Part shown: in pieces, positions 1 to 38,147 of the stretch
Position numbering within the stretch: the stretch's first letter is position 1
Layout of the letters: the number at the start of each line of letters is the position of its first letter
Source of the DNA: Acidimicrobiales bacterium
GTDB taxonomy: Bacteria; Actinomycetota; Acidimicrobiia; Acidimicrobiales; RAAP-2
NCBI GenBank assembly: GCA_025362585.1
Contig: JANYFR010000036.1
Span: 1 to 38,147, forward strand
Direction of reading: 5' to 3'
DNA length: 38,147 nucleotides
Made by a program: the position numbers and the translations under genes
Notes under the pieces: model-generated
What the model was told of the DNA's origin: nothing
Seen by the model: only the letters and a program-made list of their open reading frames with translations
Databases searched by the model: none

Positions 1-45
1 CCCCCTGGTCGGCGCGCCAGGGCGCCACGGGCGCCGCCGGCTCAC
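1..45 (-). CDS. Start of the next dcw gene, probably ftsQ (partial)
   Basis: A GTG at 45-43 overlaps the murB stop codon as GTGA, the same junction used at five other places in this cluster. From it a frame stays open to the window edge and reads about 15 residues, beginning MSRRRPWRPG. A short, arginine-rich N-terminus before a membrane segment would fit the cytoplasmic tail of FtsQ, which commonly follows murB or murC in actinobacteria. Only the start is present, so the identity rests on position and junction style, not on homology. Confidence 0.4.
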   Translation of the reverse strand, partial: MSRRRPWRPGAPTRG

Positions 46-953
46 GTCTCTCCCTCGAAGCCGAGGAACCGGTGTTCACTGACGAGGCGCACGCCCGTTG
101 ACGCCTCCACGCGGGCCCGGACCTCGCGCAAGAGCCGAAACACGTCGTTCGCCCGCCCCTCGGCATCGGCGATGATGAAGTTGGCGTGCTTCTCACTCAC
201 CTGGGACGTGCCGACGCGCAGGCCCTTGCACCCCGCCGCTTCGATCAAGCGACCGGCGTGGTCCCCAATCGGGTTTCGAAAGACGCTCCCGGCGTTGGCA
301 CCCCCGGGCTGGTTCTCGCGTCGCCACCGCACGATCTCGCGTATTACTTCCTGGGACCGCTCCGCGTCGCCCTTCGCGAGGGCGAGGCGCACGCTCGTGA
401 CGAGCGCGCCCGAATCGAGGGCGCTCGAGCGGTACGCGAAGCGCAGCTCCTCGCTCGACCACGTGCGCCACCCCGTGTGACTCCACGTGGTCACCGTGCG
501 CACCGACGCGGCCATCTCCGATCCGTGGCCGCCGGCGTTCATCACGACCGCCCCGCCAAAGGTCCCCGGAACGCCGACCGCCCACTCGAAGCCCGCAATC
601 CCCGCCTTGGCGAGGCGCCGTGCCGCGATTGGCAGCCCGAGTCCGGCGCCGGCGTCGACGACAACGGTCGGGCCGTCGTCGCGCCACTCGATCGCCTCGA
701 ACGTCCCGCGCAGGTGCACCCCCAGCACGTCGTGTTCGCCCTCGGCCACGAGAAGGTTCGAACCGTTACCGAGCACGCACCGGTCCAGGCCGCAGCTCAC
801 CATGAGCGGTCCCAGTTCGTCGAGGTCGGCGACGCTCGAGAGCGTCACGAGAGCGCGGACCGTCCCCCCGACCCGGTAGGTCGTGCGCGCTCCGAAGGGC
901 GCGTGCTCCACCACCCGGTCCCCGCCGCGCTCGACCAACTGCTCCAGCGTCAC
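42..953 (-). CDS. murB: UDP-N-acetylenolpyruvoylglucosamine reductase MurB
   Basis: MurB reduces UDP-GlcNAc-enolpyruvate to UDP-MurNAc with NADPH and bound FAD, the second committed step of cytoplasmic peptidoglycan precursor synthesis. The 303-residue product has the FAD-binding GNGSNLLV segment near residue 62, then GVPGTFGGAVVMNAGG, the FAYRSS stretch, and AGSVFRNP with the serine expected to protonate the substrate. The closing VRLVSEHRFLG segment supplies the conserved glutamate. Length is normal for the family. The start is a GTG at 953 that overlaps the murC stop as GTGA, so the two are probably translationally coupled. Its own stop overlaps the start of a gene running off the left edge. 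Confidence 0.96.
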   Translation of the reverse strand: MTLEQLVERGGDRVVEHAPFGARTTYRVGGTVRALVTLSSVADLDELGPLMVSCGLDRCVLGNGSNLLVAEGEHDVLGVHLRGTFEAIEWRDDGPTVVVDAGAGLGLPIAARRLAKAGIAGFEWAVGVPGTFGGAVVMNAGGHGSEMAASVRTVTTWSHTGWRTWSSEELRFAYRSSALDSGALVTSVRLALAKGDAERSQEVIREIVRWRRENQPGGANAGSVFRNPIGDHAGRLIEAAGCKGLRVGTSQVSEKHANFIIADAEGRANDVFRLLREVRARVEASTGVRLVSEHRFLGFEGET

Positions 954-2317
954 GTCGGGGAGTTCTCGGACAGTTGGGCGTAGACCGAGGCCACGTCGCC
1001 GGCGCCGAGCAGGGCAATGACGTCGGCCTCGACGTTGGCGCCGACGAGCGCAGTGACCACGTCGTCGAGGGTGGGACAGTACGAGACGGCGCCGGCGCCG
1101 CGACGGGCCCGGATGGCATTGGCCACCACCTCGCCGGTGACGCCGGTGGGGTTCGATTCGCCCGCGGCGTAGACGTCGGTGACGACCACGTGGGTCGCCC
1201 CGTCGAAGGCCGGCGCGAAGGAACTGGCGAGGGCGATGGTGCGCGTGATCCGGTGCGGCTGAAAGACCGCGATGATGCGTTGGTAACCCGACGCGCGCGT
1301 CGCCGCCAGCGTCGCGGCGATTTCGCCGGGGAGGTGCGCGTAGTCCTCGTAGACGTCGCAGTCACGCCAGGTCCCGAGGAACTGGAAGCGCCGCGGCGCG
1401 CCCGCGAACCGGCGCAGTCCCTCGACGACCGCTTCGCTCGCGACCCCGAGCGACCTCGCGAGCACCGCCACGACGGCGGCGTTGGCGACGTTATGGACCC
1501 CGGTGACTCCGAGCGCGACGTCGAAGGACTCGCGCGGGCCCCGCATCGTGAACGTTGAGCGACGTCGCGCGACCACCACGTCGGTCACCTGCCAGTCGCA
1601 CGACGAGTCGGTCCCAACCCGAATGAGGTCGCGCGACGCGCCCGTCGTCACTCGCCGCACGCCCGGGTCATCGTGCCACACGACGACCGGACCACGGACC
1701 CGATCGACCAGACGGGCGAACGCGTGGTCGAGGGCCTCGAGCGTTCCGTAGTGGTCCAGGTGGTCGGCCTCGACGTTCAACAGACCGAGCGCGTAGGGGC
1801 GCAGCAGCGCGAACGTCCCGTAACTCTCGTCGACCTCGAGGATGAGGTCGCCACTCCCCCAGTGGCCGTTGGCCCCGACGCCAAGGACGTCCGCGCCGAG
1901 GAGCCACCCGTCGTCCGCGCCGCTCGCCACCATGACCTGGACCATCATGGACGTCGCGGTCGTCTTGCCGTGAGTGCCCGTCAGTCCAATGACCCGGCGC
2001 AGTCCCTCCAGGTCCGCGAGCACCTCGGCCCTCGTCATGAGCCTCGAGCCCGCGGCCCTCGCCGCCGCGAGCTCCACGTCGTTCACCGGCACCGCGGGCG
2101 ACCACATCACCACGTCGACGTCGCGCACGCGCGCGGCGTCGTGACCGACGCCGACGTCGACGCCCGTGGTGCGCAGTGCGTCGAGCACCGGAGAGTCAAC
2201 CAGGTCACTGCCGCTCACCACGGCCCCCATCTCGCCCAACAGACGACCGAGTCCGCTCATGCCCGCGCCGCCCACCCCGATGATGTGCACGCGCGTGCCG
2301 ATCTGGACCACACTCAC
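950..2317 (-). CDS. murC: UDP-N-acetylmuramate--L-alanine ligase MurC
   Basis: MurC is the cytoplasmic ATP-dependent ligase that adds L-alanine to UDP-MurNAc, the first step of stem-peptide assembly. The 455-residue protein opens with a Rossmann-like GVGGAGMSGLG segment (residues 14-24). The ligase P-loop TGTHGKTT lies at about 113-120, and EVDESYGTF and the NVEADHLDHYG segment follow. The C-terminal domain contains EDYAHLPGEI and FQPHRITRT. The second histidine of the usual HHP is leucine here. The GTG start at 2317 overlaps the murG stop (GTGA), and the stop overlaps murB, so it sits mid-operon. Confidence 0.96.
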   Translation of the reverse strand: MSVVQIGTRVHIIGVGGAGMSGLGRLLGEMGAVVSGSDLVDSPVLDALRTTGVDVGVGHDAARVRDVDVVMWSPAVPVNDVELAAARAAGSRLMTRAEVLADLEGLRRVIGLTGTHGKTTATSMMVQVMVASGADDGWLLGADVLGVGANGHWGSGDLILEVDESYGTFALLRPYALGLLNVEADHLDHYGTLEALDHAFARLVDRVRGPVVVWHDDPGVRRVTTGASRDLIRVGTDSSCDWQVTDVVVARRRSTFTMRGPRESFDVALGVTGVHNVANAAVVAVLARSLGVASEAVVEGLRRFAGAPRRFQFLGTWRDCDVYEDYAHLPGEIAATLAATRASGYQRIIAVFQPHRITRTIALASSFAPAFDGATHVVVTDVYAAGESNPTGVTGEVVANAIRARRGAGAVSYCPTLDDVVTALVGANVEADVIALLGAGDVASVYAQLSENSPT

Positions 2318-3432
2318 TCGAAGCCGCCCACCTGCAAGACCACGTGCGCGATCGCCGTCGCCGCGTCCACGCGGGCGAGGGAACCGGCGCCGCGCGCCAT
2401 TGTGTCGCGCACCGCGACGTCGGCGATCTCATCGAGCGTCGTGGCGAGGAGTTGCCCGGTGCACGCGCCGTCATCGACCACTCGGGCTCCCCCCACCGCG
2501 ACCATGGCGCGCGCGTTCAATCCCTGATGATCGCCGGGCGCGCCAGGTAGAGGCACGAGAATCGAGGGAATCATGAGCGCGGCCAGCTCCGCCACGGTCA
2601 GGGCGCCCGCCCGACAGACGGCAACGTCGGCGACGGCCCAGAGCCGGGCCATGTCGGCGAACTCCTCGACGCGGTAGTCGAGTCCGTGCGTGGCCGGGCG
2701 ACGGGCGTCGATCGACGCGAAGTCGCGCCGACCGGCGACGTGAATGAGGGTGCGGTCGTGGCGATCGGACCATCGCGCTGCGAGGTCGCTCACCGCTCGA
2801 TTCACGCTCGTCGAACCGAGCGAGCCGGTCATCACGACCACCACCAGGCGACGCTCGTCGATGGGCGGCACCATGAGGTCCCGGGCGGCCAGGCGGCCGC
2901 TGGGGGAACGGTCGATCGCGACGATGGCGTCACGCAGCGGCGCGCCGGTGACGACGGTCGAGGGGTCGTTGGAAGGAAAGGCGCTGCAGCGACGGGTCGC
3001 GAAGCGACCGAGTAGTCGATGGGTCGCGCCCGGGGTGGCGTCGAACTCCACCAGAACGAGCGGACGTCGCCAGACGATCGCGGCGAGTGACGTCGCGAGT
3101 GACGCGTAGCCCCCGACCGACACGACGACCGACGGGCGCCAGCGGCCCACGGCGACCAGGGCCGCGACGAATGCCCCGGCGAGACCGGCGAGGGCGCCGA
3201 CGTTGGCCCCGAGGGCTCGCGGCGCGAGGGAACGCTGGAGGCCCCGACCGGGCAACCGGGTCAGGACGTTCTCGCCCGAGCCGAGCAGTGTCGACTCCTG
3301 GCCCCGACGACTTCCCACGAAGCGCACATCATTCGCCCCGATCCCGAGCGCCATCAGCCGCTCGGCGATCGCCGCCATCGGAAAGATGTGTCCGCCGGTC
3401 CCACCGCCGGTGATGACGATGGGGCCCGTCAT
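2314..3432 (-). CDS. murG: Lipid II synthase MurG
   Basis: MurG is the membrane-associated GT28 glycosyltransferase that moves GlcNAc from UDP-GlcNAc onto lipid I to make lipid II on the inner face of the membrane. The product is 372 residues. It begins with the glycine loop GGGTGGHIFP (9-18), has SVGGYASL (105-112), and near its C-terminus shows CRAGALTVAELAAL and DHQGLNAR of the UDP-sugar site. The family's usual E-Q-N before the second loop reads E129-F130-D131. The ATG at 3432 is chosen because it shares one base with the ftsW stop (TAATG); the open frame continues far upstream but only as an out-of-frame shadow of ftsW. Confidence 0.95.
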   Translation of the reverse strand: MTGPIVITGGGTGGHIFPMAAIAERLMALGIGANDVRFVGSRRGQESTLLGSGENVLTRLPGRGLQRSLAPRALGANVGALAGLAGAFVAALVAVGRWRPSVVVSVGGYASLATSLAAIVWRRPLVLVEFDATPGATHRLLGRFATRRCSAFPSNDPSTVVTGAPLRDAIVAIDRSPSGRLAARDLMVPPIDERRLVVVVMTGSLGSTSVNRAVSDLAARWSDRHDRTLIHVAGRRDFASIDARRPATHGLDYRVEEFADMARLWAVADVAVCRAGALTVAELAALMIPSILVPLPGAPGDHQGLNARAMVAVGGARVVDDGACTGQLLATTLDEIADVAVRDTMARGAGSLARVDAATAIAHVVLQVGGFE

Positions 3433-4679
3433 TAGTAGCGCCGGCGCGCGTCGTGGCTTTCGCGCGCACGTACGACGGGCCGCGACGGCGCGGCGCGAGG
3501 AGGTCCGGACCTCGACCGCAGGACGCGCGGTGCGTGGATCGAGACGTCCCGTGACCGACTGCGGTCGTGCGCGATGTTGTAGAGCAGTCCCACGGCCGCC
3601 AGTTCCGAGATGAGGGCCGTCCCGCCGTAGGAGAAGAAGGGCAGGGGAATCCCGGTCACCGCCCACCATCCGACCACCGACGCAATATTGACGATCGCCT
3701 CCAGGCAGATCCACGTCGTGATGCCCACGACGATCAGCCGGTACACGTCGTTGGGGCACTGGCGCGCGATGCGAATCGCGGCAAAGAGGAAGGCCACGAA
3801 GAGGCCGATGACCAGCAGCGTGCCGATCAGTCCGAGCTCCTCGCCGATGATCGAGAAGATGAAGTCGGTGTGGGGGTTCGGCAGGAAGCTCCACTTCTCT
3901 CGACTGTGCCCCAGTCCGAGACCGGCGACACCACCGCTGCCCAGTCCAATGCGCGACTGCATGAGTTGGTAACCACTGCCGAGCAGGTCCGCGTTGGGGT
4001 GCAGGAAGGAGAAGAACCGCTTCGACGAGTAGGGCTTGTAGATCATGTACGCACCGAAGGCGGCGGCCCCGAGCAACGCCACGCGACCGAGCAGTCGCCG
4101 CGACAGCCCCGCGACCGCGAGCGTGGCGAAGGCGATCGCCACAATGATGGAGGACGTTCCAATGTCCGGTTCGACGACGACGAGGACGGAGCCGGCGCTG
4201 ACCGGCACCGTCCACATGGCCAGACGTCGCCAATCACCGATCTCCTCGTGATGTCGTTGGACGACCCAGGCAATGAACAGCACCGTGCAGAGCTTGAACA
4301 GCTCGGACGGCTGGAGGTAGATGGCGTGCAGGTTCAGCCACCGCTTGCCGCCGTTGGACGTGACGCCGATTGCCTTCACCGCGAGCAGCAGCACGATACC
4401 GACGCTGATGAGCACCGGGGCGCTCTGCACGAGTCGATCGAGGCGAACGCGCGCCATGACGTAGAGGGCGAAGAGTCCGAAGCCCAAGAAGACGAGGTCG
4501 TGGATCATGATCGACCAGGTCGAGCCGCCGTTGGCCGACGCCTGCCCCTCGCTCGCCGACGCCACGGCGACTGTGCCGAGGGTGATGAGCATCGCGGTGA
4601 TCAAGAGCAGGACCCGGCCGTTCGCGCCACCGCGCGGCAGGGGCTGCCACAGTCCCCCGAACCGTTCGCGTGCGGCCAT
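3432..4679 (-). CDS. ftsW: SEDS peptidoglycan polymerase FtsW
   Basis: FtsW is the septal SEDS-family glycosyltransferase that polymerises lipid II with its partner class B PBP, here FtsI three genes upstream. The 415-residue product is strongly hydrophobic with about ten membrane segments. SEDS landmarks visible are GGKRWLNL, LQPSELFK, PDIGTSS, the extracellular GSGGVAGLGLG with NPHTDFIFSIIGEE, and the late FFSYGGTALISE. The C-terminus is a basic cytoplasmic tail rich in Arg and Ser. The start ATG at 4679 lies two bases after the mraY stop. A longer frame upstream reads through mraY in another frame and is not real. No murD separates it from mraY. Confidence 0.95.
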   Translation of the reverse strand: MAARERFGGLWQPLPRGGANGRVLLLITAMLITLGTVAVASASEGQASANGGSTWSIMIHDLVFLGFGLFALYVMARVRLDRLVQSAPVLISVGIVLLLAVKAIGVTSNGGKRWLNLHAIYLQPSELFKLCTVLFIAWVVQRHHEEIGDWRRLAMWTVPVSAGSVLVVVEPDIGTSSIIVAIAFATLAVAGLSRRLLGRVALLGAAAFGAYMIYKPYSSKRFFSFLHPNADLLGSGYQLMQSRIGLGSGGVAGLGLGHSREKWSFLPNPHTDFIFSIIGEELGLIGTLLVIGLFVAFLFAAIRIARQCPNDVYRLIVVGITTWICLEAIVNIASVVGWWAVTGIPLPFFSYGGTALISELAAVGLLYNIAHDRSRSRDVSIHAPRVLRSRSGPPRAAPSRPVVRARESHDARRRY

Positions 4680-4681
4680 CG

Positions 4682-5716
4682 TCAGACCACCTTGGCGATC
4701 TTCAAGAAGTCGCCGTAGAACATACCCAGCCCCAGCATCGCCAGCAGACCCGCGAGAATCCAGAACCTGATGATCACCGTGATCTCGGGCCATCCCCGCA
4801 GTTCGAAGTGGTGGTGGAAGGGGGCCATGCGAAAGACGCGGCGCCCGAAGATGCGAAAACTGAGGACTTGGAGGATCACCGACGCGGTCTCGGCGACGAA
4901 CAGTCCCCCGATGACGACGAGCAGCAGGTCGAGGTTCATCAAGAGGCACAGTGCGCCGAGTCCCGTACCGACCGCCAGGGAACCGGTGTCGCCCATCATG
5001 ATGCGCGCGGGCGCGGCGTTCCACCAGAGGAATCCCAGGCACGCGCCGACCAGTGCGACGGCGACGAGGCCGAGGTCGAGCGCCGCGCCGAGGTGGTAGA
5101 TCTTGAAATGACGGAACTGCCAGTAGCCAATGATCGCCAGGACCCCGAAGCACATTGTCGCCGATCCGGCGGCGAGCCCGTCAAGACCATCGGTGAGGTT
5201 CACCGCATTGGACGTCGCGACGATGACGAAGATGGCAAAGAGCATCCACCCGACGGCGGTGAGGTTCCATCCCGGCAGTGTCGACCGGGTGAACGAGAGG
5301 TTGGTCGACGTGTGCACCCAGTCGATTGAGAGGACCGCGAAGACCGCGGCGATGAGCAGCTGGCCGACCAACTTGCCCCGCTTGTTGAGGCCTAGGTTGC
5401 GAGCGTTGCGAATGCCCAGGTAGTCGTCGAGAAAACCCAGGACTCCCGAGGCGATCGTGACCGAGATTGCCAAGATGCCGCCACTGGTAAAGACAATGGA
5501 CGTGCCGACGTGACCCATCAGGTAGCCGGCCACTGCCGACAGCACGATGACCACCCCACCCATCGTGGGCGTGCCCGCCTTGACGTGGTGAGTCGACGGG
5601 ACGTCCTCACGGATCCGCTGACCAAGCGAACGATCACGCAGGAACCGGATCCACAGCGGCGTTGACAGCAGCGCGCAGAGGAAGCCAACGCCACCGGACT
5701 CCATGAGGCTCAGCAT
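4682..5716 (-). CDS. mraY: Phospho-MurNAc-pentapeptide transferase MraY
   Basis: MraY transfers phospho-MurNAc-pentapeptide from UDP to undecaprenyl phosphate, giving lipid I. It is a polytopic membrane enzyme; this one has 344 residues and about ten hydrophobic segments. Diagnostic motifs are PSTHHVKAGTPTMGG in the first cytoplasmic loop, FLDDYLG with the Asp pair, NAVNLTDGLDGLAAG with the catalytic aspartate, GDTGSLAVG, and the magnesium-binding FHHHFELRGW near residue 300. It starts 7 bases after the murE stop and ends 2 bases before ftsW. These are the only two non-overlapping junctions from rsmH onwards in the cluster, and they lie where murF and murD normally sit. Confidence 0.96.
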   Translation of the reverse strand: MLSLMESGGVGFLCALLSTPLWIRFLRDRSLGQRIREDVPSTHHVKAGTPTMGGVVIVLSAVAGYLMGHVGTSIVFTSGGILAISVTIASGVLGFLDDYLGIRNARNLGLNKRGKLVGQLLIAAVFAVLSIDWVHTSTNLSFTRSTLPGWNLTAVGWMLFAIFVIVATSNAVNLTDGLDGLAAGSATMCFGVLAIIGYWQFRHFKIYHLGAALDLGLVAVALVGACLGFLWWNAAPARIMMGDTGSLAVGTGLGALCLLMNLDLLLVVIGGLFVAETASVILQVLSFRIFGRRVFRMAPFHHHFELRGWPEITVIIRFWILAGLLAMLGLGMFYGDFLKIAKVV

Positions 5717-5723
5717 CGGGCCC

Positions 5724-7121
5724 TCATCGCAGCAGCTCGCGGACGATCACGCGATCGTCGAAGGGCGTGACCTCGTCGCCGATCGTCTGGGTCGTCTCGT
5801 GACCCTTGCCCGCCAGCACCACCACGTCTCCGGGCTCGGCCCGCGCCACGGCCCGCGCAATGGCCGCACGTCGGTCGCTCTCACGAAACACCGTCGCGTT
5901 TGGAAGAGCGCCCGACATGATGGCATCAATAATGACATCTGGCGGCTCGGAACGAGGGTTATCCGAGGTCACGATGGTTATGTCGGAAAAGCTCGACGCA
6001 ATCGCTCCCATTTCGGGGCGCTTAGTGCGGTCGCGCTCTCCCCCGCACCCAAAGACCGTAATGATTCGACCCTTCGTCACGATGGCCCGGACGTCGATGA
6101 GCAGTCGTCGAAGGCCCTCGGGGGTGTGCGCGTAGTCGACCACGACGGTGACATCGCGTCCGCGAACGACGTCGAAACGACCGGGAATCGCTGGCACCTG
6201 GCCCATCGCGGCGGCGATCTGTGCGTCGGGACCACCGAGTTCGCTGAGGATCGTCATGGCGATGAGGGCGTTGTCGACGTTGTAGTCACCGACCAACGGG
6301 GAGTTGACGAGGTGATTGCGCCAGAAGAAGGAGGAGCCGGTGATTGACGTGGCGACCTCGGTCGCGTCGGTGCGCGAGACGGGGGTGACCGGCAACGCCG
6401 TCGACGCGGCGAGGCGCGATCCGTAGTCGTCATCGACCCAGATCACGGCGCGCTTCGCGTGTTCTTCGGTGAAGAGCCGCGCCTTCGTGCGAAAATACTC
6501 GTCCATGGACTTGTGGTAGTCGAGGTGGTCGTGGCTCAGGTTGGTGAACGCCACGACGCAAAAACGCAGTCCCTCGATCCGATCCTGGTCCAGGGCGTGG
6601 CTGGACACTTCGAGCGCTACGACGGACCGGTCCAGGTCGTGGTCGAATCCGTCGACCAGGCGGGCCAGAGTTCGAAAAAGTTCGGGGCCGGCCGGGGTGG
6701 TGCGCTCGCTCGTCAACGTTCCGATGTTCGCCCCGTTCCACGACAGGCCGCGCGCGAGGGCGCTGATCATCGTGGTCACCGTCGTCTTGCCGTTCGTACC
6801 CGTCACGCCGACGAGCGGGGTGCGGAGCTCGGGATGGCCGACGATTGTCGCGCTGGCGTGAGCGCAGAGGGCTCCCATCTGCGACGCGGGAACGATGACG
6901 CGAGGAGCGTCGATGTCGACCGGTTCGCTCGTGACCACGCACACGGCACCGCGGGCCACCGCGTCGCGGGCGTTGGCTCCGCCACGGGTCGCGCCATCCG
7001 TGAAGGCGAAGAACAACGAACCGGGCCCGCACTGTCGCGAGTCGAGGTCCACGCGACTGATCTCAATCACGGCCGTCTTGGTATCGAGGGTGAGATTGTC
7101 GAGGATGTCGCCGAGCTGCAT
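5724..7121 (-). CDS. murE: UDP-MurNAc-tripeptide synthetase MurE (meso-DAP type)
   Basis: MurE adds the third stem-peptide residue to UDP-MurNAc-L-Ala-D-Glu in the cytoplasm. The 465-residue protein has the ATP loop TGTNGKTT at 107-114, then EVSSHALDQDR, TNLSHDHLDYH and VDYAHTPEGL. The DNPR signature at about 387-390 selects meso-diaminopimelate rather than lysine. It ends with AGKGHETTQ. It is slightly shorter than the typical 480-500 residues. The ATG at 7121 shares one base with the ftsI stop (TGATG). It is followed directly by mraY; there is no murF and the protein carries no fused second ligase domain. Confidence 0.96.
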   Translation of the reverse strand: MQLGDILDNLTLDTKTAVIEISRVDLDSRQCGPGSLFFAFTDGATRGGANARDAVARGAVCVVTSEPVDIDAPRVIVPASQMGALCAHASATIVGHPELRTPLVGVTGTNGKTTVTTMISALARGLSWNGANIGTLTSERTTPAGPELFRTLARLVDGFDHDLDRSVVALEVSSHALDQDRIEGLRFCVVAFTNLSHDHLDYHKSMDEYFRTKARLFTEEHAKRAVIWVDDDYGSRLAASTALPVTPVSRTDATEVATSITGSSFFWRNHLVNSPLVGDYNVDNALIAMTILSELGGPDAQIAAAMGQVPAIPGRFDVVRGRDVTVVVDYAHTPEGLRRLLIDVRAIVTKGRIITVFGCGGERDRTKRPEMGAIASSFSDITIVTSDNPRSEPPDVIIDAIMSGALPNATVFRESDRRAAIARAVARAEPGDVVVLAGKGHETTQTIGDEVTPFDDRVIVRELLR

Positions 7122-8959
7122 CAGGTCACGTCCGAGGCGATGCTGGCGCCCAGTCCCTTGAGGGGTTTGACGATGGTGCCATTGGACGGTATGCCGTAGT
7201 GGTGCAGGGCGTAGGACATAACGGTTTGGAAGATTGGCGCCGCCACCGCGCCCCCGAAGATCGTCGTCTGGGGACGTTCGACCACCACGATCATTGACAA
7301 CACCGGCGCGTTCGCCGGAGCGAAGCCAACGAAGCTGGCGTTGTATTGGCCAATGAGCAACTTGTCCTTGCCGGGGTAGGGCATGGTCGCGGTGCCGGTC
7401 TTACCCGCGACGCTGTAACCCGGGATAATCGCGTTCGTGCCCGTACCCGACAGCACGACCTGTTCGAGCATCTTGACCATGGTGGCGTCGGCCCTCGGGG
7501 AGAGTGCGACGCGCTGTCCACTTCGGGCGGTCGCCTTCAGGGCGCCGTTGGCGTAGACCAATCCTCGCACCAACTTTGGCTCAACGAAGATACCGCCGTT
7601 GGCGATCGTGTTGTAGGCGTCGAGCACCTGCATCGGCGGCACGGCATCAACTTGGCCAATGGGGAGCGCCACCTGGTCGCTCGCGTACCAGGTGGCCGCG
7701 TTGACGAGGAGGCCGGGCGACTCGCCGGGAAAATTGACCGGCGTCGTCTGGCCGAAGCCGAGCCGCTGCACTTGGGCGAGGAGCCCACTCTCGCCGACGA
7801 GCTTGCCGACCTCGTAGGTCCCGATATTGGACGAGAGGGCGAGCACCTGGGTCGCCGTGAGGTGTTCGGTGGCGTGGCGTTCGGCGTCGTGGAAGAATCG
7901 CCCACCGACGGTAACGGAGTTGGGAACGGTGAAGACCGTGGACGGTGTGATGAGACCGAGCTGCAGGGCGGCGGAGAACGTCACGACCTTAAAGACCGAA
8001 CCGGGCTCGTAGGTCTGGGAGAAGGCGAGATTGTTGATCGTCTGTTGGACGCCCGCCACACCAACGTCGGTGCCCCACGCCGGGACCGGCCCGAGCACCC
8101 CGGCCTTCGTCTGGGTGTTGACGAGCGAAGCGTCGGCGAGGATTTCACCGGTCTTCACGTCCATGACAATTGCGACGCCCGACAGGGCGTGAGTCGCCGT
8201 GAGCTGGCGCGCGAGGACGTGTTCGGCCACGTACTGCAGTGACGTGTCGAGGGTCAGTTCGAGGCCGACTCCCGGCAACGCCCGTCGAATGACCTTGCTC
8301 AGCGACGCGGGCAGGTTGACCCCCGAAGCTGAGACCATTTCGCGCGTGACGCCGGTCTGGCCGGCGAGGAGCGTCTGGTACTGGTACTCGAGCCCAGCCG
8401 ATCCGGCGCCCGAGCCGTTGACTCCTCCAATGACCGACGTCGCGATGGGACCGTTCGGGTAGGTCCGCACCGACGAATTCTGGACCACGATCCCGGGAAA
8501 GACCATCGAGGAGATCTTCCGACCCGCGGTGAGGTCGAGTTGGTCGTTCAAGATCACGTAGCCGTTGCGCTCTGACAGCAGCGCCGTCAGTTTCTTTACC
8601 GGCACTTGGACGAGGGCCGACAGTGCCTGGGCCTCTTGCGCCGGATGGGTGATTTGAAAGTCGTCCGAAATCACCATCGACGTCGGGCGCGACACCGCGA
8701 GAATCTGTCCGTGCCGATCGTAGATCCCTGCGCGCAGCGCGGTCGTTGTTCGGTCGACGCGGACCTGCCCCGCCGAGAGGGCTGCGTAGCGCGCGTGATC
8801 GACAACTTGGATGAAAAACAGTCGGACGCCGAGTGCGACAAAGGCGAGCGCGAGCACTGAGCGCAGCATGAGCAGACGGCGGGGCCGACTGACCTCTCGT
8901 CGGGGTGGCTCTCGTTGAGTGCGGGTTCGAAAGTGGGTCGAGGTGTAGTGCTGACTCAC
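7121..8959 (-). CDS. ftsI: Class B penicillin-binding protein FtsI (PBP3)
   Basis: FtsI is the septal transpeptidase that cross-links new peptidoglycan and pairs with FtsW. The 612-residue protein has a short basic cytoplasmic tail, one membrane anchor at about 30-52, a dimerisation/pedestal domain, and a transpeptidase domain. Catalytic motifs are SVFK (S321, K324), SSN (376-378) and KTGT (520-523). No PASTA repeats follow the catalytic domain. The GTG start at 8959 overlaps the stop of the ftsL-like gene as GTGA, and the stop overlaps the murE start, consistent with tightly coupled translation of the divisome genes. Confidence 0.95.
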   Translation of the reverse strand: MSQHYTSTHFRTRTQREPPRREVSRPRRLLMLRSVLALAFVALGVRLFFIQVVDHARYAALSAGQVRVDRTTTALRAGIYDRHGQILAVSRPTSMVISDDFQITHPAQEAQALSALVQVPVKKLTALLSERNGYVILNDQLDLTAGRKISSMVFPGIVVQNSSVRTYPNGPIATSVIGGVNGSGAGSAGLEYQYQTLLAGQTGVTREMVSASGVNLPASLSKVIRRALPGVGLELTLDTSLQYVAEHVLARQLTATHALSGVAIVMDVKTGEILADASLVNTQTKAGVLGPVPAWGTDVGVAGVQQTINNLAFSQTYEPGSVFKVVTFSAALQLGLITPSTVFTVPNSVTVGGRFFHDAERHATEHLTATQVLALSSNIGTYEVGKLVGESGLLAQVQRLGFGQTTPVNFPGESPGLLVNAATWYASDQVALPIGQVDAVPPMQVLDAYNTIANGGIFVEPKLVRGLVYANGALKATARSGQRVALSPRADATMVKMLEQVVLSGTGTNAIIPGYSVAGKTGTATMPYPGKDKLLIGQYNASFVGFAPANAPVLSMIVVVERPQTTIFGGAVAAPIFQTVMSYALHHYGIPSNGTIVKPLKGLGASIASDVT

Positions 8960-9432
8960 CGAACGGTCCTTGATGTGGCCGGCGCATAACCTATGAACTT
9001 CGGTAGCGGCAGAGGCGCATCAAGTGACGTAGACGGGACTTGCGTCTCGGACAGGGGTGAAACGAGGTGAAGGGCGCCGGCCCGAGTGGCGATTCGGCTC
9101 GGCGCAGCCTGCAGTGTCAGGGTGCTCACCTGTTCGGCGTACGTCGATTGGTCCTGCAGCAGCTGGCTCTGAAGCTGGTGCAACTGGATCTGCCGATTAG
9201 CGACGACCATACTGCCGGCGATTGAGAGCGTGAGGGCCATACCCACAATTATCGTCGACTTACGCAGGGTTGACGCGCCACGCAGCCTCGCCGCTACTGC
9301 TCGACGGCGGGGCTGGGTGGCAACGTGGGTGGGCCGACGCGTGGTCGGACCCGTGGTTGGACGGGTCGCCGGGCGGACCCCGGGGCGGGGACGACGGGTG
9401 TCGACGCGACGCGGAAAGCTGATGACCGTCAC
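8956..9432 (-). CDS. ftsL: FtsL-like divisome bitopic protein
   Basis: The 158-residue product has a long Arg/Pro/Thr-rich cytoplasmic N-terminus (about 1-58). One membrane helix follows at 60-78, then a glutamine-rich coiled-coil stretch (about 80-108), and PSRIATRAGALHLVSP resembles the segment after the coiled coil in FtsL/DivIC proteins. FtsL links FtsQ and FtsB to FtsW-FtsI. Sequence conservation in this family is weak, so the call rests on topology and on its fixed position between rsmH and ftsI. The GTG start at 9432 overlaps the rsmH stop (GTGA), and its stop overlaps ftsI in the same way. Confidence 0.85.
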   Translation of the reverse strand: MTVISFPRRVDTRRPRPGVRPATRPTTGPTTRRPTHVATQPRRRAVAARLRGASTLRKSTIIVGMALTLSIAGSMVVANRQIQLHQLQSQLLQDQSTYAEQVSTLTLQAAPSRIATRAGALHLVSPLSETQVPSTSLDAPLPLPKFIGYAPATSRTVR

Positions 9433-10370
9433 GACGCGAGCTTTCGTGCAATGCGCAAACGCGCCGAACGTGCCCGGGAGTTGTCTTCGATCTCACCCGC
9501 TGTGGCGAGGCGCGCACTGGCCTTGGTGACGGTGACTCGGGGCACTGCTCCGCAGACACAACCGAGCGCCGCTGGGCAGTGGCATCCTCCGGTGGCGGCG
9601 TCGTGCAAGACCGCCTTCACCACACGGTCCTCGCCCGAATGGTAGGAGATGACCGCCAGCACGCCGCCGGTCTCGAGGACGTCGATCGCCGCGTCGAGGC
9701 CCCGGGCCAACTGTTCAGCTTCGTCGTTCACCGCAATCCGTAACGCCTGGAACACGCGCGTGGCGACGTGGCCGCGACGACGCGCACCCATCGGCACCGC
9801 GCGCTCCACGGCGGCCGTGAGTTCGTCAGTGGTCGTGGGTCGACGCTCGAGGATTGACTTCGCAATGGCGCTCGCGAAGCGACTCTCGCCGTTGGCTCGC
9901 AGCAGCCGCACGAACTCGTGCTGATCGACGTGGGAGAGGAACTCGGCGGCGGTCTCGCCTTTCGTGGGGTCCATCCGCATATCGAGCGGGGCGTCGGCGC
10001 GAAACGAGAAGCCGCGACTCGACTGGTCCAGTTGGTGCGACGACACGCCCAAATCCATGAGGACGCCGACGACGGGCTCGTCTTTTACGAAGTCGCTCGC
10101 TCGACGTAGGACCTCAGCGAGACTGGCGAAAGTGGCGTCGACGATGAGGAATCGATCATCGAAGGGGGCCAAGCGTGTGGCGGACACCGCGCGAGCGTCG
10201 GGGTCGCGGTCGATGCCAATGATCCGCAACTGGGGCGCCGCCCTAAGGACCGCGACCGCGTGCCCGGCGCCACCCAGGGTGGCGTCAACGACCACCCCGG
10301 TCTCGAGTCCGGTGAACAACTCGATGATCTCACTCACGAGCACTGGTTGGTGATAACTGTCCTGGGCCAT
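9429..10370 (-). CDS. rsmH: 16S rRNA (cytosine-1402-N4) methyltransferase RsmH
   Basis: RsmH (MraW) methylates N4 of C1402 in the ribosomal P site using S-adenosylmethionine. The 313-residue product starts MAQDSYHQPVLV, has the SAM loop VVDATLGGAGHA, then LMDLGVSSHQLDQ and RGFSFRADAPLDMRMDP, and ends with the ISYHSGEDRVVK and RLRIARK segments typical of the family. I chose the ATG at 10370 because AAAGG lies 7 bases upstream and the protein then starts where homologues do. An upstream GTG at 10487 would add about 39 residues encoded by the hairpin leader. The stop overlaps the ftsL-like start. Confidence 0.94.
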   Translation of the reverse strand: MAQDSYHQPVLVSEIIELFTGLETGVVVDATLGGAGHAVAVLRAAPQLRIIGIDRDPDARAVSATRLAPFDDRFLIVDATFASLAEVLRRASDFVKDEPVVGVLMDLGVSSHQLDQSSRGFSFRADAPLDMRMDPTKGETAAEFLSHVDQHEFVRLLRANGESRFASAIAKSILERRPTTTDELTAAVERAVPMGARRRGHVATRVFQALRIAVNDEAEQLARGLDAAIDVLETGGVLAVISYHSGEDRVVKAVLHDAATGGCHCPAALGCVCGAVPRVTVTKASARLATAGEIEDNSRARSARLRIARKLAS

Positions 10371-10381
10371 CTGCAGCCTTT

Positions 10382-10438
10382 CAATCGTCAAGACAAGGGA
10401 GAGGGCGGAGGAGGATTCTCCACCTGTCTTGACGATTG
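10382..10438 (-). promoter_or_regulatory. Long hairpin in the mraZ-rsmH spacer
   Basis: Perfect 14-base inverted repeats, 10382-10395 and 10425-10438, are separated by 29 bases. In the minus-strand mRNA the downstream arm ends directly before the AAAGG Shine-Dalgarno sequence of rsmH. There is no U-run, so a plain intrinsic terminator is unlikely. A translational attenuator, a processing site or a duplex binding site are the options. Confidence 0.6.
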
Positions 10439-10486
10439 CCAGGCTGCGCATGGTCCGCGGCCGGTACTGCAGTTGCGCTCCTCCCA

Positions 10487-10906
10487 CTAGTTACTGCCTT
10501 GCTTAAAGATCTCTTCCGCCGCATTGACCTGCTCTGCGTAGGTCACCGGATTCCATAGTTCGACGTGGTCGAGCGCGCCCACGACTAAGACGTCGCCGAC
10601 GAGACGTCCGTAGTCGCGGATGGCGAGAGGCAGTGCGAATCGACCCTGTTTGTCAAACTCGACGTCCGAGGAGTTCGCGGCCCAGTACCGCACCTGTTGA
10701 CGTTCGAGGGCACCGCCAGCGCGACTCTGCTCGAGGCGCTCCTCACTCTGGCGGGCAAACTCGCCAGGGGTCCACAACGCGATGCAGCCCTCCGTGTTCG
10801 GACTCAGGTGTCCCCCACGTTCGAACTCTGTTCGGAATTTCGCGGGCAGGATGAGTCGGCTCTTGACGTCCAGCGAGTGCTGAAATTGACCTACGAAACC
10901 GAGCAT
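10487..10906 (-). CDS. mraZ: Transcriptional regulator MraZ
   Basis: MraZ is an AbrB-fold DNA-binding protein that represses its own dcw operon. The 139-residue product contains two copies of the family repeat. The first begins FQHSLDVKSRLILPAKFR and the second VEFDKQGRFALPLAIRDY, each with the D-x-(K)-G/S-R-L/F-x-L-P core. The ATG at 10906 is preferred over a GTG three bases earlier because GGAAAG then lies 6 bases upstream. It is first in the operon, 116 bases before rsmH, and is preceded by a promoter carrying MraZ-box repeats, so autoregulation is likely. Confidence 0.95.
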   Translation of the reverse strand: MLGFVGQFQHSLDVKSRLILPAKFRTEFERGGHLSPNTEGCIALWTPGEFARQSEERLEQSRAGGALERQQVRYWAANSSDVEFDKQGRFALPLAIRDYGRLVGDVLVVGALDHVELWNPVTYAEQVNAAEEIFKQGSN

Positions 10907-10925
10907 CACAGTCTTTCCATGGGTT

Positions 10926-10971
10926 CACCACTTTCCCCCATTTCGTGACACATTACACCACTTTGCCCCAC
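10926..10971 (-). promoter_or_regulatory. Two paired MraZ boxes
   Basis: Read on the minus strand, GTGGGGCAAAGTGGTG (10971-10956) and ATGGGGGAAAGTGGTG (10941-10926) are two copies of a double TGG(G/T)G repeat with 10-base internal spacing. The pairs lie exactly 30 bases apart. MraZ is known to bind direct TGGG-type repeats upstream of its gene. One pair fills the -35/-10 spacer and the other lies just downstream of the predicted transcription start. Confidence 0.8.
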
Positions 10972-10981
10972 TTGACGTCAA
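10952..10981 (-). promoter_or_regulatory. dcw operon promoter
   Basis: On the minus strand TTGACG (10981-10976), an 18-base spacer and TGTAAT (10957-10952) match a housekeeping sigma promoter. The -35 is part of a TTGACGTCAA palindrome. The predicted start near 10945 gives a leader of about 40 bases to mraZ. Confidence 0.7.
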
Positions 10982-10986
10982 ATCCT

Positions 10987-11012
10987 GCCCTCAGGGCGCC
11001 CAATTTGGGGCG
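10987..11012 (-). terminator. Adjacent small hairpins between the ligase operon and mraZ
   Basis: An 11-base dyad (10987-10997, GCCCTCAGGGC) touches a second inverted repeat, CGCCC/GGGCG (10997-11012). They lie after the lipoate-ligase-like gene and before the mraZ promoter, so a weak terminator is possible. No T-run follows. Confidence 0.3.
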
Positions 11013-11059
11013 AGTGCTGCCGGGGGCGTGAGGGGTCGTGTAACGGGACGTCCGACGGA

Positions 11060-11722
11060 CTAGTTCGCCTTGAGCGAGACGACGCGCACCGTCGCGAAGC
11101 CACTGGCCTCACGCACGTCGGCGACCACTTGGTCGACGTTGACGAGGTCCAGCGTCGTCACCAGGTGGTGGTCGAGTGATGCCCCAAGGCCGTCGGGTGT
11201 TGAAGTCAGGTAACGAAGAATGTCGCTCGAGGGTTTCGAGTGGATCACCGTCGACACGAAGATGCCCTCTCGCACTCGCCACTGCGTCAGGCCCACCGCT
11301 TTGCGACCATCGACGAAGACCTCGCCGGGCCCGCGACCGGCAAAGCAGACGACCCGATGTTCGAGCACTCCCTCGAGCGCTCCCCGGTGCACCGACACCA
11401 CACCGGGCACCCGCTGTTCGAGCACGTCACGCCACCAGCCCCCGACCAGCAACGCGCTGACGCGCACGTCGGGAGACCAGCGAGGGTCACCGGTCGGTAT
11501 CCACCAGTCCAGCCAGAGGTCGCCGGGCTGCAGTAGCACCAGTCCTCCACCGCCGCGACGACGGCGAAGGTCCGTTGACCCGAGGCGCCCTACGTTGATC
11601 ACGTCGAGGGACTGGCGACCCCCAAGTACGAGCGTCGGACGAGCGACGCCCACGACGTACATGGTTGACTCGGGCACTTCGCGCAACTCGGCGTAGTCGT
11701 AGAGGTCCGCTGCATCGATCAC
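11060..11722 (-). CDS. Lipoate-protein ligase A family protein
   Basis: The 220-residue product belongs to the biotin/lipoate ligase fold. Visible signatures are RRRRGGGGLVLL with the glycine-rich acyl-adenylate loop, GDLWLDWW, and VDGRKAVGLTQWR. In the last, the lysine matches the invariant catalytic lysine of LplA. Such enzymes attach or transfer lipoate or octanoate to lipoyl domains, but the family also includes uncharacterised members, and no lipoyl-carrier gene lies nearby. The GTG at 11722 is chosen because it overlaps the HNH gene stop as GTGA; a longer frame starting at 11788 would overlap that gene by 70 bases. It is last in its operon, just upstream of the dcw promoter. Confidence 0.75.
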   Translation of the reverse strand: MIDAADLYDYAELREVPESTMYVVGVARPTLVLGGRQSLDVINVGRLGSTDLRRRRGGGGLVLLQPGDLWLDWWIPTGDPRWSPDVRVSALLVGGWWRDVLEQRVPGVVSVHRGALEGVLEHRVVCFAGRGPGEVFVDGRKAVGLTQWRVREGIFVSTVIHSKPSSDILRYLTSTPDGLGASLDHHLVTTLDLVNVDQVVADVREASGFATVRVVSLKAN

Positions 11723-12225
11723 GACGCTCGGGGCAGGTACGGCGCCCACAGGGGGTCGGGGTCGGGAACATGACGCCAGCGCCACCACGGACCGTCGGGC
11801 ACGCGTGGCTCAAAATGCATTCGCCAACCGAGTTCATCCACCAGTCGATCACCCTTTTGCATGTTGTGGGGTCGACAGGCTGCCACGACGTTGGTCCACT
11901 CGTGTCCGCCGCCCCGACTGCGAGGGACCACGTGGTCAATCGTGTCGGCGTGTTCAAGGCAGTAGGCGCAGCGATAGCTATCGCGCAGCAGCAGTGACCG
12001 TCGCGTCAAGGGAGGGGTGCGAACTCTCGACGGCAGCTTCACCATCTCGTGCAGTCGCACAATGGCCGGAATCTCGACCACGATCGTGGCCGATCGACAG
12101 ACCGACGGAGTATCCGACGTGACAATCGGCTCGGCCCGGCCGGCCAACATGAGAACCACGGCGCGACGCTCGCTGACGAGTTGCAACGGTTCGAAGGTGG
12201 CGTTCAACAGCAGTACGCGCCCCAT
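11719..12225 (-). CDS. HNH endonuclease family protein
   Basis: The 168-residue product has a C-terminal HNH (beta-beta-alpha metal) nuclease domain. CAYC is the first half of the zinc knuckle, DHVVPRSRGG contains the catalytic histidine, and TNVVAACRPHN-QKGDR holds the asparagine and second zinc ligands. The final Cys of the usual CxxC is replaced by His. The N-terminal half (LLNATFEPLQLVSERRAVVLML) is the conserved front of a common actinobacterial group of unknown role, often thought to be housekeeping rather than mobile. It starts with ATG at 12225, 9 bases after the preceding small gene, and overlaps the ligase gene by 4 bases. Confidence 0.85.
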   Translation of the reverse strand: MGRVLLLNATFEPLQLVSERRAVVLMLAGRAEPIVTSDTPSVCRSATIVVEIPAIVRLHEMVKLPSRVRTPPLTRRSLLLRDSYRCAYCLEHADTIDHVVPRSRGGGHEWTNVVAACRPHNMQKGDRLVDELGWRMHFEPRVPDGPWWRWRHVPDPDPLWAPYLPRAS

Positions 12226-12234
12226 CAGTCGAAC

Positions 12235-12504
12235 CTATCGTCCGACCCGCTGAAGCAGAGTCCACTTTGCGGCATCCACCACAGCCGCGGGCGACACGAA
12301 GGGATTGGCCGAACCATTCACCGTGCTCGTTCGAAAGTCCCAGTAGGCCCGGTGCGGCAGCGGCAAGAACGGCCAACGCCGCCACCAACCTCTCGCCCGA
12401 AGTCGCCACGCCGCCCTGGCCACGACGACGGCGTCGCTCGGATGGCGCACGATCCAAACGGTCAGTCCCGGAGTCCAGAAGCGCCTCACGTCACGCCTCT
12501 CCAT
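12235..12504 (-). CDS. Small conserved-looking protein of unknown function
   Basis: I do not recognise a characterised family. The 89-residue product is rich in Trp, Arg and Pro and has no membrane segment. It contains VRHPSDAVVVARAAWRLRARGWW, then FLPLPHRAYWDFRT and a closing SPAAVVDAAKWTLLQRV. Its ATG at 12504 lies 19 bases inside the 3' end of the ROK gene and its stop is 9 bases before the HNH gene, so it fills the only gap in the operon. The regular spacing and non-repetitive composition argue that it is expressed; its function is unknown. Confidence 0.65.
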   Translation of the reverse strand: MERRDVRRFWTPGLTVWIVRHPSDAVVVARAAWRLRARGWWRRWPFLPLPHRAYWDFRTSTVNGSANPFVSPAAVVDAAKWTLLQRVGR

Positions 12505-13361
12505 CCGACCATCGCCGCGCCCAGCAGGGAGCCGTCCGTACCGAGACCCGTCCGTCGGATCTCGAGATGTTGGGAGTACGGCAGCTGCGCGGCCGCGTGG
12601 GCCGACTTATTCGCACTCTCAAAGAAGGCGTCGCCGAAGCCCAGGGCGACCGAACCCGCGACGTAGCAGCGATTGAAGTCCAGCACCGAAGCCAGCGTGC
12701 CAACGGCTCGACCGACCAGTTCGGCGGTACGCACTCTCGTGGCCTGGTCCGCTTCACTGGCTGGACGGCCCGTGCGCGACTCGATGGCCCAACCCGAAGC
12801 CTCCGCCTCCAAACATCCGAACGACCCGCACGAGCACATCGCACCATCGGGCACCACGATCAAGTGGCCTACGTGTCCCGCGTTGCCGGAGTCACCGTCG
12901 AGCAGTCGTCCGTCGAGTACGAAGCCGCCGCCGACGCCGGTTGACACCACCATCGACAGGTAGGAAGTATCGCGCTGGGCGCCACCGAACAGTCCTTCGG
13001 CGAGCGCCAGAGCCCGCGCGTCACCGTCAATGAACACCTCGACATCGAGTGCCTGTTCGAGTCGCGAACGAAGTGGGAACGCGCGCCACGACGCAATGTT
13101 GAGTGGCGAGACCGCCTCACCGTTCTTCGACATGGGCCCCGCACACGCGACACCGACGCACGCAACGGTCTGGTGACCTACGACGTCCCTCGCCATTTCG
13201 ACGATCGCCTCGAACAGGTCGTGGGGGTGCTCGTCGACCAGCACCCGACGTCGCGTGCCGAGCCCGCCGTCGAAGGCAACGAGCGCTGCCTCAACCTTCG
13301 TCGCACCGATGTCCAGTGCCAAACACGGGGAAGCGGGCCGCGCCTCCCCGAGCAACGTCAT
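12486..13361 (-). CDS. ROK-family sugar kinase (glucokinase-like)
   Basis: The 291-residue product is an ROK kinase expected to phosphorylate a hexose with ATP in the cytoplasm. LALDIGATKVEAAL is the phosphate-1 loop and DGDARALALAEG contains the catalytic aspartate. STGVGGGFVLDG is the phosphate-2 loop, and H-VGH-(9)-CSCGSFGCLE is the ROK zinc motif. The glutamate in the usual GEIGH is histidine here. No helix-turn-helix domain precedes it, so it is an enzyme, not an ROK repressor. The ATG at 13361 overlaps the DUF3040 stop as ATGA; a longer frame to 13616 would cover DUF3040. The true sugar cannot be read from the sequence. Confidence 0.88.
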   Translation of the reverse strand: MTLLGEARPASPCLALDIGATKVEAALVAFDGGLGTRRRVLVDEHPHDLFEAIVEMARDVVGHQTVACVGVACAGPMSKNGEAVSPLNIASWRAFPLRSRLEQALDVEVFIDGDARALALAEGLFGGAQRDTSYLSMVVSTGVGGGFVLDGRLLDGDSGNAGHVGHLIVVPDGAMCSCGSFGCLEAEASGWAIESRTGRPASEADQATRVRTAELVGRAVGTLASVLDFNRCYVAGSVALGFGDAFFESANKSAHAAAQLPYSQHLEIRRTGLGTDGSLLGAAMVGWRGVT

Positions 13362-13744
13362 TCTCGAGAGCGGCGCTGACGCGACAACCAGTCGCGAAGC
13401 GAACTGGTCCGAGGACCGTAGTTCGCGCGGGTGTCGTCCCCTTGAGCAGAACGAGTGATGTCCTGCCACGAGGCACGTCCCAAGAGACGAGCATTTCGCT
13501 CGATGACCACTGCTGAGACGAACATCAACGCCACTCCGAGCAGTCCGAGCAGAACGTTGGTGGAAAAGCAGAGGATTAAGATGAGGAGTCCGGCGACGAA
13601 GCCCGCGATTCCCCACCGCACGCGCCGTCCACCGTGGGCGTAGACGTTGGTCTCCCGCACGTTTTTCGCAAATCGAGGATCCTGCTTCGAGAGGGACTCC
13701 TCAAGCTCAGCCAGGATTCGCTGTTCGTGCTCTGAAAGTGGCAT
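13358..13744 (-). CDS. DUF3040 membrane protein
   Basis: The 128-residue product begins with the DUF3040 signature MPLSEHEQRILAELEESL and continues with DPRFAKNV. Two membrane helices follow (about 43-62 and 64-84) and a polar C-terminal tail. The family is actinobacterial, of unknown function, and often encoded close to mraZ, as here (with four genes in between). GGAAGGAG lies 6 bases before the ATG at 13744, a strong ribosome-binding site. It is the first gene of a five-gene operon and overlaps the ROK gene by 4 bases. Confidence 0.88.
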   Translation of the reverse strand: MPLSEHEQRILAELEESLSKQDPRFAKNVRETNVYAHGGRRVRWGIAGFVAGLLILILCFSTNVLLGLLGVALMFVSAVVIERNARLLGRASWQDITRSAQGDDTRANYGPRTSSLRDWLSRQRRSRE

Positions 13745-13854
13745 CCTGACTCCTTCCGAAAGTTCTTTCAGCCAGTGTAACTACTCCCTCAGCGAGTTCG
13801 CACGTCATAACCGGCTCGCCCGTGGGCTGAAAATAGCCCGTGCGCAGGGGCGAC

Positions 13855-14325
13855 GTGGGTCAATCGACGCTGCACGTGGCGCTGATTTGCACTGGCAACA
13901 TCTGTCGCTCCCCGATCGCCGAGGTGGTGTTGCGTCGCATGGTCAGCGACGACCAATCCCTCACCAGACGCGTGGTCGTCTCGAACGCCGGCACCACTCG
14001 CGGGCATCGGGGCAACCCCATGGAAGAGCGCGCCCGGCGAGCCCTGGACCGAGCCGGCTTCACCGAACCGGGCTCGGTGGCGACGTACGCGGACCGTCGC
14101 TACCTTGACGAACAGGACATCGTGATCGTGACGACTCGTGCGGAGCTTCACGAAGTGCGCCATCGACGCACTAACGCCGCCACCGACGGCGTGATGCTCC
14201 GCAACTTCATAGAGCCGGGGCTCGATCTCGACGTCGCCGACCCCTTCTGCGGGGACGAGAGAGTTGGGCCGGGGCCTCGACCTGCTCAGTCAAGGAGTTC
14301 GGCGTTTGACATTGGCACTTCATGA
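13855..14325 (+). CDS. Low-molecular-weight protein-tyrosine phosphatase, 3' end frameshifted
   Basis: The product has the LMW-PTP phosphate loop CTGNICRSP near its N-terminus (C-x5-R-S) and a late DVADPF with the general-acid aspartate. It would dephosphorylate phosphotyrosine or act as an arsenate-reductase relative. After DPFCGDER the annotated frame turns into low-complexity Pro/Arg/Ser sequence. One frame over, the same DNA reads ELGRGLDLLSQGVRRLTLA and onward to a stop at 14371, which looks like the expected C-terminal helix. Restoring one GA unit in the GAGAGA run near 14258-14263 would rejoin the frames. Start is GTG 13855 or 13840; neither has an ideal ribosome site. Confidence 0.75.
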   Translation: MGQSTLHVALICTGNICRSPIAEVVLRRMVSDDQSLTRRVVVSNAGTTRGHRGNPMEERARRALDRAGFTEPGSVATYADRRYLDEQDIVIVTTRAELHEVRHRRTNAATDGVMLRNFIEPGLDLDVADPFCGDERVGPGPRPAQSRSSAFDIGTS

Positions 14326-15842
14326 GCAACTGGATGCAGACTCGTACGAAGCTTCACCTCCGGCAGCGTGAGCGACAGGATCACCGCGAGCAGGCCAAAG
14401 GGCAGAGCCCAGCGATAGACCAACTGAATCGAGCCCGCGATGGCGTGAAGGATTATCGACAGCTCGGTCGCCGGGAGACGTCGAAGCGTTGCCGCGTTCC
14501 ACAACGACGGCGACAGCAACCGGCCGGTGAAGGAATGACGCACCACGCCCGCCGCCAATTGGTGGGGCAGCACGTTGACGTACAGAGAGCCAAAGACCGC
14601 GGTGCCGAACGACCCGCCAATGGAGCGAAAGAAGTTGGCCCCGGCGGTGGCCGCCCCGAGGTCGCTGGGGTCGACCGCGTTCTGCACCGCCGTGACGAGT
14701 ACCTGCATCACTAGGCCGAGGCCCACGCCGAGGATCAAGATATACACATCCGTTGCTAACTCGGAGGTTTGGACGCCCAGGGTTCCGAGAAGCCCGAGGC
14801 CGACGGTCATCACGGCCGATCCGAGGATCGGGAACGGTCGGTAGCGCCAACCCTTGGAGACCAGTTGACCAGTGATAATTGACGCGGCGAAGAGGCCGAA
14901 CATCATTGGCAGCAGGCGCAGGCCCGACATCGTCGGCGAAACGCCGCGCACCAGTTGGAAGTACAGCGGAAGAAAGGTCATCGCCCCGAACATCGCGAAG
15001 CCGACCACGAAGCTGATGGCCGACGCCGACGAGAAGACCCGGTTGGCGAAGAGGTGCGGGGCGAGTACCGGTTCGGATGATCGACGCTCGATCCAGAAGA
15101 ACAGGACGCCGGCAACGACGCCAACGACCAACAGAGCAATCGACTGTCCCGAGTCCCACGGAAAGGTCGTGCCCCCGAGGGAGGTGAACAAGATGAGCGC
15201 CGAGGCCGAAATCGTGAGCGTGATGATGCCGGCGTAGTCAATGACGTGCTGGACTCGAGCGCCCGCGCCCGGCAGTTTCGCAGCGCACACTATCAAGGCC
15301 AGGATGCCGAAGGGCAGGTTGACGAAGAAGATCCATCGCCACGACCAGTACTGCACGATCACGCCACCGAGCAACGGTCCAAGAACGGTCGCCGCCCCGA
15401 ACGTCGCGCCAAAGAATCCCGCGTATCGACCGCGATCGCGCGGCGCCACCAAGTCGGCGATTACCGCCTGGGCTCCGACCATCAGTCCCCCGCCACCGAG
15501 TCCCTGCAACGCTCGAAAGACGATCAGCTCCACCATGCTGTGCGCGCTGCCGCACAACATGCTCCCGACCAGAAAAATGATGATCGCCGCCTGAAAATAC
15601 ATCTTGCGCCCATGCAGGTCACCTAATTTTCCCCACAGGGGCGTGCTGACCGTGGTCGCCAGCAGGTAGGCGACCACCACCCAGCTCAGGTGGTTGGCCC
15701 CGTGCAGGTCACCGACGATCGTGGGTAGGGCCGTCGCGACAATGGTGCTATCGAGCGCCGCCAGCAGCATCCCGAGCATCAGCGCACCGAAGACCCAGTA
15801 CAACTCCCTCTTGGGCATCGGGGCTTTGAGTTGATCGGTCAT
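14286..15842 (-). CDS. DHA2-family (14-TM) drug:H+ antiporter
   Basis: The 518-residue product is a major-facilitator exporter of the EmrB/QacA group, which pumps hydrophobic drugs or other organic compounds out using the proton gradient. Fourteen hydrophobic segments are evident. Motifs include LDSTIVATALPTI in TM1 (motif D1), GKLGDLHGRK in the loop after TM2 (motif A), RALQGLGGGG in TM4 and the GPLLGG motif C in TM5. The ATG at 15842 has GGGAG 5 bases upstream and is preferred to a GTG at 15857. It is divergent from a Fur-family regulator 183 bases away. Its 3' end overlaps that of the phosphatase gene. Confidence 0.92.
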   Translation of the reverse strand: MTDQLKAPMPKRELYWVFGALMLGMLLAALDSTIVATALPTIVGDLHGANHLSWVVVAYLLATTVSTPLWGKLGDLHGRKMYFQAAIIIFLVGSMLCGSAHSMVELIVFRALQGLGGGGLMVGAQAVIADLVAPRDRGRYAGFFGATFGAATVLGPLLGGVIVQYWSWRWIFFVNLPFGILALIVCAAKLPGAGARVQHVIDYAGIITLTISASALILFTSLGGTTFPWDSGQSIALLVVGVVAGVLFFWIERRSSEPVLAPHLFANRVFSSASAISFVVGFAMFGAMTFLPLYFQLVRGVSPTMSGLRLLPMMFGLFAASIITGQLVSKGWRYRPFPILGSAVMTVGLGLLGTLGVQTSELATDVYILILGVGLGLVMQVLVTAVQNAVDPSDLGAATAGANFFRSIGGSFGTAVFGSLYVNVLPHQLAAGVVRHSFTGRLLSPSLWNAATLRRLPATELSIILHAIAGSIQLVYRWALPFGLLAVILSLTLPEVKLRTSLHPVAHEVPMSNAELLD

Positions 15843-15933
15843 GGGGGCTCCCGACACGCGGCCCAGGTGTGGCGCAGCGAACTGGTGGAACGAACCCTAC
15901 TTGCCATTTCCATCAGATCACCACCGCGGTCAA

Positions 15934-15948
15934 CGCACCACCGGTGCG
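15934..15948. promoter_or_regulatory. Inverted repeat between the exporter and Fur-like genes
   Basis: CGCACC-ACC-GGTGCG is a perfect 6-base dyad with a 3-base centre, lying in the middle of the 183-base divergent gap. It could be an operator for either gene. It does not look like an AT-rich Fur box. Confidence 0.3.
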
Positions 15949-16013
15949 GCGAAGCGACCGATTATCTGGCGTTCTTGGGTTCCTAGAGCGCCTGCCAATC
16001 GCGAGCGCCGTCG

Positions 16014-16019
16014 TAACCT
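16014..16019 (+). promoter_or_regulatory. Leaderless -10 hexamer for the Fur-like gene
   Basis: TAACCT ends exactly 6 bases before the ATG at 16026 and there is no Shine-Dalgarno sequence. This spacing places transcription start on the A of ATG. No convincing -35 is seen. Confidence 0.5.
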
Positions 16020-16025
16020 CACACT

Positions 16026-16475
16026 ATGGACGAACGCGGCCCCGACGTGGAAGAGATCATTTCCATGATCCGAGCCGCCACCCGCCGAGTCACCGTGGCC
16101 AAGCGGACCCTCGCCGAAGTACTCGTGAGCGCGCCCGACCACCTCACCGCCGACGAGATTACCCACGAGGTCCAGAAACGTCGATCGGACGTCAGCCCGT
16201 CGACCGTCTATCGAATTCTCGAGGAGTTCGAAGACCTGAACATCGTCGTGCACGCCCACCTCGACCAGCACGCCGCCGTGTACCACCTCGCGGGCCCGGT
16301 CCACGGTCACTTGACCTGCGAACAGTGCGGGACAACATTCGAGATTCCGGCGTCACACTTCGACCTCCTCGGAAAGAACCTGCACCGCCATTTCGGATTC
16401 GCGCTCAATCGCCACCACGTCGCGATCACTGGCACCTGCGCCCAGTGCCAGTCCCTCGCTCGGACGTCGCGCTGA
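16026..16475 (+). CDS. Fur-family metal or peroxide regulator
   Basis: The 149-residue protein has the Fur winged helix (about 10-85), including the recognition region SPSTVYRILEEFEDL, followed by the dimerisation domain. Histidines in HAHLDQHAAVYHL and in HGH-LTCEQCG are candidate regulatory and structural metal ligands, and CEQCG plus CAQC form the structural zinc site. Which member (Fur, Zur, PerR) it is cannot be decided from sequence alone. There is no ribosome-binding site; a TAACCT hexamer 6 bases upstream suggests a leaderless transcript. Divergent to an exporter gene. Confidence 0.88.
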   Translation: MDERGPDVEEIISMIRAATRRVTVAKRTLAEVLVSAPDHLTADEITHEVQKRRSDVSPSTVYRILEEFEDLNIVVHAHLDQHAAVYHLAGPVHGHLTCEQCGTTFEIPASHFDLLGKNLHRHFGFALNRHHVAITGTCAQCQSLARTSR

Positions 16476-16552
16476 CGACTCGTCCTTAGCGACTTCTTAG
16501 TTGCCAACGCCTCCGCACGCTCGTCCGTTCGTTAAAGTCACGAAAGGCCCCC

Positions 16553-17473
16553 ATGATCAAGATTGACCACCTTTCGAAGCGCTACTCCAAGACCCTCGCC
16601 GTCGACGACCTCGATTTCGAAGTGAGGCCCGGCGTCGTCACCGGGTTCCTCGGCCCCAACGGATCGGGCAAATCAACGACTATGAGAATCGTCCTCGGCC
16701 TCGATCACGCAACCAAGGGTCGCGCCACGATCAACGGCAAGAGTTACCAGGATCTCAAGTCCCCGCTGCACGAGGTGGGCGCCCTGCTCGACGCGAAAGC
16801 CGTGCATCCCGGACGGACTGCACGCAATCATCTGCGGGCCCTCGCCGCGTCAAACAAGATCAGCAAGGCACGCGTCGACGAGGTCCTCGAATTCGCGGGC
16901 ATCAGCTCGGTGGCCAACAAAAAAGTCGGGGGCTTCTCGATGGGTATGAGCCAACGCCTCGGCATCGCCGGCGCCCTGCTCGGCGATCCCGGCGTACTGC
17001 TGTTCGACGAGCCGGTCAACGGGCTTGATCCCGAAGGGATCAAGTGGATCCGTGAGTTCTTCCAGTCACTGGCCAAAGAGGGACGAACCGTCTTCGTGAG
17101 TTCACACCTGATGAGCGAGATGGCGTTGAGCGCCGATCAGATCATTGTGATCGGACGTGGCAAGTTAATAACCCAGGGGTCGGTCGACGATCTAACGGCG
17201 ACGGCCAAGGGGACGGTGTACGTGCGAACCTCCGACCCGAAAAAGTTGATCTCCGCCCTCGTTGCCGAACGGGGTGAGGTGCAAGAGGTCAACGACAATG
17301 GCCTCTCGGTGAGTGGGCTGTCCTCGGACGCGATCGGTGAGAGCGCGTTTCGTGTCGGCGTCGTCATTCACGAGCTGACACCGCAACGGGCGTCGCTCGA
17401 AGAGGTCTTTATGGAACTCACGGCCGGGGCTGTCGAGTACGGCAGTCACCCGATGGGTGCATCAAGTGAGTAG
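16553..17473 (+). CDS. ABC-2 type exporter, ATP-binding protein
   Basis: The 306-residue product is the ATPase of a DrrA/CcmA-like exporter. Walker A is FLGPNGSGKSTT (about 34-45), the signature is SMGMSQRLGIA rather than LSGGQ, Walker B is VLLFDEPVNGLDPEG, and the switch histidine is in VSSHLMSEM. The C-terminal 80 residues are the usual accessory domain of this subfamily. AAAGG lies 7 bases before the ATG at 16553. Its stop overlaps the start of the permease gene, so the two form one unit. The cargo is not indicated; peptides, antibiotics and lipids are all exported by relatives. Confidence 0.92.
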   Translation: MIKIDHLSKRYSKTLAVDDLDFEVRPGVVTGFLGPNGSGKSTTMRIVLGLDHATKGRATINGKSYQDLKSPLHEVGALLDAKAVHPGRTARNHLRALAASNKISKARVDEVLEFAGISSVANKKVGGFSMGMSQRLGIAGALLGDPGVLLFDEPVNGLDPEGIKWIREFFQSLAKEGRTVFVSSHLMSEMALSADQIIVIGRGKLITQGSVDDLTATAKGTVYVRTSDPKKLISALVAERGEVQEVNDNGLSVSGLSSDAIGESAFRVGVVIHELTPQRASLEEVFMELTAGAVEYGSHPMGASSE

Positions 17474-18263
17474 CGACGTGTCCCTGGTCTCCGCCTCGAA
17501 GGCCGAGTGGATCAAGTTCCGTTCAGTCCGTTCGACGGTCATGGGTGTTGCCGTCATGGTCGTCTTCACCATTGGACTGGGTGCACTGATTGATACCGCA
17601 GTGCGTGGCCACTACCACGAGATGGACCCGATCAGGAGGCTCACCTTCGATCCGGTCTCCGCGAGCCTCTACGGCACAATCGTCGCCCAGTTCGCCGTCG
17701 GCGTGATCGGGGCCCTCTTCATTACGAGCGAATATTCGTCCGGGTCCATTCGCGCGACGCTCGCGGCGGTGCCGGGGCGCACACGTCTGGCCCTGAGCAA
17801 ATTGCTCGTCCTCACACTCTCGCTCTTCGTGCTCAGCGAATTCGTGAGCTTCATCACCTTCCAGCTCGGTCAGACAATTTTTTCGGGTGTCGTGCCAACC
17901 GCGTCATTGAGCAGCGGTGTCGTGTTGCGCTCCGTAATTTTTGCGGGCCTCTTTCTGACGCTGCTCGCAATGCTCGGTTACTCGTTAGGTCTCGTCCTTC
18001 GTCAAAGTGCCGCCAGCATCAGCGTCTACGTCTCGTTACTACTGATACTGCCCCTCATTGTTCTGGCCTTTCCCCAGAGCTGGCAGGATCACATTACGAA
18101 GTTCGAACCTTCGCAGTTGGGCCAGGCGATGATGTCCGCCACGCCCTCGGCGAACGGCTTCAGTTCGTGGACGGCGTTGCTCATAGTCACTATCTACGTG
18201 GCCGTCGTCTTTGGCGTTGGCACCACCCTCTTGAATCGACGAGACGCCGGCGCGAGTCAGTAG
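17466..18263 (+). CDS. ABC-2 type exporter, permease
   Basis: The roughly 265-residue product has six hydrophobic segments, the first near residues 20-45 and the last near 230-255. A KAEWIKFRSVRST amphipathic N-terminus and EYSSGSIRATLAAVPGR after the second helix are typical of the ABC-2 permease fold. It partners the ATPase encoded just upstream. Possible starts are GTG 17457, 17466 and 17478; I chose 17466, which overlaps the ATPase stop by 8 bases. The gene is followed by the nitroreductase, which appears to have its own promoter. Confidence 0.88.
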   Translation: MSSDVSLVSASKAEWIKFRSVRSTVMGVAVMVVFTIGLGALIDTAVRGHYHEMDPIRRLTFDPVSASLYGTIVAQFAVGVIGALFITSEYSSGSIRATLAAVPGRTRLALSKLLVLTLSLFVLSEFVSFITFQLGQTIFSGVVPTASLSSGVVLRSVIFAGLFLTLLAMLGYSLGLVLRQSAASISVYVSLLLILPLIVLAFPQSWQDHITKFEPSQLGQAMMSATPSANGFSSWTALLIVTIYVAVVFGVGTTLLNRRDAGASQ

Positions 18264-18272
18264 CGGACCTTC

Positions 18273-18278
18273 TAGGGT
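18273..18278 (+). promoter_or_regulatory. Leaderless -10 hexamer for the nitroreductase gene
   Basis: TAGGGT ends 6 bases before the ATG at 18285, with no Shine-Dalgarno sequence between. The arrangement is the same as in front of the Fur-like gene. Confidence 0.45.
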
Positions 18279-18284
18279 TGGCCC

Positions 18285-18968
18285 ATGGAACTGAGAGCCG
18301 CGTTGCGGTCGACCGGCGCGGTTCGTCAGTTCACGGATCAGCCCGTCGACGACCAACTTCTCTTCGCGCTCCTCGACGACGCGCGCTTCGCGCCCTCGGG
18401 CGGGAACCGCCAGGCGTGGCGAGTGATCGTCGTGCGCGACCCCGGTCGACGCCGTGTCCTGCGCGATCTCTATCTCGACGCCTGGCATGACTACGTCGCC
18501 CACCGCCTCGCCGGTCTGGTTCCGTTCTCGCCGCTGGCGTCAGAGGGCGATCGCCAGGTCGCCCTCGACAAGCGTGACGCCGCGATCCGTCTGTCATCGC
18601 GCGACGGATTCGCCGAAACGCTCGACGAGGTACCGGTCATGCTGGTGGTGTGCGCCGACCTCGGCGCCCTCGCCGCCACCGATCGCGACCTCGACCGGTA
18701 CCAGATTGCTGGCGGTGCCTCGGTCTATCCCTTCGTATGGAATATTCTGCTCGCCGCCCACGAGCGCGACCTCGGCGGCGTCATCACCACCGTGGCCCTG
18801 CGCCACGAGCCGTCCGTCCAGGCGGCCCTCGCAATCCCCGAGACTTTCGCCGTCGCCGCGATTGTCGCGCTCGGCTACCCGCGGCGGCGCGTGACTCGGC
18901 TCAACCGCCAACCCGTCGCAGAGTTCACCACCGTCGACGACTTTCACGGTGCACCGTTCACCATCTGA
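18285..18968 (+). CDS. Nitroreductase family protein
   Basis: The 227-residue product has the FMN-dependent nitroreductase fold. RSTGAVRQFTDQPV is the N-terminal FMN-phosphate segment, FAPSGGNRQAWRVIVV the second flavin contact, and GGASVYPFVWNILLAAHERDLGG the central helix and turn. IVALGYPRRR closes the fold. Such enzymes reduce nitro groups, quinones or related substrates with NAD(P)H; the natural substrate here is unknown. It lies 21 bases after the exporter permease, but a likely leaderless promoter suggests separate expression. It converges on the amino-acid importer. Confidence 0.88.
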   Translation: MELRAALRSTGAVRQFTDQPVDDQLLFALLDDARFAPSGGNRQAWRVIVVRDPGRRRVLRDLYLDAWHDYVAHRLAGLVPFSPLASEGDRQVALDKRDAAIRLSSRDGFAETLDEVPVMLVVCADLGALAATDRDLDRYQIAGGASVYPFVWNILLAAHERDLGGVITTVALRHEPSVQAALAIPETFAVAAIVALGYPRRRVTRLNRQPVAEFTTVDDFHGAPFTI

Positions 18969-18973
18969 CGCCC

Positions 18974-18990
18974 GGACGCGGTCGCGTTCC
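18974..18990. terminator. Possible bidirectional terminator hairpin
   Basis: GGACGCG/CGCGTTCC can pair with one bulged base across a two-base loop. It lies in the 42-base gap between convergent genes. There is no clear T-run on either strand, so confidence is low. Confidence 0.3.
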
Positions 18991-19010
18991 GTCGTATCGG
19001 GAGCACCGCG

Positions 19011-19775
19011 CTAGAGGACCTTCGAGAGAAAACTCTTCAATCGATCCGACGAAGGCGACGTCAACACGGTTCGCGGGTCACCGGACTCTTCGATGACGCC
19101 CTGGTCGAGAAAGTAGATCGTGTTGGCGACCTCACGCGCGAAGTTCATTTCGTGCGTGACGACGATCATCGTCATGCCACTTTTCGCCAGGTCCTTCATG
19201 ACGTCGAGCACCTCGCCCACCAGCTCGGGGTCGAGCGCGGACGTCGGCTCGTCGAAGAGCATCAACTTGGGCTCCATGGCGAGGGCTCGAGCGATGGCCA
19301 CCCGTTGCTGCTGACCGCCCGACAACTGGCTTGGGTAGTGCTTCTCCTTGCCGTCGAGCCCGACCCTCGTGAGGAGTTCACGGGCCTTCACCCGAGCAGT
19401 GTCGGGATCGACGCCCTTCACCTTTACTTGACCAATGGTGATGTTGTCGAGAACCGTCAGGTGCTGAAAGAGATTGAAGCGCTGGAACACCATGCCAATT
19501 TGGGCCCGCTCGCCGCAGATCTGCCGGTCGCTCAACTCGTAGAGCTTGCCCCCGCGCTCCACGTAGCCCACGAGCTCGCCGTCCACGCGCAACTCACCGG
19601 CGTCGTGCTTCTCCAAGTGATTGATGCAACGGAGGAGCGTGCTCTTACCCGAACCAGAGGGACCGATCAAGCACGTCACCTCGCCTCGCGCGACCGTGAG
19701 GTCGACGAACTTCAACACCTCGACGGCGCCGTAATGCTTGTGCACCCCCTTCGCCTCGACCATGGGCATCGTCAC
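19011..19775 (-). CDS. Polar amino-acid ABC importer, ATP-binding protein
   Basis: The 254-residue product is a GlnQ/HisP-type ATPase. Walker A is [13 protein letters not shown], followed by the Q-loop segment [16 protein letters not shown]. The signature is [15 protein letters not shown], Walker [14 protein letters not shown], and the switch [12 protein letters not shown]. It powers uptake of a polar amino acid together with the permease encoded just upstream. The GTG start at 19775 overlaps the permease stop as GTGA; ATG codons at 19769 and 19763 are alternatives. It is the last gene of a three-gene operon and converges on the nitroreductase gene. Confidence 0.95.
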
Positions 19776-20785
19776 GGACTCACTCCCTTGGCCACTCGCG
19801 GTGTGCGAAATTTTGCTACGACCCCGCGGACGTCAGCGCGTAGCCGGGCAATGGGCGTGGGGGGCGGCGAGCGCAGCGCCCCTCGTGCGAAGTGACGTTC
19901 CAGGTAGAACTGCCCAATCGAGAGAATCGTCGTCACGATTAAGTACCAGAGGCTCGCGGTGACGAGCAGCGGGATGACCTCAAAGTTCGCCGCGGAGATG
20001 TTGTTGGTCGCACCGAACAGTTCAACGACGCCGGCCGAACTGACGAGTGAGGTCGTCTTCAACATCGAAATCAGTTCGTTGCCCGTTGGAGGAATAATGA
20101 CCCGCATCGCCTGAGGCAGGACGACGAAGCGAAGGGTCTGGCTGCGGGTCATCCCGAGCGAGCTCGCCGCCTCGGTCTGACCCTCGTCGACCGCGATCAG
20201 TCCGGACCGGGCGATCTCGGACATGTAGGCACCTTCGTTGAGGGCCAGGGCGACCGACGCCGCGACAAATGCCGTCAACAGCGAGTTGACGTGAATGTGA
20301 ATGAACGTAACGTTCACGAACGGAATTCCGATGGTGAGCGTCGGGAAGATTGTCGCGATGAAGAACCAGAAAAAGATCTGCACGTACACCGGGGTCCCAC
20401 GAAAGAACCAGGTGTAGGACCACGCAATCGTTGAGAGGAGTCGGTTGGTCGAGAGTCGCATGACGGCGATCACGACACCGATCACGATACCTAACGCCAT
20501 GGCCACGAGCGTGAGCTCGATTGTGGTCACCAGACCATGAAGTATCTCGGAGGTCGTGAAGTACTGGAAGACAATGTTCCACCCGAATCGCCAGACGAGG
20601 AGGGGATGACACGATCGCACACCGTTAGTCGTGTGACAGATCTGTTGGCCCGTGGTCGACGGAACCTTGGAGAGCAACGTGTGCACCAGCATCGCCAACA
20701 TCACGAGAGCGACCACGCTCCCGACCCACTGCCCGTAATGACGGACGGGGACGACCCTTGCGGTGTCGTCCCCGTCCGTAGCCAT
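19772..20785 (-). CDS. Polar amino-acid ABC importer, permease with extra N-terminal segment
   Basis: The 337-residue product is a HisM/GlnP-type permease. The ATPase-contact loop is visible as [20 protein letters not shown]. It is about 110 residues longer than a minimal permease. It begins with an extra membrane helix (about 20-40) and a roughly 45-residue outer loop containing a cysteine pair ([10 protein letters not shown]), then the usual five-helix core and a basic tail. The lone permease gene implies a homodimer in the transporter. It follows the binding-protein gene by 24 bases. Confidence 0.93.
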
Positions 20786-20809
20786 ACGAAGTGTTCTACT
20801 ACAGCGTTC

Positions 20810-21694
20810 TTACGAGATCGCCCCGTTGAGGACAACTTTGCTCGCGGTCACGGCCCCGGCGCTGACGCCCGACTTGGCGAGGATGGCCCCGTAGGTACCG
20901 TTGGCGATGAGGACCTTCAGCGCGGCCCGCATGGCCCTGGCTAGTCCGAGACCAGCGGCCGTCTTGGCTGTCGCAATGCCGTAGGGCGCAACGTTGATCG
21001 CACTGCCGACCAGCTTGAACGTCCCCTTCGCCAACGCGACGATGTGACCCGCAATCTGGCTGTCGACGAAGCCGACGTCGGCACGACCCGCGAGGACCGC
21101 CGTGTTTGCCTCGGTCTGATTCGAGAACGCGAGGATCGTCAACTTCTTAGCCGTCGGGCAAGTCTTTGCGGCGGCCACGGCGTCGGTCTGCTCCACCGTG
21201 CCGGTCTCCACCGCGACCTTGAGGCCGCAGAAGGATTTGGTCCCCGTGAACGTCAACGTGGACGACGCCTTCGCGTAGACGCCCTCACCGGCGACGAAGT
21301 AGTCGACGAAGTTGACCTTCTTCTCGCGCACCTTGCTGTCCGTGAATGAGGAGTTACCCACTTGATACTTTCCTCCAACGATGCCGCCGATGATGCTGCC
21401 GAAGGTGACGTTGTTCTCCTTCACCTTGATGCCGAGCGTCTTGGCAATGGCATTGATTAAGTCAACGTCGAAGCCAACGACGTTGGTGCCGCTCATCGAC
21501 TCGTCGGGCGCGTACGTGGCGTCCGAAGCGACCTGCAGCGTGATCTTCTTGTACTGCGCCGGCACCAACTTCGCCGCGGCGGCGTTGAACGTGCCCGTGA
21601 TCGAAGCGGCACCCGCGCTCACGCTGGTCGCCAACAACAATGACGCGATACCCGTCGTGACCAGTGCGAGACGCACTCGAGGAATTCGTTGCAT
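20810..21694 (-). CDS. Amino-acid ABC importer, extracellular binding protein
   Basis: The 294-residue product is a family-3 solute-binding protein. It has a signal peptide (hydrophobic core IASLLLATSVSAGA, likely cut near residue 30), then PDESMSGTNVVGFDVDLINAIAK of lobe 1. The pair of cysteines in KSFCGLKVAVETGTV and AAKTCPTAKK is found in actinobacterial relatives, and AGRADVGFVDS is the lobe-2 hallmark. No lipobox cysteine is present, so lipid anchoring, usual for single-membrane bacteria, is not expected. GGGAG precedes the ATG at 21694. It is the first gene of the importer operon; the ligand is unknown. Confidence 0.92.
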   Translation of the reverse strand: MQRIPRVRLALVTTGIASLLLATSVSAGAASITGTFNAAAAKLVPAQYKKITLQVASDATYAPDESMSGTNVVGFDVDLINAIAKTLGIKVKENNVTFGSIIGGIVGGKYQVGNSSFTDSKVREKKVNFVDYFVAGEGVYAKASSTLTFTGTKSFCGLKVAVETGTVEQTDAVAAAKTCPTAKKLTILAFSNQTEANTAVLAGRADVGFVDSQIAGHIVALAKGTFKLVGSAINVAPYGIATAKTAAGLGLARAMRAALKVLIANGTYGAILAKSGVSAGAVTASKVVLNGAIS

Positions 21695-21812
21695 GAAATC
21701 TCCCTAACCTTTTCATTCGCCGTGATCGGCGTCTGGGTTCCATTGATACCAGAAATACGGTTTGCAAAGCGCGCACTGCCCGCGGGGGGTACTACTTCTT
21801 CACATTCGGCGT

Positions 21813-21824
21813 GGCCGTACGGCC
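21813..21824. other. Palindrome in the 234-base gap before the importer operon
   Basis: The gap 21695-21928 holds no gene. GGCCGTACGGCC is a perfect 12-base palindrome that could be an operator. A smaller dyad, CGCCG-TGAT-CGGCG, lies at 21718-21731 in the likely leader of the binding-protein gene. A TATCAA hexamer at about 21749-21744 (minus strand) is a possible -10 without a clear -35. Confidence 0.3.
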
Positions 21825-21928
21825 GGGGACGGCGCGAATAGGGGAACGAGACGACGGTCGCCGCGACCCGATGAATGGGCCGCGCGGCGGCCGCGACGAG
21901 TGACCAACCCCATAGGGCACTCCCGTAA

Positions 21929-23401
21929 CTACCGGGTGGCGGCCGACGACGACGTCACGCGACCATAGCCCTCGGGCCACCGACCGGGTCTTGACGGTCG
22001 CAGCAACATATCGGTCAGTTCGCGTCGCAGGTGCTCTTGACGCCAGACCAACTGCTCCTGGGCCGCGAGGAGGACCCGATCAGCGTCACGGCATTCGCTT
22101 CGCCAAGTCGGATCCTCCACCAGGTCAAAGCACCGAAACGAACCGTCGGCGAACTGGACGTAGCCGAGCTCGTCGCTCACCGTTACCGCGAGGTTCAGAC
22201 GAGAGAGCGTGCGGTCGAGGGGCCAGTGCGTCGTGGCACCGCTGATGAAGAACTGGCGGTAGTCCCACTCGTAATGTGCGCCCGTACGCCACGGGACCTC
22301 CTGGTTAGCGAAGAGGGGTGCGAGGGAACGCCCGTCACACTGCACCGGCTCTTCGACGGCGAGGGCGTCGGCGAGGGTCGGCAGCAGGTCGACGTTCTCG
22401 CTGAACTGAGTGATGGTGCGACCGGCGTCGAGCGACCTCGGATCGCGCCATAGTCCGAGAACGTGGTAGCTCTGGGGGAAGAATCCGAGTTTCTCCACGA
22501 GTCCGTGGTCGCCGAGCTGCTCACCGTGGTCCGACGTGACGACGACCAGCGTCTCGCCCCACTCGCCGCGATCCTCGATTGCGCGCACTACGCGACCCAA
22601 CTGGAAGTCGACCTCACTGATCATGCCGTAGTACTGCGCGCGCAGGGCCCGCATCTGACCCGGGTCGGTGGGCGCCGTGCTCTGGGCGACCGACAGGGCG
22701 ACGTCGTGGACCGGGTGGCGGCGGTCCTTCGGGACCGGCGCAATCGGCGTGCCCACGTCGGCCGGGTCGTACAGCGTGGAAAACTCCCCCGCCGCCGCGT
22801 AGGGCGGGTGTGGTCGCAAGTAGCTGAGGTGCGCGAACCAGCCAGAGTCTTGGCGAGTGACCCACTCAACGAATCGTGTCGTCAAAAAACCACTGAGCGA
22901 CAGTTCGACCGGGCGTTCGGACTCGCCGCGCAGTGCCGGCGCCCAGCCGCTCGGTACGTCGTAGCCGTTCGCGCGCAAGTGCTGGACCCAGCCCGCCTGA
23001 CTCTCGGGCAGGTAGAGGCCCACGGAGAACCCGGGCAGCACCCCGTCGTAGCTATCGAGGCGTGGATCGTCGTAGCCCGACGCCTGCGCGGGATCGAGAC
23101 CCTGATCGGTGTAGCCAAAGAGAGTTGGGTCGTAGCCGGCGCGCCGCGCGACCAGGGCGATGTTGTCGAGACCCGCGGGCAGTGGCGTGCCGTTGGCCAC
23201 GACGCGGTTGTTCATTTGGTAAGTGCCGGTGTAGAGCGCGGCACGCCCGGGCGAGCACGGCGCCGACTGCGAGTAGTGGCGCGCCAAACGTACACCCTCC
23301 GCCGCGATGCGGTCCAGGGTGGGCGTGCGCACGAGGGGGTGGCCGGCCGCGCCGTACGAGTCACCCCTGAACTGATCGAGGGTGATGAAAAGGACGTTCA
23401 C
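21929..23401 (-). CDS. Sulfatase / phosphonate monoester hydrolase-like enzyme
   Basis: The 490-residue product belongs to the alkaline-phosphatase superfamily. It begins NVLFITLDQFRGD with metal ligands (D-Q as in the phosphonate-monoesterase/arylsulfatase branch). The formylglycine motif is CSPGRAALYTG with C49, and TSDHGEQLGDHG supplies further metal ligands. Substrate could be a sulfate ester or phosphonate/phosphate diester. There is no signal peptide, so it is probably cytoplasmic. The GTG at 23401 overlaps the hydrolase stop as GTGA; the open frame upstream to 23593 is a shadow of that gene. No formylglycine-generating enzyme is encoded in the window, so maturation would need one elsewhere. 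Confidence 0.9.
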   Translation of the reverse strand: MNVLFITLDQFRGDSYGAAGHPLVRTPTLDRIAAEGVRLARHYSQSAPCSPGRAALYTGTYQMNNRVVANGTPLPAGLDNIALVARRAGYDPTLFGYTDQGLDPAQASGYDDPRLDSYDGVLPGFSVGLYLPESQAGWVQHLRANGYDVPSGWAPALRGESERPVELSLSGFLTTRFVEWVTRQDSGWFAHLSYLRPHPPYAAAGEFSTLYDPADVGTPIAPVPKDRRHPVHDVALSVAQSTAPTDPGQMRALRAQYYGMISEVDFQLGRVVRAIEDRGEWGETLVVVTSDHGEQLGDHGLVEKLGFFPQSYHVLGLWRDPRSLDAGRTITQFSENVDLLPTLADALAVEEPVQCDGRSLAPLFANQEVPWRTGAHYEWDYRQFFISGATTHWPLDRTLSRLNLAVTVSDELGYVQFADGSFRCFDLVEDPTWRSECRDADRVLLAAQEQLVWRQEHLRRELTDMLLRPSRPGRWPEGYGRVTSSSAATR

Positions 23402-24336
23402 TCCGACGGACTCTCTACCATTCGGTGCATATGGTGCGCGAGATCGTCGACAATGGCGAGCGCCGCGGGCACCATGGAGCCCATTCGCAGGAATCCGTGG
23501 ACCATCCCTTCGGCTTCGAGCAGCTCGACGGGCACCCCAAAATGCTCGAGCAGTCCGGCGTAGGCGACGCCCTCGTCGCGTAGGGGATCGCACTGGGCGA
23601 CGACCACAATCGCTGGCGCGACACCCGCCAGGTCGTTGGACATCAAGGGACAGACGCGCGGGTCAGTGTGGTCGGTCCACTCACCCAGGTACAGGCCGTA
23701 GTCGTAGCGGAGCTGGTCAATATCGAGCATGTAGCCAACGCCGAACTCGTGGACGGAGTCCGTGACGAGTTCGGGTCCGAGCGTGGGATAGATCAGCACT
23801 TGGGCCGCGATGGCTACGTCGTCGTCTCTGGCGAGCGCGGCGGCGACAGTGGCGAGGGTGGCGCCCGCCGAATCACCCATCACGATGAGTTGGGCCCCGG
23901 GGTCGGCGAAGTCACCGATTCGTCGAGCGACACTGCGCAGCACGTCCACGGCGTCAGTGATGCTGGCGGGAAACGGGTGCTCGGGCGCGAGGCGATACTC
24001 GATGGAAAGGAAGCGCATCCGAGTATCGGACGACAGACGTCGACAGAGTGCGTCGTGGGTGTCGAGGTCTCCCACGACAAAGGCGCCCCCGTGAAAGTAG
24101 AGGACCAACGCCTTCTTCTCGTCGTCGATCGGCACGTAGAGCCGCGTGCGCAGCGTGCGTCCGTTGAGTACGACCGTGACGTCCTCCACCGATTCGACGG
24201 CCTCGGCGTCACCTCGACGTTCGTCGGCCAACTCTCGGTACGCCGCTCGACGTTCATCAATGCTCTGGGAGGAGATTGGCGGGCTCGGGCGCTCGCGCAT
24301 GGCGCGCACGAACGGTTCCAGCGCCGGGTGAACCAT
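23398..24336 (-). CDS. Alpha/beta hydrolase, hormone-sensitive-lipase family
   Basis: The 312-residue product has the HSL-family oxyanion motif FHGGAFVVGD (81-90) and the nucleophile elbow GDSAGA with S156. D250 in QCDPLRDEG and H280 in EGMVHGF complete a plausible catalytic triad. SIEYRLAPEHPFPA is also typical. These enzymes hydrolyse short-chain esters and are cytoplasmic. The ATG at 24336 sits 5 bases after AGGAGG, a near-perfect ribosome-binding site, and is preferred to a TTG at 24354. Its stop overlaps the start of the sulfatase-like gene, so both may act on one substrate carrying an ester and a sulfate or phosphate. Confidence 0.92.
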   Translation of the reverse strand: MVHPALEPFVRAMRERPSPPISSQSIDERRAAYRELADERRGDAEAVESVEDVTVVLNGRTLRTRLYVPIDDEKKALVLYFHGGAFVVGDLDTHDALCRRLSSDTRMRFLSIEYRLAPEHPFPASITDAVDVLRSVARRIGDFADPGAQLIVMGDSAGATLATVAAALARDDDVAIAAQVLIYPTLGPELVTDSVHEFGVGYMLDIDQLRYDYGLYLGEWTDHTDPRVCPLMSNDLAGVAPAIVVVAQCDPLRDEGVAYAGLLEHFGVPVELLEAEGMVHGFLRMGSMVPAALAIVDDLAHHMHRMVESPSE

Positions 24337-24453
24337 CACAACCTCCTTGGCCAAAGACTATGCGGACCGTCCCTCGTCTTCGCACTATTTCGAGTCATCC
24401 GCGATAGCACGGCGACTCGCGTTGACGTGACATTCGTGACCCTCGCTCGGTGC

Positions 24454-25485
24454 CTAGTGGTCCACGCGTTCGTCCTTCCAACGCCGCCAGCATCGTTCCA
24501 CTCGTTTCATTGCGTCGCGCCAGCCCCGTCGAGCATCAGTCCCCCCGGTCTCGTGAAACTCGATGACGTCGCCGAGCGGTCCCCGAAGTCGCGGTTCGAC
24601 CCCGACGAGTTCCACCAACCATTCAACGCAGAGGCTGGCGTCGTGCACGGAACCCAACTTGGTCTGGAGCGCCTCGGCGGCGTGCGCGAGCCGAATCGCT
24701 GGCTTCCCCTCGACGACTCCCACGATCTCACTCGCGTACTGCAGTCGCTTCAACTCAATACGCAGTCGATGCAGGCGCCGATTCGTCGTGTGATGCTGGG
24801 CGTCGCGATAGCCCTCGCGAACGTGGCGCCACGTTGCTCTGAGGTGGGACTGGAGGACGTCAACCGCCGGTCCGTTCGCCTCGGGACGAAATTGAATGCG
24901 AGAGGCTAGCGACCCGATTTCTTGGACCACGCGTTGGTAGCGCACCGACGACCGCTCCTGCGCGGCGAGACGGGCAATCTCTTCTGTTGTCTGGTCGAGA
25001 AAACTCAGCAGCAGAACTCGCAGGGAAGGGTCGTCGACGAGCCACAACGATTGCGAAATCGAACCTCGCAGTACATCGAGGTCGCGCCCCGCGCCGAGGA
25101 CGGCGCCGTACCACGCCAACTCGGACGTCAGAGCGCCGGACCAGTGAGGGTCGAAAAGATTCTCGAACGTTCGGATCGTTGATCGAAGGCGCCGCACACT
25201 GACTCGGGCCTGGTGAACACGTTCCATCGAGGACTCGCGTCGGTGCGGTTCGGGACCACCGATCGCCAGATGTTCGCCGTAGGTCGGTCTCCCCTGTCGA
25301 CCGGACGACAGCTCGACCCCGAGGTCGTTGAGCATGAAATTGTGGGCGAACTGGTCAAGGACCGCGGTGAGCACCATCGCGCCCGAGGGTCCGGTCGCTC
25401 CAATGGGCAAGTCGTAGCCTTCGCGCGCCGGCGTTGAGCGACCCGCGCGAGCGACCAACCGGGGCCCGTCGGTTGTGTCGCTCAT
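24454..25485 (-). CDS. CHAD-domain protein
   Basis: The 343-residue product contains the two-part CHAD helical domain with its conserved histidines and basic residues. VHQARVSVRRLRS lies near residue 110, LHRLRIELKRLQYASEI near 240, and LGSVHDASLCVEWL near 290. CHAD domains bind polyphosphate and have been found on storage granules in other bacteria. There is no fused CYTH triphosphatase domain. The ATG at 25485 follows AGGGGG by 7 bases; the frame extends further upstream without family similarity. It follows the CoA-transferase gene by 130 bases on the same strand. Confidence 0.85.
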   Translation of the reverse strand: MSDTTDGPRLVARAGRSTPAREGYDLPIGATGPSGAMVLTAVLDQFAHNFMLNDLGVELSSGRQGRPTYGEHLAIGGPEPHRRESSMERVHQARVSVRRLRSTIRTFENLFDPHWSGALTSELAWYGAVLGAGRDLDVLRGSISQSLWLVDDPSLRVLLLSFLDQTTEEIARLAAQERSSVRYQRVVQEIGSLASRIQFRPEANGPAVDVLQSHLRATWRHVREGYRDAQHHTTNRRLHRLRIELKRLQYASEIVGVVEGKPAIRLAHAAEALQTKLGSVHDASLCVEWLVELVGVEPRLRGPLGDVIEFHETGGTDARRGWRDAMKRVERCWRRWKDERVDH

Positions 25486-25615
25486 GGCTGAACCCCCTAA
25501 TCGCCGTCGTGGCGCGACGCCCGTCGGCGCGAGAGTCGCGACCGCCCACTCCCGCGCCAATGTTGGTCCCGTCGACGAACACCACACTGTACGGCGTCAA
25601 CGATCTGGCGCCCCC

Positions 25616-26863
25616 TCATCGACGCTCACCGGGTTGCTGTAGTCCGAGTCCTCCGGCCGCTTCCCAGAGCGCCTCTCGCGCTCGAGGGTGCGCGGCCCGT
25701 TCGATGAGTAGTCGAGCCTGGGCGTGCTGACTTCGACCGAAGATTGCCGCGAGGCCCTGTTCGGTCGCGATGACCGAGTGCTGGAACGAGCAGACCGGTT
25801 GGTGCAGAATCGGCACGACGGCCGACGAAGCACTCTTGTCGTGCCAGGAGCGAAGTGCGAGCACCGAGTGACCGCCGGGCGAATGCAGGGCTCCGCTCAC
25901 GAAGTCCGGTTGCCCGCCAAAGCCCGAGTAGATCTTGCCCCTCACGAAGCTGGCGTTGGCCTGTGCGAACAGGTCGACCTCGAGGGCCGTGTTGATCGAC
26001 AGCATGGCGGGCTGTTGGGCGATCCTGGCGGGATCATTGACAATCTCCGTACGTCGCATCGTCAGGCGCGGGTTGTCATCGATCCACTGATAGAGCTCGG
26101 GCGAACCGAAGAGAAACGACGCGACAATCGCGCGTTGCTCGTCGAGGGCGCCCGAACGTTCTAGATCCATCACGCCGTCGCTCACGAGCTCGGACCACAC
26201 CCCCAGCCTCTTTTTCGACCCCATGTAGGCCAGCGCGGCGTCGGGCAACTGGCCGATGCCCATCTGGAGAGTGCCGCCGTTCGACGCCAGCTGCGCGACG
26301 AGTGCACCGACCACCGAGGCGGCATCGTCGGGCGCGCGAACCACGGGCGACGGGAGAGGTGTGTGGACCTCGATGGCGAGGTCGATCAGGTCGACGTCGA
26401 TTTCGCCGTCACCTCTGGTGTAGGGCATCGAGGGATTGACCTGGGCGACGACCAGTCCGCGCCGACGTCGAACTTCGTCAATCGCCGCGGGCAGGATGTT
26501 GACTTCGATTCCCAACGAAACCTTTCCCCTTCGCGGCGGCGACGTCTGGAGGAGCACGGCCTCGGGTGGACGAATCGAACCAAAGAGCCGCGGGACCAAA
26601 GAGAGGCGCATCGGCAGATAGTCCACCATCGCGTCATCGCGAACACCGGGGCCGACAAACGGGGTCTCGGTGACAAAGCCGGGACGCACCGGCCAGCCCC
26701 GCTGGGGATTCATGACGAATACTCGGCAGTGCTCGAGGGTCTGGTCGAGAATCCTCACCAACTCCCACGGCGTCGCAAAGTTTCCCGACACGACGATGCG
26801 AGGCTCCACGCCCGGTACCGCGCGAAGTCGTTCGGCCACCTCGGTCTCGGTGACGAATTCCAT
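25616..26863 (-). CDS. Acetyl-CoA hydrolase / 4-hydroxybutyrate CoA-transferase family
   Basis: The 415-residue product is a class-I-like CoA-transferase of the acetyl-CoA hydrolase/transferase family. GGTLQMGIGQLPDAAL and VWSELVSDGVMDL (with the glutamate expected to form the glutamyl-CoA intermediate) lie in the middle. IYSGFGGQPDFVSGA with PGGHSVLAL marks the CoA-binding C-terminal half. It would exchange CoA between short acyl groups such as acetate, propionate or 4-hydroxybutyrate. AGGAG lies 9 bases before the ATG at 26863, preferred over a GTG at 26872. Confidence 0.9.
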   Translation of the reverse strand: MEFVTETEVAERLRAVPGVEPRIVVSGNFATPWELVRILDQTLEHCRVFVMNPQRGWPVRPGFVTETPFVGPGVRDDAMVDYLPMRLSLVPRLFGSIRPPEAVLLQTSPPRRGKVSLGIEVNILPAAIDEVRRRRGLVVAQVNPSMPYTRGDGEIDVDLIDLAIEVHTPLPSPVVRAPDDAASVVGALVAQLASNGGTLQMGIGQLPDAALAYMGSKKRLGVWSELVSDGVMDLERSGALDEQRAIVASFLFGSPELYQWIDDNPRLTMRRTEIVNDPARIAQQPAMLSINTALEVDLFAQANASFVRGKIYSGFGGQPDFVSGALHSPGGHSVLALRSWHDKSASSAVVPILHQPVCSFQHSVIATEQGLAAIFGRSQHAQARLLIERAAHPRAREALWEAAGGLGLQQPGERR

Positions 26864-27041
26864 CAGGCACACTCCTGTCGTTAACTCGTAGGTCGATCAC
26901 GTCGAGCGGATGCGTCGAACGTCCTCGACGTCGCGGACGGAGACGTCGCAGATCGGGCCCGACGTTGACGACATCGAACGGGTAGCTGGCCAACTGGCGA
27001 TCACTGACGGCCGCAGCGCGGCTGAAACGTAACGGGCTGAA

Positions 27042-27117
27042 TGGAGCGGACGACCGGGCTCGAACCGGCGACCTCGACCTTGGCAAGGTCGCGCTCTACC
27101 AACTGAGCTACGTCCGC
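27042..27117 (-). tRNA. tRNA-Gly (GCC)
   Basis: The minus strand folds as a complete cloverleaf: acceptor GCGGACG/CGTCCGC, D-arm AGCTCAGTTGGTAGAGC, anticodon stem CGACC/GGTCG around loop TTGCCAA (anticodon GCC), and T-arm with GGTTCGAACC. The discriminator is T and CCA is encoded. Confidence 0.96.
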
Positions 27118-27127
27118 GTGGATACTG

Positions 27128-27133
27128 ATAATA
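27128..27133 (-). promoter_or_regulatory. Possible -10 for tRNA-Gly
   Basis: TATTAT lies 10 bases before the tRNA 5' end on the minus strand, in an AT-rich pocket. No clear -35 is seen. Confidence 0.4.
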
Positions 27134-27181
27134 GCCGACTTGACGCGCCACACACGACCGAACGGCCCGGGCGGGAGGGGA

Positions 27182-27616
27182 TCATCGACCACTGCTGCCA
27201 AATCCCGCCTCCCCGCGTGACGCGGGTGGAAGACTGACGACCGACTGAAAGTGCACGTCGGGCACCGCTACGACGACGAGCTGGGCGATGCGGTCGCCCT
27301 TGTGGACGACGTAGTCATTCGTCGGATCGAGATTGACGAGCGCCACCTTCACCTCGCCGCGATAGCCCGCGTCGATTAAACCCGGGGAGTTGGCACAGGT
27401 CACCCCATGCTTCGCCGCGAGTCCACTGCGCGGCAGCACCAGTCCCCCGTGACCCACCGGGATTGCGATGGCGAGTCCGGTTCCGACCAGGCCTCGTCCC
27501 CCTCCGGCATTCAAGATGCAGCTCTCGACAGCGACCAGATCACAGCCGGCGTCACCGTCATTGGCGAAGTTCGGCATCACTGCGTCGGGGTGAAGAACCT
27601 TGACAAGAATGTCCAT
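27182..27616 (-). CDS. dut: dUTP diphosphatase
   Basis: The 144-residue product is a trimeric dUTPase that converts dUTP to dUMP and pyrophosphate, keeping uracil out of DNA. All five motifs are visible in order: DAGCDL (1), PRSGLAAKHG (2), NSPGLIDAGYRGEVKV with the catalytic Asp-Tyr (3), GDRIAQLV (4) and the C-terminal GEAGFGSSG (5), which is slightly altered from the usual GGFGSTG. No ribosome-binding site is present; TAGCCT ends 7 bases before the ATG at 27616. It is divergent from orn across only 59 bases. Confidence 0.95.
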   Translation of the reverse strand: MDILVKVLHPDAVMPNFANDGDAGCDLVAVESCILNAGGGRGLVGTGLAIAIPVGHGGLVLPRSGLAAKHGVTCANSPGLIDAGYRGEVKVALVNLDPTNDYVVHKGDRIAQLVVVAVPDVHFQSVVSLPPASRGEAGFGSSGR

Positions 27617-27623
27617 GCGACGA

Positions 27624-27629
27624 AGGCTA
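27624..27629 (-). promoter_or_regulatory. Leaderless -10 hexamer for dut
   Basis: On the minus strand TAGCCT ends 7 bases before the dut ATG. No Shine-Dalgarno sequence fits between. It faces away from the orn hexamer 34 bases further on. Confidence 0.5.
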
Positions 27630-27663
27630 CCGTTCCCGAAATTTCTGCTTCCCTCAGATTCGG

Positions 27664-27669
27664 TAGTCT
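27664..27669 (+). promoter_or_regulatory. Leaderless -10 hexamer for orn
   Basis: TAGTCT ends exactly 6 bases before the GTG start of orn. Preceded by GG, it resembles the dut and clpP hexamers (GGTAGNNT). Confidence 0.55.
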
Positions 27670-27675
27670 CGCAGC

Positions 27676-28224
27676 GTGCTGGTGTGGATGGACCTCGAGA
27701 TGACGGGACTCGATCCCGACAAGGATGTCATCGTCGAAATCGCCACGATTGTCACCGACGACGACCTCAACGTCGTCGCCGAGGGGCCCGACCTCGTGAT
27801 CGGTGCGAGCGCCGATCAGCTCGCCGCGATGGGCGAATTCGTGACCGAGATGCACACTAAGTCCGGTCTCATTGACGCCGTTAAGCACTCGAGCGTCACG
27901 GTGGCGCAGGCCGAGGCCGCCACCCTGGCCTTTTTGAAGGAGCACATCAGTGAGTCCGGCAAAGTCCCGCTCAGTGGCAACTCCATTGGTACCGACCGAC
28001 GCTTTCTCCAGGAGTACATGCCCGCGCTCGAGGCCTTTTTCCACTACCGCAACGTCGACGTGTCAACACTGAAGGAGCTGGCGCGCCGCTGGCGACCCGA
28101 TCTGCTCGATGCTCAGCCCGAGAAGGCGACCACGCACCGCGCGCTCGACGACGTCCGTGAATCGATTGCCGAGTTGGTGCACTATCGGGCCACCCTCTTC
28201 CGCGTCGCTGACGATACGAAGTAG
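27676..28224 (+). CDS. orn: Oligoribonuclease
   Basis: Orn is a DEDDh 3'-5' exonuclease that degrades di- to pentanucleotides, including the pGpG left by cyclic-di-GMP turnover. The 182-residue product opens LVWMDLEMTGLDPDKD with the first Asp-Glu pair. The second aspartate is in GNSIGTDRRFL, followed by RNVDVSTLKELARRW, and HRALDDVRESI carries the catalytic His and last Asp. The start is GTG 27676, placed by homology and by the TAGTCT hexamer 6 bases upstream. The acyl-CoA synthetase gene begins 10 bases after its stop. Confidence 0.95.
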   Translation: MLVWMDLEMTGLDPDKDVIVEIATIVTDDDLNVVAEGPDLVIGASADQLAAMGEFVTEMHTKSGLIDAVKHSSVTVAQAEAATLAFLKEHISESGKVPLSGNSIGTDRRFLQEYMPALEAFFHYRNVDVSTLKELARRWRPDLLDAQPEKATTHRALDDVRESIAELVHYRATLFRVADDTK

Positions 28225-28227
28225 CCT
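28222..28227 (+). promoter_or_regulatory. Possible leaderless -10 for the acyl-CoA synthetase, built on the orn stop codon
   Basis: TAGCCT starts with the TAG stop of orn and ends 7 bases before the ATG at 28235. No Shine-Dalgarno sequence is present in the 10-base gap. Confidence 0.4.
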
Positions 28228-28234
28228 CGCCCGC

Positions 28235-30004
28235 ATGAGTGGCGCCCCCCTGTCGATCGCCGAGGCGACGGCCCAGATGACGGCCCCGGGCCAGATGTAC
28301 GAGATCGAGCGGGCCGTGGTCAACGGCGCGCAGATGTCGGTCTGGAAACACGCGCCCGACAACCTTCGCGTGGTCCTCGAGATGTCCCTCGGGCATGGTT
28401 CGAACGACGCCCTCGTCTACGAGGATCGTCGCTACACGTACAGCGAGCACTACCGCATCGTCGCGTCCCTCGCCCACCGGTTGGTAGACCACGGCGTCGT
28501 AAAGGGCGACCGCGTGGCAATCGCTGCACGCAATCTGCCCGAGTGGGCCATGGCCTTTTGGGCTGGCGTCGTGATTGGTGCCGTCGTGGTACCCATCAAC
28601 GCCTGGTGGTCGACGGAAGAGTTGACCTACGGTCTCGCGGACTCGGGCGCGTCGGTTCTCTTCGTCGACGAAGAGCGTCTCGAACGTCTTCGACCTCAAT
28701 TCGACGCTCTACCCGAGCTCGCGACCGTCATCGTCATCGCGGAGGACCCGCGACGCTTGGTGAGCCTGGGTGCGCCCCACGCGAGGATTCGCGTGGTCGG
28801 GTTTGCCGAGTTCCTCGGTGCCGTGCCGACCGACGGCGTGCCCCCGGACGTGGCGATCGGGCGCGACGACGACGCGACGATGTTCTACACGTCGGGCACG
28901 ACCGGTCACCCGAAGGGGGCCGTGGGCACGCACCGCAACCTCGTGACGAATCTCATGGGCGTCTTCTTCAGCGGCCAGCGCGCCTCGTTGCGCTCGGGCG
29001 TGGTGAGCCTCGACGCGCACGGTAACCCGAGGCCCAACGCACTCCTGCTCAGCGTGCCGCTGTTCCACGCCACGGGCTGTCTCGCCGTGCTCATTACCAA
29101 TGCCGCCGCCGGCGGCAAGCTCGTGATGATGCATCATTTCGAGGCCGGTCTCGCGCTCGCGGTGATCGAACGAGAGCAAATCACGAGCTTCGGGGGTGTC
29201 CCGACGATCGCGATGCAGGTCCTCGACCATCCGCACTTCACCTCGTTCGACACCTCGAGCGTCACCTCGGTGGCCTACGGTGGCGCGCCAGCCCCGCCCG
29301 ACCTCGTGCGACGGATCCGCGCGGCCTTCCCGAACGCACAGGCGAGCAACGGCTACGGCCTGACCGAGACCTCAGCCGGGGTCTGCTTTATCTCCGGACC
29401 GGACTACGTGGCCAAGCCCACGAGCTGCGGGCCGCCGGTGCCGGTCTGTGAGGTCGCGATTGTTCCCGAGGAGTTCGACGGCGACGAGCCAACCAACGAT
29501 TTAGCGCGGGGCCCCGACGTCCTCGGCGAACTCTGGATCAAGGGACCGATGGTGATTCGCGGGTACTGGAACCGGCCCGAGTCGACCGCCACGTCGTTCA
29601 CGAAGGGTTGGCTGCATACCGGTGACGTCGCTCGCATCGACGAAGAGGGATTCGTCTACATCGTCGACCGGGCCAAGGACATGATCATTCGTGGCGGCGA
29701 GAACGTGTACTCGGTCATCGTCGAGGCCGTGATCTTCGATCACCCCGACGTTGCCGACTGCGCCGTCGTTGGCATCCCTCACGCGACCATGGGTGAAGAG
29801 GTCGCGGCGGTCATCGTGCTGCGGCCGGGCCGCGTCGTCGAGGCCGAGGAGATCGTGCGCCACGTGGCGCTGCACCTGGCCAGGTACGAGGTCCCGACTC
29901 GAGTCTTCTTTCGCTCCTCCGCGCTGCCGCGCAATCCCCAGGGCAAGGTCCTCAAGCGCGAACTTCGCGACTCGCTGGTCGAGTCAATGGAACGAACGGC
30001 TTAG
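28235..30004 (+). CDS. Acyl-CoA synthetase (AMP-forming)
   Basis: The 589-residue product belongs to the ANL adenylate-forming family and would activate a carboxylic acid with ATP and CoA. Core motifs are [15 protein letters not shown] (A3), [11 protein letters not shown] (A5), [20 protein letters not shown] (A7-A8), [10 protein letters not shown], and the C-terminal [12 protein letters not shown] with the catalytic lysine. No membrane segment is evident. The substrate is not readable; long- or medium-chain fatty acids are likely. The ATG at 28235 is chosen by family length; the frame extends further upstream inside orn. The gene's stop interlocks with the convergent aldo/keto reductase gene. 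Confidence 0.92.
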
Positions 30005-30843
30005 TCGCGCAGCGCGTCGAGCGTGGCGAACGTGGCGTCCTCGAGTTCAACCTTCGCCGCGGCGCAGTTCTCAACAAGGTGCGCGACCTTCGACGTACCG
30101 GGAATCGGCAACATCACGGGTGAACGTCGTAGCAGCCACGCGAGCGACAGCTGCGTGGGAGAAATGCCGAGAGCGCTCGCGGTCTCGTCGAGCGGACCGC
30201 CGCGACGCGCGAGGTTGCCGGCCGCGATCGGGAAGTACGGAATGAAACCGATGCCCTCGGCCTCGCAGTACTCGAGCACGTCCTCGGACTGTCGGGCGGT
30301 GACGTTGTAGGCGTTTTGGACCGTCGAGACCGTCACGATGCGCCGGGCGGCGACGATCTGGTCGACGCTCACGTTCGAGAGTCCCACCGCACGCACCTTG
30401 CCCTCAGCGAGCAGGGCCGCCAGCAGCCCGAACTGTTCGTCGGGCGACACGTCGGGATCGATCCGGTGGAGCTGAAACAGGTCGAGCGACTCCTGACCGA
30501 GTCGTCGCAGCGACATCTCGCACTCCTGGCGCAAGTAGTCGGCCTTGCCGCACGGCACCCACGTGCCCGGGCCGGTACGCAACAGGCCAGCCTTGGTCGC
30601 AATCTTGACCTCGCCGAAGGGGTGGAGGGCCTCGGCGATCAGCTCTTCTGAGACGTAGGGACCGTAGGAGTTGGCCGTGTCGATGAAGTTGACGCCCAAC
30701 TCGGTACTCCGGCGCAGCACCGCCCGGCATTCGTCACGGTCCTTCGGGTAGCCCCAGACTCCGTCGCCCGTAATTCGCATTGCGCCAAAGCCGAGGCGGT
30801 TGACCGTCTGGCCGGCGTAGGTGAACGTCGACACACTGGTCAT
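30001..30843 (-). CDS. Aldo/keto reductase
   Basis: The 280-residue product is a (beta/alpha)8-barrel NADPH-dependent oxidoreductase. The catalytic tetrad is recognisable: Asp and Tyr in [14 protein letters not shown], Lys in KIATKAG, His in [19 protein letters not shown] and [14 protein letters not shown] (cofactor phosphate contact) follow in the usual order. It would reduce aldehydes or ketones to alcohols; the physiological substrate is unknown. GAGGAG lies 6 bases before the ATG at 30843. Its stop shares TTAG with the convergent acyl-CoA synthetase gene. The peroxiredoxin gene lies 78 bases upstream on the same strand. Confidence 0.92.
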
Positions 30844-30921
30844 GGCGATCTCCTCGTCAATTGCACCCTACGACTGCTCGTCCACGTCGCGGACTTCAGA
30901 GCGGCCGCGTGTGCGACGAGA

Positions 30922-31557
30922 CTACTTGTTGGGCTGGGGCGTGAAGCGCAGGTAGTCCTTTACCTTGCGAAATCCCTTCGGGAACTTCTCCTTGGCGTCT
31001 TCGTCGTTCACCGACATCACAATGATGACGTCGTCGCCGTCCTTCCAGTCGACGGGCGTCGCCACGGGAAATTTGGCCGACAGCTGCACGGAGTCCAGTA
31101 CCCGAATAATCTCGTCGACGTTGCGGCCGGTGGAGGCCGGGTAGGTCAAGGTCAGCTTCACCTTCTTGTCGGGACCCACAATGAAGACGCTGCGCACCGT
31201 CATCGTGTCGCTGGCGTTGGGGTGGATCATGTCGTAGAGGTCGGCGACGGAGCGTCCCTCGTCACCGATAATCGGGAAGTTGAGGTCCGACCCCTGCGTC
31301 TCGCCAATGTCGGCTTTCCACCGGTTGTGGGACTCGACGTCGTCCACCGAGACCGCGATGAGCTTGGTGTCGCGCCGGTCGAACTCGCCCTTTCGCGCGG
31401 CGAAGGCGCCCAGTTCGGTCGTGCAGACCGGCGTGAAGTCCTTCGGGTGCGAGAACAAGATGCCCCAACCCTCGCCGAGCCACTGGTGAAAGTTGATCGT
31501 TCCTTCGGTAGTCTCGGCCGTGAAGTCCGGGGCCACGTCGCCAAGGCGAATCGCCAT
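30922..31557 (-). CDS. 1-Cys peroxiredoxin (Prx6 type)
   Basis: The 211-residue product reduces peroxides with the peroxidatic cysteine C45 in HPKDFTPVCTTE. That is the only cysteine in the protein, so it is a genuine 1-Cys enzyme needing an external thiol. The length and the C-terminal extension (VDWKDGDDVIIV onward) fit the Prx6 subfamily rather than AhpC. The ATG at 31557 is preceded by AAGGAG at 5 bases. A promoter and a 7-base dyad lie upstream, sharing space with the divergent HAD hydrolase promoter. Confidence 0.94.
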   Translation of the reverse strand: MAIRLGDVAPDFTAETTEGTINFHQWLGEGWGILFSHPKDFTPVCTTELGAFAARKGEFDRRDTKLIAVSVDDVESHNRWKADIGETQGSDLNFPIIGDEGRSVADLYDMIHPNASDTMTVRSVFIVGPDKKVKLTLTYPASTGRNVDEIIRVLDSVQLSAKFPVATPVDWKDGDDVIIVMSVNDEDAKEKFPKGFRKVKDYLRFTPQPNK

Positions 31558-31579
31558 TGCTGCTCCTTGCGTGAAATGT

Positions 31580-31601
31580 GTCGGTCGCTCGACTGACCGA
31601 C
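31580..31601 (-). promoter_or_regulatory. Operator-like dyad at the peroxiredoxin start site
   Basis: GTCGGTC-N8-GACCGAC is a perfect 7-base inverted repeat. It overlaps the predicted transcription start near 31598, where a bound repressor would block transcription. Confidence 0.4.
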
Positions 31602-31604
31602 GTC

Positions 31605-31634
31605 ACGTTAGCGGAACTGCCTCAATTGTTGCAA
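31605..31634 (-). promoter_or_regulatory. Peroxiredoxin promoter
   Basis: On the minus strand TTGCAA (31634-31629), 18 bases, TAACGT (31610-31605). The predicted leader is about 40 bases. Its -35 overlaps the -35 of the divergent HAD promoter. Confidence 0.45.
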
Positions 31635-31654
31635 ATATCTAGTGGATTTATAGA
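31626..31654 (+). promoter_or_regulatory. HAD hydrolase promoter
   Basis: TTGTTG (31626-31631), 17 bases, TATAGA (31649-31654) on the plus strand, in an AT-rich island that stands out from the GC-rich surroundings. Confidence 0.45.
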
Positions 31655-31689
31655 TTATAGAATCAGCCGACGTCGGGGCCTGTGAGACT

Positions 31690-32373
31690 GTGGCGGTGAC
31701 CGAGCACTCCCGACCCGTCGTCGCCGCGTTCGACCTCGACGGGACCTTGACCGAGGGGGGCAGCGTCTTTCACTGGCTGCGCCGTATCGCGGGCACGGGA
31801 CGCACCTACCTGGCCGCGATGCGCCTCATCGTGCCCCTCACGATCGGCGCGGTCCGTTCGAGTCAGTGGGCCGATCACGCGAAGGAGCGGCTCTTCCACG
31901 CCCTGCTCGCCGGCCGCGACGTTGAGCGCGTGCGCGCCATCTCCGAGGAGTTCGCCCTCGAACACCTCGAGCACGCGGGCCGCGATCTGCTGCTTCAACG
32001 ACTGCGGTGGCATCTCGGCGAGGGTCACGACGTCGTGATCGTGTCGGCGTCACCCGAAATCTACGTTGCCGTGGTCGCCGAGCGTCTGAAGGCCCAGGGC
32101 GCTCTCGGTACCCGGCTGGCCACCGACCCCCGGGGACGACTGAGTGGCAGCTACCTCGGTAAGAACTGTCGCGGCACCGAGAAAATGCGCCGGCTCGGCG
32201 AATGGATTGAGGAGCGGGACTACGGCGTCGAGCCGGTCATCTACGCCTACGGCAATTCGCGGGGCGACCGTCGACTACTCGCCGGCGCGACACACCCGTT
32301 CAATGCCGGCAAACTGGGCCGACTGGGCGCCCTGCGCCGCTATCCGCGGACCCGCGCATTCGCGACAACGTGA
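31690..32373 (+). CDS. HAD-IB family hydrolase (SerB-like phosphatase)
   Basis: The 227-residue product has the HAD signature FDLDGTLTEGG with D15 and D17, then motif II in VIVSASPEIYV, a lysine in YLGKNCRGTEK and motif IV in YGNSRGDRRLL. It belongs to subfamily IB, which includes phosphoserine phosphatase and lipid-phosphate phosphatases. The cap region (about 25-95) is helical, and the substrate is unknown. The GTG at 31690 is chosen; GTG 31696 is an alternative. Its stop codon directly abuts the stop of the convergent exporter ATPase gene as TGATCA. Confidence 0.88.
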   Translation: MAVTEHSRPVVAAFDLDGTLTEGGSVFHWLRRIAGTGRTYLAAMRLIVPLTIGAVRSSQWADHAKERLFHALLAGRDVERVRAISEEFALEHLEHAGRDLLLQRLRWHLGEGHDVVIVSASPEIYVAVVAERLKAQGALGTRLATDPRGRLSGSYLGKNCRGTEKMRRLGEWIEERDYGVEPVIYAYGNSRGDRRLLAGATHPFNAGKLGRLGALRRYPRTRAFATT

Positions 32374-33525
32374 TCACTGCTGACGAATGGCGGCGCCCAG
32401 TTCGACCAGTCCGCCCTCTCGACCGTCGTAGGTCACCTGAATCGACGCCGCCTGCTCGCGCCAGGCAATGACGTTGCTGCCGTGGGGGTCCACGATCCCG
32501 ATATTGACGTCGTAGATCCCGTCGAGCAGTGGAATCTGGGGCAGATCAATGCCGACGCAGTTGCGGCCCGGGAGGAGATTGACGGGGGATCCTTTGGCGT
32601 CACTGCGACTAACGAGCAGCCCTCCGCGGGTGAAGATCTCCATGAGGAAGTTGCCGCTGTAGGCGGTCTGGGACGTGATGTTGACGTCAAAGTGCAGGCC
32701 GGCGCCGCTGCGCACTTCGAACGAGCCGGTGGGCGTCGTGACTGAGTCGAAGTTGATGCTCGACATCAGGCCGCTCTGGTCACTGACGGTCGCCGACTCC
32801 ATCAGGTGCTCACGAAAGATGCGTAGCGAGTCGTGCGTCGGTCCGTCGGCGATCATGACGCCGTGCTCGAGCACGATCGCGCGATCGCAGATGGACCGGA
32901 CCTGATCGGCGTTGTGGGTGACCAGCAGAATCGATCGACCCTCATCTTGGAAGGTCCTGATCCGGTCGATGCACTTCGCCTGAAACCGTTCGTCGCCCAC
33001 CGCCAACACCTCGTCAACGACGAGGATGTCCGGATCGACGTTGACCGCGACCGCAAAGGCCAGTCGCACGTACATACCGCTGGAGTAGAACTTCACCTGC
33101 GTGTCAATGAACTGACCGATCTCGCTGAAGGCCACGACGTCGTCGAAAATGCCGTCGATCTTCTTTCGCGAGAAGCCGAGCATCGCGCCGTAGAGGTAGA
33201 CGTTGTCGCGACCGGAGAGCTCGGTCTGAAAGCCGGCGCCGAGTTCGAGCAGCGCCGCCAGGCTCCCGCGCAGGCGAATCTGGCCCGAGGTCGGCTGCAG
33301 TACGCCACAGATGCACTTGAGGAGCGTGGACTTGCCCGAACCGTTGTGGCCGATCAGGCCCACGGTCTCGTTCGTGTCGACCCGGAAGCTGATGTCCGCG
33401 AGCGCGTTGAAGATCTCGGTCGAACCGGCCTTGGGGTGCAGCATGCGCTCCTTCAGCGACTGGTGGCGCCCGTGGTGGATCTTGAACTGCTTCGAGACGC
33501 CCTCGACGTTGATAACGGTCGACAT
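32374..33525 (-). CDS. Polysaccharide/teichoic-acid ABC exporter, ATP-binding protein (Wzt-like)
   Basis: The 383-residue product is the ATPase of a Wzm/Wzt or TagGH-type exporter. Walker A is [12 protein letters not shown] (59-70). LLELGAGFQTELSGRDN is characteristic of this subfamily, the signature is FYSSGMYVRLAFA, and Walker B is ILVVDEVLAVGD. Residues from about 250 form an extra beta-rich C-terminal domain like that of Wzt proteins that recognise the terminated O-polysaccharide chain. The ATG at 33525 shares a base with the permease stop (TGATG); a longer frame to 34602 only shadows the permease gene. No glycosyltransferase genes are nearby, so the glycan is unknown. Confidence 0.92.
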   Translation of the reverse strand: MSTVINVEGVSKQFKIHHGRHQSLKERMLHPKAGSTEIFNALADISFRVDTNETVGLIGHNGSGKSTLLKCICGVLQPTSGQIRLRGSLAALLELGAGFQTELSGRDNVYLYGAMLGFSRKKIDGIFDDVVAFSEIGQFIDTQVKFYSSGMYVRLAFAVAVNVDPDILVVDEVLAVGDERFQAKCIDRIRTFQDEGRSILLVTHNADQVRSICDRAIVLEHGVMIADGPTHDSLRIFREHLMESATVSDQSGLMSSINFDSVTTPTGSFEVRSGAGLHFDVNITSQTAYSGNFLMEIFTRGGLLVSRSDAKGSPVNLLPGRNCVGIDLPQIPLLDGIYDVNIGIVDPHGSNVIAWREQAASIQVTYDGREGGLVELGAAIRQQ

Positions 33526-34463
33526 CAGAGCTCCGACTCGAAGTTCCGTTCGAGTCGACCGAAGATGACCTCCGCGAACAGGAACAGGAGGATCATCAGT
33601 CCGAGGAGGGAGATGTTGAGGTAGAAGTAAGTCGACATTGGCCAGGTCGGCAGCATGTGCAGGACCGAGTGGGGCGGTTTCGTGGAGAGCACCGTGGTCG
33701 CGACGTAGAAGACCCGTTGGAAGGTCAGGATGATCAAGGTGATGGGGTTCAAGAAGTAGAGCCACGCCACCCCGTGGCTGTGGAGCCGGGGCGCAATCGA
33801 GTCCTCGTAGGAGTAGACGATCGGCGACATGAAGAACCACAACTGCAGGATGATGACGATGAAGTGCTCCATGTCGCGCATGTACACCGTGATCGCCGAC
33901 GTCAGCACGGCGAGCGCGGCGGTGAAGAAGTAGAGGGCGCCGAAGGCGATGGGCAAGATCCACAGGAAGCTCCACTGGGGCGCGTGTCCCAGTAGGAGCA
34001 GGTACAGCACCAGCACACCTATCTGAATGAAGAAGTACACCACCGAGGCGCCCACGTTCGCGAGCGCCAGGATCTCGCGCGGAAAGGCGACCTTCTTCAC
34101 GAGTCCGGCTCGGTAGACAATGACGCCCGTGGCCGACTGCAGCGCCGTTTGGAACATGTTCCACACCACCATGCCCGAGAACAGGTAGAGCGCGAAGTTC
34201 GGGTAGCCGTTGTTCAAGAAGACCGAGAAGACCACGTAGTAGATGGCGAGGAACAGCCCCGGGGTCAGCATGGACCACAGGATGCCCAGTGCGGAGTTCT
34301 TGTACTTGATGCGGATGTCCGACGTAATCAGACTCGACAGCAGCTCGCGACGCGACGTGAGGCTTCGCAGTCGCGTGAAGAGACTCGCCCGGGCGCTCAT
34401 GGTGCGAAAGGCCACACCTTCGAGCGCACGACGCTCGACGTGCGCCGGCACGACGTCGTCCAC
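33525..34463 (-). CDS. Polysaccharide/teichoic-acid ABC exporter, permease (Wzm-like)
   Basis: The product is an ABC-2 polysaccharide export permease with six hydrophobic segments. SDIRIKYKNSALGILWSML precedes the first helix as in Wzm/TagG. Late motifs MRDMEHFIVIILQLWFFMSPIVY and WLYFLNPITLII are typical. Two starts are possible. GTG 34463 gives 312 residues, shares a base with the clpP stop (TAGTG) and has AAGGG 5 bases upstream. ATG 34400 gives 291 residues and a more standard N-terminus. I chose the GTG. It pairs with the Wzt-like ATPase downstream. Confidence 0.9.
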   Translation of the reverse strand: MDDVVPAHVERRALEGVAFRTMSARASLFTRLRSLTSRRELLSSLITSDIRIKYKNSALGILWSMLTPGLFLAIYYVVFSVFLNNGYPNFALYLFSGMVVWNMFQTALQSATGVIVYRAGLVKKVAFPREILALANVGASVVYFFIQIGVLVLYLLLLGHAPQWSFLWILPIAFGALYFFTAALAVLTSAITVYMRDMEHFIVIILQLWFFMSPIVYSYEDSIAPRLHSHGVAWLYFLNPITLIILTFQRVFYVATTVLSTKPPHSVLHMLPTWPMSTYFYLNISLLGLMILLFLFAEVIFGRLERNFESEL

Positions 34464-35050
34464 TAGAGCCCTTGGCGCACTGCCGACCGCTCGATGACGG
34501 CGTCGATGAAGCCGTAGTCGAGAGCCTCTTGCGCCGTGAACCAACGGTCGCGGTCGGAGTCGACCTCGATCTGTTCGATGGTCTGTCCCGTGTGAAACGC
34601 AATGCGTTCGGCCAGCTGTTTCTTCATGTAGACGATCTGCTCAGCCTGAATCGCGATGTCCGACGCCTGTCCCTGCATACCGCCCATCGACGGCTGATGC
34701 ATCAAAATGCGACTGTGCGGCAACGAGAAACGCTTGCCCGGCGCCCCGGCGCAGAGCAAAAACTGGCCCATTGAGGCGGCCATGCCTACGCAGATGGTGC
34801 GTACGTCGCAGTTCACGTACTGCATCGTGTCGTAGATCGCGAGGCCGTCAGTGACTGACCCTCCCGGCGAGTTGATGTAGAGACTGATGTCCTTGTCCCG
34901 GTCTTCCGCCTCGAGCAAGAGCAGCTCGGCACAGATCCGATTAGCGGTGTCCTGGTCGACCTGCGAGCCGAGGAACACAATGCGCTCGCGCAAGAGACGC
35001 TGGTTGAGATCAACAACGCCGAATCCTTCGGCCATGGAGGTGGTGTTCAT
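34463..35050 (-). CDS. clpP: ATP-dependent Clp protease proteolytic subunit ClpP
   Basis: ClpP is the serine peptidase that forms a 14-mer chamber fed by ClpX or ClpC. The 195-residue product has the catalytic serine S93 in [12 protein letters not shown]118 in LMHQPSMGG and D168 in SDRDRW, and the INSPGGSV oxyanion segment at 60-66. Length fits the family with a short N-terminus. No second clpP, clpX or tig lies in the window, unlike the common actinobacterial clpP1-clpP2-clpX order. Instead its stop overlaps the start of a polysaccharide exporter permease. TAGATT ends 6 bases before the ATG with no ribosome-binding site. Confidence 0.95.
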
Positions 35051-35056
35051 GCCACC

Positions 35057-35062
35057 AATCTA
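35057..35062 (-). promoter_or_regulatory. Leaderless -10 hexamer for clpP
   Basis: On the minus strand TAGATT ends exactly 6 bases before the clpP ATG, preceded by GG as at dut and orn. Confidence 0.5.
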
Positions 35063-35096
35063 CCGTGCGGGGCCGCAATCGCCTCGAGCAACGACG

Positions 35097-35102
35097 TAGG
35101 CT
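35097..35102 (+). promoter_or_regulatory. Possible -10 for tRNA-Leu
   Basis: TAGGCT lies 10 bases before the tRNA 5' end, and matches the TAGNCT hexamers seen before leaderless genes in this window. Confidence 0.4.
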
Positions 35103-35112
35103 GCGGGTGTGA

Positions 35113-35196
35113 GCGGGCGTGGCGGAATTTGGTAGACGCGCTGGTTTTAGGTACCAGTTCTTCGGAGTGTGGGTTCGAGTCCCTCCGCCCGCACCA
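35113..35196 (+). tRNA. tRNA-Leu (UAG)
   Basis: Acceptor GCGGGCG/CGCCCGC, D-arm with TGGTAGACGC, anticodon stem CTGGT/ACCAG around loop TTTAGGT (anticodon TAG), a long class-II variable arm, and T-loop GGTTCGAGTCC. The discriminator is A and CCA is encoded. Confidence 0.96.
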
Positions 35197-35259
35197 GTTG
35201 GTTCGACTGGTGCGTCACTCTCACCGTGACCATCTGCTAGCGTGGACAGAAGTGTTTTG

Positions 35260-35321
35260 CCGCACATTGCGGTGGAGACCGATTCGACTGTGACATATCG
35301 AGTTGGGCTCATCTCAACTCG
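35260..35321 (+). promoter_or_regulatory. Two hairpins in the helicase leader
   Basis: CCGCA-CAT-TGCGG (35260-35272) is followed by CGAGTTG-N9-CAACTCG (35299-35321), a perfect 7-base stem that ends exactly where TAGGAG, the helicase Shine-Dalgarno sequence, begins. This could make translation depend on temperature or on RNA remodelling. Confidence 0.5.
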
Positions 35322-35331
35322 TAGGAGTCAT

Positions 35332-37044
35332 ATGTCCATGTCCTTTGCCGACCTCGGCGTGCCGTCAAACCTGGTGGAGCGTCTTAAAGAGCGCGGCATC
35401 ATCGAAGCATTCCCCATTCAAGAGGCCGCGCTGCCCGACGCCCTCGCCGGGCGCGACGTCGTTGGCAAGGCCGCCACCGGCTCGGGCAAGACCTTGGCCT
35501 TCGGCCTGCCCCTGATGGCTCGGCTCACTAAGGCCCGTCCTCGCAAACCCGTCGCCCTCGTGCTCGTGCCCACGCGCGAGCTCGCGGCGCAGGTTCAAAA
35601 GGAGATCGCCCAGTTGACCGACGACCGCGGTCGTCGCGTCATCACCATCTACGGGGGCACCTCCTACAACGTCGCGCGCAAGGCCCTCAACTTCGGCGTC
35701 GACGTGGTCGTCGCGTGTCCCGGTCGACTCGAGGACATGCTGGAGCAGGGCGCCCTCGACCTCTCATCGGTCGAGACCGTCGTTGTCGATGAGGCCGACC
35801 GGATGGCCGACATGGGCTTCCTGCCCTGCGTGCGTCGCATCGTCGGCGCCACGCCGGCGAATCGCCACGTCATGCTCTTCTCGGCGACCATGGGTCCCGA
35901 CGTCAAGTCCCTCGTCAGGGAGTTCACCCACGACGCGGCCATCCACGACGTCGTCGGCGACGAAGCTCCGAACGACGTCGACCACTTTTTCTGGCGCGTC
36001 GCTCGCGATCAGCGCCCCCAGATCACGGCCGACATCGTTGAAGAGTACGAGCGCGCCATTGTCTTTACTCGCACCAAGCACGGGGCGGACCGTCTCGCCC
36101 GTCAGCTCGAAGAGCGCGGCATCAGCGCCGTCCCGCTGCACGGTGACCGCACGCAGGCCCAGCGCGAGCGCGCCCTACGCAGCGTCAAGAACGGCCAGGT
36201 TCGCGTTCTCGTGGCGACGGACGTCGCGGCGCGCGGTATCCACATCGATCTCTTGCCAGTGGTGATCCACTACGATCCCCCGGCGCAAGCCATTGACTAC
36301 CTGCACCGTTCCGGTCGCACCGGCCGCGCCGGCGCGACGGGTGCGGTCATCTCACTGGTGGGCGAGGACGTCATGGGCCAGGTCAAGCGAATGTTGAAGG
36401 CCCTCGGACTGTCGGCGACCATCGAGTCGCGCGAGGACGCACCGGCGATTCGTTTGGGCGCGGTCGACGACGCCGTCGCCGCCGAGCGGCTCGACGACCG
36501 AGGGGGCAAGGGCCGCTCGGAGCGTCCCACGACGCGCAGCCAGGACCGTGGCCCGCGCACCTTCGACCGTGGCCCGCGCACCTTCGAGCGTGGCGAGCGC
36601 ACCTTCGAGCGTGGCGAGCGAACGAGCAGCGATCGGGCTCGCCCCGGTCACGGCTTCGCCGACCGGACCCCTCGCCCCGAGCGCTCCACCGAGCGCGTCG
36701 AGCGCGGAACTCGACCGGCACGCGGGCCCCGCACCGAACGGACCTTCGCCGACCGGGCGCCGCGCACCGAGCGGGTGGCCACTCGCGAGCCCCGTTTCGC
36801 TGGGCGGGCCAGTTCGCCGCGTGGCAGCGAGGCCGTCGTCAGCTTCTTCAACGACTCCAAAGGATTCGGCTTCGCGAGCGACGACAAGGGCGACGACCTC
36901 TTCATTCACTTCTCCAACATCGTGGGTGACGGATTCAAGTCGCTCGCCCAGGGCCAGAAGATCACGTTCGAGGAATCCACCGGTCCCAAGGGTCGCGAAG
37001 CGCGCAACGTGCGCGTCGTCGGCGGTGGACGCGAACGCCGTTAG
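35332..37044 (+). CDS. DEAD-box RNA helicase fused to a C-terminal cold-shock domain
   Basis: The 570-residue product unwinds RNA duplexes with ATP. Helicase motifs are the Q motif in EAFPIQEAAL, GSGKT (50-54), PTRELAAQ, DEAD from residue 153, SAT, and HRSGRTGRAG near residue 325. Residues about 395-495 form a highly charged RG/RT-rich linker made partly of seven-residue repeats. From about residue 497 to the end lies a cold-shock domain with RNP1 KGFGFASDD and RNP2 DLFIHFSNI, an RNA-binding module. The ATG at 35332 has AGGAG 4 bases upstream; the frame extends further into the leader without similarity. The FKBP gene follows 13 bases later. Confidence 0.93.
   Translation: MSMSFADLGVPSNLVERLKERGIIEAFPIQEAALPDALAGRDVVGKAATGSGKTLAFGLPLMARLTKARPRKPVALVLVPTRELAAQVQKEIAQLTDDRGRRVITIYGGTSYNVARKALNFGVDVVVACPGRLEDMLEQGALDLSSVETVVVDEADRMADMGFLPCVRRIVGATPANRHVMLFSATMGPDVKSLVREFTHDAAIHDVVGDEAPNDVDHFFWRVARDQRPQITADIVEEYERAIVFTRTKHGADRLARQLEERGISAVPLHGDRTQAQRERALRSVKNGQVRVLVATDVAARGIHIDLLPVVIHYDPPAQAIDYLHRSGRTGRAGATGAVISLVGEDVMGQVKRMLKALGLSATIESREDAPAIRLGAVDDAVAAERLDDRGGKGRSERPTTRSQDRGPRTFDRGPRTFERGERTFERGERTSSDRARPGHGFADRTPRPERSTERVERGTRPARGPRTERTFADRAPRTERVATREPRFAGRASSPRGSEAVVSFFNDSKGFGFASDDKGDDLFIHFSNIVGDGFKSLAQGQKITFEESTGPKGREARNVRVVGGGRERR
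36544..36627 (+). repeat. 21-base coding tandem repeat in the helicase linker
   Basis: Four units of 21 bases encode DRGPRTF, DRGPRTF, ERGERTF and ERGERTS. The first two are identical at DNA level and the last is partly diverged. The repeat lengthens a disordered, arginine-rich RNA-binding linker and could vary in copy number between strains. Confidence 0.85.
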
Positions 37045-37057
37045 GAAGGTTGGCGAC

Positions 37058-37429
37058 GTGTCCGAGAAGCCATTCGTTGAGCCCCACCTCGAACCGACCC
37101 CCGACGACCTGCTCATCGAAGAGTTGATTGTCGGTACCGGGGAAGAGGCCACGTCCGGGCAGACCGCCGTCGTGCATTACGTGGGCGTAGGTGTCACGAG
37201 CGGCGAGCAGTTCGACGCGTCGTGGGACCGCAGCGAGCCGTTCAGTTTTCCCCTCGGAGCCGGCCATGTCATTCAGGGCTGGGATCGCGGCGTGGTGGGG
37301 ATGAAGGTCGGCGGTCGACGTCGTTTGGTGATTCCCCCGCACCTCGGTTATGGCGACCGGGGCGCCGGTGGCGTGATTGCGCCGGGTGAGACGCTTATCT
37401 TCGTCGTGGACCTGCTCGAACTTCGTTAG
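37058..37429 (+). CDS. FKBP-type peptidyl-prolyl isomerase
   Basis: The 123-residue product is a single FKBP domain, which catalyses cis-trans isomerisation of prolyl bonds and assists folding. Family residues are visible in VVHYVGVGVTSGEQFDASWDR, PFSFPLGAGHVIQGWDRGV, MKVGGRRRLVIPPHLGYGDRG and the closing TLIFVVDLLELR. No signal peptide is present, so it is cytoplasmic. The GTG at 37058 follows AGGAAGG by 8 bases and is chosen over the long upstream open frame, which shadows the helicase. It follows the helicase gene by 13 bases. Its stop interlocks (TTAG) with the convergent LON-domain gene. Confidence 0.93.
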   Translation: MSEKPFVEPHLEPTPDDLLIEELIVGTGEEATSGQTAVVHYVGVGVTSGEQFDASWDRSEPFSFPLGAGHVIQGWDRGVVGMKVGGRRRLVIPPHLGYGDRGAGGVIAPGETLIFVVDLLELR

Positions 37430-38067
37430 TCCAGTGAACTGGGCGTCACGTCCAACGCCAGCATCCGCTGGTAGTCACCGTAACGCTCACAACAGATCTC
37501 AGCGATAAGTCGAAGTCGGGCGTTCGGATCACTGAGTCCGAGGACCTTGAACTGGTCGAGGGTCGACATCGGTGTCAGCGAACAGAGCTGCCAACTGCGA
37601 ACCCACGGGTCCGCATCCATATCGCAGTTGGTGCGCAGACACTCGTCGGCGAATAACTCGCTCTGCAAAGCGCGCAGCGCCCGAACGGCCGACTCGGTCG
37701 AGCGCAACAGCCCCGGCGCGATCGCCACGTCGTCGCAGCACCGTTCGGAGACCACCGCCCGCGGGTAGGGCGCGTCGCTCTGCCAACGTCTGACCTCAAA
37801 ACACTCGACACCTTCCGCCATCAACAACGTCTGACCGTTGGGCAGCGACTGGGCGCCGAGGATCTGCATGACCGTGCCCACCATCATGCGCTCGTCGTGG
37901 CCCCCGACCTCCGCCCCCCGAGCGATGAGGCAGGTTCCGAAGCGCTGCGTGGTCTCGATGTCATTCAACATGTGGTGATAACGCGATTCAAAGACGCACA
38001 GACCTACTACCTGGTGGGGGAAGACGACCATGCCCAAAGGGAACATGGGCATCGTTTGTTCTTCCAC
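37426..38067 (-). CDS. LON substrate-binding (N-terminal) domain protein
   Basis: The 213-residue product consists only of the LON N-terminal domain. MPMFPLGMVVFPHQVVGLCVFE is the conserved opening strand-loop, followed by RYHHMLNDIE, GTVMQILGAQ-LPNGQTLLMAEG and the C-terminal helical part. It has no ATPase or protease domain. Stand-alone LON-domain proteins are common in actinobacteria and their role is unknown; substrate or adaptor binding is inferred from the name-giving protease. The start is GTG 38067, with ATG 38052 as an alternative. The ribosome-binding site AAGGTGG overlaps a CACCTT/AAGGTG dyad at 38073-38085. Confidence 0.88.
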   Translation of the reverse strand: MEEQTMPMFPLGMVVFPHQVVGLCVFESRYHHMLNDIETTQRFGTCLIARGAEVGGHDERMMVGTVMQILGAQSLPNGQTLLMAEGVECFEVRRWQSDAPYPRAVVSERCCDDVAIAPGLLRSTESAVRALRALQSELFADECLRTNCDMDADPWVRSWQLCSLTPMSTLDQFKVLGLSDPNARLRLIAEICCERYGDYQRMLALDVTPSSLD

Positions 38068-38085
38068 GTCTCCACCTTAAAGGTG

Positions 38086-38147
38086 AAACGTTGATGAACT
38101 GCTCTATTGCGGGGGCAATGCGTCGCGCAACGCGCGCAGCGCGCGCC
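38086..38147. other. Right-edge stretch without a gene
   Basis: I see no coding start here. It holds a small dyad, ATTGC-GGGG-GCAAT, near 38107-38120 and a run of alternating G and C at the edge, which may be the promoter region of the LON-domain gene or the end of a gene outside the window. Confidence 0.3.

Follow-up and report, generated by a model that had tools for sequence, protein, structure and literature searches.

A DEAD-box helicase joined to a C-terminal cold-shock domain by an arginine-rich linker in Acidimicrobiales and other Actinomycetota

The window studied here is the whole stretch of 38,147 nucleotides analysed from an Acidimicrobiales bacterium (contig JANYFR010000036.1). 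Its positions 35332..37044 on the plus strand hold one gene, which encodes a protein of 570 residues composed of a DEAD-box helicase, an arginine-rich linker and a cold-shock domain (CSD). The open frame runs without a stop over 35242-37044, and the ATG of the gene is at 35332, with AGGAG, a putative ribosome-binding site, located 4 bases 5' of it (35323..35327, +). The start methionine is matched in all 12 fused proteins of our alignment A1. In the helicase core, the DEAD domain (PF00270, residues 28-192, 35413..35907, +; DEAD motif at residues 153-156) scores 160.4 bits against the curated Pfam cut-off of 26, and the Helicase_C domain (PF00271, residues 235-334, 36034..36333, +) scores 99.5 bits against 23.5. 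The motifs that we take to be Q, I, Ia, GG, Ib, II (DEAD), III (SAT), V and VI are all intact, and they are nearly invariant among 84 aligned proteins of the genus. In the AlphaFold model the blocks of the core mostly exceed 84 pLDDT. As a member of the DEAD-box family, the protein would be expected to unwind RNA duplexes locally at the expense of ATP.

The linker (residues 366-495, 36427..36816, +) has 32 arginines in 130 residues, i.e. 25%, with a computed pI of 11.5 and low sequence complexity, and its residues 391-494 fall below 50 pLDDT and are thus predicted to be disordered. It contains a 21-base in-frame tandem array (36533..36620, +) of 7-residue units such as RGPRTFD/E, for which TRF gives two overlapping rows of 3.5-4 copies with 88-94% matches. 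The CSD (PF00313, residues 501-562, 36832..37017, +) scores 66.9 bits against the Pfam gathering score of 27 and is matched by solved Csps (3cam_A, E 3.5e-19). AlphaFold predicts five strands between residues 499 and 562, with CSD blocks at 80-95 pLDDT, from an input alignment of 49 sequences in which just two relatives have the domain; the whole model has a mean pLDDT of 80.9 and a pTM of 0.64, and is uninformative on docking between the domains. Two motifs of the CSD, KGFGF (residues 510-514, 36859..36873, +) and LFIHF (residues 523-527, 36898..36912, +), are of the RNP1 and RNP2 types. The domain is not a stand-alone Csp: it scores 69.1 bits against the cut-off of 120 of the CspE NCBIfam equivalog, and it sits within a chain of 570 residues. 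The proposal of an earlier note that core, linker and CSD share one frame is therefore upheld by an intact reading frame and by Pfam scores above the gathering values.

The gene is followed, 13 bases past its stop, by a gene for an FKBP-type peptidyl-prolyl isomerase with a GTG start (37058..37429, +). On its other side are a tRNA-Leu (tag anticodon, 35113..35196, +) and a divergent ClpP-type protease (34463..35050, -). Across the genus, within the short flanks at hand, 73 of 88 loci have the FKBP gene near the fusion and 58 of 88 have ClpP, the latter count being limited by the shortness of the flanks; a divergent subclade of the genus keeps the fusion despite a different neighbourhood. Scans for promoters and for terminators gave no hits, but they say little in a genome of such high GC. 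A leader of the cspA thermosensor type was considered and discarded, the single Rfam match being well below the gathering score (15.4 bits vs 78, E 0.71) and falling within the CSD coding sequence.

We searched 99 genomes of the genus with the CSD and examined the locus in 88. In all 88, i.e. 88 of the 99 genomes, helicase, linker and CSD share one frame. The remaining 11 comprise six in which the locus is cut or broken and five with no detectable ortholog. Contig ends cut the locus in G015 and G022, where linker and CSD yet stay in frame, and in G004, where the contig ends before the CSD; the two parts sit on separate contigs in G355 and G393 and in broken frames in G346. The ortholog was not found in G343, G360, G018 and G389, which are 65-75% complete, nor in G368. 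The last genome is 97% complete, showing that the fusion is not indispensable. For conservation we aligned 84 of the 88 proteins; L035, L106, L206 and L235 dropped out for want of a recognised start pattern. The mean column consensus is 0.85 (core), 0.55 (linker) and 0.84 (CSD). Between the window and L007, dN and dS are 0.023 and 0.567 for the core, 0.229 and 0.985 for the linker, and 0.037 and 0.601 for the CSD. Within the genus the CSD is about as conserved as the core, and the linker diverges fast. Between distant members the CSD diverges faster than the core, with identities to the window of 46% against 68% in L034 and 45% against 66% in L066.

The linkers of the genus are 48-182 residues long with a mean of 23% arginine, and TRF detects arrays of some kind in 34 of 88, with varying units and with periods of 9-111 bases, mostly multiples of three. 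A conserved 21-base repeat is ruled out by this variation of unit and period between species, and the special role which the earlier note had supposed for the repeats is not borne out. What persists is an arginine-rich disordered spacer rather than any particular repeat. In the CSD, N507, F514, F524 and H526 are kept in all 84 aligned proteins, position 512 is F or Y in all 84, and position 505 is F or Y in 78. These six residues (F505, N507, F512, F514, F524 and H526) are presumed to face the nucleic acid, as taken from work on CspA and CspB; position 504 of the window protein is serine, where we take CspB to have lysine. It is plausible that the CSD holds RNA beside the helicase core. In six of the 84 members (L233, L234, L236, L237, L238 and L240), all of one subclade with a short linker and a different gene neighbourhood, the usually aromatic positions 505, 527 and 535 are taken by N, R and Q, so that their CSD may make weaker contact with RNA.

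Our survey of relatives beyond the genus covers the Actinomycetota. Among 20 loci sampled from sister genera of the family, eight are fused, namely all six from g222, one from g221 and one from g228; their CSDs were found by an HMM built from A1, which itself includes fused proteins. Another 11 have neither a CSD nor an adjoining csp gene and end in a basic disordered tail, and in two sister loci with an FKBP gene behind the helicase (L071 and L116) Pfam finds no CSD. The last of the 20 (L309, genome G467 of g225) carries csp as a gene of its own, which starts 58 bases after the helicase stop. This arrangement of an orthologous helicase and then a free csp gene (L309 1440-1900, -) is apparently a pre-fusion or a split state, and it fits the suggestion of the earlier note that a normally separate partner has been tethered to the core. 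The same domain order, which that note proposed to seek in other genomes, is found across nearly the whole genus and beyond it, so that absence from all relatives, which the note gave as a refutation, does not hold. In Acidimicrobiaceae, L117 is fused; other fusions in the class are in G261 (f30), G149, G211 and G243 (f50), G193 (f64) and G055 (f20). Of 19 order-level comparison loci one is fused, the locus used for G045 being the second-best match there. In a phylum sample of 70 genomes, we examined ten long CSD frames, and one, in G437 of another class, has an in-frame helicase; the family of G437 has the fused frame in 3 of 16 genomes (G437, G536 and G537). In the class search L056 also has a long CSD frame, with no helicase, so a long open frame around a CSD is by itself an unreliable sign of fusion. 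When G261 is queried with the CSD of the window protein, the fused one on C5 (L070) is the sole CSD match found in that genome; a free Csp is present in sister genomes of f30.

In the helicase tree of 69 rows, the 17 rows of the genus form one clade (SH-aLRT 99), which groups with the six g222 rows (SH-aLRT 90). The fused L070 and the unfused L078 of f30 are nearest relatives (96). In the CSD tree, which has few columns, the fused CSDs of the family and the free Csp of L309 form one group (SH-aLRT 86), and the fused CSD of f30 stands, weakly, beside the free Csps of f30 (74). The fused label takes at least seven changes on the 69-row tree and six on a 67-row tree built before it; both are single quick runs with many open forks, in which gains are indistinguishable from losses. 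A single origin for all fusions seems unlikely from these six to seven changes, counted on quick trees blind to gain and loss. The fused form apparently arose more than once in the phylum from neighbouring genes. We read the trees as suggesting one ancestral csp gene behind the helicase in the family of the window and separate captures elsewhere, a pattern which would also allow losses.

Traces of a former csp start are seen in some relatives. An ATG lies directly before the CSD, with a purine-rich, ribosome-binding-like stretch in front, in L072 and L075 of f50 and in all three genomes of f70. In L070, L269, L117 and L321 a methionine precedes the CSD and the ribosome-binding-like stretch is not clear. 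Since the csp start and its ribosome-binding-like site are kept, some relatives may make both the fused protein and a free Csp. In the window, a GTG at 36775 is the sole start-like codon in frame close to the CSD, and the protein looks fully integrated, with the old csp start lost. In f70 (L273 2400-2720, L330 and L331), a strong ribosome-binding-like site precedes the ATG of the fused CSD, suggesting that a free Csp is nested in the gene.

With helicases of the RhlE, CshA and Hera type, the window protein shares the core motifs, the domain order and the basic disordered tail, the C-terminal CSD being extra. Among solved proteins, Hera (4kbf, E 4.3e-80) and CshA (5ivl) match it best in sequence, and CshA, Hera and DbpA in fold. 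None of 25 NCBIfam models among the matches listed reaches its cut-off (for RhlE2 329.5 bits vs 925, for CshA 326.8 vs 646), and these cut-offs leave the protein outside the RhlE, RhlE2 and CshA equivalogs. A folded module for RNA is known in YxiN, which binds specifically to 23S rRNA. DbpA and YxiN consist of a helicase core and a C-terminal folded RNA-binding module, as described in an excerpt of PMC6178137, and the window protein is built likewise. However, their module has the RRM fold, whereas the window protein has a cold-shock OB-fold on a long arginine-rich linker; Pfam finds no match to the DbpA RRM domain in it, and we do not count it among the DbpA/YxiN proteins. In Rho and RNase R, an OB- or CSD-like domain likewise keeps single-stranded RNA next to the core, a motor or a catalytic one, but those cores are different and the domain is no Csp attached at the C-terminus by a disordered linker. 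A helicase and a cold-shock protein are reported as interactors for CshB and CspB of B. subtilis in a table of PMC6178137 and for AtRH7 and AtCSP3 of Arabidopsis in PMC4846089; there they act in trans, while the window protein is one chain. In the open-access literature, judged by titles and the beginnings of abstracts, we recognised no description of a helicase-CSD fusion. DEAD-box helicases with an RNA-binding part added at the C-terminus are well known, so the fusion adds to a known theme rather than making a new class, and its reach is moderate, a known RNA-binding module being placed on an enzyme class where such additions are common.

Taken together, we consider that the gene probably encodes a single-chain RNA remodelling enzyme, with activities as expected from its families and a CSD derived from an adjoining ancestral csp gene. 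The core would bind duplex RNA and open it locally with ATP, and the arginine-rich tail and the CSD would bind single-stranded RNA without ATP, which would keep the enzyme on its substrate and slow the re-pairing of the freed strand; on a single flexible chain, the holder would be more concentrated just where the strand has been opened. That the fusion is instead an artefact, with two genes joined by misassembly, by a missed stop or by a frame error, is a concern, the last two having been raised already in the earlier note, and one to which every genome being a draft assembly and the broken frames of both parts in G346 might lend some colour. The chance of it is practically nil: the same fusion in 88 of 99 independent genomes of the genus excludes a frame or assembly error as its source, the CSD is under purifying selection, and the start of the CSD has neither a methionine nor a ribosome-binding site, the nearest in-frame start-like codon being GTG 36775.

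What the CSD does for the enzyme may be judged differently. It might be a docking module, for example for ribosomes, RNA polymerase or a degradosome protein, with the core and the basic tail holding RNA alone, as 11 of the 20 sister-genus orthologs work with a basic disordered tail and no CSD and in one subclade of the genus three aromatic residues on the surface of the CSD have given way to others; most aromatic positions are however kept in most members, which fits nucleic-acid binding, and we regard docking as unlikely. RNA condensation driven by the linker is possible, given that the linker is 25% arginine, of low complexity and predicted disordered, and that the linkers of the genus are arginine-rich, variable in length and fast-evolving. 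But the linker of the divergent subclade has only 48-70 residues, the repeat units are not conserved, and an excerpt of PMC6178137 explains the basic tails of DEAD-box proteins also by plain RNA tethering, so that an enzyme organising RNA granules, with the CSD adding valence, is a rather doubtful reading. Still less probable is a helicase of the cold response only, made when the temperature falls: published abstracts and excerpts of PMC6178137 and PMC4846089 link both DEAD-box helicases and Csps to adaptation to cold, but a CSD does not imply cold induction and no cspA-type leader exceeds the Rfam gathering score.

For the remodelling enzyme that we prefer, sister genomes support an origin in an ancestor with a csp gene directly behind the helicase gene; on the branch from which the genus and its sister g222 descend, this csp would have turned into the C-terminal domain. 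More broadly, a recurrent conversion of csp genes into C-terminal domains in Actinomycetota, with all stages surviving and with selection for unwinding and single-strand holding to be paired at a fixed 1:1 ratio, is a proposal to which we give even chances. The stages meant are a tail only, a neighbouring csp gene, a fused csp with its own start and ribosome-binding site, and the fully integrated domain of the window. If so, the set would be a natural experiment on whether both partners engage one RNA simultaneously. Cooperation of helicases with cold-shock proteins on RNA is commonly assumed, and a covalent pair lets its closeness be probed. The pair is kept by about 90 related species, and the unfused and adjacent-gene relatives in sister genera permit domain swaps and cuts; they also show clearly, step by step, how adjacent genes pass into a single protein.

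Elsewhere in the window, frames at 32374-34544 (-) resemble, by eye from their translations, the ATPase and permease pair of a polysaccharide-export-type ABC transporter. In addition to the fused gene, the genome of the window also holds two small CSD frames and one further DEAD-box paralog.
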